Shown: in pieces, positions 1-64,000 of the stretch
How the letters are laid out: every line of letters starts with the position of its first letter
Position numbering within the stretch: the first letter of the stretch is position 1
Assembly (NCBI RefSeq): GCF_947487805.1
Contig: NZ_CANKXW010000009.1
Coordinates: forward strand, 62,001-126,000
Source of the DNA: an uncultured Tateyamaria sp.
GTDB lineage: Bacteria; Pseudomonadota; Alphaproteobacteria; Rhodobacterales; Rhodobacteraceae
Direction: 5' to 3'
DNA: 64,000 nt
The notes under the pieces: generated by a model
The model's input: only the letters and a program-made list of their open reading frames with translations
What the model was told of the DNA's origin: nothing
Database searches by the model: none
Position numbers and translations under genes: made by a program

Positions 1-2
1 GC

Positions 3-128
3 ATGGACGATCTGCCTGCGCATCCGGTGATGCAGCGGTGGTGGGCGCATATGGCCGACATCATGGAGACCCATGCCGACAACGCCCCCGTTGTCACCCC
101 TCTCGAGACCGTGTTTCACATGCCATGA
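3..128 (+). CDS. rhaM: L-rhamnose mutarotase, C-terminal part (gene runs off the 5' edge)
   Basis: Frame 3 reads [41 protein letters not shown], the typical C-terminus of RhaM/RhaU; ATGA overlap with the next kinase. Upstream part missing. Confidence 0.8.
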
Positions 129-1510
129 CCTGCCACGTCGCCGTCATCGATATCGGCAAGACCAACGCCAAGCTGGTGCTGGTGGACCGGGCAAGCCTGC
201 GTGAAATCGCGGTGATCACGCGGCCCAACACCGTTCTGGCGGGCCCGCCATGGCCGCATTTCGACGTGGAGGGGCACTGGGCCTTTCTGCTGGACGGGCT
301 GCGCGATTTCCATGCCGCGCACGGGGTGGATGCGATTTCGATCACCACCCATGGGGCCTGTGCCGCGCTGCTGGATGCGGCGGGGGATCTGACGGCGCCG
401 ATCCTCGACTACGAACATGCCGGGCCGGACGAACTGGACGCGGCCTATGCCGCCATCCGCCCGCCCTTTGCCGAGACGGGATCACCGCGTCTGGCCGGTG
501 GGCTGAACATCGGCGCGCAGCTGTTCTGGCAGTTCGACCGTGACCCCGGACTGCGGACGCGGACCCGGCACATCGTCACCTATCCGCAATACTGGGCTGC
601 GCGCCTGACCGGGGTGGTTGCCATGGATGTCACGTCGCTGGGCTGTCACACCGATCTGTGGGCCCCGCAGATGGGTGCGTTTTCCACGTCGGTGGATCGG
701 CTGGGCATCCGCGACAAGCTGGCGCCTGTGCGCCGCCCTTCGGATGTTCTGGGCACGATCCTGCCCGACATCGCCGCCCGGACCGGGTTGCGCCCGGACA
801 CGCCGGTGCAGTGCGGTATCCACGATTCCAACGCGTCGCTTTTGCCCTATGTGCTGGAGCGGCGCGGGAGCTTTGGCGTTGTGTCTACCGGCACTTGGGT
901 GATCGCGATGGCCATGGGCGGGCGGGATGTGCCGCTGGATCCCGCGCGCGACACGTTGATCAACGTGACCGCACTGGGCCAACCGGCGCCATCGGCGCGG
1001 TTCATGGGCGGGCGTGAACATGATGTGGCCAGCGCCGGGGCCTATCCCGCGCCCACGGCGCGCGACATTGCGCAAGTGCTGGAGGGGCGGATCATGCTGA
1101 TGCCGTCCGTGGCGCCGGACACAGGCCCCTATCGCGGGCAGGACGCCGCGTGGTTGGGGGCGGAGCCGCCTGTGGGGTCAGGCGCGCGCGGGGCGACAGT
1201 GGCATTCTACCTCGCCCTCGTGACGGCGGAGTGCCTGTCCAATATCGGCCACAGCGGCCCCATTATCGTCGAAGGGCCATTTGCACAGAACGCGCCCTAT
1301 CTGCGCATGTTGGCGGTCGCGGCGGGGGCAGAGGTGCTGCGCGCGGCTGGCACCACCGGCACCAGCGCCGGGGCCGCGATGCTGGTCGCACATGCGGGGG
1401 CCGTGTCGCCGGTGGATACGCAGGCCGTGCCCGTGGATGCCGCAGACCGCGTGGCCTTGCAGAGCTATGCCACCGCATGGCGCGCGGCGGTTGCGGCGCG
1501 CGAGGCCTAG
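125..1510 (+). CDS. FGGY-family carbohydrate kinase (probable rhamnulokinase, RhaK-like)
   Basis: [21 protein letters not shown]... N-terminal phosphate-binding motif and C-terminal [12 protein letters not shown]; start moved to 125 because of ATGA overlap with rhaM. Confidence 0.85.
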
Positions 1511-2433
1511 GGCCGATCCACGATGTACTGCGCCGGACCATCGGCGGCAAAGCTGGCGCAGCAGGCATCGACAAAGCGCTGCACGATCCGGCGCGGCGCG
1601 GCCTTGTCATAGCCGATGGCGAGGGTCAGGGGCGGCAGCGCCTCGGTGATGGGGCGTTCGACGATTGCGTCACCCGCATAGGTCTGTGACAGGGTCGGGC
1701 GCATGTTCAGGATGGCACAGCCGCGCCCGGCGCCCACGAGGCTGCGCACCATCTCGGTTGAATTTGCATAGGCCACCACGGGGGCCTGCCGCGCGCCGGG
1801 TTCAAACAGCCCTTCATAATAGGTGGCGGCGACGGGGCGGTTCAGCACCACGAGCGGTTCGCGCGCGATCTGTGCGATGGAGACGGACGCCTGCCGCGCC
1901 AGCGGGTGTGCCGCGGGCAGAAGGCAGTAGGGCGGGGCCTCGATCAGCGTGTCATAGGCGACGTTTGGGCGCACGTCCTCGGCCACGAAAAGGATCACGT
2001 CATAGGCCCCGCCCAGCAGCCCCTCTTGGGCCTGATCGTTGTCGCAAGCGTCCAGTTCCAGCGTGACTTGGGCGTCGGCGGGCAGGCAGCGGTCGAGGAT
2101 ACCCGGCAGAAAGGCAGGTGCGATGGGCGCGTAGTAACCCACGCGCAGCGTGCCGCTGAGTGCGGATTTGAGATCGGCCCCGTCGCGCAAAAGCGCGCGG
2201 TAGTCGTCGAGCAGGCGTTCGCATTTGCGCGCGACGTCGCGGCCGGCACTTGTGGGTTGGATGCCGCGGGCGCGGTGGCGAGTGACAAGCGTGAGGTCGA
2301 AGGCCGCCTCGACCTGATCGATTGCCGCGGCGACGGCGGAGGCCGCGATGTTCAGCTCTGCCGCGGCGCGGGCGATGTTGCCGTGGCGCAGGGCGGCGGT
2401 GAAATAGGTCATGGCGCGTAAGGACAGGGACAT
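1507..2433 (-). CDS. LysR-family transcriptional regulator
   Basis: N-terminal HTH 'ALRHGNIARAAAELNIAASAVAAAIDQVEAAF' plus substrate-binding domain; convergent with the kinase, stop codons overlapping at CTAG. Confidence 0.9.
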   Translation of the reverse strand: MSLSLRAMTYFTAALRHGNIARAAAELNIAASAVAAAIDQVEAAFDLTLVTRHRARGIQPTSAGRDVARKCERLLDDYRALLRDGADLKSALSGTLRVGYYAPIAPAFLPGILDRCLPADAQVTLELDACDNDQAQEGLLGGAYDVILFVAEDVRPNVAYDTLIEAPPYCLLPAAHPLARQASVSIAQIAREPLVVLNRPVAATYYEGLFEPGARQAPVVAYANSTEMVRSLVGAGRGCAILNMRPTLSQTYAGDAIVERPITEALPPLTLAIGYDKAAPRRIVQRFVDACCASFAADGPAQYIVDRP

Positions 2434-2536
2434 CGCAACCTCGGGTTTTCAGATGTAGTTATCCCGTAAAAACTGTTTTTCCAAGGATCGAACCTGTGCG
2501 AGGCTGTGCCCGGATCAGCCGCAGAAAGGGCCGCCG

Positions 2537-3520
2537 ATGTCTGACGCACCGCTCAAGGGATGGCACCATGTGCCGGATGTGCCTTTGCAGGTCTCTCCGT
2601 TCTTCCAGTGGCCGCCGCAGCCCTTGCGGATGCTGGCCTGGGTCTGGAACGCGTGGTTCCTGATTTCGGAGCGGTTGATCGTGGTGGCGATTGCGCTGGT
2701 GTCGTTCTACTGGTTCCAGCCGCCGCTGGAAGAGACGCGCACGCTGGCCCCGGGATGGATCGCCGAGATGTTCCTGCGCAACGTGGTGTTGATGAGCGTC
2801 GTGGCGGGGGGCTTGCACCTGTATTTCTACACCTTCACCGCGCAGGGGCAGAAACTGAAATACGACCCGCGCCCGTTGATGAAGAACGGGCGGCAGTTCA
2901 CGCTGGGCGGGCAGGTGCGCGACAACATGTTCTGGACCATCGCCAGCGGGGTGACGGTGTGGACCGGCTATGAGGTGCTGATGTTCTGGGCGATGGCCAA
3001 TGGCTATGCGCCGGTGCTGACCTGGGCCGCGCATCCGGTGTGGTTCGTGGCGCTGTTCGTGGTGATTCCTGTTTGGGAGAGTTTCTATTTCTACTGGATT
3101 CACAGGCTGTTGCACGTGCCGTTTCTGTACCGGCATGTGCATGCGCTGCATCATCGCAACATCAATGTGGGGCCGTGGTCGGGCATGGCCATGCACCCGG
3201 TAGAGCATCTGATCTTCCTTGGTTCGGTTCTGGTGCATTTTGTGGTGGCGGCCCATCCGGTGCACATCCTGTTTCACCTGCAATATTACGCGCTGACGGC
3301 GGCCACGACCCATACCGGATTCGAGGGGATGCTTGTCCGGGACAAGACCCGGCTGAAGCTGGGGACGTTCCACCACCAGATGCATCACCGGTATTTCGAG
3401 TGCAACTATGGCTCGCTCGAGTTGCCGTGGGACAAGTGGTTCGGGTCGTTCCATGACGGGACTGCGGCCTCTGACGCGCGGATCCGGGAGCGGCGCAAGC
3501 GGTTCACCAACGGCATTTAG
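2537..3520 (+). CDS. Sterol desaturase / fatty acid hydroxylase family membrane protein
   Basis: His boxes HRLLH, HALHH and HHQMHH with multiple hydrophobic segments. Confidence 0.88.
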   Translation: MSDAPLKGWHHVPDVPLQVSPFFQWPPQPLRMLAWVWNAWFLISERLIVVAIALVSFYWFQPPLEETRTLAPGWIAEMFLRNVVLMSVVAGGLHLYFYTFTAQGQKLKYDPRPLMKNGRQFTLGGQVRDNMFWTIASGVTVWTGYEVLMFWAMANGYAPVLTWAAHPVWFVALFVVIPVWESFYFYWIHRLLHVPFLYRHVHALHHRNINVGPWSGMAMHPVEHLIFLGSVLVHFVVAAHPVHILFHLQYYALTAATTHTGFEGMLVRDKTRLKLGTFHHQMHHRYFECNYGSLELPWDKWFGSFHDGTAASDARIRERRKRFTNGI

Positions 3521-3548
3521 TCCCTCCGCGACGACCCCATGTTGCTAT

Positions 3549-3589
3549 CCAATTCAAACTGACATACTAACATACCAGTTTGAATTTGG
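3549..3589. promoter_or_regulatory. Palindromic operator candidate upstream of kdgF
   Basis: CCAATTCAAACTG-N14-CAGTTTGAATTTGG inverted repeat, 12 bp before the kdgF ATG. Confidence 0.6.
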
Positions 3590-3601
3590 ATGGAGACCCG
3601 C

Positions 3602-3907
3602 ATGTCTTTTGCAGAAGTTGTCGTGGATGGAGGTGTGCGCCGTCAGGTCCTTGCCGATCATGCCGATCTGATGATGGTGGCCTTTCGTTTTGGCGCTGAC
3701 ATGGAGGGCGCGCTGCACAGCCATCCGCATGTGCAATCCACCTTTGTCCGGTCGGGCGTGTTCGAATTTTCGCTGGGTGAAGAGACGCGCGTGGTGCGCG
3801 CCGGAGACAGCTTTGTCATTCCGTCGGGCATGGAACACGGTTGCCGCTGTCTAGAGGATGGCGAGTTGATCGACTGTTTCACGCCGCGCCGCGACGATTT
3901 TCTCTGA
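3602..3907 (+). CDS. kdgF: Cupin protein, KdgF-like (unsaturated uronate linearisation)
   Basis: LHSHPHVQSTFVRSGVFEFSLGEETRVVRAGDSFVIPSGMEHGCRCLEDGELIDCFTPRRDDFL matches the KdgF pattern; operon with kduI and kduD. Confidence 0.8.
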   Translation: MSFAEVVVDGGVRRQVLADHADLMMVAFRFGADMEGALHSHPHVQSTFVRSGVFEFSLGEETRVVRAGDSFVIPSGMEHGCRCLEDGELIDCFTPRRDDFL

Positions 3908-3924
3908 CCCCGAGGAGGCCCCCG

Positions 3925-4749
3925 ATGCTGACCACCAGAACCCTTCATGCCGTGAGCCAGGCCGAGACCAAGGCGATGGACACGGATGCCCTGCGGCAGA
4001 ATTTCCACTTTGGCGGCATGTTCTCGCCCGGCGAGGCGCGCTTGCTTTACACCCATTACGACCGAATGATCGTGGGCGGGGTCGTGCCGGACGGCGCGCC
4101 CCTGACGCTGGACCACGTGGCCGAATGCGGCACCGCGTCAATGCTGGATCGGCGCGAGATCGGCATTCTCAACCTGGGCGACACGGCGGAGGTGTCCGTT
4201 CCCGGCGGAAGCCACAGTCTGACGCGCGGCGATGTCCTGTACCTGGGGATGGGCGCAGGCGCGATCACCTTTGGCGCAGGCGGGCGGTTTTACGTCGTGT
4301 CGTCGCCCGCGCACCGGGCGCTGCCAGCGCGGCGCATCACCATCGAAGAGGCGGGCCGCATCAAGATCGGCGCGCCCGAGACCGCGAATGACCGCACGAT
4401 CTATCAATTCATCCATCCGGACGTCATGGAAAGCTGTCAGCTGGTCATGGGGTATACGATGTTCCATGGCGGCTCTGTCTGGAACACCATGCCTGCCCAC
4501 GTGCACGACCGCCGGATGGAAGCGTACCTGTATTTCGACTTGGCAGAGGACAACCGGGTGTTCCACTTCATGGGTGAACCGCAGGAAACCCGCCATATCG
4601 TGATGCAGAACGAAGAGGCAGTGTTGTCGCCGCCCTGGTCGATCCACTGTGGATGCGGCACCGGCAGTTATACGTTCTGCTGGGCGATGGCGGGTGACAA
4701 TACCGACTACAGGGACGTCGACATGGTCGCGATGGCAGACCTGCGATGA
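3925..4749 (+). CDS. kduI: 5-dehydro-4-deoxy-D-glucuronate isomerase
   Basis: Characteristic KduI sequence (LGMGAGAITFGAGGRFYVVSSPAHR, MPAHVHDRRMEAYLYFDL); SD gaggag upstream of 3925. Confidence 0.93.
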   Translation: MLTTRTLHAVSQAETKAMDTDALRQNFHFGGMFSPGEARLLYTHYDRMIVGGVVPDGAPLTLDHVAECGTASMLDRREIGILNLGDTAEVSVPGGSHSLTRGDVLYLGMGAGAITFGAGGRFYVVSSPAHRALPARRITIEEAGRIKIGAPETANDRTIYQFIHPDVMESCQLVMGYTMFHGGSVWNTMPAHVHDRRMEAYLYFDLAEDNRVFHFMGEPQETRHIVMQNEEAVLSPPWSIHCGCGTGSYTFCWAMAGDNTDYRDVDMVAMADLR

Positions 4750-5477
4750 GCCTGTTTGCACTGGATGGAAAGACCGCGCTGGTGACCGGTGCCAATACCG
4801 GGATCGGGCAGGCCGTTGCTGTGGCACTGGCCGAGGCGGGGGCGCATGTGATCTGTGCCGGCCGCCGGACCTGCGCCGAGACGGTGGATCAGATCGGGGC
4901 GCGCGCCGAGGATCTGCGCCTTGATTTCGCGGACCCGATGGCCGCGCGCGACGTGTTTGCCGCGCGGCCTGTCGATATCCTGATCAACAATGCGGGCATC
5001 ATCCGCCGCGCGGATGCCACGGAGTTTGGCGAACAGGACTGGGACGACGTCATGGACGTCAACCTCAAGGCGGTGTTCTTTGCCTGCCAGGCCTTTGCCA
5101 AGGCCGCAATCGCGCGGCAGGCGGGGGGCAAGATCGTCAACATCGCATCGCTCTTGTCGTTTCAGGGCGGCATTCGCGTGCCGTCCTATGCCGCGTCGAA
5201 ACATGGGGTTGCGGGGCTGACCAAGGCGCTGTGCAATGAATGGGCGGGGCAGGGGATCACCGTGAACGCCATCGCGCCGGGCTATATCGCCACGAACAAC
5301 ACCCAAGCGCTGCGCGAAGATGCGGCGCGCAACCAATCGATCCTCGATCGCATCCCCGCGGGGCGCTGGGGCGCGCCGTCGGACATTGCGGCCACGGCCG
5401 TCTACCTGTCGGCACCGGCCTCTGACTATGTCAATGGCGCGGTGCTGAACGTCGATGGCGGGTGGCTGGCGCGCTAG
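4746..5477 (+). CDS. kduD: 2-dehydro-3-deoxy-D-gluconate 5-dehydrogenase (SDR family)
   Basis: TGANTGIGQ, NNAG, YAASKHG motifs; ATGA overlap with kduI. Confidence 0.9.
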   Translation: MSLFALDGKTALVTGANTGIGQAVAVALAEAGAHVICAGRRTCAETVDQIGARAEDLRLDFADPMAARDVFAARPVDILINNAGIIRRADATEFGEQDWDDVMDVNLKAVFFACQAFAKAAIARQAGGKIVNIASLLSFQGGIRVPSYAASKHGVAGLTKALCNEWAGQGITVNAIAPGYIATNNTQALREDAARNQSILDRIPAGRWGAPSDIAATAVYLSAPASDYVNGAVLNVDGGWLAR

Positions 5478-5510
5478 CGCCTAGCCCTGTAGCGCCTAGC
5501 CCTGTAGCGC
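5474..5510. repeat. 15-bp tandem duplication (tagcgcctagccctg x2 + partial)
   Basis: Read directly: tagcgcctagccctg tagcgcctagccctg tagcgcc, spanning the carB stop codon. Confidence 0.9.
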
Positions 5511-8500
5511 CTTCACGCCCACGTCACCCTCGGCCTGTTCACGGATCGCCAGGGCGGCGGCATGGGAGGCCGCGGCGGTGGTGAAATACGGGATCTTGTC
5601 ATAGAGCGCGATGGAGCGGATCGATTTGCTGTCCTCGACGGCCTGCGCGCCTTCGGTGGTGTTGAACACCAGCTGGATGCCCGCATCCTTCATCATGTCG
5701 GTGACGTCGGGGCGCCCCTCATAGACCTTGTTCACGGTGCCGCAGGGCACGCCGTGGCCTTCGTACCATGCGGCGGTGCCGCGCGTGGCCACGAGGGTAA
5801 AGCCCAGTCCCGTCAGGATCTGTGCGGCCTCGAGCATCTCGGGCGTCTTGTCCGCGTCCTTGATCGAGATGAATGCACAGCCCGCGTCCGGCAGGACCAT
5901 GCCCGCGCCCATCTGCGCCTTGAGGAAGGCACGGGCAAAGGTGCGGTCCCAGCCCATGACCTCTCCGGTGGAGCGCATTTCGGGGCCGAGGATCGTGTCG
6001 ACACCGGGGAAACGGGCAAACGGCAGCACGGCCTCCTTGACCGAGAACCACGGCATGTTCGGATCGGCCAGCGTCATCGGATCGCCCAGCGGCAGCACCG
6101 CGTCATAGCTCGCGTCGGCGTCATAGGGCGCGCGTTGCGGGAAGTTGCTGAGCGGCTCACCCGCCATGATCCGCGCAGCGATGGAGGCAATCGCGCTGTC
6201 GGTGGACTTGGCGACGAACGGCACCGTGCGGGAGGCACGGGGGTTTACCTCGATCAGGTAGATCTCGCCATCCTGGATCGCGAATTGCACGTTCATCAGG
6301 CCGACCACGTTCAGGGCCTTGGCCAGCGCGTGTGTCTGTTCCTCGATCCGGGCAATGATCTCGCGGGACAGCGAGTAGGGGGGCAACGAACAGGCGCTGT
6401 CGCCCGAATGCACGCCCGCCTCTTCGATGTGCTGCATGATGCCTGCGACGTGCACATCCGTGCCATCACAGAGCGCATCCACATCCAGTTCGACCGCCCC
6501 GGCAAGATAGCTGTCGAGCAGCACGGGGCTGTCGCCGGAGACCACGACGGCCTCGGAAATATAGCGTTCGAGGTTGGCCTGATCGCGCACGATCTCCATC
6601 GCGCGGCCGCCCAGCACGTAAGAGGGCCGGATCACCAGCGGGAAGCCGATGTCGCCCGCGATTGCGATAGCTTCTTCGTCGGAATGGGCAATGCCGTTCT
6701 TGGGCTGCTTGAGGCCCAGATCATTGACCAGCGCCTGAAACCGCTCGCGGTCTTCGGCCAGATCGATGGCGTCGGGCGTGGTGCCGAGGATCGGGATCCC
6801 CGCCTCTTCAAGCGCATTGGCCAGTTTCAGCGGGGTCTGCCCGCCGAACTGCACGATCACGCCGTGCAGCGTGCCGTTGTCCTGCTCGACCCGCAGGATT
6901 TCCATCACATGCTCGAATGTCAGCGGTTCGAAGTACAGCCGGTCCGAGGTGTCATAGTCGGTCGACACGGTCTCGGGGTTGCAGTTGATCATGATCGTCT
7001 CATAGCCCGCATCGGTCAGCGCAAAGCAGGCGTGACAGCAGCAGTAGTCGAATTCGATGCCCTGACCGATCCGGTTGGGGCCACCGCCGAGGATCACGAC
7101 CTTTTTGCGGTCCGAGGGGCGGGCCTCGCACTCGACCTCGCCAAAGACGGGCGTTTCATAGGTGGAGTACATATAGGGGGTTTGCGCCTCGAACTCGGCG
7201 GCGCAGGTGTCGATGCGCTTGAAGACGGCGGTGACGCCCGCGGCCTCGCGCGCGCGGCGCACGTCGGTGGCCGTCAGGCCCGTCAGGGCGGCGAGACGGT
7301 CATCGGTAAAGCCCATCATCTTGAGATGGCGCAGCCCGGTTTCCTCGGCGGGCAGGCCGCCCTCGATCACGGCGGCCTCGGCCTCCACGATCTCGCGCAG
7401 GCGGGCCAGGAACCACGGGTCAAACATGGTCACGGCGTGGATTTCATCATCGCTCAGCCCGTGGCGCATGGCCTGGGTGATCAGGCGCAGGCGGTCGGGC
7501 GTCTGCACCGAGATCGCCTTGATAATCGCGGCCTTGTCGGGCGCGCCGGGGATGTCGATGTCGTCCAGACCCGTCAGGCCCGATTCCATCGACGCCATCG
7601 CCTTTTGCAGGCTTTCGTGGAAGGTCCGGCCAATGGCCATGACCTCGCCCACGGATTTCATCGCGGTGGTCAGCGTCGCTTCGGATCCGGGGAATTTCTC
7701 GAACGCGAATTTGGGGATCTTGGTGACGACATAGTCGATTGTGGGCTCGAACGAGGCGGGCGTGACCTTGGTGATGTCGTTGTCCAACTCGTCCAGCGTA
7801 TAGCCCACGGCCAGTTTCGCGGCGATCTTGGCGATGGGGAAACCCGTGGCCTTGGACGCCAGCGCCGAGGAGCGCGACACGCGGGGGTTCATCTCGATTA
7901 CAACCATGCGGCCGTCATCGGGGTTGATCGCCCATTGTACGTTTGAGCCACCGGTTTCCACGCCAATCTCGCGCAGCACGGCGATCGAGTGGTTGCGCAT
8001 GATCTGGTATTCTTTGTCCGTGAGGGTCAGGGCAGGGGCCACGGTGATCGAATCGCCCGTATGCACGCCCATCGGGTCCACGTTTTCGATGGAACAGACG
8101 ATGATGGCGTTGTCGGCCGTGTCGCGCACCACCTCCATCTCGTATTCCTTCCAGCCCAGCAGGGACTCATCCACAAGGATCTGACCCACGGGGGAGGCGT
8201 CCATGCCCGAGCGGCAGATCGCCTCGTAGTCGTCGCGGTTATAGGCGACGCCGCCGCCTGTGCCACCAAGGGTAAAGGCGGGGCGGATGATCGCGGGCAG
8301 GCCGATTTCTTCGAGCGTTTCCAGCGCGATGGCGACACCGGCGGCCAGGTCCTTGTTGCCCTTGGCGTCCTTGGGGGCGGTGACGATGGTCGCGCGGGGG
8401 TTCTCGATGCCCAGCCGGTCCATCGCCTCGCGGAAGAGCTTGCGGTCCTCGGCCATCTCGATGGCCTCGCGTTTGGCGCCAATCATCTCGACGCCGAACT

Positions 8501-8828
8501 TCTCGAGCACACCCATTTCCTCGAGGGCCAGCGAGGTGTTGAGGCCGGTCTGCCCCCCCATGGTGGGCAACAGTGCGTCGGGACGCTCTTTCTCGATGAT
8601 CTTGGCGACGGTTTCGGGGGTGATGGGTTCGATATAGGTGGCGTCGGCCATGTTGGGGTCGGTCATGATCGTCGCGGGGTTCGAATTGACCAGCACCACG
8701 CGGTAGCCTTCTTCGCGCAGCGCCTTGCAGGCCTGTGCACCGGAGTAGTCGAATTCGCAGGCCTGCCCGATCACAATGGGCCCCGCGCCGATGATCATGA
8801 TCGACTGAATGTCGGTACGCTTTGGCAT
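5496..8828 (-). CDS. carB: Carbamoyl-phosphate synthase large subunit
   Basis: [57 protein letters not shown], duplicated ATP-grasp halves and MGS-like C-terminus. Confidence 0.98.
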
Positions 8829-8999
8829 CTTGGCCCCCCGGATGTGCAAATTGTCCTGCCTTATAGGGATGGCGCAGGCATGTGCAAGAGGAAGCCACGC
8901 CGTGGCGGGATGAAATATGTGTCGGCGCGCGGAACTCTTTGGCGCCGCGGTGCGTTGGCCGCCTGTGCGCGATCAATCCAACGAGGAGAATTACGGGAA

Positions 9000-9671
9000 A
9001 TGGCGTATTCAACACTGCTTTTGGGGTCTATCGGCGTGCTGGCGGAAACATCCGATCTGCAACGCCGTGCGTTCAATACCGCCTTCGAGATGAACGAGCT
9101 GATCTGGCACTGGGATGCCGACACCTATCGCGCGCTGCTTGAGGTGCCGGGGGGCAAGGCGCGGCTGGCCCATCACGCGGCCCGGCAGGGGGCCGAGGTC
9201 GACATCGACAAGGTTTACGAGGACAAGGTCCGCGCCTTTGACGCGGCGCTGGCCATGGGCATCGACCTGCGGCCCGGTATTGCCGACCTGATCGCCGAGG
9301 CGCAGGCGCAGAACATGAAGATCGGTTTTGTCACCGGCACGGATCCGCGTCAGGTCGCGGGCATCCTGCGCGCCCTCGAAGGCAGCATTTCGCCATCGGT
9401 CTTTGATTTCATCGGGGACAGCACGCTGGCCCCGCGCGCCAAACCCGCCCCAGACATCTATAACGAGGCGCTGCGCAGCCTCGGTGTGACGGGGGAGGAG
9501 GCGCTGGCCATCGAGGATACGCCCGAGAGCGCGCAAGCCGCCGTTGCCGCGGGCATCCGCACGCTGGCCTATCCGGGCGAGAACGCGGCAGGCCGTGACT
9601 TTGGTAACGGGGTCGAGGTGGTGGGCACGCCCGCTGTCACGCTCTTGCGCAGTGCGGCCATCGCGGCTTAG
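9000..9671 (+). CDS. HAD-superfamily hydrolase (CbbY/phosphoglycolate phosphatase-like)
   Basis: KIGFVTGTD, RAKPAPDIYNEAL, AIEDTPESAQAAVAAGI motifs. Confidence 0.85.
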   Translation: MAYSTLLLGSIGVLAETSDLQRRAFNTAFEMNELIWHWDADTYRALLEVPGGKARLAHHAARQGAEVDIDKVYEDKVRAFDAALAMGIDLRPGIADLIAEAQAQNMKIGFVTGTDPRQVAGILRALEGSISPSVFDFIGDSTLAPRAKPAPDIYNEALRSLGVTGEEALAIEDTPESAQAAVAAGIRTLAYPGENAAGRDFGNGVEVVGTPAVTLLRSAAIAA

Positions 9672-10915
9672 GCGTCTTCGCGCAGGCGCGGCCTGGGTGC
9701 TGCCGCAGCTGTGGCGGTGCCCGCATGAAGATAGTCGCGCGTCAGCGGCACCGCATCCCGCTTATGCGCCAGTTGCAGGTGATAAACCCCCTGCATCTGG
9801 TGTTCAAAGGCGAGGATGCACACTGTCAGGTAGTAGCGGAACATGCGCACGAAACGGTCGTCATACATCTGCGACACCGCATCGATCTGTGCGTCAAAGC
9901 GGCTGCGCCAGTGGCGGATCGTCTTGGCATAGTGCAGCCGCCAGACCTCGATATCCGTTTGCCAAAGGCCTGACCGTTCCATCGCCGGGGCCAGTTCCGA
10001 CAGCGACGGGACATAGCCGCCGGGAAAGATGTATTTGTTGATCCAGGACGAATGCGCCATCGGCGGCGCGGACCGTCCTATCGTGTGGATCAGCGCGACA
10101 CCGTCGGCGTCCAAGAGCTCTGCCACCTTGTTGAAATAGGTGCCGAAATTGGGCACGCCCACATGTTCGAGCATGCCCACTGACACAATCCGGTCAAAGG
10201 TGCCGTTGGTGTGGCGGTAATCCTGAAGGTTGAACTGGATCCGGTCGGCAAGCCCTGCGGCCTCGGCCCGGCGCCGAGCGGTGGCCAACTGGTTTTCGCT
10301 CAACGTGATGCCCGTAACCTCACAGCCATAGTCCCGCGCCAGCGTCAACGCCATACCACCCCAGCCACAGCCGATGTCCAGCACCCGCATGCCTGGCTCC
10401 AGCCGCAGCTTGGCCGCGATATGCGCCTTTTTCGCAATCTGTGCCTCTTCCAGCGTCATGGCATCATCGCGGAAATAGGCGCAGGAATATTGCATGTCCT
10501 CGTCCAGAAACAACCGATAGAGATCGTCCGAGATGTCATAGTGATGCGCCACGTTCTGGCGCGACGCGCGCGGCGCGTTGTGCTGGATGAACCGGCGGGC
10601 GTGGAACCGCGCGCGGTTCGCCATCAAGAGCCAGGGCGGCAAATGCCCCTTGAACCGGTTGCGGATGATGACGGTCAGCACCTCGTCGAGGGTGCAGCTC
10701 TGCGGCGTGACGGTGCCGTCCATGTACCCTTCGCCCAGCCCCAGATCGGGGTTGAGGATGATCGCACGCACCGTGGCCGCCTCGGAGATATGCAAATGCG
10801 CCTGCGCGCCGGTGTCCGGGCCGTAATCGCGCGTCGTGCCGTCAGGATAGGTGATGCTCAGACGGTCCTCGACCATCATCCCGTTTAGAAAACGATCCAG
10901 CAGCTTGTCCCACAT
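9668..10915 (-). CDS. Cyclopropane-fatty-acyl-phospholipid synthase family methyltransferase
   Basis: VLDIGCGWGGMALTLA SAM motif, AHHYDISDDLYRLFLDEDMQYSCAYF, VSVGMLEHVG. Confidence 0.92.
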   Translation of the reverse strand: MWDKLLDRFLNGMMVEDRLSITYPDGTTRDYGPDTGAQAHLHISEAATVRAIILNPDLGLGEGYMDGTVTPQSCTLDEVLTVIIRNRFKGHLPPWLLMANRARFHARRFIQHNAPRASRQNVAHHYDISDDLYRLFLDEDMQYSCAYFRDDAMTLEEAQIAKKAHIAAKLRLEPGMRVLDIGCGWGGMALTLARDYGCEVTGITLSENQLATARRRAEAAGLADRIQFNLQDYRHTNGTFDRIVSVGMLEHVGVPNFGTYFNKVAELLDADGVALIHTIGRSAPPMAHSSWINKYIFPGGYVPSLSELAPAMERSGLWQTDIEVWRLHYAKTIRHWRSRFDAQIDAVSQMYDDRFVRMFRYYLTVCILAFEHQMQGVYHLQLAHKRDAVPLTRDYLHAGTATAAAAPRPRLREDA

Positions 10916-10980
10916 ACAGTCACCCGTTCATGTTCACTCCCTTCATAAAATTGGGGGATCACATGGGCTTGCGTCAAGGG

Positions 10981-11745
10981 TCAGAGGTCTGGTGCGTCCA
11001 AATAAGCCCTCACGGTGCCTTCAAATGCACGTGGGTCGTCCGCATGGAGCCAATGTCCGGCCTTGGGGATCTTGGCAAAGCGCGCGGCGGGAAACAGGTG
11101 CCGGATCCGGTCGCGGTAGGTGCGCGCGACGTAATCGGACTGTCCGCCCGACAGGAACAGGGTGGGGCCCGCATAGGTGCTGTCCAGGTCGGGAAAATCC
11201 AGAATCGCGGGCATGTTGGCGGCCAGCGCGTCCAGATTGAGCCGCCAGCGTTTTTCTGCCACGTCCAGCGATTGGGTCAGAAAACTGCACAAGGCCGGGT
11301 CGACGCCCAGAGCGGCCAGTTGGTCATTGGCGTCCGACCGGCGGGTGACCGCGTCCAGATCGACCTGTCGCATGGCGTCGATGTACTGGATCTGGGTATG
11401 GGTGTAGCCCACCGGCGCGATGTCGCCGATCACCAGCCGGCGCAGCGTGTCGGGTCGCGTGAGCGCCAGCACCATTGCCGCCTTGCCCCCCATCGAGTGG
11501 CCCACAACATCCATGGGCGCACCCAGATGGTCGATCACCTGCGCCAGATCAGCGGCGAGGTCGGGATAGGTGTGGCTGTCCGCGCGGAAGCTGTGGCCAT
11601 GATTGCGCATGTCCACGGTGATCACCCGCCGGCTGTCCGAGAGCCGTTTGGCGATGACCCCCCAGTTGCGGCCCGACCCATAGAGGCCGTGGGCGATCAG
11701 GAGGGCGGGGCCGGGGCCGTCCCCGATTTCTGTGTAGGTCAACAT
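10981..11745 (-). CDS. Alpha/beta hydrolase (YbfF-type esterase)
   Basis: HGLYGSGRNW oxyanion region, VVGHSMGGKAAM nucleophile elbow, AGHWLHAD catalytic His; start at MLTYTEIGDG. Confidence 0.88.
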   Translation of the reverse strand: MLTYTEIGDGPGPALLIAHGLYGSGRNWGVIAKRLSDSRRVITVDMRNHGHSFRADSHTYPDLAADLAQVIDHLGAPMDVVGHSMGGKAAMVLALTRPDTLRRLVIGDIAPVGYTHTQIQYIDAMRQVDLDAVTRRSDANDQLAALGVDPALCSFLTQSLDVAEKRWRLNLDALAANMPAILDFPDLDSTYAGPTLFLSGGQSDYVARTYRDRIRHLFPAARFAKIPKAGHWLHADDPRAFEGTVRAYLDAPDL

Positions 11746-11835
11746 GGGCGCAGACTTAACCAACATCCCTTGCAGGCACCAGCGGCATTGCCGCAGGGAT
11801 TGAGTGTGGCCCGTGCGGCCGCTAAGACTGCGGCC

Positions 11836-12210
11836 ATGGAAACCCAAGCCAGCATACAGGCCCGCGCCGACCGGGTGCAGAGCGCGCTTGACGGCGCCTT
11901 TGGCGTCCGGGCCAAGACGCTGGACAAGGCCGTGCGCCGTGCCGGACGGCGGTTGCCGAAACGCCTGCGCGCGCAGGCGGCCAAGATCGTTCAGGCGCAG
12001 GCGCTGGGCGGGCACCCCAAGCTGATGCGGCAGGTCGATGGTGTAGCCCTGAGCGTGGCCGAGGAACAGATTGTCGAATGGCTGGACGGGATTGACCGGG
12101 CCGATCTGCGCAAGGGCATGTGGCTGGGTCTGGCCGGGTCCATCGCGTTCAACATCCTGTTGATCCTCGTGCTGTTCATCGTCTGGATGGTCTGGGCCGG
12201 GCAGGTCTGA
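11836..12210 (+). CDS. Small membrane-anchored hypothetical protein
   Basis: METQASIQARADRV... with a single C-terminal TM segment; followed by a strong terminator. Confidence 0.7.
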   Translation: METQASIQARADRVQSALDGAFGVRAKTLDKAVRRAGRRLPKRLRAQAAKIVQAQALGGHPKLMRQVDGVALSVAEEQIVEWLDGIDRADLRKGMWLGLAGSIAFNILLILVLFIVWMVWAGQV

Positions 12211-12220
12211 GCGGGCATGA

Positions 12221-12252
12221 AAAAACCCGCAGGCCTGAGCCTGCGGGTTTTG
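12221..12252. terminator. Bidirectional intrinsic terminator
   Basis: AAAACCCGCAGGC-CTGA-GCCTGCGGGTTTT between convergent genes. Confidence 0.93.
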
Positions 12253-12265
12253 GTTTGGTTCCGGA

Positions 12266-13561
12266 TCAGAGGCCGGGATAGAGCGGGAACTGACCGCAGA
12301 GTGCGGCCACTTCGGCGCGGACCTTGGCCTCGACCTCGGCATTGCCGTCCTCGCCATGGGCAGCCAGCCCGTCGACCACCTCGATGATCCAGTCGCCGAT
12401 CTGGCGGAACTCTGCCTCGCCAAAGCCCCGCGTGGTGCCCGCGGGCGAGCCGAGGCGGATGCCGCTGGTGATCGTGGGTTTTTCATCGTCGAACGGAACA
12501 CCGTTCTTGTTGCAGGTGATGTGCGCCCGGCCCAAGGCCTTTTCGGTCGCGTTGCCCTTGACCCCTTTGGGGCGCAGGTCGACCAACATCACGTGGGTGT
12601 CGGTGCCGCCGGTGACTGTACCAAGCCCGCCTTTCATCAGCTGATCGGCCAGCGCCTGGGCGTTCTTGATCACCTGCTGCTGGTAGGTTTTGAACGACGG
12701 CTCCAGCGCCTCGCCAAAGGCCACGGCCTTGGCCGCGATCACGTGCATCAGCGGGCCGCCTTGAATGCCGGGGAAGATGGCGGAGTTGAACTTCTTGGCC
12801 AGCGCCTCGTCATTGGTCAGGATCATGCCGCCGCGGGGGCCGCGCAGGGTCTTGTGCGTGGTGGTGGTGGCCACGTGCACATGCGGGAACGGGTTGGGGT
12901 ACTCGCCTGCGGCGATCAGCCCGGCAAAGTGCGCGACATCCGCCAGCACCCATGCGCCGACCTTGTCCGCGATCTCGCGGATGCGGGCAAAGTCGATGAC
13001 GCGCGGAATGGCAGAGCCACCGGCGATGATCATCTGAGGCTTATGCTCCAGCGCCAGTGCTTCGATCTGGTCATAGTCGATGTCCAGCGTGTCGCGGCGC
13101 ACGCCGTATTGCACGGCATTGAACCATTTGCCCGACTGGTTGGGGCGCGCGCCGTGGGTGAGGTGGCCACCGGCGTCGAGCGACATGCCGAGGATGGTAT
13201 CGCCGGGCTGCAACAGCGCCTGGAACACACCCTGGTTGGCCTGGCTGCCCGAGTTCGGCTGCACGTTGGCAAAGCCGCAATCAAACAGTTGCTTGGCCCG
13301 CTCGATGGCGAGATTCTCGGCCACGTCGACATATTGGCACCCGCCGTAGTAGCGGCGACCGGGATAGCCTTCGGCGTATTTGTTGGTCATGACCGACCCT
13401 TGCGCCTCGAGCACCGCCGCCGAGACGATGTTTTCGGACGCGATCAGCTCGATCTCGTCGCGCTGGCGGCCCAGCTCGTCGCGGATGGAGCCAAAGAGCT
13501 CCGGATCACGGTCTGCGAGGGACTGGGTGAAAAAACCGTCTGTGCGATGGGGCGCGTTCAT
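12266..13561 (-). CDS. glyA: Serine hydroxymethyltransferase
   Basis: [49 protein letters not shown]-Lys motif. Confidence 0.98.
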
Positions 13562-13600
13562 GGGCACTCTCCTGTGGATCGAGTCGGGGTCATCTGTGGG

Positions 13601-13620
13601 CCGTTTCCTATCGGAAACGG
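13601..13620. promoter_or_regulatory. Perfect inverted repeat upstream of glyA
   Basis: CCGTTTCC-TATC-GGAAACGG, about 40 bp upstream of the glyA start. Confidence 0.6.
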
Positions 13621-13733
13621 TACGGATGGCAAAGGATGTAAAGCGACCAAACGACAGTTTGCTGCGGCAATGCTGGTAAGGGGCGAACATATATGGTTCT
13701 TTTGACGTCGAACGACCGCCATAGGAAACCTGC

Positions 13734-14495
13734 ATGCCGCTCAAGATCGCCTTTGCCGCCAGCCGCGCCCCCGTGGCCCAGACGGCGCGGGCCGCCCTTT
13801 TGGCCCGCTATGGCGATGTGCCGATGCCCGAGGCGGACGTTATCGTGGCGCTGGGCGGGGACGGATTCATGTTGCAGACCCTGCATAGTACCCAAGGACT
13901 GCCGGCTCCGGTTTACGGGATGAACCGCGGGACCATCGGGTTCCTGATGAATGAATACAGCGAATCGGGCCTTGAGGCGCGGCTGGAGGCGGCGGAGGAG
14001 GCGACGCTGAACCCGCTGTCGATGACGGCGTGGGACCGCGACGGGCGCGAACATCAGGCATTGGCGATCAACGAGGTGTCACTGCTGCGCGCGGGCCCGC
14101 AAGCGGCCAAGCTGCGGATCACGGTCGATGGCCGCCTGCGGATGGAGGAGCTGGTCTGCGACGGTGCGCTGGTGGCCACACCTGCGGGCTCCACCGCCTA
14201 CAATTATTCGGCCCACGGTCCCGTACTGCCCATCGGCTCTGACGTGCTGGCGCTGACGGCGGTGGCGGCCTTTCGTCCGCGCCGCTGGCGGGGGGCGCTG
14301 TTGCCCAAGATGGCGAAAGTCCGCTTTGACGTGCAGGAATTCGAGAAGCGCCCGGTGATGGCCGAGGCGGATTCGCGGTCCATCCGTTTTGTCACCTCGG
14401 TCGAGATCCAGTCCGAGCCATCAGTCGAACACCGCATCCTCTTTGATCCCGGTCACGGGCTTGAGGAGCGGTTGATTTCGGAACAGTTCACGTGA
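13734..14495 (+). CDS. nadK: NAD kinase
   Basis: [45 protein letters not shown] motifs. Confidence 0.95.
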
Positions 14496-15685
14496 CCCTG
14501 CGCGCTCCGGTGCCGCGCAGTCTCTGCACCGATTGCGGCGTGTCGCGGATGGCGGACCCGTCCGCCTGCGGCATGGCCTGCCAGTTCATCAAGCCCGATT
14601 ACCCCGGAATGGAACGTGTCGTGCACGGGCGCGCGCGGGGCGACGGGGATGAGCAGTTCTTTGGCCCCTTCGACGCGATGTACCGCGCCGCGCTGACCCC
14701 GGCGGTGCAAGGCGCGCAGTGGACGGGCATCACCACGGCACTGGCCGCCGACCTGTTGGCGCGGGGCAAGGTGGATGCGGTGCTTACCATGGTGCCGGAT
14801 CCGCATGACCGTTGGAAACCACAGCCCGCGCTGATCACCGAAGCCGCCGATATGGTGCGCGCGCGCGGCATGCGCATGGGCTATGCGCCCCTGCTGGCGC
14901 TGGTGGAGGACGCGCAGGCGGCGGGGTACACGCGCCTTGCCGTGGTGGGCATCCCCTGTCAGGTCTATGCGCTCCGGCGGCTCGAGGCGTCGCTGGGCTT
15001 CGACCGCATCTATGTCATCGGCACGCCCTGTTCCGACAACACCACGACCGAGAATTTCCACACGTTCCTGTCGCTGCTGGACGAAGCACCGGACACGATC
15101 AGCTATCTGGAGTTCCGCGCCGACTACAGGGTCGAGCTGCGCTTTGATGACGGTCGCACGCGGCTTATCCCGTTTCTCAGCTTGCCGATCTCTGACCTGC
15201 CGGGGGATTTCTTTCCGCTGACGTGTCGGACTTGCGTGGATTATACCAATACGCTGGCGGATATCACCGTGGGCTACATGGCAGGAGAGGGGGCGCAATG
15301 GCTGGTGGTGCGCAACGCGCGCGGGGCGGAAATGCTGGCGGGGCTGGGCGACCGGGTGGTGCTGTCCGCGCCGGGGTCGAAGGGAAAGCGGCATGCGGCG
15401 GTCAAGGGGTTCATCGCCAACACCGCGCGGGCGGCGGGTGGTCTGCCGCTGCGGCGGATGCCCGACTGGGTGCGCCCCATCGTCAGCTGGCTGCAACCGC
15501 GCACCGGTCCACGTGGCCTCGAATTTGCGCGCACGCGGGTCGAGATGAAAGCGGCGGAGACGATCCTGCACCTGCGACAGGCCATGCCCGCCAAGATGAA
15601 GAACATGATCCCCGACCACGTCTGGCGCATCGCGGCACCCTATGACCTGACCCCGCAGGACGGCGAAACGCCGCCCCGCGATTAA
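14492..15685 (+). CDS. Coenzyme F420 hydrogenase/dehydrogenase beta-subunit (FrhB/BciB)-family protein
   Basis: Cys-rich N-terminus [76 protein letters not shown] overlap with nadK. Confidence 0.85.
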
Positions 15686-15693
15686 CCCAGAGA

Positions 15694-16251
15694 CTAACTT
15701 TGGGGTGTCAGGTAGGACCGCGCGATCTGCGCGGCCTGCGTCACGTCCAGCACCGGCGGCAACAGGGTCAGCGTGTCGCCGTCCCCATCCAGCAAGTGCA
15801 GGAAGCTGCCATGGGAATAGATCCAGCCATATTCCGGGTCCTGAAACAGCGGCTCCACCTCGACGCTGAAGGCGTCATAGGCGACCTGCAACGCCTGCGT
15901 ATCGCCAGTCAGCCCGATAAAATCCGGGTGGATCTCGGCGAGTGGCGCGCCCATTGTCTCGACCGTGTCCTGATCGGGCGCCACCGTTATCATCACCGGC
16001 GTCACGGCGATGCCGTCGGCGGCCAGATCGTCCACCACCTGTGCCATCAGCGGCAAGGCTGCTGAGCAGATGTTGAGACAATTGGCATAGCCAAAGAACA
16101 CCAGCTGCGCGCGCCCGTCCGGATCCGCCTGGGTCCGTGTCTGGCCGAACTGGTCAGTCAGGCTATAGGGCCCGCCGATCGCGACCGGAAACGGGCTTTG
16201 TGCGGCCGCGGGCATCGCGGCCAGACACAAAAGGGCCATCAAACGCCGCAT
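15694..16251 (-). CDS. SCO1/SenC-family copper/thiol protein
   Basis: FFGYANCLNICSAALPLM (CxxxC), VTVAPDQDT region and C-terminal YSHGSFLHLLD; signal peptide. Confidence 0.87.
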   Translation of the reverse strand: MRRLMALLCLAAMPAAAQSPFPVAIGGPYSLTDQFGQTRTQADPDGRAQLVFFGYANCLNICSAALPLMAQVVDDLAADGIAVTPVMITVAPDQDTVETMGAPLAEIHPDFIGLTGDTQALQVAYDAFSVEVEPLFQDPEYGWIYSHGSFLHLLDGDGDTLTLLPPVLDVTQAAQIARSYLTPQS

Positions 16252-16254
16252 GGT

Positions 16255-16815
16255 TCAGAAGTTCTCGGCGATGAACGTGGCGTCCTCTTCGAGGCCCAGA
16301 CCCAGATAGCCTTCGGTCGCGATGATCTCCTTGATGCGGGGATCACGGCGGAACCACGGGCCTTTGCCCTTGGCCTCGGGATGTTCCTTGGCCCAATTCT
16401 TGGTCCACTTGTTGGCCTTGATCTTGTCGGCACCGGCGGCCTGGATCGTCTGCAACAGATAGACGTTGTTGGCGCCCAGTTCCGGGTCATCCAGCATCAG
16501 ACCGTCCACCGTGACCTGCTGGCCGCAAAATGGCGCGAGTTCCACGGCGGCACCGGTAAAGGCCGGCTGGCTGTTCTTCATCGGCAGGACCAGAACACCG
16601 TCAGCGGCGCGCACGAGGCCCAGCTGTCGCTTGCCCGCGCCGCAATCGTCGGGGCAATCGCCCGTGAGCGTGCACAGCACATCCACAACCTCGGCGTCAA
16701 ACTTGGCAGGCACCTCGGCGTAAAGGTTCCAGCTGCGCGCCTCGGACCCTTCCGAGAAATCCTGCGCGGCGAGCGGGCTGGCCGCCATGGCCAGAATGGC
16801 AATCAGATGCTTCAT
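16255..16815 (-). CDS. Secreted hypothetical protein, Cys-containing
   Basis: Signal peptide MKHLIAILAMAASPLAAQ; ATGA-type overlap with the upstream gene. Confidence 0.8.
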   Translation of the reverse strand: MKHLIAILAMAASPLAAQDFSEGSEARSWNLYAEVPAKFDAEVVDVLCTLTGDCPDDCGAGKRQLGLVRAADGVLVLPMKNSQPAFTGAAVELAPFCGQQVTVDGLMLDDPELGANNVYLLQTIQAAGADKIKANKWTKNWAKEHPEAKGKGPWFRRDPRIKEIIATEGYLGLGLEEDATFIAENF

Positions 16816-17264
16816 TTGTTCGGATCCGGAATAGAGAACGACGGCACGTTGCCGTAATCGTTGTGGTTCACATTGGTGATGTCCTGATCGGACACGACAT
16901 CGGACACGACGAGATAGTTCAGCCCGTCCCGTTCATAGAGCATTCCGTCTGCCTCGACCGTATGCGCGGCCAGCCGGAGCAGCGTGTCACCGCCTGCGGC
17001 CTGCGCGTCGTCCTCGACCTTGAGCACCATGTAGACCGTGCCGTCCTCGGCCAGCAGCCCGACCGGGATGCCGCCCGCGCTGCACCACAGGGCACATGTG
17101 TGATGGGCCGAGCCCACGACCGCGTCCGGGCTGCCCATGACGCCGGAGTAATAGCACCAGGTGTCGATGATTTCGCCGGTGACCTGCACCCGCGTGCCTT
17201 CGGCGGCATGTCCGGCCCCGGGCAGGGCCAGCGCGGCAAGGGCCGCAATGATCAAAGATCGCAT
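16812..17264 (-). CDS. Secreted hypothetical protein with WCYYSGVMG...HHTCALWCSAGG motif
   Basis: Signal peptide MRSLIIAALAALALPGAGHAAE; first gene of a tight three-gene operon. Confidence 0.8.
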   Translation of the reverse strand: MRSLIIAALAALALPGAGHAAEGTRVQVTGEIIDTWCYYSGVMGSPDAVVGSAHHTCALWCSAGGIPVGLLAEDGTVYMVLKVEDDAQAAGGDTLLRLAAHTVEADGMLYERDGLNYLVVSDVVSDQDITNVNHNDYGNVPSFSIPDPNK

Positions 17265-17454
17265 TCGTCTGTGTCCTCGCTTCGTGATGACGTGACCCCA
17301 GCCTTGCGCAGGTCCGTGCCTGCGTCAAATCACGCTTTTGGTTTTCGTGCGATTCGTGATCGCTTGGCCTGTCCCGCGCACCATGCTAGTCTGGCGCCCA
17401 ACCAAAAGCAGGCGAAAACGCCGACCGCGCAGAACAGGCCCCGGCACCACAGGC

Positions 17455-18474
17455 ATGACAGCTCTCACCAAATACGACCGGCTCGAAGCGACGGGCCTGT
17501 GGCGTGCTAACCCCGACGCGCAGCGCCGCGAGGTGGTGGTGTCCATCGGCAACGCGACGCTGGTGATTTCGGATCTGAACGACCGCGCCATCACCCACTG
17601 GTCGCTGGCTGCGGTCGAACGCGCCGATACCCCTGCCGCGTCCGCAAATGCGTTGTTCCATCCCGACGGCGATCCCGGCGAGACGCTGGAACTGTCCCCC
17701 GACGAAGCCGAGATGATCACCGCCATCGACACGCTGCGCGACGCGGTGGCCCGCGCCCGCCCGCATCCCGGCCGCCTGCGCTGGCTGGGGGTGGGGCTGT
17801 CGATGGCGGCGGTGGCAGCATTGGGCGTGTTCTGGCTGCCCGGCGCGCTGGTCGATCACGCGATGCGCGTGGTTCCGGCCGTCAAACAGGCCGAGATCGG
17901 CGGCGCTCTGCTGGCCCGCATCACCCGCGTGTCGGGCGCACCCTGCCGGACGCCCGAGGCGCAGGGCGCGCTGACCGCGCTGGCCGGGCGCACGGGTGCG
18001 GCCCGCGTGATGATCCTGCCCGGGGGCGTGCGCGAGGCGCTGTCGCTGCCCGGAGGAACCGTGCTGCTGAACCGCGCGCTGGTCGAGGATTTCGAGGAAC
18101 CGGATGTGGCCGCGGGCTATGTGCTGGTCGAAGAGGTCCGCAGTACGCTGACCCCGCCGCTACGCGATCTGCTGGACCATGCAGGCACCCGCGCCACCGC
18201 CATGCTCCTGACCACGGGCGAAGTGCCCAGTGCCGCGCTTGACGCCTATACCGAGGCGCAGCTGTCCCGCCCCGTCACGGCCCTGTCGCCAGACATGGTG
18301 CTGCCCGCATTTGCCCAAGCCGAGGTGCGCAGCACGCCCTATGCCCGCGCGCGCGACATCTCGGGCGAGGAAACACTGGAACTGATCGAGGCGGACCCGA
18401 TGGCGCAAAGCGCGCCAAACCCGATCATGCCCGACCGGGATTGGCTGCAATTGCAAAGCATCTGCGAAGGCTGA
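17455..18474 (+). CDS. Membrane protein with M48-like region lacking HExxH
   Basis: TM LRWLGVGLSMAAVAALGVFWLPG; 'MILPGGVREALSLPGGTVLLNRALVEDFEEPDVAAGYVLVEEVR' resembles the M48 segment but HExxH is absent. Confidence 0.7.
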   Translation: MTALTKYDRLEATGLWRANPDAQRREVVVSIGNATLVISDLNDRAITHWSLAAVERADTPAASANALFHPDGDPGETLELSPDEAEMITAIDTLRDAVARARPHPGRLRWLGVGLSMAAVAALGVFWLPGALVDHAMRVVPAVKQAEIGGALLARITRVSGAPCRTPEAQGALTALAGRTGAARVMILPGGVREALSLPGGTVLLNRALVEDFEEPDVAAGYVLVEEVRSTLTPPLRDLLDHAGTRATAMLLTTGEVPSAALDAYTEAQLSRPVTALSPDMVLPAFAQAEVRSTPYARARDISGEETLELIEADPMAQSAPNPIMPDRDWLQLQSICEG

Positions 18475-18490
18475 GACCGCCAGCGCGGTG

Positions 18491-19960
18491 TCAGCGGATG
18501 AACGCGTCCGAGAACCCGGCAGACCGGCTGCGGCGCAGCGCGCGGTTCAGATCGGCCTGGGCAAAGGGCCCGGCCACCACCACCTGATAGCTCTTGCCGC
18601 CGCGTGTCGTCTTGCCGATGCGTGCAGGCAGACCGGCGCGGATGATCCGCTGGGCCGCGGCCTGTGCATTGGCCGGGTTGCCAAAGGTGCCGACCTGGAC
18701 GTAGCGGCCCGTGCTGGCCGCCTTGGGCGCAGGCTTGGGGGTGGCGCGCGCCGGCGCCGGTTTCACCACGGGGGCCGGTGCGGATTTCGTCGACACGGTG
18801 GGCTGACGCGCCTTGGCCTTGTGGCGCACGATGCGTTTGCCCAGGACCCCGTCGCGGCGCACGAGCGTCACGGTGCCCAACTCGCGGTTCTGGGTCTCGA
18901 CGTCCGTGTAGGGATATACAAGCGGCACGGTCGCGGTCACGTCCCGCCCGGTCTCCCGCTCGATCAGGCGGCGGGGCACGGTGTTGGTCCAGATCAGCCG
19001 CGTGCGCGCGACGCCTTCCAGCGTTTGTTCGGCGCGGCGCGGGTTCAGACGGTCATCTTCCCATACGGGCCGGTATCCATTGGGCACCCGGTAGGCGCTG
19101 GCGGGCTGGCGCGCATCATAGACGTGGCGCGGCACAACCCGCGTCTGGGGGCTGACGCCCGCGGTGCGTGCAGGGACCCGGCGGATGGCAGGTGCTGCGG
19201 CAGGTTTCACCCGGCGCACGGTGGGTGCCACCGCGACGGTGCGCGGGCCGGGGGCGGTGGCGCGGGCGATCGGCTGCGGGCCGCAGCGGACCGGGGCGCG
19301 CGCGCCCGAGTTGATGTATCGCGCGCTGATCGGCGATGCGCCGGTGCAGGCAGGTTGCGCTTGCGCGACCGTTCTCTGTTGCGGCGCCACCGGGGCGGGC
19401 GCAGGCGCTTGCACGACGCGGCGCGGTACAGGTGCAGGGGCCGGTACGACAACCTGCGGCGCAGGCGTTGCGACGCGGCGCACGGCCTTGGGCGCAGGTT
19501 TGGGCGTTGCCACGCGGCGCGGCGCGGCGGCAGGTGCCGGGCGCGGAGTCGCGCGGGCCACGGGCGCGGGCGGCGATTTGGGCGATCTGACTTCGGCCTG
19601 CACCGGCGCTGGCGCAGGGGCAGCTGCCTGTGCAGGGGGATCAACAGTGATCTGTTCGACATTACGCGCGGTTTGCGCAGGCTGGCTACGTGCGGACTGG
19701 GCCGCATTGGCGCTCAGCGATGGCGTCTGCCCGCAGATCACCTGCCGCTGGCGGTTGACCCGCGGCACCCATGTGATGTTGCCGTCAATCCCGGCACGGA
19801 TGAACACACAGCCCTTGCTGTCCACATATTGCGATGCCTTGAACGAAGACGGCGGAAACTCCGCCGGGGTCTGGGCATTCCGCAGGTTCTGGGCATGCAG
19901 CACACCGACGCCCAAGGACGCAGCGATGACAGCGAGCGCGACAACTCTTGTAACTTTCAT
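18491..19960 (-). CDS. SPOR-domain secreted protein with Pro/Ala/Arg-rich linker
   Basis: Signal peptide MKVTRVVALAVIAASLGVGVLHAQ; C-terminal RYVQVGTFGNPANAQAAAQRI...YQVVVAGPFAQADLNRALRRSRSAGFSDAF. Confidence 0.87.
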   Translation of the reverse strand: MKVTRVVALAVIAASLGVGVLHAQNLRNAQTPAEFPPSSFKASQYVDSKGCVFIRAGIDGNITWVPRVNRQRQVICGQTPSLSANAAQSARSQPAQTARNVEQITVDPPAQAAAPAPAPVQAEVRSPKSPPAPVARATPRPAPAAAPRRVATPKPAPKAVRRVATPAPQVVVPAPAPVPRRVVQAPAPAPVAPQQRTVAQAQPACTGASPISARYINSGARAPVRCGPQPIARATAPGPRTVAVAPTVRRVKPAAAPAIRRVPARTAGVSPQTRVVPRHVYDARQPASAYRVPNGYRPVWEDDRLNPRRAEQTLEGVARTRLIWTNTVPRRLIERETGRDVTATVPLVYPYTDVETQNRELGTVTLVRRDGVLGKRIVRHKAKARQPTVSTKSAPAPVVKPAPARATPKPAPKAASTGRYVQVGTFGNPANAQAAAQRIIRAGLPARIGKTTRGGKSYQVVVAGPFAQADLNRALRRSRSAGFSDAFIR

Positions 19961-20027
19961 TATATCCCCCACAAGATATGGCGTGAACGATGCCCGAACT
20001 GCCACGCGGAGTAAAGTCACAGCGCCG

Positions 20028-20660
20028 CTATTTGGTTCCAAACATGCGATCTCCGGCGTCCCCAAGGCCCGGAACAATGTATCCGACCTCGTTCAGACGC
20101 TCATCCACCGCCGCCGTGACGATGGGCACATCCGGATGCGCCTCCTGCATCCGGGCGATTCCCTCCGGTGCGGCCAGCAGGCACAGGAACCGGATGTTGG
20201 TGGCCCCCGCTTCTTTCAGCAGGTCAATCGCCGCCGCCGACGAATTGCCCGTGGCCAGCATCGGATCGACCGCAATCACCAAACGGTCATCCAACCCCTC
20301 GGGCGCCTTGAAGTAGTACTGCACCGGCTCCAGCGTCTCTTCGTCCCGATAAAGCCCTACGAACCCGACCCGTGCCGACGGGATCAACTCCAGCACCCCG
20401 TCCAGCAAGCCGTTGCCTGCCCGCAGGATCGAGATCAACGCCAGCTTCTTGCCCGCCAGCGTCGGCGCATCCATCGCCTGCATCGGCGTCTCGATCCGCT
20501 TGGTCGTCATCGGCAACCCGCGCGTGACCTCGTAAGCCAAAAGCTGGCTGATCTCGCGCAGCAACTGCCGAAACACCGCCGTGGGCGTGTCCCGGTCGCG
20601 CATGATGGTCAGCTTGTGCTGTACCAAAGGGTGATCGACGACGGTCAAATGGTCGGACAT
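20028..20660 (-). CDS. upp: Uracil phosphoribosyltransferase
   Basis: [46 protein letters not shown]. Confidence 0.96.
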
Positions 20661-20714
20661 GGGGCAGCTCCTCTTTTGCCCTCCTTCTGCAACGCGCGAG
20701 CGCCGGGAACAATC

Positions 20715-20764
20715 CCCCTTCCTTTCGCCGGAAAATACCTCGGGGTTTGGGGCAGCGCCCCAAT
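20715..20764 (-). repeat. Interspersed palindromic intergenic element, copy 1
   Basis: Minus strand: TTGGGGCGCTGCCCCAAACCCCGAGGTATTTTCCGGCGAAAGGAAGG; near-identical to 55968-56017. Confidence 0.85.
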
Positions 20765-20803
20765 GCGCGTCAGCGCAAAAACATCGCATGCGCCGTCAGG
20801 CGC

Positions 20804-21967
20804 TCATTTTGGTGAAACGCCGAGGTGCCGCGCGACCACATGGGCCACATCCGCAAATCCGATCAAACCCGGTGCCGCGGCCCCCTCCACCAAAACCGGC
20901 ACCCGCTCGCGCGTGTGATCGGTGCCAACCCATGTGGGGTCATTGCCGTGATCCGCCGTCAGCACCAACAGATCGCCGGGCCGCAACCCTGCGCGCAACC
21001 TCCCGATCTCCGCATCGAACCACTCCAGATGCCGGGCATAGCCCGCCACATCCCGCCGATGCCCATAGAGGCTGTCGAACTCCACGAAATTGGCGAATGT
21101 CAGACTGCCCTCGGCGGCCTCCTCCACCAGATCCGCCAGATGCCCCATCAGCGCGCGGTCATCGCCCTTGCGCACCTCATCGAAGCCCTGCATGGAAAAG
21201 ATGTCGCCCACCTTGCCCACACCGTAAACCGCACGCCCCGCATCCTGCACCCAGTTGGTCAGGATCGGCGCCGGTGGCATGATGGCAAAATCGCGCCTGT
21301 TGGTCGTCCGCTCAAACGCCCCTTCCGTGCCGACAAAGGGCCGCGCAATCACCCGACCAACCCGCATCTCATGCAGCATCGGTGCCACGGCTGCGCACAA
21401 GTCCAGCAACCGCTCCAGCCCAAAGGCCTCCTCATGCGCCGCAATCTGAAACACGCTGTCGGCGGAGGTATAGCAAATCGGCTGCCCGGACTGCACGTGC
21501 GCGTCCCCGTGCCGCGCGATGATCTCTGTGCCCGACGCATGGCAATTTCCCAATATGCCCGCGACACCCGCCGCCTCACACACCGCCTGCACCACGGTAT
21601 CGGGAAAGGCCGGATCGGCCTTCGGAAAATAGTGCCAATCCCACGGCACCGGCAGACCTGCCAACTCCCAATGCCCTGACGGCGTGTCCTTGCCCTGCGA
21701 TGTCTCAGTCGCGGCACCCGCGCGCGGTGCCGCCACGGTCTCACCAGCGGCCAGCGCCATGGCATCAGACAGCCCCAAATCCATCAGGTTCGGGACACGC
21801 AACGCACCGCGCCGTCCCTCATCCGCATGGCCCGCCGCACAGGCGTCCATGATATGGCCCAGCGTGTTCGCGCCAGTGTCCGGCACATCCCCATTGAAAT
21901 AGGCATGCGCATCGGGCGCACCGCCAATGCCCACCGAATCCATGACGACAAGGAACGCGCGCGGCAT
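20804..21967 (-). CDS. deoB: Phosphopentomutase
   Basis: MPRAFLVVMDSVGIGGAPDA, DTPSGHWELAG, LTADHGNDPTWVGTDHTRERVPVLV. Confidence 0.97.
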   Translation of the reverse strand: MPRAFLVVMDSVGIGGAPDAHAYFNGDVPDTGANTLGHIMDACAAGHADEGRRGALRVPNLMDLGLSDAMALAAGETVAAPRAGAATETSQGKDTPSGHWELAGLPVPWDWHYFPKADPAFPDTVVQAVCEAAGVAGILGNCHASGTEIIARHGDAHVQSGQPICYTSADSVFQIAAHEEAFGLERLLDLCAAVAPMLHEMRVGRVIARPFVGTEGAFERTTNRRDFAIMPPAPILTNWVQDAGRAVYGVGKVGDIFSMQGFDEVRKGDDRALMGHLADLVEEAAEGSLTFANFVEFDSLYGHRRDVAGYARHLEWFDAEIGRLRAGLRPGDLLVLTADHGNDPTWVGTDHTRERVPVLVEGAAAPGLIGFADVAHVVARHLGVSPK

Positions 21968-23274
21968 CAGCCGATCCGCTCCACGATCAACTCGGGCACC
22001 GGCGCCTGCGCCGTGCCCAGCGTGATCGCCGCCCGCACCGCGGCCTCGGCCCGGTCCGCATCCGCAGCGCGCGCGGCATGCACCACTGCCAGCGGCGAGC
22101 CCTTGCTGACCCGCGTGCCCAGCCGCACAACATCCGACAGCCCGACGGCGAGGTTCAACCGGTCGCCCTCGACCTTGCGCCCACCGCCCAGATCGACAAC
22201 CGCCAGCCCCAGCGCCTCACCGTCAATCGCCGTGACATAGCTGGTGCGTGGTGCCGCAATCTCGCGGATCACCGTGGCCTCCGGCAGGAACCGAGGCCAG
22301 GTATCGACGAACTGTACCGGCCCACCCATCGCCGCGACCATGGTGCCGAACCGCTCTGCGGCGCGGCCATCCGCAATGGCGCGCGCAACCGCATCCGCGC
22401 CCGCCTGCACATCCGCCGCCAACCCGCCATTGGCCAGCAACACGCCGCCCAGGGCCGCCGAAATCTCAACCAGCGGCCCTTTGGCCTTGCCGGTCAGCAC
22501 CCGCATCACCTCCGCCACCTCCAGCGCATTGCCAAGGGCCGGGGCCAGTGGCTGGTTCATATCCGTGATCAGCGCCGTCGTCTTGCAGCCCGACGCATTG
22601 GCCGTCTTGACCAACGCATCGGCCAGCCCCCGCGCCGCCGCCATGTCCTTCATGAACGCGCCGGAGCCGACCTTGACGTCCAGCACCAACCCCGCCAACC
22701 CTGCCGCCAGTTTCTTGGACAGGATCGATGCCGTGATCAGATCCAGACTGTCCACCGTCGATGTCACGTCCCGCACCGCATAGAGCCGCTTGTCAGCCGG
22801 CGCGATGTCACTGGTCGCGCCCACGATCGCACAGCCCGCCCGCGCCACCACGTCGCGCAGCCGCGCCTCGCTCAACTGTGTCGACAGACCGGGAATACAG
22901 TCCAGCTTGTCCAGCGTGCCGCCCGTGTGACCCAACCCACGCCCTGAAATCATTGGCACATAGGCCCCGCAGGCCGCCAGCGCAGGCGCAAGAATCAGGC
23001 TGACGCAGTCGCCCACGCCGCCCGTGGAATGCTTGTCCAACACCGGCCCCGGCAGGTCCCAATCCAGCACCTGTCCGGAATCGCGCATCGCAATGGTCAG
23101 CGCCACGCGGCCCACATCGCCCAACCCGTTCAGACAGACCGCCATGGCATACGCCCCGGCCTGCGCATCCGTCACCGTGCCATCGGCCAACCCGGTCGCA
23201 AACCAGTTCAGCTCGTCCCGGCTGGGCGTCTGACGCTGGCGCAGCTTGGCAATGATCGTGCGCGCCTGGCTCAT
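21967..23274 (-). CDS. deoA: Thymidine phosphorylase
   Basis: DKHSTGGVGDCVSLILAPALAACGAYVPMISGRGLGHTGGTLDKLDCIPG. Confidence 0.97.
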   Translation of the reverse strand: MSQARTIIAKLRQRQTPSRDELNWFATGLADGTVTDAQAGAYAMAVCLNGLGDVGRVALTIAMRDSGQVLDWDLPGPVLDKHSTGGVGDCVSLILAPALAACGAYVPMISGRGLGHTGGTLDKLDCIPGLSTQLSEARLRDVVARAGCAIVGATSDIAPADKRLYAVRDVTSTVDSLDLITASILSKKLAAGLAGLVLDVKVGSGAFMKDMAAARGLADALVKTANASGCKTTALITDMNQPLAPALGNALEVAEVMRVLTGKAKGPLVEISAALGGVLLANGGLAADVQAGADAVARAIADGRAAERFGTMVAAMGGPVQFVDTWPRFLPEATVIREIAAPRTSYVTAIDGEALGLAVVDLGGGRKVEGDRLNLAVGLSDVVRLGTRVSKGSPLAVVHAARAADADRAEAAVRAAITLGTAQAPVPELIVERIG

Positions 23275-23672
23275 GTGTCAGTTTCCAGAAAGGCCTGGCT
23301 GAACGCGCCGGGCAGCAATTCACCCAAAGTGGTGCGCTGCTCGACCCCGGCCACGGTGGCCATAGTCACCGGCACGTCACCACCGCCAAACTCCGCCAGC
23401 TTCTGACGGCACCCGCCGCAGGGTGTCACCGGCATCGGGCTGCCCGCCACCACGTACACTTCCGCAATCTCGCGCTCACCTGCTGCCACCATCGCGGCAA
23501 TCGCCCCCGCTTCGGCACAGGTGCCCTGCGGATAGGCGACGTTCTCGACATTGCAGCCCGCGAATATGGCGCCCGAGGCCGTGCGCAACGCCGCGCCGAC
23601 CTGAAAGTTGGAATAAGGCGCATGCGCATTCTCGCGCACGGCAATGGCGGCGGATTTCAAATCGGTCATCAC
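23271..23672 (-). CDS. cdd: Cytidine deaminase
   Basis: YSNFQVGAAL, GCNVENVAYPQGTCAEAGAI, PCGGCRQKLAEF zinc motifs. Confidence 0.95.
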   Translation of the reverse strand: MMTDLKSAAIAVRENAHAPYSNFQVGAALRTASGAIFAGCNVENVAYPQGTCAEAGAIAAMVAAGEREIAEVYVVAGSPMPVTPCGGCRQKLAEFGGGDVPVTMATVAGVEQRTTLGELLPGAFSQAFLETDT

Positions 23673-23691
23673 GTCCTCTTATGTCCCCGGC

Positions 23692-24783
23692 TCACCTGTC
23701 CAGGCTCCGCGTCGTAAACACACCCGGCAGCGACACCTCAAGCAGCTCCAAATCATCCGAAGGCTCTGCATAGCGCACCGCCATCCCCGGTGGAATAACA
23801 AAGGCGTCACCCGGCTCAAGGGGGAAAGGATCGCGGCCTTCCCCGTGCAGCACCATGCGCCCCTCCATCACAAAGGTGAACAGGATGTCGCTGTCATGGG
23901 CGGTCCATGCGGTCTCGCCGGTGCTGCGCCGTGCCACCTGCACACCGGCAACCCCGTTTGTGCCCGTGGCAATGCCGGTATCCCGCGCCTCGAACCCGGC
24001 CATGCGAAACGGCTGCCATACCGCCTCACCCACCTTGTGATGCACAAACGCCTGCCCCTGAAACCGCCGCGCCGGGTCCGCAGGCCCGTTGGGCAGGTCC
24101 ATCTCGTGATCAATCGTCGTCACATGTTCCGCCGGCACACCAATCTCGATCACCTCGATATTGTCGCTGGCAAAGAGCACACGATGCCGTATCTCGGGCG
24201 GCTGGATCACGCAACACCCCGCCTCCAAGCGGAACGGCTCCCCCTGATCCTCATAGACCAGATCGACCCACCCCCGATAACAATAGATCAACTGAAACCC
24301 GACCGTATGGTAATGCACCATATCCGGCACCGGGCCGCCGTCAGGAATGCGGATATGACTGGCAATGATCGACCCGCCCAACCGATCCGGGATCAGGTCA
24401 CGGTAATGCATCCCCGCCCTGCCAATCACCCAAGGCGCCTGATCCGCCAGACGCCGCACCACAAAGGAATGCACCGTCTCCGGCATCACCATCGGGGGAC
24501 GCAACACATCAATCTCGACCCGCGTCCCATTGGGCGCAGTCAACACCCGCGCCCCATCCGCAAACCCGTCCGGATCGTCAGTCAAAATGCGCAAGGTCCC
24601 GGGCGGCTCACTGGCCCCGGCCTCGATCCGCACCCGCAGCCCATGGCCCGAAAACACCGCCACCGACGGATCATCCGCAGGATAGATCATGTCCATCCGC
24701 ATCCCCAACGTCTTGGTGAAAAACGGAATGTCATCGCGCAGCTCCTGCGTCGGCAACCGTATCTCAGCGCGTATCTCGGCCAT
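23692..24783 (-). CDS. VOC/glyoxalase-like N-terminus fused to cupin domain(s)
   Basis: N-term LPTQELRDDIPFFTKTLGMRMDMIYPADDPSVAVFSGHGLRVRI (VOC-like); then MVHYHTVGFQLIYCYRGWVDLVYED and DILFTFVMEGRMVLHGEGRDPFPLEPGDAFVIPPGMAVRY (cupins). Confidence 0.75.
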   Translation of the reverse strand: MAEIRAEIRLPTQELRDDIPFFTKTLGMRMDMIYPADDPSVAVFSGHGLRVRIEAGASEPPGTLRILTDDPDGFADGARVLTAPNGTRVEIDVLRPPMVMPETVHSFVVRRLADQAPWVIGRAGMHYRDLIPDRLGGSIIASHIRIPDGGPVPDMVHYHTVGFQLIYCYRGWVDLVYEDQGEPFRLEAGCCVIQPPEIRHRVLFASDNIEVIEIGVPAEHVTTIDHEMDLPNGPADPARRFQGQAFVHHKVGEAVWQPFRMAGFEARDTGIATGTNGVAGVQVARRSTGETAWTAHDSDILFTFVMEGRMVLHGEGRDPFPLEPGDAFVIPPGMAVRYAEPSDDLELLEVSLPGVFTTRSLDR

Positions 24784-24789
24784 AGCTGC

Positions 24790-24851
24790 TCTCCTCATCT
24801 TGCCAAATAAACTTCGGGGGAATTGCGAATGCAATGGGGGCTGGCCCCCTA
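24790..24851 (-). repeat. Interspersed palindromic intergenic element, 'GGCAAGATGAAGAG' subtype, copy
   Basis: Minus strand: AGGGGGCCAGCCCCCATTGCATTCGCAATTCCCCCGAAGTTTATTTGGCAAGATGAGGAGAG. Confidence 0.7.
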
Positions 24852-24934
24852 AAACATGGCATGCGCGGCACGCGCGCCTTTGGATCACGATTGCGCCCCG
24901 TGACCAAACGTCAATTGGCGCAGCCTGAAAAATA

Positions 24935-24948
24935 GTTTAACGCTAAAC
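24935..24948. promoter_or_regulatory. Palindrome upstream of maeB
   Basis: GTTTA-ACGC-TAAAC, about 26 bp before the maeB start. Confidence 0.5.
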
Positions 24949-24974
24949 CAAATCTGCAGACCCAAGGGGAATCC

Positions 24975-27248
24975 ATGTCCGATACACCGAACCTGCGCGA
25001 GGCCGCGCTCGCCTATCACGAATTCCCCAAACCCGGAAAACTCGAAATCCGCGCCACCAAGCCCATGGCCAATGGCCGCGATCTGGCGCGCGCCTACTCC
25101 CCGGGAGTGGCCGAGGCCTGCCTTGAGATCAAGGACGACCCCGAAAACGCCGCCCGCTTCACCGCCCGTGGCAACCTCGTGGCGGTGGTCTCTAACGGCT
25201 CCGCCGTGCTGGGGCTGGGCAATATCGGCGCGCTGGCCTCCAAACCGGTGATGGAGGGCAAGGCCGTCCTTTTCAAGAAATTCGCCTCCATCGACTGTTT
25301 CGACATCGAGGTGAATGAAACCGACCCCGAAAAACTCGCCGACATCGTCTGCGCGCTTGAGCCCACCTTTGGCGCGATTAACCTCGAGGATATCAAGGCC
25401 CCCGACTGCTTTGTTGTCGAAAAGCTCTGCCGCGAACGGATGAACATCCCCGTCTTCCACGACGATCAGCACGGCACTGCCATCGTGGTGGGCGCTGCGG
25501 CCAAGAACGCGCTGCATGTCGCCGGAAAATCCTTCGAGGAGATCAAGATCGTCTCGACGGGCGGCGGTGCCGCGGGCATCGCCTGCCTCAATATGCTGCT
25601 CAAACTGGGCGTCAAGCGCGAAAATGTCTGGCTCTGCGACATCCACGGGCTGGTCTATGAGGGGCGCGAGATTGACATGAACCCGGCCAAGGCCGCCTTT
25701 GCCCAAGCCAGCGACCACCGCACGCTGGACGATGTCATTGACGGGGCCGACCTCTTTCTTGGCCTCTCGGGCCCCGGTGTGCTCAGCGCCGAGAATGTCG
25801 GCAAAATGGCCAAGCGACCGATCATCTTTGCCCTGGCCAACCCCACGCCCGAAATCCTGCCCGATGACGCGCGGGCCGTGGCGCCTGACGCGATCATCGC
25901 CACGGGTCGCAGCGATTTTCCCAATCAGGTCAACAACGTGCTCTGTTTCCCCTTCATCTTCCGCGGTGCGCTGGATGTAGGGGCCACAACGATCAACGAC
26001 GAAATGCAACTGGCCTGTATCGACGGCATCGCGGCCCTGGCCCGTGCCACCACCAGCGCCGAGGCCGCAGCCGCCTATCAGGGCGAGCAGCTGACTTTCG
26101 GGGCGGACTACCTGATCCCCAAACCCTTCGATCCGCGCCTCGTGGGCATCGTCAGTTCGGCCGTGGCCCGCGCGGCGATGGAAACAGGCGTTGCCAAACG
26201 CCCCATCGCCGATCTCGACGCCTACAAGACCCGTCTCGACGGCTCGGTCTTCAAATCCGCCCTCCTGATGCGTCCGGTCTTCGAGGCCGCCCGCGTCACC
26301 TCGCGCCGCATCGTCTTTGCCGAGGGCGAGGACGAGCGCGTGCTGCGCGCAGCCCAGGCCATGGTCGAGGAAACCACCGAACGCCCGATCCTCATCGGCC
26401 GTCCCGACGTGATCAACGCCCGCATCGAACGCGCGGGTCTGACGATCAAACTGGGCGATACGGTCGATCTGGTGAACCCCGAAAACGACCCCCGCTACCG
26501 CGACTATTGGGGCACCTATCACGAGCTGATGTGCCGGCAAGGCGTGACCCCCGACCTGGCCCGCGCCATCATGCGCACCAACACCACCGCCATCGGTGCG
26601 GTCATGGTCCACCGCGAAGAAGCCGACAGCCTGATCTGCGGCACCTTTGGCGAATTCCGCTGGCATCTCAACTACATCACACAGGTGCTGGGCCGTAACG
26701 GCCACCACCCGGTCGGCGCGCTGTCGATGATGATCCTCGAGGACGGTCCGCTCTTTATCACCGACACGCAGGTGCACCTGCATCCGACACCTGACGAGAT
26801 TGCAGAAATCGCCGTCGGCGCGGCACGCCACGTGCGCCGCTTCGGGGTCGAGCCAAAAATCGCCTTCTGTTCCCAAAGTCAGTTCGGCAATCAGGGCGAC
26901 GGCTCCGGCTGGCGCTTGCGCGAGGCGCTGCGTCTGCTCGATGCCGCGGGTCACGACTTTTGCTACGAGGGCGAGATGAACATCGACACCGCCCTCGATC
27001 CCGACCTGCGCGCGCGGCTCTTTCCCGGCAACCGCATGGAAGGGGCGGCAAACGTGCTGGTCTTTGCCCATGCCGACGCGGCGTCGGGCGTGCGCAACAT
27101 TCTCAAGATGAAGGGCGGCGGGCTCGAGGTCGGTCCGATCCTCATGGGCATGGGCAACCGTGCCCATATCGTGTCGCCTTCGATCACCGCGCGCGGTCTG
27201 CTCAATATGTCCGCCGTCGCGGGCACGCCGGTCACCCAATACGGCTAA
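24975..27248 (+). CDS. maeB: NADP-dependent malic enzyme with phosphotransacetylase domain
   Basis: N-terminal malic enzyme ([31 protein letters not shown]) plus C-terminal PTA domain. Confidence 0.96.
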
Positions 27249-27334
27249 GTATAGGCCTCATGTAGGATAACATTTGAAAAAGCAGGCTGATGGGTATTCA
27301 ATTCCCGCATATTTTAGCGGAATTGGAGAATTTA

Positions 27335-27583
27335 ATGAAACGGACATTGATCGTGCTGATGGCCCTGGCCCTTGCCGGCTGCGAAGACGTCGTGAGCGAG
27401 CAGGAAGGCTCGTTTCTCTATGATGGCGAGACATACCGGGCCGTGACGCGCCAGTATGTGCGCAACGGCTCTACATTCGAGCGCCGCGTGATCTATTCCC
27501 GCCCGCAGCCCGTCACCTGTTCGGCGACGGATGATCTCGACTGCATTGGCGCGATGCGCTCCGAATGGCTCGACGTCCGCTAA
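27335..27583 (+). CDS. Small lipoprotein (paralogue 1)
   Basis: MKRTLIVLMALALAGCEDVV lipobox; SD upstream. Confidence 0.75.
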   Translation: MKRTLIVLMALALAGCEDVVSEQEGSFLYDGETYRAVTRQYVRNGSTFERRVIYSRPQPVTCSATDDLDCIGAMRSEWLDVR

Positions 27584-27679
27584 GCGGGGGTTGGTTCCAA
27601 ATGTGATCGTACCGGGGGTGACTTCCGCGGGGCGGTGCCTATGTGCTGTGGAGAAGACGCCGCACCAAGGAGACCGCCG

Positions 27680-27943
27680 ATGACGTTCCGCCCCATCCTG
27701 CTTGCCCTGCCATTTGTGGCCGCATGTGTATCGACCGTGGGCGAAGAACGCGGAACCTTCGTCGATTCCGACACTGGGCGCAGCTATCCATCGGTGACCC
27801 GCGAGCTTCAGAGGCAGGACGGATCAACCTACCGGCGCACCACCATCCTCGTAGGTGCCGAGCGGGTCAGCTGTGCGGCAGGTGATCAAAAAGACTGCGA
27901 ATTGGCCCTGTCTGACACGTTCGTCCGCGACCGCGGGCCATAG
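27680..27943 (+). CDS. Small lipoprotein (paralogue 2)
   Basis: MTFRPILLALPFVAACVSTV lipobox-like; alignable with the preceding gene. Confidence 0.75.
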   Translation: MTFRPILLALPFVAACVSTVGEERGTFVDSDTGRSYPSVTRELQRQDGSTYRRTTILVGAERVSCAAGDQKDCELALSDTFVRDRGP

Positions 27944-27963
27944 GGCCTGCGCGCGGTTGCAGG

Positions 27964-28077
27964 ATTTGCAACCTTGTGGGTCCAGACTTTGCAAATCGCA
28001 CGATGTTTTCCAGTTTCATGCGCAAATACACGCACTTTGCAAATATTTGCAGGAGAATTTCCCCCGTTTTTGCAAAA
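27964..28077. promoter_or_regulatory. Cluster of TTTGCAAA-type boxes upstream of propionyl-CoA synthetase
   Basis: TTTGCAAA at 27988, 28036 and 28069, plus related ATTTGCAA (27964), TGCGCAAAT (28019) and ATTTGCAG (28045). Resembles the ScfR/PccR motif. Confidence 0.75.
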
Positions 28078-28175
28078 TTCTGCGCCTTACCGCCGCAGTT
28101 CGCGCAGCGCCCCCTTGCCGTGTGGCGTTGACCGGGCGTAACTCTGTGGCCCAAGGCTAGACGGAGGAGAATGCC

Positions 28176-30077
28176 ATGGGATATCGCGCCGAATATGACA
28201 GCTGGAAGGCCGATCCCGAAGGCTGGTGGATGAAGGCGGCAGAGGCCATCGACTGGGTCGAGGCCCCGACGCAGGCGCTCTTTGACCGGGGCGATCACCT
28301 CTATGAATGGTTCTCGGACGCGCAGGTGAACACCTGCTGGAACGCCGTGGACCGCCACGTGCAGAACGGGCGCGGTGATCAGGTCGCGATCATCTACGAC
28401 AGCCCGATCACCGGCGCGCAGTCGAAAACCACCTATGCCGAATTGCTGACTCAGGTCGCATCGCTTGCCGGTGCGCTCGCGGCCAAGGGGATCACATCCG
28501 GCGACCGCGTCATCATCTACATGCCCATGGTGCCAGAGGCGCTTGTGGCGATGCTGGCCTGCGCGCGCCTTGGCGCCGTGCACTCGGTTGTCTTTGGCGG
28601 GTTCGCCGCCAACGAACTGGCCGTGCGCATCGACGACTGCACACCATCGGCGATCATCGCCGCGTCCTGCGGTCTCGAACCGGGCCGGACCGTGGCTTAC
28701 AAACCGCTCCTCGACGGGGCCATCGCACTGGCCGACCACACGCCCGACTTCTGCGTGATCCTGCAACGCGAACAGGGCCCCTGCGACCTGACCGACCGCG
28801 ATGTCGACTGGCACGCCTTCCAAGAGGGCACGACGCCCGCGGATTGCGTGCCCGTGCGCGGCGACCACCCGGCCTACATCCTCTATACCTCCGGCACCAC
28901 CGGCGCGCCCAAGGGCGTCGTGCGCCCCACGGCCGGGCACCTCGTGGCGCTCAACTGGACGATGAAGAACATCTACCAGATGAACCCGGGCGAGGTCTTC
29001 TGGGCCGCCTCCGACGTGGGCTGGGTCGTGGGCCATTCCTATATCTGCTACGCACCCCTGATCCACGGCAACACCACTATCGTGTTCGAAGGCAAACCCA
29101 TCGGCACCCCTGACGCAGGCACCTTCTGGCGCGTGATCGCCGAACATGACGTCAAATCCTTCTTTACCGCGCCCACCGCCATCCGCGCCGTGAAACGCGA
29201 GGACCCCAAAGGCATCGAACGCGCCAAATACGACCTGAGCGGTCTGCGCGCGCTGTATCTGGCCGGTGAACGCGCCGACCCCGACACCATCGAATGGGCA
29301 CAGGACAGCCTCGGCGTGCCGGTCTATGACCACTGGTGGCAAACCGAAACCGGCTATACCATCGCGGGCAACCCCGCGGGCCTCGAGGCGCTGCCGGTCA
29401 AGATCGGCTCCCCCACCGTGCCAATGCCCGGCTATGACGTGCAGATCCTCGACGATGCGGGCCACCCGGTCGCGGCGGGCGAACTGGGTGCCATCGCGAT
29501 CAAACTGCCGCTGCCCCCCGGCACATTGCCGACCTTGTGGAACGCGGGCGAGCGGTTCAAATCCTCCTATCTCAACGCCTTCCCCGGCTACTATGAAACC
29601 GGGGATGCGGGCATGATGGACGAGGACGGCTACCTCTACATCATGGCGCGCACCGATGACGTGATCAACGTGGCAGGCCACCGCCTGTCCACGGGTGCCA
29701 TGGAAGAGGTCCTCGCTGGACACCCCGACGTCGCTGAATGCGCGGTCGTGGGCGTGTCCGACGCACTCAAGGGCCAGGCACCCGTGGGCCTTTTGTGCCT
29801 GACCACCGGCGTGAACCGCCCGCATGACGAGATCGTGGGCGAATGCGTCAAACGCGTCCGCGACCAGATCGGCCCGGTCGCCGCCTTCAAACAGGCCGTC
29901 GTCGTGGACCGCCTGCCCAAAACCCGCTCGGGCAAGATCCTGCGCGGCACGGTGGTCAAGATCGCCGACAACGAGGCCTACAAGATGCCCGCCACCATCG
30001 ACGACCCGGTGATCCTCGACGAGATCAAGGAAGCGCTGCAAACCATCGGCTACGCCAAGGGGGAAGCCTCTGTCTAG
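28176..30077 (+). CDS. prpE: Propionyl-CoA synthetase (PrpE-like acyl-CoA synthetase)
   Basis: YILYTSGTTGAPKGVVRPTAGH, WWQTETGYTIAGN, RTDDVINVAGHRLSTGAMEE, KTRSGKILRGT; length and N-terminus fit PrpE. Confidence 0.87.
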   Translation: MGYRAEYDSWKADPEGWWMKAAEAIDWVEAPTQALFDRGDHLYEWFSDAQVNTCWNAVDRHVQNGRGDQVAIIYDSPITGAQSKTTYAELLTQVASLAGALAAKGITSGDRVIIYMPMVPEALVAMLACARLGAVHSVVFGGFAANELAVRIDDCTPSAIIAASCGLEPGRTVAYKPLLDGAIALADHTPDFCVILQREQGPCDLTDRDVDWHAFQEGTTPADCVPVRGDHPAYILYTSGTTGAPKGVVRPTAGHLVALNWTMKNIYQMNPGEVFWAASDVGWVVGHSYICYAPLIHGNTTIVFEGKPIGTPDAGTFWRVIAEHDVKSFFTAPTAIRAVKREDPKGIERAKYDLSGLRALYLAGERADPDTIEWAQDSLGVPVYDHWWQTETGYTIAGNPAGLEALPVKIGSPTVPMPGYDVQILDDAGHPVAAGELGAIAIKLPLPPGTLPTLWNAGERFKSSYLNAFPGYYETGDAGMMDEDGYLYIMARTDDVINVAGHRLSTGAMEEVLAGHPDVAECAVVGVSDALKGQAPVGLLCLTTGVNRPHDEIVGECVKRVRDQIGPVAAFKQAVVVDRLPKTRSGKILRGTVVKIADNEAYKMPATIDDPVILDEIKEALQTIGYAKGEASV

Positions 30078-30730
30078 AACCGAAGCCCGAGGAACAAGAT
30101 GGCCAATGGCACAGGCGACACGGCCAAAACCACAGTCAGCAGGGTCGCGAGCGGTGAAAATATGCCGCTCAGGCCCGCGACCATCATGATGCCGCCACCG
30201 CCCCCGATGATCGCATTGCCGGGCGTGTTCACCGCGACCGCCAACGCGACATAGCGATATCGCAAGGCCAGACGCAGAACCCGCTTTGACTGCCCATCAA
30301 GAAGCATCGCGACACGGTCATCCTGCGACAGCGGCGCGGCGCGGGCCACCAGATCGGCAGCGCGCCGCATCCGCAACATCTGCAAGAGACGCTCCAGCAC
30401 GTGGATGGGCAGGAACCGCCCCACGGTAAAGGCCAGCATCATCGCCGCAACCGTACAGACGTAAATGAGCGGCGCAATCGCCGCACCAAGCGCCGCCAGC
30501 AGCGCAATCCCGATCTCGGCCCCGGGCACGAAGGGAATGGCAAGCAGCACGATATAGGCCGCCGCGCCGAACATGATGGCCTTGTGGATCTGCTGCTCGT
30601 TGCTGGGCTGGATCTGAAGGTCCAGCGCGTCTCGGATGATGTGCACACCCCAGGTGGCCAGCGCGACAACGCCGACCAGCAGAACGATTTTCAGGATCAG
30701 GCCGGGCCATGTCAGCCCTTTGGACGTCAT
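30074..30730 (-). CDS. Integral membrane protein, unknown
   Basis: Multiple TM segments; starts MTSKGLTWPGLILKIVLLVGVVALATW. Confidence 0.75.
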   Translation of the reverse strand: MTSKGLTWPGLILKIVLLVGVVALATWGVHIIRDALDLQIQPSNEQQIHKAIMFGAAAYIVLLAIPFVPGAEIGIALLAALGAAIAPLIYVCTVAAMMLAFTVGRFLPIHVLERLLQMLRMRRAADLVARAAPLSQDDRVAMLLDGQSKRVLRLALRYRYVALAVAVNTPGNAIIGGGGGIMMVAGLSGIFSPLATLLTVVLAVSPVPLAILFLGLRF

Positions 30731-30737
30731 GCGCGGC

Positions 30738-31214
30738 TCAGCCGGACACCGGCTTGGACGGGACGGCCTCACCCCCAACCCGTTCCGCGATCTGATTGGT
30801 CCAGTACCAGCGCCGGGTGGTCCAGGTCACATCAATCGACACCGCGTCCCCGCTTACCGTGCCGTACCACACGACCGTATGCGGGGCATCCGGACAGATC
30901 GCCGTGGTGGTAAAATGGATCACCCCGTCGACCTCTTTGGTCTGGTAGTCCGTCCAGCCAAAATTGCAGTAGTCTTCGCAATCGACCGACATGAATGTGC
31001 CATCGCGAAAGAGGATATTGTCATCCAGCACCGACCCGCTGGCCGGGTCCTCGCCATAAATCTTGAACGTCCTGCCATCCAGCGCACCGGTCGCGGCCCA
31101 GTCTCCCTCGGGCACGGCCAGGTCCGGGATGTCCTGGTTCATGACCGACAATGTGGCCGCTCCCGTGCCAAAGGTGGCGGCGGCAATCGCGGCGATCTGC
31201 AAGATCTGGGACAT
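30738..31214 (-). CDS. Secreted hypothetical protein
   Basis: N-terminal hydrophobic signal, Cys pair VDCEDYCNFGW. Confidence 0.7.
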   Translation of the reverse strand: MSQILQIAAIAAATFGTGAATLSVMNQDIPDLAVPEGDWAATGALDGRTFKIYGEDPASGSVLDDNILFRDGTFMSVDCEDYCNFGWTDYQTKEVDGVIHFTTTAICPDAPHTVVWYGTVSGDAVSIDVTWTTRRWYWTNQIAERVGGEAVPSKPVSG

Positions 31215-31442
31215 GAACGGCTCCGTTCGTCAAAGACTGAACTGTGGATCAAATGGTGTGGCACTCAAAACAAATCACGCCCGCGTCGCGCGAAATGGTG
31301 CAGCGGCGCGTGGGTCACATACCTGCTTATCCGAACCCGTACTCTACTGTCCATTCTTCGTGACCAGAGGGAACCGGTTTCCGGATCGCGGCACAGAAAT
31401 TCGGCAGAACGGGGGACGGAGCCCCGATCTGCCCCGCCGCGT

Positions 31443-33071
31443 TCAGATCTTCGTCGCCAGCTTGCGCAGCTCGAATTTCTGGATCTTGCCCGTGGACGTC
31501 TTGGGCAGCTCCTGGAACACGACCTTTTTGGGCGCCTTGAACCCGGCCAAAGTCTGCCGGGCAAAGGCGATCAGGTCGGCCTCCGACGGGCTGGCACCGG
31601 GCTTCAGTTCGACAAAGGCGCAAGGCACCTCGCCCCATTTGTCGTCCGGTTTCGCTACCACGGCGGCCAGATTCACGTCCTCATGCGCCATCAGCACGCC
31701 CTCGACCTCGACGCTTGATATGTTTTCGCCGCCCGAGATGATGATGTCCTTGGCCCGGTCCGCAATCTGGATATAGCCGTCACCATGCTGGATCGCGATG
31801 TCGCCTGAATGGAAATACCCCCCGGCAAAGGCCTCTTCGGTGGCCTCCGGGTTCTTGAGATAGCCTTTCATCACCGAATTGCCCCGGATCATGATCTCGC
31901 CCTGGGCCGTGGCATCCATCGGCACCTGCACCATGTCCGCGTCCATGACCGTGATATGCTCCATCATCGGAAAGGCGACGCCCTGCCGCGCCTTGATCGC
32001 GGCCTTTTCGTCCTGGGGCAGGTCGTCCCAGTCCTCGCCGCGCCAGACACATTCGGTCACGTGGCCATAGGTCTCAGTGAGCCCGTAGACCTGCGTGACG
32101 TTGAACCCCAGCGTTTCGATCTTGCCCAGCGTGGCGGGGGCAGGGGGCGCGCCTGCGGTGAACACCTCGACCGTGTGGTCAAAGGCGCGGCGTTCGTCGT
32201 CCGCCGCATTGACCAGCATGTTCAGCACGATGGGCGCGCCGCCGAAATGCGTGACACCTTCGTCGGCAATCGCGTCATAGATCGGCTTGGCCGCGATGTC
32301 GCGGCAACATACCAGCGTGCCGCCCAGCACCGGCATCATCCACGTGTGGTTCCACCCGTTGCAGTGAAACAGCGGCACAATCGCCATGAAGACGGGATAA
32401 AGCTGCATCCGCCAGCTGATCACCGTACCCATCGTCATCAGATAGGCACCGCGGTGGTGATGTACCACGCCCTTGGGCCGCCCCGTGGTGCCCGAGGTAT
32501 AGGACAGCGCGAGGCTCTCCCACTCGTCCTCGGGCATGATCCAGTCAAAGGCCGGGTCGGCCTGCGCCAGCACGTCCTCGTATTCATCATGCCGCCCCGT
32601 GGCGGGCCAGCCATGCGCGGCGTCGGCCACTTCGATGATCTGCGGGACCGCGCCGTCCATCGCAGCCACCGCCGCCTCGACCAGTTCGACAAATTGCGGA
32701 TCGACCAGCACGACCTTGGCCCCGCCGTGCGCGAAGATATACGCCACCGTATCCACGTCGAGCCGCGTGTTGACCGTGTTCAGCACCGCACCACAGGCGG
32801 GCACGCCGAAATGCGCCTCGGCCTGCGCGGGCAGGTTGGGGATCAGCGTGGCAACCACGTCGCCGGGGCCCACGCCCCGCGCCGCCATGGCAGAGGCCAG
32901 CCGCGTGCAGCGGTCATGATACTCGGCATAGGTTACGCGGTGATCGCCATAGATCACGGCCGTGCGCTGCGCGAACACATGCGACGCACGCCGCAGATGC
33001 GATAGAGGCGTCAGCGGCACATAGTTCGCTCTGGTCTTGCCCAGCCCGGTTTCATCTGCCATCCAACCCAT
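31443..33071 (-). CDS. AMP-binding acyl-CoA synthetase
   Basis: SYTSGTTGRPKGVVHHHRGAY, QVYGLTETYGH, KTSTGKIQKFELRK. Confidence 0.93.
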   Translation of the reverse strand: MGWMADETGLGKTRANYVPLTPLSHLRRASHVFAQRTAVIYGDHRVTYAEYHDRCTRLASAMAARGVGPGDVVATLIPNLPAQAEAHFGVPACGAVLNTVNTRLDVDTVAYIFAHGGAKVVLVDPQFVELVEAAVAAMDGAVPQIIEVADAAHGWPATGRHDEYEDVLAQADPAFDWIMPEDEWESLALSYTSGTTGRPKGVVHHHRGAYLMTMGTVISWRMQLYPVFMAIVPLFHCNGWNHTWMMPVLGGTLVCCRDIAAKPIYDAIADEGVTHFGGAPIVLNMLVNAADDERRAFDHTVEVFTAGAPPAPATLGKIETLGFNVTQVYGLTETYGHVTECVWRGEDWDDLPQDEKAAIKARQGVAFPMMEHITVMDADMVQVPMDATAQGEIMIRGNSVMKGYLKNPEATEEAFAGGYFHSGDIAIQHGDGYIQIADRAKDIIISGGENISSVEVEGVLMAHEDVNLAAVVAKPDDKWGEVPCAFVELKPGASPSEADLIAFARQTLAGFKAPKKVVFQELPKTSTGKIQKFELRKLATKI

Positions 33072-33144
33072 TACGCGTCTCCCCTGTTTGGCGGCGCGAT
33101 TGTTGCGCTGTTCGGACGCGCGGCGCAAGACATGGAATGCACTG

Positions 33145-34074
33145 ATGACCACGGCCCCTGACCTGCGCCTTGACACCCGGCCCGTGGCGGCGGCGGTCAG
33201 CATGGTGGGCGCGATGGCGATCATCGGGTTCATCGACATCTACGTCGCAGTCCTCGCCCAGACAATTTCGGTCTGGCAGTTCTTTGCGGTGCGGCTGGTG
33301 CTGGCCCTGCCACTGATCCTCGGTGCGTCCTGGCTGGGCTGGGGGCGGATCTGGCCGCGCCGGTTCGGCAATGTCGCGTTCCGCAGCATGTTGATCGCGC
33401 TTGGCATGACCTGCTATTTCGGCGCGCTGGCCTTCATGCCAATTGCCATGGCGCTGGCGGGGCTGTTCACATCGCCGATCTTTGTACTGCTGTTCACCGC
33501 GTACGGTCTGCGGCAACGGATCGGGCCATGGCGCATCCTCGCCGTGGCGCTCGGGTTTCTGGGCATCCTCGTGGTCCTCGGCCCCTCGGGCGGGGCTCTG
33601 GGCTGGATCATCGTGCTGCCGGTCTGCGGCGGCGTGCTCTATGCCGCCGGGGTCGTGGCGACCCGCGCATTCTGCGAAGGCGAAAGCACGCTGACCCTGC
33701 TCCTGGGCATCTTCGTGGCACAAACGGTGCTCGGCCTCTGCGTGCTGGCAGTGATTGCCCTCACCGGGATCGAGGCCAGTAGCGGCGGCATGGCCTTTCT
33801 GACCCGTGGCTGGGTCTGGCCGATCACCGACGCCTGGCCCTACCTGGCCTTGCAGGCCGTGGGCGCGGTGCTGGGGGTCAGCCTGCTCAACCGCGCCTAC
33901 CAGATCGGAGAGGCAAGCCACGTGACCGTGTTCGAATATTCAGTGATGGTGTTCGGACCGATCTTTGGCTGGTGGTTCCTGGGCCAGCAGATCACCCCGG
34001 TCCAGATCGTCGGCGTGGTCCTGATCGTCATCGCCGGGCTGATCATCGCCGTGCGCAGCCAGCGCGGGCTGTGA
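33145..34074 (+). CDS. DMT/EamA-family transporter
   Basis: About ten TM segments, EamA repeat pattern. Confidence 0.85.
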   Translation: MTTAPDLRLDTRPVAAAVSMVGAMAIIGFIDIYVAVLAQTISVWQFFAVRLVLALPLILGASWLGWGRIWPRRFGNVAFRSMLIALGMTCYFGALAFMPIAMALAGLFTSPIFVLLFTAYGLRQRIGPWRILAVALGFLGILVVLGPSGGALGWIIVLPVCGGVLYAAGVVATRAFCEGESTLTLLLGIFVAQTVLGLCVLAVIALTGIEASSGGMAFLTRGWVWPITDAWPYLALQAVGAVLGVSLLNRAYQIGEASHVTVFEYSVMVFGPIFGWWFLGQQITPVQIVGVVLIVIAGLIIAVRSQRGL

Positions 34075-34113
34075 TCACTGGACTTGGCCACGCGCACGGG
34101 TAGTGTGGCGTCC

Positions 34114-34755
34114 ATGATCCTCAGCCCCGGCCGCTCCTACGTCTTTGTCCACGCCCCCAAGACCGGCGGCACCGCCATGGCGCTGGCGCTGGAAAGCCGC
34201 GCGATGAAGGACGACATCATGCTGGGCGACACGCCCAAGGCGCTCAAACGCCGCCGCCGCCTGAGGGGCGCGCAGACACGCGGGCGGCTGTGGAAACATT
34301 CGACCCTCGCCGATATCGACGGGCTGGTACCAAGCCTCGACGGCCTCTTTGCCTTTACCCTCGTGCGCAACCCCTGGGACCGGATGGTCAGCTATTATCA
34401 CTGGCTGCGCGTCCAGAACTTTGACCACCCGGCGGTGGCCCTCGCCGGGCAAATGGATTTTGCCGACTTCGCCTGCGCCGGGCAGGTCATCGCCTCGATG
34501 CAGGCCAGCCCCGCGCGCCATTACATGACCGACGCCACCGGCGCAGAGCGTGCCGACCTCTTTATTCGGCTGGAGGCGTTGGGCGAGGATGCGGCGCCCT
34601 TGTGGGATCACTTGGGCTTTGCGCTGGAACTGGATCACGTGAACGCCTCTGCGCGCGACGCGGATTTCCGCAGCTACTATACCGATGCCGCCCGCGCGGC
34701 CGTCGCCACCGCCTGCGCCGAGGACATCGAAAGATTCGGCTACAGCTTCGACTGA
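34114..34755 (+). CDS. Sulfotransferase-family protein
   Basis: YVFVHAPKTGGTAMALALE (PAPS-binding) and FTLVRNPWDRMVSYYHWL. Confidence 0.85.
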   Translation: MILSPGRSYVFVHAPKTGGTAMALALESRAMKDDIMLGDTPKALKRRRRLRGAQTRGRLWKHSTLADIDGLVPSLDGLFAFTLVRNPWDRMVSYYHWLRVQNFDHPAVALAGQMDFADFACAGQVIASMQASPARHYMTDATGAERADLFIRLEALGEDAAPLWDHLGFALELDHVNASARDADFRSYYTDAARAAVATACAEDIERFGYSFD

Positions 34756-34946
34756 CAGGCCATTGCCGGCATTTTCCTAAAAACTGTTTCCAATTTTCAT
34801 CAAATCGCGTGTGTCGCACCGGGATTGCCCCGCTGCCGCGCGACAGTGCCCGATTTCTGCCCAGATCGTGGCCCGTCTCTGCCCCGAGAATCACCCCAAG
34901 TGAGGACATCGAAACGAATGCAGGCGCAGATCAACGCGCCGTCACC

Positions 34947-35594
34947 ATGGGGATGGATGAGATGTTTGGATGGAAGAACAAGACCGCGCCGCGCCGTATG
35001 CCGGAAATGTCGGGCGCCTGTGACGGCGCCATCATCAACACACGCGGCCATCTGGCCGGCACACGTGTGGCCACCGCGATGGGGTGGCGGGCCGTCGAGG
35101 CTCTGGCGGCAGGCGATCTTGTTCTGACATTCGACAACGGCTTGCAGCCCCTTGTCGAGATCCGCCGCGAGGTGTTCTGGGTGGCCGACATGATGGCGCC
35201 TTCGGCCTACGGGGCGGTGGTGGTGCCGGTGGGGGCACTCGGCAACTCGGCAGAGCTCGAGCTTCTGCCCGACCAGGGGGTGCTGGTGGAAAGCGACGCG
35301 GCCTGCGACGCCCATGGTGATCCTTTTGCCGTGGTGCCTGCCAAGGCGCTGACCGGCTTTCGTGGCATCACCCGTACGGCCCCGCGTACCCAGATCGAGG
35401 TCATCACGCTGATCTTTGACGCAGCACAGGTGATCTATGCCGAAGGCGGCGCGCTGCTGCACTGCCCTCCTGCGATCGTGACGCTGGGCGAACTGGGCGA
35501 CCAGACCCGCGACTATGACGTTATCCGTGCGCGGGACGCAGAATTTCTGGTGGCGTGCATGGAGGCCGAAGACCGCCTGAATGCCGCTGCCTGA
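34947..35594 (+). CDS. Hint (Hedgehog/intein)-like domain protein lacking the catalytic Cys
   Basis: GHLAGTRVATAMGWRAVEALAAGDLVLTFDNGLQPLVEIRR matches the Hint block A pattern; C(F)xxGT replaced by GHLAGT. Confidence 0.75.
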   Translation: MGMDEMFGWKNKTAPRRMPEMSGACDGAIINTRGHLAGTRVATAMGWRAVEALAAGDLVLTFDNGLQPLVEIRREVFWVADMMAPSAYGAVVVPVGALGNSAELELLPDQGVLVESDAACDAHGDPFAVVPAKALTGFRGITRTAPRTQIEVITLIFDAAQVIYAEGGALLHCPPAIVTLGELGDQTRDYDVIRARDAEFLVACMEAEDRLNAAA

Positions 35595-35636
35595 CACCGC
35601 ATTGGCGCGGGCCACATGCCACGCGCCAAACCTTCT

Positions 35637-35702
35637 CTGCACCCGGCCAACACGGGTCTCCGGCCGCTCCGCCCCCAACATCGGAGCGGCGGTCGGGTGC
35701 AG
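35637..35702. other. Nested inverted repeat between the Hint gene and C1 protease gene
   Basis: Outer arms CTGCACCCGGCC/GGTCGGGTGCAG (11/12), inner arms CCGCTCCG/CGGAGCGG (8/8), 10-nt loop. Confidence 0.7.
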
Positions 35703-35789
35703 GGGCTCTGCATAACCTCAAGTTGAGAGTTGACACGACTCGTCCCGCGCGACAGCCTTTTGTTAACATTTGACGAAAGCACTTTTGAC

Positions 35790-38105
35790 ATGACCCTGCT
35801 TGATGCGCGCCCCGACCGTATGGACTTTCGCGACCGCGAATACCGTGCGCGGCTGGTGTCGCAGCCGACCCAGTATCCCAGCAACCGCGAGATGCACACG
35901 TTCTTTGGCCAATACGTGTCCCGCGGCATGATCCTGGATCAGGAATCCGAGGGCGCCTGCACCGGGTTCGGGCTGGCGGCGGTGGTGAATTACCTCAACT
36001 GGATCAAATGGTTGGGCGAAAGCCACGCCGCGGGCCTCAATATCCTGGCCGAGGATCTGCCGGGCCGGCCCGAGACGGTCAGCCCATGGATGCTCTACTC
36101 CGTCGCACAGCTCTATGACGAGTGGGAGGGCGAGGATTACTCCGGCTCAAGCTGTCGCGGCGCGATGAAGGGCTGGCACAAGCACGGCGCGTGCAGCATG
36201 GCGCTCTGGTCGCGCCACACCACCCGTCAGGCCCCCGATGCTGCGTGGTTGCAGGACGCCGCCGCCAACCCGCTGGGCGCGTATTACCGGGTCAACGCCA
36301 TGTCGATCACCGATATGCAATCGGCCATCTACGAGGTCGGCGCGATCTATTGCTCGGCCAAGGTGCACACCGGCTGGAACTTTGCCCAATCCGAGGCCGC
36401 GCCCGAGGTCCAGAGCTTTGACTATGCGCACCCGGATGGCGGCGCACCACAGGTCATGGCGCTGCCTGTGATCGACATGTCGGGCAGCCATACGGGCGGG
36501 CACGCTTTCTGCATCGTGGGCTACACCGACCGCGGCTTTATCGTTCAGAATTCGTGGGGGCCCGACTGGGGTGCCAAATGGGGCGAGGCCGAAACGCCCA
36601 TCGAACACGCCGTGGGCGGCTTTGCCCTGATGACCTACGAGGATTGGGTGATCAACGGGCACGACGCGTGGGTCGCGGCGCTGGCGGCTCCCGTTAAACT
36701 GTCGGACCGGGCCCAGACCAGCCCCGCCCGCTCGCGCCACAGCCTGCTGGAAAAGGTGTCGCTGACGGGCGCACAGCGCAAGCTCGAGGTCGGCGTGTCA
36801 ATGGACAGCATCCGCCCCTGGAGCGAAGAGAAAGCCTATGAGCACTCCATCGTCATGGGCAACAACGGCAAGCTGGTGCGCCGCCGCGTCGACATGAAGG
36901 ACGGCGCAACCGAACTGCGCACCACCATCGGCGCACTGCTCGAGGCCAGCCCGGACCGCGACGTGGTCGTCTATGCCCATGGCGGCCTCAATTCTGAAAA
37001 GGTGGCGATCAAGCGCGCGCAGATGATGGGCCCCTGGTTCGAACGCAACGGCATCACGCCCATCTTCGTGATCTGGCGCACCGGCTTTCTCGAGGCAGTG
37101 TCGAATATCGGCCAGGACATGCTGGCCCAGTACACCGAGGAATTGCAACGCATCGAGCGCAGCGGCTTTCAGAACGTGCTGTCCGCCGCACGGCGCAAGC
37201 TGAACAAGAAATTCGACAACGCGTTCGAGGCGGTGGCTGAAAAGGTGCTGGGCAAGGCCGTGTGGTCACAGATCAAGCAGAACGCCGAGGCCGCCTGCCA
37301 GACCAACAGCGCCGAAGGCATCACCGGCGGCATGCGCATTCTGGCGGACGTGATCCGCGACACCCGCGCGCGCATGGACCGCCCCTTCCGCATTCACCTG
37401 CTGGGCCACTCCGCAGGCGCGATCATCCTGGGCCATTTCGCACAGGATCTGGCGCGCTTTACCGCCATCGGGTCGCTGGGCCTGCTGGCGCCTGCCTGCA
37501 CGCTGTCTTTTGCCAACAAGATGTTTATCCCCCTCGTCGACACCGGCCAGCTGCCGCGCGACAGGTTCTATGTGGTCAACCTCAACCGCAGCAACGAACG
37601 CGGCGACCATGTGGGGCTTTATCACAAATCCCTGCTCTATCTGGTCAGCCGCGCGCTCGAAAGCCCGCGCAAATCGCCGCTTCTGGGCCTCGATGACGCG
37701 TGGATCCTGCCTTCCGAGGTGGCGCAGGGCGAAATGTCCTTTCCGTCCGTCGCCAAATCCGTGCTGGACGATCCCGCCGCCCACGCGCTGCAAATCTATG
37801 AGGAACTGAACCTCTATTACGCGCTGGCGGGCAAGAAAGAGGGCGAGGCCCTGACAAACGCCCAGATCACCCGCCTGCGCAGCGTCAAGGACATCCAGAA
37901 GTGGCGCGCGTTCAAGGCGCGCAGCGAATTTCCCTATCGCATCATCCAAAGCCCGCAGATCCAGGTCCGCGCGGTGGCCAATGACGATGCCTTTGTGCCC
38001 AGCGGGCACGGGGCTGTCGACAATGACCTGACAGTGATGAACTGGGCGCTCTATCACATCGCGGGCGAGGTCCCGCACCCGATCACCGATCTCAGCGGGG
38101 TATGA
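35790..38105 (+). CDS. Papain-like (C1) cysteine protease fused to C-terminal alpha/beta-hydrolase
   Basis: QESEGACTGFG (Gln/Cys), TGGHAFCIVGYTDRGFIVQNSWGPDWG (His/Asn); then VVVYAHGGLNSE and IHLLGHSAGAIILGHF (GxSxG). No signal peptide. Confidence 0.85.
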   Translation: MTLLDARPDRMDFRDREYRARLVSQPTQYPSNREMHTFFGQYVSRGMILDQESEGACTGFGLAAVVNYLNWIKWLGESHAAGLNILAEDLPGRPETVSPWMLYSVAQLYDEWEGEDYSGSSCRGAMKGWHKHGACSMALWSRHTTRQAPDAAWLQDAAANPLGAYYRVNAMSITDMQSAIYEVGAIYCSAKVHTGWNFAQSEAAPEVQSFDYAHPDGGAPQVMALPVIDMSGSHTGGHAFCIVGYTDRGFIVQNSWGPDWGAKWGEAETPIEHAVGGFALMTYEDWVINGHDAWVAALAAPVKLSDRAQTSPARSRHSLLEKVSLTGAQRKLEVGVSMDSIRPWSEEKAYEHSIVMGNNGKLVRRRVDMKDGATELRTTIGALLEASPDRDVVVYAHGGLNSEKVAIKRAQMMGPWFERNGITPIFVIWRTGFLEAVSNIGQDMLAQYTEELQRIERSGFQNVLSAARRKLNKKFDNAFEAVAEKVLGKAVWSQIKQNAEAACQTNSAEGITGGMRILADVIRDTRARMDRPFRIHLLGHSAGAIILGHFAQDLARFTAIGSLGLLAPACTLSFANKMFIPLVDTGQLPRDRFYVVNLNRSNERGDHVGLYHKSLLYLVSRALESPRKSPLLGLDDAWILPSEVAQGEMSFPSVAKSVLDDPAAHALQIYEELNLYYALAGKKEGEALTNAQITRLRSVKDIQKWRAFKARSEFPYRIIQSPQIQVRAVANDDAFVPSGHGAVDNDLTVMNWALYHIAGEVPHPITDLSGV

Positions 38106-38130
38106 CCCCGGCCACCAGAGAGGACATGCC

Positions 38131-41100
38131 ATGGACACGCCGAACGCCTATCTGACCCACCTGCGGTCGCTACTGACGCGCGAAGAGCTTGAGGCGTTGA
38201 TGGACGACCCGGCGGCCTTTGGTGCGGACGATGACGTGGTCGATCCCGACCGCGAGTTGCGGATGGGCGGCCCCATGACCGGCCCTATCGGCGGTGCCGC
38301 TCTGCCGCCCGCGGCCCCGCCTGGTGGGGTGCGCGACACGTTCCAGCGCTTCGAGGCCGAAGAAGAGCTGACCTATGACGAGGTAATGCAGGTCGAGGCG
38401 ATCATCCTGCCGCTCACCCGTCCGGCGGTGCTGGTGCAGGACAACGATTACGCGGTGGAGCATGCCAAGTGGCGCCACCTCAACGACGATGGTGCCGCGC
38501 GCGATCACATCCTGCGCGCGCTGCCAATGGTCGGGCGCATCAACGTGCCCAGCAACGCGGCCATTCCCTATGCGGGCACGGGCTTTGTCGTGGGGCAGGG
38601 TCTCTTGATGACGAACCGCCACGTGGCCGAGCTGTTTGCCGATGGTGTGGGCGCGGGCGATGTGCGCCTCAAACCCGGCGCGTCGGTCAACATCGATTTT
38701 CTGGCCGAACACGGATCCCACGCGCGCCAGCAATTGCAGGTCGCGGGCGTGCGCATGATCCACCCGTTCTGGGACATGGCCCTGCTCGAGGTCGAGGGGC
38801 TGGCCGATGACACCAGCGTCCTTGAGCTGTCACAGGACGACCCCGCGCGCTTGCGCAACCGCGAGGTGGCGGTGGTCGGCTACCCGGCCTTTGATCCGCG
38901 CAATGACCGCGCCGTCCAGCACCGCCTGTTCAACCGTATATACAACGTCAAACGGTTGCAGCCGGGCCTTTATACCAACCGCGCGCGGGTGCGCAGCTTT
39001 GGCAACATCGTCCGCGCGGCGGGGCATGACGCCTCGACGCTGGGCGGCAATTCCGGCAGCGCGGTCATCGATATGCAGACGGGCCACGTGGTCGGCCTGC
39101 ACTTTGCCGGGCTCGAGGGCAAATCGAACTTTGCAGTGCCCGCCTCCGAACTGGCCCGCGATGCGCACGTGACCCGCGCGGGCGTCAGCTTTGCCGGCGC
39201 GCGCCCCCGCCCCGGCAGCAGCCCTTGGGCGAGCCACTGGAACGCGGTCGCGCCCAAGGATGAACCACCCGCGGCGGGCCCGGCGGACACCGCGCCGCAG
39301 ATGACCACAACCGGGTCCAATACCATGACGATCCACGTGCCCGTGACCCTGACCGTGGGCTTTGACGGCACCGCCGTCACGCTTGGCACCGGCGATGCCG
39401 CACCAGCGGCCCCCGCCACCGAAAAGATGGTGGAGCCGACCCACGACCCCGATTACGCCACACGCACAGGCTACGATCCCGATTTCCTCGGCCTGCCCGT
39501 GCCCATGCCCGAGGCCACCAATACCGGCGATCTGTCGGTGCAGGCAGATGGCGCGACCGTGCTGGATTATCACAACTTTTCGCTGGTGATGAACGCGCGC
39601 CGCAGGCTGGCCCAGATCACCGCTAGCATGGTGGACGCCAGCGACGCGGCCAAGGAACCCGAGGCCGATTTCGTCTATACCCGCAAGGCGCTCAACGGCT
39701 TCACCAGCAAGAACGACCGCGAGAAATGGTTCCTCGACCCGCGCATCCCTGCGGGCGATCAACTGCCGGACGTGTTCTACAACCGCGACCGGACAGCCTT
39801 TGACAAGGGTCACCTCGTGCGGCGCGAAGCCGTGGCCTTTGGCGCCAGTTTCACGGATGTGCAGCTGGCCAATGGCGACACCTTCCACTCGACCAACTGC
39901 TCGCCGCAGGTCAAGGGCTTCAACCGCTCGATGCTGCGCGGCGTCTGGGGCCAGCTGGAAAACGATGTGCTGGCGGCGGCGGCCACTGAACGCTGCGTGG
40001 TGTTCAGCGGCCCCGTGCTGGCCGACACCGACCCGGAATTCCACGGGCGCGACCTGAACGGCGACACGGTGGTGCAGATCCCCGCCCGCTACTGGAAGAT
40101 GATCGTCACGCGCGAGGGCGACGCGCTGCGCACCCACGCCTACCTGCTGGAACAGGACCTCGACGACGTCGATTTCGAATTTGCCCGCGCAGGCGACTGG
40201 GTCGATCACGAGATCGCGCCCGACGCGCTCGAGGCTTTGCTGGGCAATGTCCGCTTTCCCCACCTGGCCGATGCGGGCCGGGACAAGATGTCGGCCGCCG
40301 AATGGATGGAGCTGGTGCAGGACCCCGACACCACCGACCGCGAAATCCTTGACGTGTCGCTGATCCTGCCCGGTGCCGGGGCGTTCGATTTCCGCGTCGT
40401 GCCGAATCCCGATGTCGTCGACCTGCCCGAAGGCGCAGAGGATACCGAGAACGCGATGGCCGTGGCCAATGATCTGGCGCGGTCGCGGCGCGCCACGAAA
40501 TTTGCCCTGCGCAAGGACTTCGGCAACGCGCCCGTGCTGGTGTCGGAAATGGACAGCTGGGGACAGTTCCCGGTGCTGATCGACGAGATCGTGGACCACC
40601 TGAACAAGGGCTACAATGTCTATTCCGTGGGCGCGGCGGGTGACACGGCGCAGAACATGGTGCGCGGTCCGGTGCAGGCGCGCGGGCAGGAATACATGCT
40701 GGCGCTCGATGCGCAGCGCGACGAGGTGCAGGCCTTTGTGTTCTCGGCTGCGGGCAATGACATCATCGGCGAGGACCCCGCCACGGGGCGGGCCGCGCTG
40801 ATGGACCTGATCCTTGATTTCAACGGCGATGCCAGCGACGTCGACGGCCACATCAACCACGCGCTCTTGCAGGACAAGCTCGACATGCTGCGCGGCATGT
40901 ACAAAGAGGTGATCAGCACGATCCGGGACGATGCGGATTTTGCGACCCTGCCGATCCTCGTGCACGGCTACGACGTGCCCTTTCCCTTCCCATGGGTGGG
41001 CGACCGCCGCAATCCGGTGCACGCGGCCAAGGACAAATGGCTGGGCACCCCGTTTGCGGCGCGCGGCATCCACGACCACACCCTGCGCCGCGCGATCCTG

Positions 41101-41307
41101 ACGCGGTTCATCGACCGGCTCTATGACATGCTGAACGATCTGGCGGGCACGTCCGCGACATCCCATGTCTGGGTGGTCGACTGCCGCGGTGCGTTGCCGC
41201 ATGTGTCGGACTGGATCGACGAGATCCACGGCACCTCCGCAGGTTTCCGCAAGGTGACGCAACGGTTCCGCGACTGCCTTCTGCAAGCCGGGGTGCCACC
41301 AAAGTGA
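38131..41307 (+). CDS. Trypsin-like serine protease + NUC1 DNA/RNA non-specific endonuclease + SGNH-hydrolase-like fusion
   Basis: LLMTNRHVAELF / DMALLEVEG / GGNSGSAVID (protease triad); FDKGHLVRREAV, HSTNCSPQVKGFNRSMLRGVWGQLEND (NUC1); EMDSWGQFP, GAAGD, AAGNDI, DEIHGTSAGF (SGNH blocks). Confidence 0.85.
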   Translation: MDTPNAYLTHLRSLLTREELEALMDDPAAFGADDDVVDPDRELRMGGPMTGPIGGAALPPAAPPGGVRDTFQRFEAEEELTYDEVMQVEAIILPLTRPAVLVQDNDYAVEHAKWRHLNDDGAARDHILRALPMVGRINVPSNAAIPYAGTGFVVGQGLLMTNRHVAELFADGVGAGDVRLKPGASVNIDFLAEHGSHARQQLQVAGVRMIHPFWDMALLEVEGLADDTSVLELSQDDPARLRNREVAVVGYPAFDPRNDRAVQHRLFNRIYNVKRLQPGLYTNRARVRSFGNIVRAAGHDASTLGGNSGSAVIDMQTGHVVGLHFAGLEGKSNFAVPASELARDAHVTRAGVSFAGARPRPGSSPWASHWNAVAPKDEPPAAGPADTAPQMTTTGSNTMTIHVPVTLTVGFDGTAVTLGTGDAAPAAPATEKMVEPTHDPDYATRTGYDPDFLGLPVPMPEATNTGDLSVQADGATVLDYHNFSLVMNARRRLAQITASMVDASDAAKEPEADFVYTRKALNGFTSKNDREKWFLDPRIPAGDQLPDVFYNRDRTAFDKGHLVRREAVAFGASFTDVQLANGDTFHSTNCSPQVKGFNRSMLRGVWGQLENDVLAAAATERCVVFSGPVLADTDPEFHGRDLNGDTVVQIPARYWKMIVTREGDALRTHAYLLEQDLDDVDFEFARAGDWVDHEIAPDALEALLGNVRFPHLADAGRDKMSAAEWMELVQDPDTTDREILDVSLILPGAGAFDFRVVPNPDVVDLPEGAEDTENAMAVANDLARSRRATKFALRKDFGNAPVLVSEMDSWGQFPVLIDEIVDHLNKGYNVYSVGAAGDTAQNMVRGPVQARGQEYMLALDAQRDEVQAFVFSAAGNDIIGEDPATGRAALMDLILDFNGDASDVDGHINHALLQDKLDMLRGMYKEVISTIRDDADFATLPILVHGYDVPFPFPWVGDRRNPVHAAKDKWLGTPFAARGIHDHTLRRAILTRFIDRLYDMLNDLAGTSATSHVWVVDCRGALPHVSDWIDEIHGTSAGFRKVTQRFRDCLLQAGVPPK

Positions 41308-41498
41308 CGGGCCCCCGTCGGCAATGATCGGCGCGGCCCCGCGCATGGGGTATGCGACGCGGCAAACGCCTGGTGCGCCGGACAAAGCAGACCCATGCTG
41401 GTGCACAGTGAATGTCAGCCTTAACTCGGGGATAAAATTTTGCGGAACAATCGGTCTGCTCTATGGGTTCGCTTTAAATGCAACCAACGGAGACCGCA

Positions 41499-42140
41499 AT
41501 GCGCGCAATGACAACCGCCCTCGCTTCAGTTTTGGTCACATCCGCACCTTTATGGGCAGAAACCTACGCGGCGGACGTCTGGGCCGATAACTGGTTCGAA
41601 ATGCGCGTGAACGGTGAACAGGTTGCAGAAGACAGCGTTTCGATCACCACCGAGCGCTCTTTCAACGCCGAAAGCTTCTCCTTCGAGGCCGAAAAGCCAT
41701 TCGTCATTGGTCTGGTCGCCAAGGATTTCAAAGAAAATGACACAGGGTTGGAATATATCGGCACGCGCCGTCAGCAAATGGGGGATGGCGGCGTCATTCT
41801 TCAGATCCGGAATGCCGCCGGTGAAACAGTTGTGGTGAGCGACGACACGTGGCAATGCCAGGTCATTCATACCGCGCCGCTGGACAAGTCCTGCGAAGAC
41901 GAAAGCGATCCGGTCGCGGGCGAAGGTGCTTGCGGGTTTGAAGCCTCCGATGAACCCGATGGCTGGGACTTGGCCGACTATGACGCGTCGGACTGGGCGC
42001 AGGCCACCATTTACACCGCCCAAGACGTCGATCCAAAATTTGGATATGACGACATCACTTGGAACGCGGATGCTAAATTTATCTGGGGACCGGATCTGGA
42101 ACAAAGCAATACCGTTCTGTGCCGTCTCACCGTCGACTAA
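41499..42140 (+). CDS. Secreted beta-sandwich (galactose-binding-like) protein
   Basis: Signal peptide MRAMTTALASVLVTSAPLWAE; DVWADNWFEMRVNGEQVAED typical of carbohydrate-binding jelly rolls. Confidence 0.65.
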   Translation: MRAMTTALASVLVTSAPLWAETYAADVWADNWFEMRVNGEQVAEDSVSITTERSFNAESFSFEAEKPFVIGLVAKDFKENDTGLEYIGTRRQQMGDGGVILQIRNAAGETVVVSDDTWQCQVIHTAPLDKSCEDESDPVAGEGACGFEASDEPDGWDLADYDASDWAQATIYTAQDVDPKFGYDDITWNADAKFIWGPDLEQSNTVLCRLTVD

Positions 42141-42168
42141 ATCACACCAAAACGTCAGGATCTAATCT

Positions 42169-42696
42169 ATGTTCAAACCAGTTGCTCCGTTTATTGCGGC
42201 CATGATGGTCGCAGGCATGGCCCATGCCGAGAACGTCGAAATCTACGTCGTCGATATGCTCGACAACATCCAGGACGGCTACTGCCTCGATATTGCAAAA
42301 GGGCGCGGCGCGGACGCCAACCCTGACGACGGTCTGCAAGCGCACACCTGCTACAGCCCATCAGGCGAGGTGCTGGTTGATCAGGCGTTTGATCCCGACC
42401 AGTTCGCGGACGGCGTGCTTTACATGCCCGAATTCGACGTCTGTGTTCAAACGACCTCGACCGAGGCCGGAGCCGCGCCCGAATTGGCCGATTGTGATGG
42501 GTCCGACGCGCAAAGCTGGGTTTTTGATGGCGAAGGAACGATTGCGCCCGCATCCGCGCCCGACATGTGCCTGACACTGACCGGTGAAACCCGCACAGGC
42601 CGGAGCGACCAGAACCAGATGATCGCGCTGTCCCTGCAAACCTGTTCCAGTGACCTGACCGCGACCCAGACCTGGTCCAACCGCACCGCTGACTAG
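42169..42696 (+). CDS. Secreted ricin-B/beta-trefoil lectin-like protein
   Basis: Signal peptide; YCLDIAKGRG, DAQSWVF and ATQTWSN (QxW-like repeats). Confidence 0.7.
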   Translation: MFKPVAPFIAAMMVAGMAHAENVEIYVVDMLDNIQDGYCLDIAKGRGADANPDDGLQAHTCYSPSGEVLVDQAFDPDQFADGVLYMPEFDVCVQTTSTEAGAAPELADCDGSDAQSWVFDGEGTIAPASAPDMCLTLTGETRTGRSDQNQMIALSLQTCSSDLTATQTWSNRTAD

Positions 42697-42866
42697 CAGA
42701 TTTGACCAGAGCGGCTGCGTGTCATCCCGGCACCCGCCTGCGAATGTCTCCTCAAAAGCCGTCATTTGGTCGCTGTGTTGCCTGCGTTGATTGGACTGTA
42801 GGCCGTTCTTCACAGACCAGTCATGCCCGCGCCGCCCTGCTTGCCGACTGCGACAGTCGCCCAGAA

Positions 42867-42893
42867 AAAAGGCCCCGCGCTGCGGGGCCTTTT
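42867..42893. terminator. Intrinsic terminator
   Basis: AAAAGGCCCCGCGCTGCGGGGCCTTTT before the convergent fadJ stop. Confidence 0.9.
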
Positions 42894-42909
42894 GCTGTCA
42901 TGCGCCAGA

Positions 42910-45111
42910 TCAGGCGGCCTCTTCGGCCGATTGCGGGCCAAAGCGGCGATAGAACGTCTGGTTTTTCTCCGCCATCTCGCGCAGCAGGGCAGGGCACTTG
43001 AACCGTTCGCCATATTGCGCCTCCAGCTGGTCGCAGCGTTCGGCGGCATAGGGTGTGCCGATGATGTCCAGCCAGCTGAGCGGACCGCCCGACCACGGCG
43101 CAAAGCCCCAGCCAAGGATCGCGCCCACATCGCCTTCGCGGATGTCCATCAGCACGCCTTCCTCCAGCGCGCGCACCGCCTCCAGCACCTGGGAAAAGAG
43201 CAGGCGGTGCTGCACTTCGACCAGTTCGGGCTGGTCCTCGGCCAGCGGGTATTTTTCGTTCAGACCGTCCCACAGACCAACGCGCTTGCCCTTGTCGTCA
43301 TAGGCATAGAACCCCGCATTCGCCTTGCGGCCCAGACGCCCCTCGTCCTCCAGCCAGAAGATCAGGTCATCCGCGCCCGACTTGGGATAATCGTCGCCCA
43401 TCGCGGCCATGGTCGCCCGCGCAATCTTGGCGCCCAGATCGATGGCCGTCTCGTCGGTCAGTTGCAGCGGACCCAGCGGCATGCCCACCAGCTTGGCCGC
43501 GTTCTCGATCAACGCAGGCTCGATGCCCTCGGTCACCATCCGCGCGCCTTCGTTGACGTATGGAATGATGCAACGGTTGGCATAGAAGAACCGCGCGTCG
43601 TTGACCACGATCGGTGTCTTGCGGATCTGGCGCACGTAATCCAGCGCCTTGGCCACGGCCCGGTCGCCGGTCTCCTTGCCCTTGATGATCTCCACCAGCA
43701 GCATCTTTTCGACCGGAGAGAAGAAGTGGATGCCGATGAACTGTTCCTGGTTCTTCGACGCCTTGGCCAGTTCCGAAATCGGCAGCGTCGAGGTGTTGGA
43801 GGCAAAGATGCAGGTGTCGGGGATGATCGCCTCGACCTTCTGGGTGATCTCGGCCTTGACTGCGGGGTCCTCGAACACCGCCTCGATGATCAGATCACAA
43901 TCGGCCAGCTGCGTCAGATCGGATGTCGCGTTGATCCGCGCCAGCAGCGCGTCGCCCTTCTCCTGCGTGGTCTTGCGGCGCTTGATGCCGCCTTCGACGT
44001 ATTTCTCGGAATAGGCCTTGCCGCGGTCCGCGGCCTCCTGGTCGCGGTCGATCAGCACAACGTCGATACCCGCCTGCGCCGACACCAGCGCGATACCCGC
44101 ACCCATCAGGCCCGCGCCCAGCACGCCCAGCTTCTGCACCCGCTGATCGGGTACACCGGCGGGGCGCACGGCGCCCTTGTCCAGCGCTTCCTTGTTCAGG
44201 AACAGCGACCGGATCATCGCACCGGACGAAGGGTTCATCAGCACATTGGTGAACCACCGCGCCTCGATCTTGAGCGCGGTGTCAAAGGGCACCAGCGCGC
44301 CTTCATAGACGGCCGACAACAGCGCCTTGGCCGCCGGGTACACACCTTGCGTCTTGCCGTGCACCATCGCCGCGGCGCCCACAAAGGTCATGAACCCCGC
44401 AGGGTGATAGGGCGCGCCGCCAGGCATCTTGTAGCCCTTGGCATCCCACGGTTTCAGCAGGTCGGCATCGGTGGCGTTCAGCACCCACTCGCGGGCCGCG
44501 GCCACCGGATCGGCGACAACCTCGTCCACCAGCTTGCCCTTGGCCTTGTCGGGCGACAGCATCTTGCCCTCCAGCAAAAAGGGCGAGGCCTCCATCGCGC
44601 CCAGCTTGCGCACCAGACGTGTGGTCCCGCCCGCACCGGGGAAAATGCCGACCATGATCTCGGGCAGGCCGACCTTGGCCTTGGGGTTGTCGGCCATGAA
44701 AATGCGGTGCGTGGCCAGCGGCAGCTCAAGCCCGATGCCCGCGGCGGTGCCGGGCAGGGCGGCGGCAATCGGCTTGCCGCCCTTGTTGGTCTTTGGATCC
44801 ATGCCCGCGCGCTCGATCTTGCGCAGCAGGCCGTGCATCTTCATCGTGCCCTCGAACAGGCCCTTGGCGGGCTCGTCGCCCGCATCCATCTTCATCTTGG
44901 CCAGCAGGTTCAGGTCCATGCCGCCTGCAAACGTCTCCTTGCCGCTGGTGATCACGACACCCTTGACGGCCTCGTCCGCCAGCACGTCGTCGATCATCTC
45001 GTTGAGCAGCTCAAGCCCCTCGAAGGACATCACGTTCATCGATTTGCCGGGCACATCCCATGTGATCGTGGCAACGCCGTCGGCGTCCTTGTTCAGTGTA
45101 AAGTCGGCCAT
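42910..45111 (-). CDS. fadJ: 3-hydroxyacyl-CoA dehydrogenase / enoyl-CoA hydratase
   Basis: Crotonase N-terminus VVITSGKETFAGGMDL; LGVLGAGLMGAGIALVSAQAGIDVVLID Rossmann motif; GIHFFSPVEKM. Confidence 0.96.
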   Translation of the reverse strand: MADFTLNKDADGVATITWDVPGKSMNVMSFEGLELLNEMIDDVLADEAVKGVVITSGKETFAGGMDLNLLAKMKMDAGDEPAKGLFEGTMKMHGLLRKIERAGMDPKTNKGGKPIAAALPGTAAGIGLELPLATHRIFMADNPKAKVGLPEIMVGIFPGAGGTTRLVRKLGAMEASPFLLEGKMLSPDKAKGKLVDEVVADPVAAAREWVLNATDADLLKPWDAKGYKMPGGAPYHPAGFMTFVGAAAMVHGKTQGVYPAAKALLSAVYEGALVPFDTALKIEARWFTNVLMNPSSGAMIRSLFLNKEALDKGAVRPAGVPDQRVQKLGVLGAGLMGAGIALVSAQAGIDVVLIDRDQEAADRGKAYSEKYVEGGIKRRKTTQEKGDALLARINATSDLTQLADCDLIIEAVFEDPAVKAEITQKVEAIIPDTCIFASNTSTLPISELAKASKNQEQFIGIHFFSPVEKMLLVEIIKGKETGDRAVAKALDYVRQIRKTPIVVNDARFFYANRCIIPYVNEGARMVTEGIEPALIENAAKLVGMPLGPLQLTDETAIDLGAKIARATMAAMGDDYPKSGADDLIFWLEDEGRLGRKANAGFYAYDDKGKRVGLWDGLNEKYPLAEDQPELVEVQHRLLFSQVLEAVRALEEGVLMDIREGDVGAILGWGFAPWSGGPLSWLDIIGTPYAAERCDQLEAQYGERFKCPALLREMAEKNQTFYRRFGPQSAEEAA

Positions 45112-46049
45112 GATTTGGTCCTTTCCTGGATTTCACGGTGCGTCAGCAGGGCCTCTGTCGGCTCTGGCGCGGTGTAGGGGTATGAAGGGTTCGCAAGAGC
45201 GTTGGTGACGTGCTTGAGCTTCCATTGCACGCCGTCCCGACGCAGGATCATGCGGGATTTGACAGGCGGCAGGCTGTCGCTGCCGTCCTTGGTGAAAATG
45301 GTATCATGGTAGCCGCAGATCAGGTCGGCCCCGAGAAACTGGGCCGATGTCGCCATGCGCGCCATGGTGTCCGCGTCTTGACCCGAAACGATCTGCACCG
45401 TCATGTCAAAGAACGGGCGGATGTCCTCAGGCGTACGGATCTGGGTGTCGACGTGATCGCTGTGCGACGTATAGGGCATGTCGCACAGCGCACAATAGGC
45501 GTCGAAATCGTCCGTGAGCGTCGCCGCCGTCAGGCTGTCGACAAACCCCTGGTAAAGCGACAGGGGCGAGGCCGATGTCCGCCGCACATCGTTGCGCGGC
45601 GCTTGTGTCGGCAACAACCCCCGGTCCGAGACCCGCAAGAGGTCAATGGGCCAGGTGAGGGCGGCAAGCGTGCTTTCCTCCTCGATCACCCGCCACGCGC
45701 CCTGACGGTTCTGCAAGACAACGCGGTTGTCATAGCTGGGCACCATCGCGGCCGCATTGCGCAAGGCGTGCGTCACGTAATAGCCCTGGATATAGTCGTC
45801 GCTGAGGAACTCCGCCTCGGTCACGAGACGGATGAACTGGTTGACGCCAAGGCTGTGCAACGACCCGCTGAACGCGGTCACATTGCGCTCGAAATCAGCC
45901 TCTGTCTCCACGATCAACTCGCCGCCGGTCATGATCTGACGACAGGGCAAAAGGACAGTCCCGCGCACCGTGGCCACGTCGCCCGCCAGCAGGGCGCGCG
46001 ACTGGATGTCGAGCATGTCCTGCAGGATGGTCATCGCGTCCTTGAGCAT
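45093..46049 (-). CDS. Tandem SnoaL-like (NTF2-fold) protein, hypothetical
   Basis: Two repeated ~150-aa halves with NTF2-like pattern; between fadA and fadJ, 19-bp overlap with fadJ. Confidence 0.7.
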   Translation of the reverse strand: MLKDAMTILQDMLDIQSRALLAGDVATVRGTVLLPCRQIMTGGELIVETEADFERNVTAFSGSLHSLGVNQFIRLVTEAEFLSDDYIQGYYVTHALRNAAAMVPSYDNRVVLQNRQGAWRVIEEESTLAALTWPIDLLRVSDRGLLPTQAPRNDVRRTSASPLSLYQGFVDSLTAATLTDDFDAYCALCDMPYTSHSDHVDTQIRTPEDIRPFFDMTVQIVSGQDADTMARMATSAQFLGADLICGYHDTIFTKDGSDSLPPVKSRMILRRDGVQWKLKHVTNALANPSYPYTAPEPTEALLTHREIQERTKSWPTLH

Positions 46050-46077
46050 CGGTTCCGTCCTCTCTGGCCCTGCCGGG

Positions 46078-47289
46078 TTACACGCGTTCGATGATCGTGG
46101 CGGCACCCATGCCGGAGGCCACGCAAAGCGTCGCCAGACCGGTTTCCTTGTCCGCGCGCTCCATCTCGTCCAGCAGCGTGCCAAGGATCATCGCGCCCGT
46201 GGCCCCCAGCGGGTGACCCATGGCGATGGCACCGCCGTTCACGTTGACCTTGTCGTGGTCGACGTCAAAGGCCTGCATGAACCGCAATACCACGGCGGCA
46301 AAGGCCTCATTGACCTCAAAGAGGTCGATGTCGCCAATGGCCATGCCATTGTCGGCCAGAATCTTTTCGGTCACAGGCACCGGGCCGGTCAGGTTGATGG
46401 TGGGATCGGTGCCGATCTTGGCCGTGGCGCGGATGCGGGCACGGGGTTTCAGGCCCCATTTCTCGCCGAATTCCTTGTTGCCGATCAGGATCGCCGCGGC
46501 CCCGTCCACGATGCCGGACGAGTTGCCCGCATGGTGCACGTGGTTGATCCGCTCCAGATGCGGGTATTTCATCAGCGCGACCTTGTCGAAGCCCGGCATG
46601 ACCTCGCCCATCGCCTGAAAGGCGGGGTTCAGGCTGCCAAGGCTCTGCATGTCGGTCTGGGGGCGCATGTATTCGTCGTGGTCCAGGATCGCGAGGCCGT
46701 TGATGTCCCGCACGGTCATGATCGAGTTGTCAAACCGGCGGTCATCCCATGCGGCCTTGGCGCGGCGCTGGCTTTCCACGGAATAGGTGTCGACGTCATC
46801 ACGGCTGAACCCGTATTCGGTGGCAATGATATCGGCGCTGATGCCTTGGGGGACGAAATAGGTCTCCATCGCCAGCGACGGATCGGCGGCAATCGCGGCC
46901 CCGTCCGACCCCATGGGCACGCGGCCCATCATCTCGACCCCGCCCGCGATATAGGCGTCACCGGCCCCGCCGCGCACCTGGTTGGCCGACAGGTTGACGG
47001 CCTCAAGCCCGCTGGCACAGAACCGGTTGATCGCCAGACCGGGGATCGCCTCGTCCAGATCAGAGGCCAGCACCGCGCTGCGCGCCAGGTTGCCGCCCTG
47101 TTCCATCACTTGCGTGACGTTGCCCCAGATCACGTCCTCGACCGCGTGACCGTCGAGATTGTTGCGCGCCTTGAGGGCGTTCAGGGTCTGCGCGCTCAAC
47201 CGCAGCGAGGTCACCTCGTGCAGCGCACCGTCCTTGCGGCCCTTGCCACGGGGCGTGCGGATGGCGTCATAGATATAGGCTTCGGTCAT
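46078..47289 (-). CDS. fadA: Acetyl-CoA C-acyltransferase (thiolase)
   Basis: INRFCASGLEAVNLSANQVRGGAGDAYIAGGVEMMGR; GGAIAMGHPLGATGAMI; C-terminal LCVASGMGAATIIER. Confidence 0.95.
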   Translation of the reverse strand: MTEAYIYDAIRTPRGKGRKDGALHEVTSLRLSAQTLNALKARNNLDGHAVEDVIWGNVTQVMEQGGNLARSAVLASDLDEAIPGLAINRFCASGLEAVNLSANQVRGGAGDAYIAGGVEMMGRVPMGSDGAAIAADPSLAMETYFVPQGISADIIATEYGFSRDDVDTYSVESQRRAKAAWDDRRFDNSIMTVRDINGLAILDHDEYMRPQTDMQSLGSLNPAFQAMGEVMPGFDKVALMKYPHLERINHVHHAGNSSGIVDGAAAILIGNKEFGEKWGLKPRARIRATAKIGTDPTINLTGPVPVTEKILADNGMAIGDIDLFEVNEAFAAVVLRFMQAFDVDHDKVNVNGGAIAMGHPLGATGAMILGTLLDEMERADKETGLATLCVASGMGAATIIERV

Positions 47290-47336
47290 CGTGTTCGTCC
47301 TTTTGCCAGAGGCGTATCGTTATGTTCTAGGTGGGG

Positions 47337-47352
47337 TAGACCGGACGGTCTA
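47337..47352. promoter_or_regulatory. TetR-type palindromic operator candidate upstream of fadA
   Basis: TAGACCG-GA-CGGTCTA, perfect 7-bp arms, 48 bp upstream of the fadA start. Confidence 0.7.
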
Positions 47353-47385
47353 ATCAAGGGTGACGTTGCGGCGCATCAGGTAAAC

Positions 47386-48018
47386 TTACGCCCGGTCGGC
47401 GGGGGAGCCGGGCATGAGGTCATAAGGCGCCTTCCAGCCCGGCACCTGCGCGATGTTGTTCAGCCAGCGGTCGATATTGGGCCAGTCCGCGCGGTCAAAC
47501 CCGAAAGGCTCAGGGTAATACAGATACCCGCAGCAGCTCAGGTCCGCATTGGTGATGCCATCCCCCACGATCCAGTCGCGCCCCTCCAGATGGGCGTTCA
47601 GCACGGTATAGGCGCCCTTCAGACGCCCCTGGTTGAAGGCGATCACCTCCTTGGGGCGCTTGTCCTCGGGCAGGAAATTCATCAGGAACCGGGTCACGCC
47701 ACACATCGAACTCAGCTTGTGATTGTCCCACAAGACCCAGCGCAACACCTCATAGCGATCCTCGCCATCACCGCCGAACTTGCCGGTCTTGTCGGTGATG
47801 TATTGCTGGATCACTCCCGACTGGCTGATCCTGCGATCCCCGTCTATGAGCAAAGGCGCTTCGCCCATGGTGTTCAGGGCGCGGTATTCCTCGGTGCGCG
47901 CCGCGCCGCCAAAAAAGTCGACATAGACGGGTTCCCAATCAAGCCCGGACAGCTCCAACGCCAGTGCCGCCTTGTACGAGTTTCCGCTTTCACCAAAGCA
48001 GTGCAGTTTCAGGGTCAT
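47386..48018 (-). CDS. Glutathione S-transferase family protein
   Basis: MTLKLHCFGESGNSYKAALALELSGLDWEPVYVDFF; LIDGDRRISQSGVIQQYI. Confidence 0.9.
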   Translation of the reverse strand: MTLKLHCFGESGNSYKAALALELSGLDWEPVYVDFFGGAARTEEYRALNTMGEAPLLIDGDRRISQSGVIQQYITDKTGKFGGDGEDRYEVLRWVLWDNHKLSSMCGVTRFLMNFLPEDKRPKEVIAFNQGRLKGAYTVLNAHLEGRDWIVGDGITNADLSCCGYLYYPEPFGFDRADWPNIDRWLNNIAQVPGWKAPYDLMPGSPADRA

Positions 48019-48057
48019 TTTCGCAGGCCTTTCCGGTCGCTTGAGTTGATCCGGCCG

Positions 48058-48115
48058 GACCGGGGGTTTCACACCCCCGGACCCCCGTGGAGTTTATCTG
48101 GCAAGATGAAGAGAG
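48058..48115 (+). repeat. Interspersed palindromic intergenic element, 'GGCAAGATGAAGAG' subtype
   Basis: CCGGGGGTTTCACACCCCCGGACCCCCGTGGAGTTTATCTGGCAAGATGAAGAG. Confidence 0.75.
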
Positions 48116-48251
48116 CTGTCTTTACCAAGTATTAAGGTTAACGCACCTAACTTGTCACGGCATGGCAGGCTGGAGAGCTGAGCGATGTGCAAGGTGACGC
48201 TCTGTTTTCCCGGCTTTGGCGGATGCCGCCCGTGGAAGGCAGAGCGGAGCT

Positions 48252-48297
48252 GCTCTTTCATCTTGCCCAAAAAACTCCCCCCGGAGGGCCGGGTTGC
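48252..48297 (-). repeat. Interspersed palindromic intergenic element, inverted partial copy
   Basis: Minus strand: AACCCGGCCCTCCGGGGGGAGTTTTTTGGGCAAGATGAAAGAG. Confidence 0.65.
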
Positions 48298-48320
48298 CCG
48301 AAGCGCTATGCAAGGGCGCA

Positions 48321-49478
48321 TCAGAACGCCCTCGCAATCAGCTCTTTCATGATCTCGTTGGTGCCGCCATAAATCCGCTGCACCCGCGCATCCGTCCACA
48401 TGCCGCCGATGTCATAGTCCTGCGTGAACCCATAGCCGCCGTGTAATTGCAGGCATTCATCGAGCACCCAGGCCTGCGTGTCCGTGGTCCAGTATTTGCA
48501 CATGGCAGCTTTGTCGACGCTCAGGTCCCCGCGCAGGTGTTCAGCCATGCATTCGTCAAAGAAGGCGCGACTGACCATTGTCTTCGTCTTGGCCTCCGCC
48601 AGTTTGAACCGCGTGTTCTGAAACTGCATGAGCGGGGCGCCAAAGGCCTCGCGTTCCCGGCAATACGCAACCGTGCGCGCCACCGCGCCTTCCATCGCCC
48701 CCACCGCCGAACAGGCAATGATCAGCCGCTCCTGCGGCAGCTGCTGCATCAGCTGGTAAAACCCCTGACCCTCCGCCCCGCCAAGGATGTTTTCCGGCGC
48801 GATCTCCACATTGTCGAAAAACAGCTCGGACGTGTCCGATGCATGCATCCCGATCTTGTCGAGGTTGCGCCCCCGGCTGAACCCCGCCGCACCATCGGTC
48901 TCGACCACCACCAGCGACACGCCCTTGGACCCCAGCGCCGGGTCCGTCTTGGCCGCCACCACGATCAGGTTGGCGTGCTGGCCGTTGGTGATGAACGTCT
49001 TGGACCCTGTCAGCCTATAGGCATTGCCATCCCGAATGGCGCGCGTCTTGATCGCCTGCACGTCAGACCCGGTCGAGGGTTCAGTCATGGCTAGTGCACC
49101 GACCATTTCGCCCGACACCATCTTGGGCAGCCAGCGCTGTTTCTGATCCTCGGTGCCGTAATTCAGGATGTAGTGGGCGACGATGCCCGAATGGATGCCG
49201 TGGCCCCAAGAGGCCAGATTGGCGCGTGCCGCTTCGATCAGGATCGCGGCCTCATGCCCGAAATCACCGCCCGCCCCGCCGTATTCTTCGGGTATGGAGG
49301 GACAAAGCAGGCCCAATTCACCGGACTGGCCCCACGTGCTGCGGTCCATCTCGCCCTGCTTGCGCCAGCGCTCGAAATGCGGCGCCCACTCGTTCGTGAT
49401 GAACTGCGCCGTCATGTCGGCGATCATCTGGTGTTCTTCGGTCATCCACGTGGATGACCCGGCAGCCATGTCTTTCAT
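48321..49478 (-). CDS. Acyl-CoA dehydrogenase
   Basis: [79 protein letters not shown]. Confidence 0.95.
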
Positions 49479-49501
49479 ATCTCTCCTCCCCAGGAGATGT
49501 G

Positions 49502-49714
49502 TCAGCGTTTGCGCGCCTCCAGCTCGGAATTGAACAGGCGCAGCCGCGCGGTGAGGTTTTCCTCGTGTGTCACGCTGTCGAAATTCTCGAACAGGAACGA
49601 CAGGGCCTCGCCCTCGTCCAGCCCGGCCTCGCTGGCGAACCGCTTGAGGCGGCGATAGCCGTCTTCGGTCATCGCAACCGGAAATCGTCGGGTCAGGCGA
49701 AAGCGTTTGGGCAT
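49502..49714 (-). CDS. Small (70 aa) ribbon-helix-helix-like protein
   Basis: [37 protein letters not shown] looks like beta-helix-helix (RHH). Confidence 0.6.
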
Positions 49715-49723
49715 TGTCACTCC

Positions 49724-49753
49724 AAAAAAGTAGGGTGGGCAATTTGCCCACCC
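49724..49753 (-). terminator. Intrinsic terminator (minus strand)
   Basis: Minus strand GGGTGGGC-AAATT-GCCCACCC-TACTTTTTT downstream of the 49762 acyl-CoA dehydrogenase. Confidence 0.85.
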
Positions 49754-49761
49754 CACCGACT

Positions 49762-51543
49762 TTAGAAGTTTGCAGCATCCAGCGCCATCACCGTGTCCGC
49801 GCCCGACTGGATTCGCGTCAGGTGCAGCGCCGTCGAAGGCAGTTGCCGCGCCATGTAATAGCGGCCCGTGGCCAGCTTGGTCTCGTGGAACGCAGGGTCA
49901 GACGTGCCCTCCGCCAGTGCCGCACGCGACGCCTTGCCCATCTTGGCCCACATCAGGCCCAGGCAGACATGGCCGAACATGTGCATGAAGTCATAAGACC
50001 CCGACAGCGCGTTGTTCGGGTTCGTCATGCCGTTCTGCATGAAATACATGCCCGCTGCCTGAAGATCCTTGGAGGCCGCCTTGAGCGGTTCCAGGAACTC
50101 GGCGTCATAGGCCTCGTCCTGACCGGCATTGTCCTTGATGAAGGATTTGACCAGATCAAAGAACGCCATCACGTGCTTGCCGCCGTCCTGCGCCAGCTTT
50201 CGGCCCACCAGATCCAGCGCCTGCACGCCATTGGCTCCTTCGTAGATCATCGCGATCCGGGCGTCGCGGGTATATTGCGACATGCCCCATTCCTCGATGT
50301 AGCCGTGACCACCATAGACCTGCTGGGCCTTGATCGTCATGTCATAGCCCTGATCGGTCAGGAACCCCTTGATGATCGGGGTCAGCAGCGACACGAGGCC
50401 GTCCGCATCCGCGTCCTTGCCGCGATGGGCGGCGTCGATCATGACCGCACTCCACAGGATGAACGCGCGCGCGCCTTCAGCGAACGACTTCTGGTCCATC
50501 AGGCTGCGGCGGATGTCGGGGTGCACGATCAGCGGATCGGCGGGCCCGTCGGGGTTTTTCACGCCCGTCACGTCGCGCCCTTGCAGGCGGTCCTTGGCAT
50601 AGTCCAGCGCGTTCTGATACGCGACCTCGGCCTGGCTCAGACCCTGCATGCCCACGCCGATCCGCGCCTCGTTCATCATGGTGAACATCGCGCGCATGCC
50701 CTTGTGCTCTTCGCCAATCAGGTAGCCCACGGCCCCGTCATAGTTCATCACGCAAGTGGAGTTGCCGTGGATGCCCATCTTTTCCTCGATGCTGCCCACG
50801 CTGACCCCGTTGCGTGCCCCCAGGGAGCCATCGTCGTTCACGCATATTTTTGGAACAATGAAGAGCGACACGCCCTTGATGCCCTCGGGGCCGCCTTCGA
50901 TCTTGGCGAGAACGAGGTGGATGATGTTCTCGGACATGTCGTGCTCACCGGCAGAGATAAAGATCTTCTGGCCCGTGATCCTGTAGGTGCCGTCGTCCTG
51001 CGGCGCGGCCTTGGTGCGCATCAGGCCCAGATCAGTGCCGCAATGCGGCTCGGTCAGGTTCATGGTGCCGGTCCATTCGCAGGACACCATCTTGGGCAGA
51101 TAGGTTTCCTTCTGCGCCTGAGAGCCGTGGGCGAGGATCGCCGAGGCCGCACCGTGGGTCAGGCCCTGGTACATGGTGAACGCCATGTTGGCGGAGGAGA
51201 ACATCTCGCCCACGGCTGTGCCGATCACGTATGGCATGTTCTGGCCGCCGAATTCCTCGGGCATGTCCAGACCGGGCCAGCCGCCTTCCTTGACCTGCTC
51301 GAACGCGTCCTTGAACCCGGTGGGGGTGTAGACCACGCCGTTTTCCAAGCGGCAGCCTTCCTTGTCGCCCACCACGTTCAGGGGGGCGAGGACTTCGGAG
51401 GTCAGCTTGCCGGCCTCTTCGAGGATGGCAGAGGTGAAATCCGCCTCCAGCTCGTCATAGCCGGGGATGTCGGATCCTGTGACGTTCAGCACATCGTGCA
51501 GGATGAACTGCATGTCCTTGGTGGGGGGTGTATAGCTGGGCAT
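49762..51543 (-). CDS. Acyl-CoA dehydrogenase (large, ~593 aa type)
   Basis: [85 protein letters not shown]. Confidence 0.95.
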
Positions 51544-51611
51544 ATCTCTCTCTCCCTTGGTCTGATGCCGTCCCCGCGCGGGGGGCGGCGAAGTTCTGCG
51601 CTACAGGCCGC

Positions 51612-52013
51612 CTATTCCGCGACCTTCTTCGAGGCGTTCATCGAGGCGAGCATCTTCTCGCCCCATTTCAACTGGTTCTTGAGGTCGTCGATCGCCTCGG
51701 TCAGCTCGTCGCGCTGCAACTCCATGTCCGCGAGCCGGTCGCGGGCGATCTCGTAGGTGCGCGCCAGCTGGGTCTGTTGCTGGTCGCCCATGTCATAGAG
51801 GTCCAGCAGCTGGCGGATCTCCTCCAGGCTGAAGCCAAAGCGCTTGCCGCGCAGGATCAGCTTGAGCCGCGCGCGGTCGCGCTTGGTGAAAAGGCGCTTT
51901 TGGCCTTCGCGGATCGGGAACAGCAGTTCCTTGGCTTCGTAAAATCTCAGGGTCCGCGGCGTGACGTCAAACGCGTCGCACATCTGGCGGATCGTCATCG
52001 TGGTTTCACTCAT
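51612..52013 (-). CDS. MerR-family regulator
   Basis: MTIRQMCDAFDVTPRTLRFYEAKELLFPIREGQKRLF. Confidence 0.9.
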   Translation of the reverse strand: MSETTMTIRQMCDAFDVTPRTLRFYEAKELLFPIREGQKRLFTKRDRARLKLILRGKRFGFSLEEIRQLLDLYDMGDQQQTQLARTYEIARDRLADMELQRDELTEAIDDLKNQLKWGEKMLASMNASKKVAE

Positions 52014-52080
52014 AGGATCACTCGCATCTCGTGTTACGAGCATCAAATGGGGCAGGGGCGGATTCGATGCAACCACGGGA

Positions 52081-52145
52081 TGACGTTGACGTAAGTTCTA
52101 CGTTGCGTCACTTCTCCAGTTGACGTGACCGTGATCCACGTCAAC
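52081..52145. promoter_or_regulatory. Two palindromic operator candidates upstream of merR-type gene
   Basis: TGACGTTGACGTA-N5-TACGTTGCGTCA region and GTTGACGTG-N9-CACGTCAAC. Confidence 0.65.
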
Positions 52146-52247
52146 CGGCGCACTGGGCGTGAAACGGGTAAGATACTGCACCCAGCCGGGCGAAATAATG
52201 CACCGGCGTGGGCTATTCGGGCCGGGCGGGGTCGAACCTGTACCGCG

Positions 52248-52979
52248 TCAGCAGGGCGGCCCGGCCAGCGACGGCCACACATCCTCGATAAATCCGTGCA
52301 CGGCCGCCAGCTCCGGCTGGACCATGATGTACCGCTCATAGGTCGAATGCGGTGCAGGCGCGATATGCACACGGTCCTCCAGCGCATAGGCATGCACGAA
52401 ATAGGCCGCCGCCGAATGCGCCACGATCCCGACGCTGCCGCGCCCGTTGGCGATGAACTGCACCAGCGCCGCTTCCGAGCTGACATCCAATCGCGCCGCA
52501 TTGCCCGCAGTGACCCGTTCGTCCACCCCGGGATAGCGGTGCCCCTTGACCCCCACCACCGTGGACCCGTCCAGTGACCCCGGCCCGTCATAGGCCACCG
52601 GTGCGGCGCGCGGCGAAATCACGTCGTTGCGGTCCTCGACCAGCGCGGATGTCCACAGATACCGGCTGCGGTCGGCGTCACCGAACCAAAGCGGACTGCC
52701 CCACAGCACCACGCCGGCATCACCCGCGCGCAATTGGTCGTTCAGCCGCTGGCGCGGCAGCACCACCACGTTGAAAACATACTGCCCGCCCGACCGTTCC
52801 GTCAGCATATCGGCCAGCGCAAAGCTCATGCCGCTGCGCGCCTCCGCATCGACCACGAAGGGCGGGAAATTGTGATAGACCCACATCGTGACCGCCTCCG
52901 CCGATGCGCGCAGCGGGGTCAGGGCACAGAACAGCACAAGGGCGCACAGCACCCGGCGCGGCAAGTCAAATCGAGCCAT
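52248..52979 (-). CDS. Periplasmic solute-binding-like protein (SBP_bac_3 type)
   Basis: Signal peptide; VTMWVYHNFPPFVVDAEARSGMSFALADMLTERSG. Confidence 0.8.
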   Translation of the reverse strand: MARFDLPRRVLCALVLFCALTPLRASAEAVTMWVYHNFPPFVVDAEARSGMSFALADMLTERSGGQYVFNVVVLPRQRLNDQLRAGDAGVVLWGSPLWFGDADRSRYLWTSALVEDRNDVISPRAAPVAYDGPGSLDGSTVVGVKGHRYPGVDERVTAGNAARLDVSSEAALVQFIANGRGSVGIVAHSAAAYFVHAYALEDRVHIAPAPHSTYERYIMVQPELAAVHGFIEDVWPSLAGPPC

Positions 52980-53196
52980 AGTCGCAATCTTCCTCGCCGC
53001 GGGCGCAACGGGCTTGGCCCCGATGCGCGTATGGATGGAAAACCCTCCCGGTGGGCAGGGCGGGCGCCCATATTCCGGCGCACGGTCATGTCGAGCGGCA
53101 CCATACACAGGTTTCAACCGCTGCGCAGGTTTATCCGCAACCGACGTTAAAATGGGGATAACACCGGGGCGATCTGCCCACGGCGCCAATGCGGCC

Positions 53197-53568
53197 TCAG
53201 CCGTCCAGCTCGGTCGCCACGCTGTCGCGCAGCCCCTGCAACTCGTCGCGGGCCTCGTCCAGCTGGCGGCGCTGTTCGTCCAGCTCCTTGAGCTGCCCAT
53301 CGGCCAGTTCGATCCACGCCCGCATCTGCGCCTCGGTGCCCTCGTGCTCGTAGATCAGCAGCCACTGGCGGATGTCTTCCAGCTGAAAGCCAAACTTGCG
53401 GCCGCGCAGGATCAGCTTCATCCGGGCGCGTTCGCGCGGCCCGTAATACCGCGAGCGTCCTTCACGATCGGGCTGCAACAGCTCGATATATTCGTAATAG
53501 CGCAACGTGCGGGGGGTCACGTCGAACGCCGCGCACATTTCCTTAAAGCTCAAGCGGTCGTCTGCCAT
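53197..53568 (-). CDS. MerR-family regulator (paralogue)
   Basis: LSFKEMCAAFDVTPRTLRYYEYIELLQPDREGRSRYY. Confidence 0.9.
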   Translation of the reverse strand: MADDRLSFKEMCAAFDVTPRTLRYYEYIELLQPDREGRSRYYGPRERARMKLILRGRKFGFQLEDIRQWLLIYEHEGTEAQMRAWIELADGQLKELDEQRRQLDEARDELQGLRDSVATELDG

Positions 53569-53687
53569 GGCCCTCGTCTCTCCCTGATGCAAAGCCTAGG
53601 CTGCAACCGCCGCTTGCGCAACAGGTGCCTTGCCCCCCGGCACGGCCAGCCCCATAAAGTGATCAACGACCCAAAGGAACCCGCCCC

Positions 53688-54110
53688 ATGTCCGACATGC
53701 TGCGCATCGCACGCCAGTTCATCGAGGCCCTGCCGCACAGCCGCGATCTGGGCATGACGGTCGAGGATATCGCACCGGGGGTGGCCGTGATCTCGATGCC
53801 CTTCGATGACCGGCTGGTGGGGGATCCGGACACCGGCGTGATCTCGGGCGGGGCGGTGTCGGCGCTGATGGACACGTGTTGCGGGGCGGCGGTGATCGCG
53901 CATCCCGACAATGGCGGGGCGACGGCCACGCTCGATCTGCGCATCGACTACATGCGCGGCGCGACGCCGGGGCAGGCGATCACCACGCGCGCCGAATGCT
54001 ACCACGTCACGCGCTCCGTGGCCTTTGTGCGCGCCACCGCGTGGGACGACGACCGCGACAACCCGGTGGCGTCGGCCACCGGCGCCTTCACGGTGGAGGC
54101 ACGGCCATGA
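53688..54110 (+). CDS. PaaI-type hotdog thioesterase
   Basis: GVISGGAVSALMDTCCGAAVIAHPDNGGATATLDLRIDYMR. Confidence 0.87.
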   Translation: MSDMLRIARQFIEALPHSRDLGMTVEDIAPGVAVISMPFDDRLVGDPDTGVISGGAVSALMDTCCGAAVIAHPDNGGATATLDLRIDYMRGATPGQAITTRAECYHVTRSVAFVRATAWDDDRDNPVASATGAFTVEARP

Positions 54111-54607
54111 AGCGCCCCGAACCCGTGCAGGTGATCAAGCAACGGCGCGACGCGGCCCTGCACGCGCTGGTCGACCACGTGCCCTACATCAAATATCTGG
54201 GCCTCACCTTCGACCGGCGCGGAGACGAGCTGACCGGCGTGCTGCCCTTTGATGAAAAGCTGATCGGCAACCCGATGCTGCCCGCCCTGCATGGCGGGGT
54301 CACGGCGGCCTTTCTCGAGGTGACGGCGATCATCACCCTGTCCTGGTCCTACCTGTGGGAGGACATCGAAAGCGGCGCGCTGGAATTTGACGCGCGCGCC
54401 GATGTGGCGCTGCCGCGCCTGCCCAAGACGGTGGATTTCTCGGTCGATTACCTGCGCTCTGGCCTGCCGCGCGACGCCTATGCGCGCGCACGGATCAACC
54501 GGGCCGGGCGGCGCTATGCCTCCGTGCATGTCGAAGGCTGGCAGGACAACCGCGACAAGCTCTTTGCCCAGGCCACCGGGCATTTCGTCATGCCCCAACG
54601 GCGGTAG
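54107..54607 (+). CDS. PaaI-type hotdog thioesterase (second copy)
   Basis: LIGNPMLPALHGGVTAAFLEVTAIITL...PKTVDFSVDYLRSG; ATGA overlap with first. Confidence 0.87.
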   Translation: MKRPEPVQVIKQRRDAALHALVDHVPYIKYLGLTFDRRGDELTGVLPFDEKLIGNPMLPALHGGVTAAFLEVTAIITLSWSYLWEDIESGALEFDARADVALPRLPKTVDFSVDYLRSGLPRDAYARARINRAGRRYASVHVEGWQDNRDKLFAQATGHFVMPQRR

Positions 54608-55942
54608 ATGGAGGCCACAGCCCCCACCGCGCCTCCCGCGCCACTCACGCACCGCCGGGTGCTGAAAATCGCGCTGCCCATCGTGCTGTCCAATGCCACC
54701 GTGCCGATCCTCGGTGCGGTGGATGTGGGCGTGGTGGGCCAGATGGGCGAGGCGGCACCGATTGGGGCCGTGGCCATGGGCGCGATCATCCTGACCACGA
54801 TGTACTGGATTTTCGGGTTCCTGCGCATGGGCACGGTCAGCCTTGTTGGGCAGGCCGCGGGCGCGGGTGATGACGACGAAGTGTCGGCCTGGCTGACCCG
54901 CGCGCTGCTGGTCGCTGTCGTGGGCGGCGTGGGGCTGATTGCGTTGCAGGTGCCGCTCTTCTGGGCCGCGTTCCAGCTGTCGCCCGCCAGCGCAGTGGTC
55001 GAGAGCCTGACCCGCGACTACCTCTTTATCCGCATCTGGACGGCACCCGCCGCGATCGCCGTCTATGCGCTGACCGGGTGGCTGGTGGCAATGGAGCGGA
55101 CGGGCGGCGTGTTCTGGGTCCAGCTGGTGATGAACGGGGTGAACATCATCCTGAACTTCGTCTTTGTGCTGGGGTTCGGCTGGGGCGTGCCGGGGGTGGC
55201 GATTGCCACCGTGATCGCCGAGGTGATCGGGGCGGGGCTGGGCCTGTGGTTCTGCCGCGCGGCGTTTTTGCGGCCCGCATGGCGCGACCGGGCCCGTGTG
55301 CTGCGCCGCGCCGCGCTGGTGCGCATGGCGCTGCTCAATACGGACATCCTGTTGCGCTCGGCGATGCTGATGGTGATCTTTTCCAGCTTTGTGTTTCTGG
55401 GCGCGCGGTTCGGGGACGTGACGCTGGCCGCGAACGAGGTGCTGATCCAGTTCATGTACATCACCGCCCACGCGATGGACGGGTTCGCCTTTGCCGCCGA
55501 GACGCTGATTGCGCGCGCCTACGGGCGGCGCGATCCCGTACGGGTGCGGCGTTCGGCGTTGATGACGGGCATGTGGGGGATGGTGGTCTGTGTGACGACC
55601 GCACTTGGCTTTCTGCTGGCGGGGCCGTGGCTGATCGATGTGATGGCCAAGGACGCGGAGGTGCAGGCCACCGCGCGGGCCTACCTGTGGTGGATGGTGG
55701 CGGCGCCGCTTGTGGGCTGTGCCGCGTGGATGTTCGACGGGATCTTCATCGGCGCGGGCCGGGGCCGGGACATGCGCAACATGATGGCGATTTCATTTGT
55801 GCTGTATTGGCTGGCGGTGCTGGTCCTGCTGCCGGTGATGGGCAATCACGGGCTTTGGGCGGCGCTGCTGGTGTCCTTTGTGGCGCGGGGGGTGACGCTG
55901 GGGCTGCGGTACCCTGCGCTGGAACGCGGCGCGTCGGCCTGA
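54608..55942 (+). CDS. MATE-family efflux transporter
   Basis: DVGVVGQMGEAAPIGAVAMGAII; about 12 TM segments; immediately follows the thioesterase. Confidence 0.92.
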   Translation: MEATAPTAPPAPLTHRRVLKIALPIVLSNATVPILGAVDVGVVGQMGEAAPIGAVAMGAIILTTMYWIFGFLRMGTVSLVGQAAGAGDDDEVSAWLTRALLVAVVGGVGLIALQVPLFWAAFQLSPASAVVESLTRDYLFIRIWTAPAAIAVYALTGWLVAMERTGGVFWVQLVMNGVNIILNFVFVLGFGWGVPGVAIATVIAEVIGAGLGLWFCRAAFLRPAWRDRARVLRRAALVRMALLNTDILLRSAMLMVIFSSFVFLGARFGDVTLAANEVLIQFMYITAHAMDGFAFAAETLIARAYGRRDPVRVRRSALMTGMWGMVVCVTTALGFLLAGPWLIDVMAKDAEVQATARAYLWWMVAAPLVGCAAWMFDGIFIGAGRGRDMRNMMAISFVLYWLAVLVLLPVMGNHGLWAALLVSFVARGVTLGLRYPALERGASA

Positions 55943-55967
55943 CCTGCGCGCGTCTTGCCGGTGCGGG

Positions 55968-56017
55968 ACTGGGGCGCTGCCCCAGACCCCGAGGTATTTG
56001 ACGCGAAAGGAAGGGGC
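55968..56017 (+). repeat. Interspersed palindromic intergenic element, copy 2
   Basis: CTGGGGCGCTGCCCCAGACCCCGAGGTATTTGACGCGAAAGGAAGG. Confidence 0.85.
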
Positions 56018-56020
56018 GGG

Positions 56021-57064
56021 TCAGAGCCAGCTTTGACTTTGGGTGCCGACGGCCTCGGCGACGGACTGGAAGCCGTCTTGCTGCAACTGGGTGTCGAGGC
56101 CCTGCGCGATGCGTGCGCCAAGGCTGAGCCCGCCATAGACCAGCCCGGTATAGAGCTGCACCGCAGAGGCGCCCGCGCGGATCTTGGCATAGGCGTCGCG
56201 GGCCGAGGCGATGCCGCCCACGCCGATCAGGGGCACAGTCGTGAGCTGGTGCAGTTTGGCCAGCACGCGGGTGGATTTTTCAAAGAGCGGCGCGCCGGAG
56301 AGGCCGCCCTTTTCCGGGGCGTGCACGCTGCGCAGGCCGGTGCGGTCGAGGGTCGTGTTGGTCGCGATGATCGCGGACACGCGCGCGTCCTCGGCCACCT
56401 TGGCGATGTCGGCCAGATCCTGATCGGTGAGGTCCGGCGCGATCTTGAGGAACACCGGCACCCGGCCGCGCACCTGCATCACCCCGTCCAGCAGGGCCGC
56501 CAGCGCCATCGGCCCTTGCAGGTCGCGCAGTTTTTCCGTGTTCGGGCTCGAGACATTCACCGTGGCAAAGTCGATATGGGCCGCGCAGTGCTGCAACACG
56601 CGGGCGAAATCCTCGGCCCGGTTGGCGCTGTCCTTGTTGGCCCCGAGGTTGAGGCCCACGGGCACACCTTTGGGGCGGCGCGCCAGCCGTGCGGCAATCG
56701 CCTCCATCCCGTCATTGTTGAACCCGAACCGGTTGATCGCGGCGGCGTCCTCGGTCAGGCGAAAGAGCCGCGGGCGCGGATTGCCCGGCTGCGGCAGCGG
56801 CGTGGCGGCCCCCACCTCGATCCAGCCGAACCCGGCACGCGACAGTGGCGCGATTGCGGTGGCGTTCTTGTCGAACCCGGCGGCAAGGCCCACGGGGTTG
56901 GGCAGATCCATGCCCGCGACCTGCGTGCGCAGCCGGTCGCTGGTCACCGGGCCGGGCAGGGGGGCCAGCGGCGTATGCAGCGCCCTGAGCGCCAGCCCAT
57001 GCGCGACTTCCGGATCCAGGCGGCGCAGCGCCCGCGTGCCGATGCGTTCCAACGTCCGTTTCAT
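56021..57064 (-). CDS. pyrD: Dihydroorotate dehydrogenase (quinone)
   Basis: [60 protein letters not shown]. Confidence 0.97.
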
Positions 57065-57489
57065 CCGAAGGCCGCGCCCCCGTCCGCAGGCCGACACCGG
57101 ATCAGCCGCGAGGTCTTCACCGCCGCCTGCCGGTGCACGACGGCGGCCTGGTAGGCCGGGTCCGTGACCATGGCCAGAAACGCATTGCCCGACGGGTAGC
57201 GCGCGATAAACACCGCATCCCATGCCTCGTTCTCGGGGCCGATCAGCATGGTGTCGAACCCGCCGCGCCACAGGATCGTCCCGCCCACCGCCGCCAGCAC
57301 CGGGGCCGAATGCTTGCCATAAAGCGCATAGGCCTGCGCCCCGGTCAGCCCGTCGCGCGCCAGCGTATGATCGCCCGGATAGTTGGCAAGATCGCGAAAC
57401 GCGACAAGGTTCAACATCTCGATGGGCTGGTCGCGGGGCAGGTCCTTGAACGCGTCGAACTGGGCGCGGGTCGGGTCGATATGTGTCAT
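57061..57489 (-). CDS. DUF1330-family protein
   Basis: [16 protein letters not shown]...[24 protein letters not shown]...[26 protein letters not shown]. Confidence 0.85.
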
Positions 57490-58376
57490 GCGAACCCCGC
57501 GCCTGCCGGGAACTGGTGCACGCCGTCCACGATGGGCAGTGGCTGCGCCCAGTGCACGTCCTCGATCCGCATCTCGCGGTAGAGATGCGGGAAGAGCGCG
57601 CCGCCCCGCGACGGCTCCCACCTCAGATCATCGCCCAACGCATCCGCATCGACCGCCACAAGGAACAGGTCATCCACATCGGCGAAATACTTGGCCGCCG
57701 TCTCGCCCGCCTGTGCGGCGGTGGAGAAATGGACATAGCCGTCAGCCACATCAATGGGCGCGCCAGCGGTGGTGCGGTTGCGGCGCAGCTCGGCCCATTC
57801 GGGGGCGCGGAAAATCTTGTAAATCAACATGGGCCCCGCCTGCCCGACCGGCGCGGCCACGTCAAGCGGTGCGGTGACGCGGGTGAACGGATCGCCGCCG
57901 TCGGCAATCGTCAGCGTGTCGCCCGCCAGCGTGAACGCATACCGAAACACACCGCCATAGACCACGTCAAAGACCAGCTCCGCCCCATCCACGGTCACGG
58001 TCGCGCGCGTCTCTCCGGTGCGCATCGCCGCCCCATCCAGCTCGAAGATGCCAAAGAGGTCGATCTCGCCCGGCTCGGCATAGGTGAAACTGCCATTGGT
58101 GCGGAAATAGTAATCCGCGCCGCTCATGTCCTCGGCCCAGACGCCCAGCACGGTCTCGCCCGCGCCCAAAAGGCGCGTATAGCGTTCAGGCCCCCAGACC
58201 ATCGCCGCACCACCCCCCTCGAACACCACGGGCAGATAGCGCGAAAAGGTCCGCCAGAGCCCCCCGGCGGTGACTTCGATCATCTGCGGGCGGCCATCGG
58301 GCAGGGTGCGTTCCCAGCGGTCGACCAGACCGGCGGGCAGCGGCGCACGGGCGCGCGGGGTGGGACGTTCCAGCAT
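57486..58376 (-). CDS. Uncharacterised N-terminal domain fused to DUF952
   Basis: C-terminal [17 protein letters not shown]...[55 protein letters not shown] = DUF952 pattern; ~190 aa upstream in the same frame. Confidence 0.75.
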
Positions 58377-58525
58377 GATCCCCTGATGCCTGCCGCCCGT
58401 GTTTTGGTCAATACCGCCCCGACACGCAGCCGTCACACAGCCGTTGCGTCAGCATGGCACATCGGGCTTTGACTCTGGTCGCAGTCCCACGCACCATACC
58501 ACCATAACCAATGAGGGAGACGACA

Positions 58526-60085
58526 ATGACCCGATTTCTGATGGGTACCGCCGCACTTGCATTAAGCACCGGCATGGCCTCGGCCGAATATACGCTGCAC
58601 ATTCTGCACACCAACGACATGCACAGCCGCATTGAATCGATCAACCGCTTCGATTCGACCTGCAACGCCGAGGGCGAGGCCGAGGGCAAATGCTTTGGCG
58701 GCGTGGCCCGCGTGAAAACGGCGATCGACGCCAAAAAGGCCAGCCTCGGTAACCAGAACGTCGTGGTGCTGGACGCGGGCGACCCGTTCCAGGGCTCGCT
58801 GTTCTATACCACCTACAAGGGTGCGGCAGAGGCCGAGTTCATGGAGCAGATGGGCTATCACGCCATGGCCGTGGGCAACCACGAATTCGACGACGGCCCG
58901 CAGGGTCTGGCCGATTTCATCGAAAAGGTGACGTTCCCGGTGATCTCCGGCAACCTCGATCTGTCCTCCTCGGCGGAACTGAACGGCAAGGTGGGCAACC
59001 ACGTCGTGCTCGAGGTCGGCGGCAAGAAGATCGGCGTGATCTCTGCGCTGGCCACGGACACGGTCGAAACCTCCTCGCCCGGCGCGGATGTCGTCTTTCA
59101 GGACGAGATCGAGGCACTGGCCGCAGATGTCGCCACGCTTGAGGGCGAAGGCGTCGATATCATCATCGCGCTGAACCACGTGGGCCTGAACAAGGACCTC
59201 GAGATTGCCGAGGCCGTGCCCGGCATCGACGTGGTGATCGGCGGCCACAGCCACACGCTGATGACCAATGGCGACGATGAAACGCCCGCCTATCCGACCA
59301 TGGTGGGCGACACGCCCGTGGCCCAGGCCTATGCCTACACCAAATATCTGGGCCACCTGACCGTGACCTTTGACGACGACGGCAACGTCACGGCGGCCTC
59401 GGGCGATCCGATGCTGCTGGATGCGTCCGTGGAACCCAACGCGGCCTTTATCGACCGCATCGCCGAAATGGGCGCACCCATCGAAGAGATGAAGACGCGC
59501 GTTGTGGCCGAAGCGGCCGAAGCCATCGAAGGCGGGCGCGACACCTGCCGGGCGATGGAATGCCCCATGGGCTCGCTCATTGCCGACGCGATGCTGGACC
59601 GGGTCAAGGATCAGGGCATCGAGATTGCCATCCAGAACGGCGGCGGCATCCGTGCCTCCATCGATGCGGGTGAAATCACCATGGGCGAAGTGCTGACCGT
59701 GCTGCCGTTCCAGAACACGCTCTCGACCTTCCAGGTGCCCGGCTCTGCCATCGTCGCCGCACTTGAAAACGGCGTGGGCCAGATCGAGGACGGCGCAGGC
59801 CGCTTCCCGCAGGTGGCGGGCATGAGCTATGCGTTCGACGTCTCCAAACTGGCAGGTGAGCGTGTCAGCGACGTGATGGTCGGCGGCGCACCCATCGATA
59901 TGGACAAGGTCTATGGCGTGGTGTCCAACAACTATGTCCGCAACGGCGGCGACGGCTATGCGATGTTCGTGGACGCGGACAAGGCCTATGACTTCGGCCC
60001 CGACCTCGCGGATGTGACGGCGGAATACCTCGCCGCCCAAGGGCCCTTCACGCCCTATACCGACGGGCGCATCACGGCCAAGTAA
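58526..60085 (+). CDS. Bifunctional metallophosphatase/5'-nucleotidase
   Basis: LHILHTNDMHSRIE, VVLDAGDPFQGSLFY, MAVGNHEFDDG, IQNGGGIRASIDAGEITMGEVLTVLPFQNTL; signal peptide. Confidence 0.95.
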   Translation: MTRFLMGTAALALSTGMASAEYTLHILHTNDMHSRIESINRFDSTCNAEGEAEGKCFGGVARVKTAIDAKKASLGNQNVVVLDAGDPFQGSLFYTTYKGAAEAEFMEQMGYHAMAVGNHEFDDGPQGLADFIEKVTFPVISGNLDLSSSAELNGKVGNHVVLEVGGKKIGVISALATDTVETSSPGADVVFQDEIEALAADVATLEGEGVDIIIALNHVGLNKDLEIAEAVPGIDVVIGGHSHTLMTNGDDETPAYPTMVGDTPVAQAYAYTKYLGHLTVTFDDDGNVTAASGDPMLLDASVEPNAAFIDRIAEMGAPIEEMKTRVVAEAAEAIEGGRDTCRAMECPMGSLIADAMLDRVKDQGIEIAIQNGGGIRASIDAGEITMGEVLTVLPFQNTLSTFQVPGSAIVAALENGVGQIEDGAGRFPQVAGMSYAFDVSKLAGERVSDVMVGGAPIDMDKVYGVVSNNYVRNGGDGYAMFVDADKAYDFGPDLADVTAEYLAAQGPFTPYTDGRITAK

Positions 60086-60107
60086 CCGCAGGCCAACGAC
60101 GAAACAG

Positions 60108-60143
60108 AAAACGCGCGGGGGGCATTCCCTCCGCGCGTTTTTT
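60108..60143 (+). terminator. Intrinsic terminator
   Basis: AAAACGCGCGGGGGGCATTCCCTCCGCGCGTTTTTT. Confidence 0.9.
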
Positions 60144-60174
60144 CATGGCCTCACTCTGGCCGTCACTGTGGCCC

Positions 60175-61002
60175 TCACTGGGCCGCGCGCAGCGTGTTGG
60201 CCCGACCGGGATAGGCGGTCTCGGCAAAGGCAATCAACTCCGACACCCGCGTCGTATGATGCGGAAAGGTCGAAAACGCCTGCGCCAGCCAGCGGAAAAA
60301 CCCGCCCCGCTGATCCTTGCCCTGCCGCAGGAACGCATGCACGTTCACCTGATCGGCAATGTCCGTCCCCACCACCAGCTTCATCATCGCGTGCACCGCC
60401 ACATGGATGTCCCCGTCGATCATCGCCAGCCCCAGCCGGTCCCCCGACAGCTTCAGCGCACGCTCGTACGGATAGAGCAGCAGGTTGAACACAAACAGCT
60501 TCTCCACCCCGTCCAGATAGGCCTGCAACCACATGAACCGGAAATGCTTGGACGCCAGTGCACCCACGAAACGCCCCACCAGAAACCGCACCTCGTCCGG
60601 CCCGTTCTCCGGGCGCATCAGCTCCGAATTCAAAAGCAGCACCTTGACGTTCAACAGCGGCATCAACGCCGCATTATACGTCCCGTCCTGATAGACATAG
60701 GCGTCGATGGGCCGGTCATAGCCGAAATGCACCTTCGCCTCCTCGATGGCCGCATGGGCGCGCGGAAAACTGTCCGCCGTCACCCGGATGGTGTTGTTCA
60801 TGAACGACGCCACATAGAGGCGCAGGCTGAACCACAGCACAAACAGCACCACAGGGGCCGCCAGCAGGATCAGGCCCAGCGACGCCACCGTCAGCAGCGC
60901 AATCAGGATCCCCAGCGGGATCAGCACGAACAAGGTCAGCAGGAACCGCGGGCTTTCGGTCGGATGGCGCAGCGCGGACAGGTCTTTCTTCGACAGGGGC
61001 AT
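60175..61002 (-). CDS. Membrane M48-peptidase-like protein lacking HExxH (pseudoprotease)
   Basis: Two N-terminal TM; VYQDGTYNAALMPLLNVKVLLLNSELM...DEVRFLVGRFVGALASKHFRF...ERALKLSGDRLGLAMI follows M48 spacing, HExxH replaced by VGRFVG. Confidence 0.7.
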   Translation of the reverse strand: MPLSKKDLSALRHPTESPRFLLTLFVLIPLGILIALLTVASLGLILLAAPVVLFVLWFSLRLYVASFMNNTIRVTADSFPRAHAAIEEAKVHFGYDRPIDAYVYQDGTYNAALMPLLNVKVLLLNSELMRPENGPDEVRFLVGRFVGALASKHFRFMWLQAYLDGVEKLFVFNLLLYPYERALKLSGDRLGLAMIDGDIHVAVHAMMKLVVGTDIADQVNVHAFLRQGKDQRGGFFRWLAQAFSTFPHHTTRVSELIAFAETAYPGRANTLRAAQ

Positions 61003-61170
61003 CGGGAAACTCCTTGGTCAAATGGGGCGGGGCGCAACCCGCACCGCATGGAAAAATCAAATCGTCTGAAATCGTCAAAAAAATTCACGTGGGGGTAGTA
61101 TAGCAGATCCACGCCCACCGCGCCACGCGCGCAGGCTGGCACATCCCGCGCAGCGCGCTAGACTGGCCCC

Positions 61171-61854
61171 ATGTGTGGACGTTTCGCTGTCACCCTCCCG
61201 CCCGACGCCATGGCACAGCTCTTTGCCGCCGTGCCCGCCAATGACCTGCCGGATGTGCCCAACTACAACGTCTGCCCCACCAACGCGGTGCACGTGGTCA
61301 CTACGGATGATGGCCAGCGCAGGTTGGGCGCGATGCGCTGGGGCTTCATCCCGCACTGGTACAGGAAACCCGGTGACGGCCCGCTCCTGATCAATGCGCG
61401 CAGCGAGACGATCGCGGAAAAACCCGCCTTTCGCGCGGCCTGCCGGGAACGGCGCGGGGTCATCATCGCCTCGGGCTTTTACGAATGGACCCGCGACGGC
61501 GACACGCGCCTGCCGTGGTACATCACGCGCACCGACGGCGCGCCGCTGGCCTTTGCCGCGATCTGGCAAAGCTGGCAGGCCAAGGGACAGGACGACCCGC
61601 CCCTGCGCACCACCGCCATCGTCACCACCGGGGCCAATGCGCCCATGTCCGCCATCCACCACCGGATGCCGGTGATCCTCGAACAGGACGATATCGCATT
61701 GTGGCTGGGAGAAACGGGCAAGGGCGCGGCCACGCTCATGCGCGCCGCACCCGATGATGCACTGCGTTGGCACAGGGTGGCGCGGGACGTGAACTCCAAC
61801 CGGGCCTCAGGCCCCCAGCTCATCGACCCGCTGGACGTGCCGCCCGCCGATTAG
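61171..61854 (+). CDS. SOS response-associated peptidase (SRAP/YedK family)
   Basis: MCGRFAVTLPPD (catalytic Cys2), NYNVCPTNAVHVV, RWGFIPHWY, NARSETIAEKPAFR, IASGFYEW, HHRMPVIL. Confidence 0.95.
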   Translation: MCGRFAVTLPPDAMAQLFAAVPANDLPDVPNYNVCPTNAVHVVTTDDGQRRLGAMRWGFIPHWYRKPGDGPLLINARSETIAEKPAFRAACRERRGVIIASGFYEWTRDGDTRLPWYITRTDGAPLAFAAIWQSWQAKGQDDPPLRTTAIVTTGANAPMSAIHHRMPVILEQDDIALWLGETGKGAATLMRAAPDDALRWHRVARDVNSNRASGPQLIDPLDVPPAD

Positions 61855-62198
61855 TTCAGCGGCGCCGTGGCAAAGCTGACGGTGCCGACGACAACATAGT
61901 TGCCTTCGCTGTCCTTGGCGTTCTTGTTGTAGAACTCGTTCTGGTCGCCCTTGTTGAACTGCAACGACACGGTCGCGCCGTTGGTGATCGGGCCCAGTTC
62001 CCAACTGTTGTTCTTGGCAATAATCGTGTGCTGGGCGCCCGACTGGTTGTTGAACCGCACCGTGTCGCCGTCGTTGACATAGGTCACGGCCGGGAAATAG
62101 GCGTCCGGAAGGATCAGGATGGTATGCTCGGCCGCCTGGGCCGCTGTGGCCGAGGCCAGCGTGGCGACGGTCGCCAGTAATGTGATCGCGCGCTTCAT
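61851..62198 (-). CDS. Cupredoxin-like secreted protein lacking the usual Cu-ligand set
   Basis: Signal peptide; YFPAVTYVNDGDTVRFNNQSGAQHTIIAKNNSWELGPITNGATVSLQF; no Cys. Confidence 0.7.
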   Translation of the reverse strand: MKRAITLLATVATLASATAAQAAEHTILILPDAYFPAVTYVNDGDTVRFNNQSGAQHTIIAKNNSWELGPITNGATVSLQFNKGDQNEFYNKNAKDSEGNYVVVGTVSFATAPLN

Positions 62199-62307
62199 GG
62201 CAGCACTCCTTCGTTTGTTTCGGCATGTGGCCCGGCCCCACCCGCACCACAGAATCATCTGACCGTTTCTTGCCCGCGCATTGCGGCACAATTGCGGCGC
62301 GGATGGG

Positions 62308-63195
62308 TCAGTCGCGCGGCAGTTGCGTCAAAATCCACGCACGAAACGACCGCAGGCTGGGCGGGGCCGGGCGGTCTGCGGGCCAGACAAGGTAATAGTC
62401 GCCAATGCTCTGTCCGCCGCGCCCCGCCGCCGGAACCAGCGCGCCGCTCTCCAGATGCGGGGCGGCCACAAAGGTTGGTAACAGCGCCACGCCCAGCCCG
62501 TGAATGGCCGCCTGCGCCATGGTCGAAAACTGGTCGAACACCATGCCGGGGGCGCTGGGCGCGGGGATGTCATGGGCCGCACACCACCGCGCCCAGGCGC
62601 GGGGCCGCGTGTCCAGATGCAACAGCGGCAGGGCGCGCAGATCGGCGGGCGCGGCCTCTTCGGGCACAAGGCCCGGTGCGGCCACGGCAACCACCGTCTC
62701 GGGCATCAGGGGCAGGTAATCCGCCCCCGGCCAGTCGCGCCGCCCGAAATGAATGGCCGCGTCAAAGGGCTGCGTGCGGAAATCAAACGGGGCCAGCCGC
62801 GTCGACAGATTCACCGTCACCTCCGGGTGCGCCCCTGCGAAATCCGCCAGCCGCGGGGCCAGCCAGTGCATGCCAAAGGCGGGCAGGATCGCGAGGTTCA
62901 GCGCGCCGCCCTCCGGGTTCGCCCCCGCCGCCACCGACGCCGACCCCAACCGGTGCAGCACGTCCCGCACCTGTCCGACATAGCTGCGCCCAACCGGCGT
63001 CAACACCAGCGCCCGGCCCTGCCGCGCAAACAGCTGCGCACCGATCTGGTCCTCCAGCGTCTTGAGCTGGCGGCTGATCGCACTCTGCGTCAACGACAGC
63101 TCCTGTGCCGCCGCCGTGGCCGATCCCAGCCGCGCTGCCGCCTCAAAGGCCAGCAGGGCAGGGATCGAGGGCAGGTATCTGCGATGGGCAAACAT
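62308..63195 (-). CDS. LysR-family regulator (GcvA/GcdR-like)
   Basis: LPSIPALLAFEAAARLGSATAAAQELSLTQSAISRQLKTLEDQIG; divergent from gcdH. Alternative upstream start at 63210. Confidence 0.9.
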   Translation of the reverse strand: MFAHRRYLPSIPALLAFEAAARLGSATAAAQELSLTQSAISRQLKTLEDQIGAQLFARQGRALVLTPVGRSYVGQVRDVLHRLGSASVAAGANPEGGALNLAILPAFGMHWLAPRLADFAGAHPEVTVNLSTRLAPFDFRTQPFDAAIHFGRRDWPGADYLPLMPETVVAVAAPGLVPEEAAPADLRALPLLHLDTRPRAWARWCAAHDIPAPSAPGMVFDQFSTMAQAAIHGLGVALLPTFVAAPHLESGALVPAAGRGGQSIGDYYLVWPADRPAPPSLRSFRAWILTQLPRD

Positions 63196-63210
63196 ATGAG
63201 TTTTTCTCAT
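63196..63210. promoter_or_regulatory. LysR box ATGAG-N5-CTCAT
   Basis: ATGAGTTTTTCTCAT, perfect palindrome with T-N11-A, at the 5' end of the LysR gene. Confidence 0.7.
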
Positions 63211-63295
63211 GGATTGCAGGACAAGCCATCGTTAGATGTTCGCCGCGATCTCTGCAATACTGCCGCCCAACCGCACTTGCCCGAGGAATGCCGCC

Positions 63296-64000
63296 ATGAA
63301 CGCAGAAACCAAGGTACTCAAAGCCAAGGACGCCCCCGATCTGGGCAGCTTCGACTGGTCCGACCCCTTCCGCCTGTCCCAGCAGCTGTCCGAGGACGAG
63401 CGGATGATCCAGGCCTCCGCCGCCGCCTACGCCCAGGAAAAGCTGGCCCCCCGCGTCGTCAGCGCCTTTGCCGATGAAACCTCCGACCCCGAAATTTTCG
63501 CCGAAATGGGCGCGATGGGCCTCTTGGGTGCAACCTTGCCCGAGGAATACGGCGGCCTGGGCGGCTCCTACGTCTCCTACGGCCTCATCGCCCGCGAAAT
63601 CGAACGTATCGATTCGGGGTACCGGTCAATGATGTCCGTGCAATCCAGCCTCGTGATGTACCCGATCTATGCCTACGGCTCCGAGGACCAGCGCCGCCGC
63701 TACCTGCCCAAACTGGCCTCGGGTGAATGGATCGGCTGCTTTGGCCTGACCGAACCCAACGCAGGCTCCGACCCCGCGGGCATGAAAACCACCGCCAAAA
63801 AGGTCGACGGCGGCTATGTGCTGAACGGGGCCAAGATGTGGATCTCCAACGCCCCCATCGCCGATGTTTTCGTGGTCTGGGCCAAATCCGACGCCCACGA
63901 CGGCAAGATCCGCGGCTTTGTCCTCGACAAGGGCACCAAGGGCCTCTCCGCGCCCAAGATCCAGAACAAACTGAGCCTGCGCGCCTCCATCACCGGCGAG
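63296..64000 (+). CDS. gcdH: Glutaryl-CoA dehydrogenase-like acyl-CoA dehydrogenase (runs off the 3' edge)
   Basis: Open frame [54 protein letters not shown]...[50 protein letters not shown]. Missing from the ORF track because it has no stop in the window. Confidence 0.9.

Follow-up and report, generated by a model that had tools for sequence, protein, structure and literature searches.

A leaderless pair of genes encoding five hydrolase domains, part of it of the NucA-trypsin and LypC kind, as a candidate self-directed killing module

The NucA-trypsin conflict system ("System 3") was predicted by Kaur, Burroughs, Iyer and Aravind (2020) and, according to the section of their paper that deals with it, is found mostly in Alphaproteobacteria, where proteolytic deployment or activation of the nuclease was proposed (PMC7159879). 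The same section describes further attached peptidases, including a papain-like domain among the EAD1-linked effectors, and confines the EAD1-linked effectors, or a STAND NTPase with bDLD2, to a subset of these systems (PMC7159879). In Caulobacter crescentus, LypC of the CARD-NLR-like LypABC system consists of a trypsin domain (residues 1-335), a linker and a NucA-type endonuclease (residues 354-662). Its catalytic serine is essential for the host lysis linked to the gene transfer agent (GTA), with S296A abolishing lysis, and its nuclease residues are dispensable for lysis in Caulobacter (PMC13236601). Trypsins and caspases are also known to activate pro-nucleases in the Hachiman, AVAST, Lamassu and DRT systems and in the caspase-nuclease (canu) defence systems (PMC12799240).

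The stretch of DNA analyzed here (the window; 64,000 nucleotides) contains two adjacent genes, A and B, whose coordinates, shared strand and 25-bp spacing had been given correctly in the first-pass annotation. Together they encode five hydrolase domains: a papain-type C1 peptidase and an alpha/beta-hydrolase in gene A (C1-ABH), and a trypsin, a NUC1 nuclease and an SGNH hydrolase in gene B. The features of the locus are as follows.

34947-35594: Hint gene (Pfam Hint_2, 8e-24)
35790..38105, + strand: gene A, C1-ABH, 771 aa, with a possible 5' extension to TTG 35730
35793..36719, + strand: C1 peptidase domain of gene A (invariant residues in 18 homologues; AlphaFold2 model and Foldseek)
35940-35942, 35958-35960, 36501-36503 and 36549-36551, + strand: C1 catalytic codons for Gln, Cys, His and Asn, respectively, from the alignment
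36825..38102, + strand: putative alpha/beta-hydrolase domain of gene A (conserved motifs; weak fold support)
36978-36986, 37410-37412 and 38007-38009, + strand: alpha/beta-hydrolase sites, namely HGG, the nucleophile Ser (GHSAG) and a His that is probably catalytic
38106-38130: intergenic gap of 25 bp
38131..41307, + strand: gene B, trypsin-NUC1-SGNH fusion, 1058 aa
38131..38385, + strand: N-terminal region (roughly the first 85 aa) of gene B, where conservation is lowest (58% identity to L003)
38392..39180, + strand: trypsin-like peptidase of gene B (Pfam Trypsin_2, PF13365, 8.5e-17)
38620-38622, 38773-38775 and 39052-39054, + strand: trypsin triad His164, Asp215 and Ser308, invariant in the homologue alignment
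39181..39450, + strand: variable linker between trypsin and NUC1, residues 351-440 (67% identity to L003; flanking domains 83-84%)
39547..40203, + strand: NUC1/Endonuclease_NS nuclease of gene B (PF01223, 1.7e-28)
39811-39813 and 39895-39897, + strand: NUC1 sites His561 (DKGH) and Asn589, invariant in the homologue alignment
40324..40485, + strand: short module before SGNH, common to other conflict-type SGNH proteins
40528..41280, + strand: SGNH hydrolase of gene B (invariant blocks in 18 homologues)
40555-40557, 40639-40641, 40756-40758, 41218-41220 and 41227-41229, + strand: SGNH sites Ser809, Gly837, Asn876, Asp1030 and His1033

For gene A, ATG 35790 is more likely to be the start than TTG 35730 because the close homologues in L003 and L004 begin there. 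The papain residues Q71, C77, H258 and N274 (791-aa numbering, from the TTG start) are invariant in all 18 gene A homologues. The Pfam match to Peptidase_C1 was weak (E 0.013). Structure prediction, one of the checks proposed in the first-pass annotation, gave an AlphaFold2 model of mean pLDDT 79.4, and a Foldseek search with this model against the PDB matched papain-fold proteases, including xylellain (3ois, E 5.7e-11). Based on the modeled papain fold together with the catalytic Gln-Cys-His-Asn set, we assign gene A as a predicted member of the papain family. The same check lent weaker support to the alpha/beta-hydrolase fold, for which the best esterase matches had E values of about 0.07-0.1; in the alignment of this part the GG(L) and HSAG motifs and the C-terminal His760 are invariant. 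Some C1-ABH homologues have Glyco_hydro_19 domains fused to them.

The domains of gene B are assigned from profile matches and conserved residues. Its trypsin domain is also matched by the PADLOC nacht and RT-Protease profiles. A Pfam scan of the N-terminal region returned no EAD or Death match; this region is possibly an adaptor, and the linker is a candidate cleavage region. Pfam did not report an SGNH match in gene B itself, and a profile search of the PDB from the SGNH alignment gave no significant match. However, SGNH blocks I, II, III and V (S809, G837, N876 and H1033) are invariant in the 18 homologues, ten of which match Lipase_GDSL_2 (best 3.8e-11), and these Ser, Gly, Asn and His blocks identify the C-terminal 340 residues as a predicted SGNH/GDSL hydrolase. 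Judging from the sequences and the homologue alignments, catalytic residues are intact in all five domains, and hydropathy shows no transmembrane or signal-peptide-like segment in either protein (maximum 19-residue mean of 1.6), as had been proposed for a two-gene unit of five leaderless hydrolases.

Genes A and B form an accessory insertion next to the Hint gene that is present in one of the 13 congeners compared. A sulfotransferase gene and a fatty-acid gene flank the equivalent site in 12 congeners, where the interval of 0.8 to 5.4 kb has other content and A and B are absent; the pair occupies this site in the strain of the window and also in L003/L146, of the same genus. The Hint-like protein had been proposed as a member of the group, but its gene belongs to the genus core, being present in 11 of the 12 congeners next to the sulfotransferase gene, 65-70% identical to that of the window and without A and B, and we have ruled it out as a third component. 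Two small downstream genes (41478-42140 and 42169-42696) are likewise ruled out as components, being absent from the L003 locus, in which the fatty-acid gene directly follows gene B. A virus origin was also rejected: a scan of viral contigs confirmed no relative, and the only matches to phage records were two weak ones to NUC1. Genes A and B have the base composition of their neighbors and are under purifying selection relative to L003 (omega of 0.18 and 0.17, respectively). Their dS relative to L003 is 0.86 for each, above the values of 0.37-0.44 for two flanking genes, which implies a deeper or separate history of the pair. We conclude that A and B are a real, co-selected and maintained accessory two-gene unit.

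The main test proposed for the first-pass reading was whether homologs of the two genes occur together elsewhere, and they do. L003, L004 (Tropicibacter) and, without the SGNH domain, L014 (Roseibium) all have the exact pair, with gaps of 22-35 bp; identities to the window pair are 78% (gene A) and 79% (gene B) in L003 and 52% for gene A in L004, and the flanks differ in L004 and L014. The same modules also recur in other combinations. C1-ABH is paired with SGNH proteins (L158, L159 and L058), with SGNH-caspase proteins (L230, on pSymA of S. meliloti, and L231, as well as L103, where the genes are on opposite strands) and with an SGNH-caspase-M15 protein (L214), and such C1-ABH/SGNH pairs recur in Rhizobium, Sinorhizobium and others. 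In L162, SGNH-trypsin, a haem peroxidase gene and C1-ABH are found together. SGNH is also found with trypsin-NUC1 (L105), with trypsin-EEP (L104; fused as SGNH-trypsin-EEP in L149), divergent from trypsin (L147 and L148) and inside a protein annotated as S8 (L236), and trypsin is fused to C1 in L106. Among the 19 conflict-type SGNH loci that were found without C1-ABH as a query, 13 have one or more of these partners and seven have C1-ABH within 4 kb, with no recognized partner at the remaining six. Broad SGNH profile matches that lack the short N-terminal module are mostly stand-alone SGNH genes and were left out of this support. Of 399 genomes in a sample of the phylum, 21 contain a match to the SGNH profile, 14 a match to the C1-ABH profile and three a match to both, and in all three of these genomes (one being that of the window) the two genes are adjacent. 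The exact pairs and the reshuffled modules argue for one functional system. C1-ABH also functions by itself or with different partners, for example with fused Glyco_hydro_19, since at 74 of 79 C1-ABH loci no other module of the set lies within 3 kb. Some trypsin-NUC1 genes also stand alone.

The trypsin-NUC1 half of gene B is of a described kind. It has both the NucA/Endonuclease_NS-type nuclease and the fused trypsin-like peptidase of the NucA-trypsin system, and it resembles LypC in its order of trypsin then endonuclease, its occurrence in Alphaproteobacteria and its GTA-bearing host, a comparison made at the level of domain order. The earlier expectation that trypsin and NUC1 are conflict-system domains is thus borne out, while the accompanying statement that no described system could be named does not apply to this half (PMC7159879, PMC13236601). 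It does appear to apply to the remainder: in open-licence PMC papers, a scope that excludes preprints, neither the C1-ABH partner nor the fusion to SGNH appears to have been described. Neither is in the NucA-trypsin section of PMC7159879, a paper from which the word SGNH is absent. A Pfam search of the three proteins (E up to 1) detected neither an EAD nor an NTPase domain, which are optional features of the NucA-trypsin system. LypC, unlike gene B, has no SGNH domain, and LypA (CARD-trypsin-ATPase) and LypB (NLR) are not adjacent to A and B, which have the C1-ABH partner instead. An arrangement resembling both LypABC and System 3 is found in L155, where a trypsin-NUC1 homolog (G577; 46% identical to gene B over residues 47-721) adjoins a lysozyme-like gene, two more genes for trypsins and one for an AAA/NB-ARC (NLR-like ATPase) protein; a search of the window's own genome with the LypA-like and NLR-like proteins of L155, run without a positive control, found nothing. 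The pairs of PMC12799240 are similar to the reshuffled loci in that a protease is paired with a nuclease and trypsin and caspase are alternative partners. However, the nuclease in those pairs is an MBL-fold pro-nuclease with gating insertions encoded by a separate gene beside the protease, whereas in gene B an Endonuclease_NS-type NUC1 is fused in cis and esterases are added.

Our preferred reading, to which we assign a probability of about 0.5, is that A and B form a cytoplasmic, normally inactive and self-directed module that would kill and dismantle its own cell on a trigger. The trypsin and papain-type peptidases would be the switches, cutting gene B within its linker, the partner protein or both. 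This cleavage would release the NUC1 nuclease to act on DNA or RNA and would free the alpha/beta-hydrolase and SGNH esterases, probably for membrane or envelope esters, and the expected outcome would be lysis or death of the cell. Processing, and sensing or docking, might take place in the linker (residues 351-440) and the N-terminal 85 residues; there is no sensor or NLR gene adjacent to the pair. The most likely biological use is to abort infections by phages or other mobile elements. A close second, in a ranking made by judgement, is cell lysis to release the GTA, because the host genome encodes a GTA (PF13547, E 1.2e-152) and LypC is needed for GTA-linked lysis. The earlier suggestion of a defence or suicide effector stays plausible; no known defence or T6SS gene, and no defence island, was recognized at the insertion site.

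That the pair is instead a host-lysis device co-opted for GTA release, as LypABC is in Caulobacter, and not anti-phage at all, is supported by the GTA gene in the same genome and by the trypsin-endonuclease architecture shared with LypC, whose peptidase activity is essential for that lysis (PMC13236601). However, a LypA- or LypB-like gene was not found in the genome, in the search described above, and few members of the genus carry the accessory pair; we regard this explanation as unlikely, if still worth serious consideration. Distinctly less probable is that the proteins are leaderless effectors delivered into competitors, or freed by self-lysis against neighbors. Their multi-hydrolase content would suit a cocktail toxin, and the Glyco_hydro_19 fusions of some C1-ABH proteins and the M15 domain of one SGNH-caspase protein are envelope-degrading, but there is no PAAR, Rhs, VgrG or RTX delivery domain among the Pfam matches of A and B and no immunity gene was recognized beside the pair in the window or in L003.

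We also doubt that these are enzymes of intracellular turnover or nutritional scavenging with no role in killing. C1-ABH is widespread and mostly stand-alone across diverse bacteria, which speaks for such a role; against it are the trypsin-NUC1 and caspase partners, the similarity to the PADLOC nacht profile, the accessory distribution and the joining of a nuclease to proteases in an unexported protein. Least probable, and in our view very improbable, is that A and B are unrelated genes that are neighbors by chance. The many C1-ABH loci with no other module nearby would fit this explanation, but it does not account for the exact pair in three further loci, two of them with different flanks, or for the repeated pairing of C1-ABH with SGNH in Rhizobium, Sinorhizobium and others.

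Should the self-directed killing module be correct, it would connect the predicted NucA-trypsin systems and a LypC-type lysis factor with a broader range of interchangeable hydrolases, and an uncharacterized papain/alpha-beta-hydrolase family would become a likely effector or activator of cell death. It also raises the question of whether the same executioners serve both defence and GTA lysis. The unit is compact, and its predicted trypsin, papain, nuclease and two esterase activities could be examined one by one.

Beyond this locus, we tentatively suggest a modular self-dismantling family, in which a C1-ABH gene would be combined with an SGNH protein bearing a fused, interchangeable "switch and blade," without a dedicated adjacent sensor. 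Such a family might, equally tentatively, be a bacterial counterpart of the executioner programs, degrading protein and nucleic acid along with lipid esters and the wall. The "switch and blade" variants would comprise trypsin-NUC1, trypsin-EEP, caspase, caspase-M15 and S8.

The A-B pair lies beside a gene that is itself conserved, with two small genes following gene B (trypsin-NUC1-SGNH):

34947-35594, Hint_2-domain gene, adjoining a sulfotransferase gene
41478-42140 and 42169-42696, small genes downstream of gene B

The Hint_2-domain gene, found at 65-70% identity in 11 of the 12 congeners, is genus-core in its place beside the sulfotransferase gene and marks a variable insertion site. The small genes have lower G+C (0.56 and 0.60, respectively) and GC3 (0.63 and 0.72) than neighboring genes, and the congeneric locus L003 has no counterparts to them. 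Both apparently encode signal peptides.

Homologous loci in other genomes (L-numbers) provided further arrangements of C1-ABH (papain-type peptidase-alpha/beta-hydrolase), SGNH and, in L155, trypsin-NUC1 genes:

L039:9050-12013 and L040:3068-6649, C1-ABH with N-terminal Glyco_hydro_19
L012:9146-11998, C1-ABH with N-terminus judged lysozyme-like by eye
L214:5810-9193, SGNH-caspase-M15 peptidase (one 1128-aa protein), adjacent to C1-ABH
L162:11815-13713, animal-type haem peroxidase (PF03098, 8e-22), flanked by SGNH-trypsin and C1-ABH genes
L230:2-7902, S. meliloti pSymA, SUMF1/EgtB-type and TIGR02594 genes upstream of C1-ABH and SGNH-caspase genes
L219:7661-8704 and L221:10248-11309, SGNH genes, the directly adjoining gene resembling an alpha/beta-hydrolase (weak Pfam match, 0.0075)
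L155:8527-18340, LypABC-like operon

The last, similar to LypABC, the Caulobacter lysis system, contains genes for trypsin-NUC1, a lysozyme-like protein, two more trypsins, one of them LypA-like, and an AAA/NB-ARC protein.

In the genome of the window strain itself, G000:C11:54168-55061 is a gene transfer agent gene, matching GTA_TIM at E 1.2e-152.
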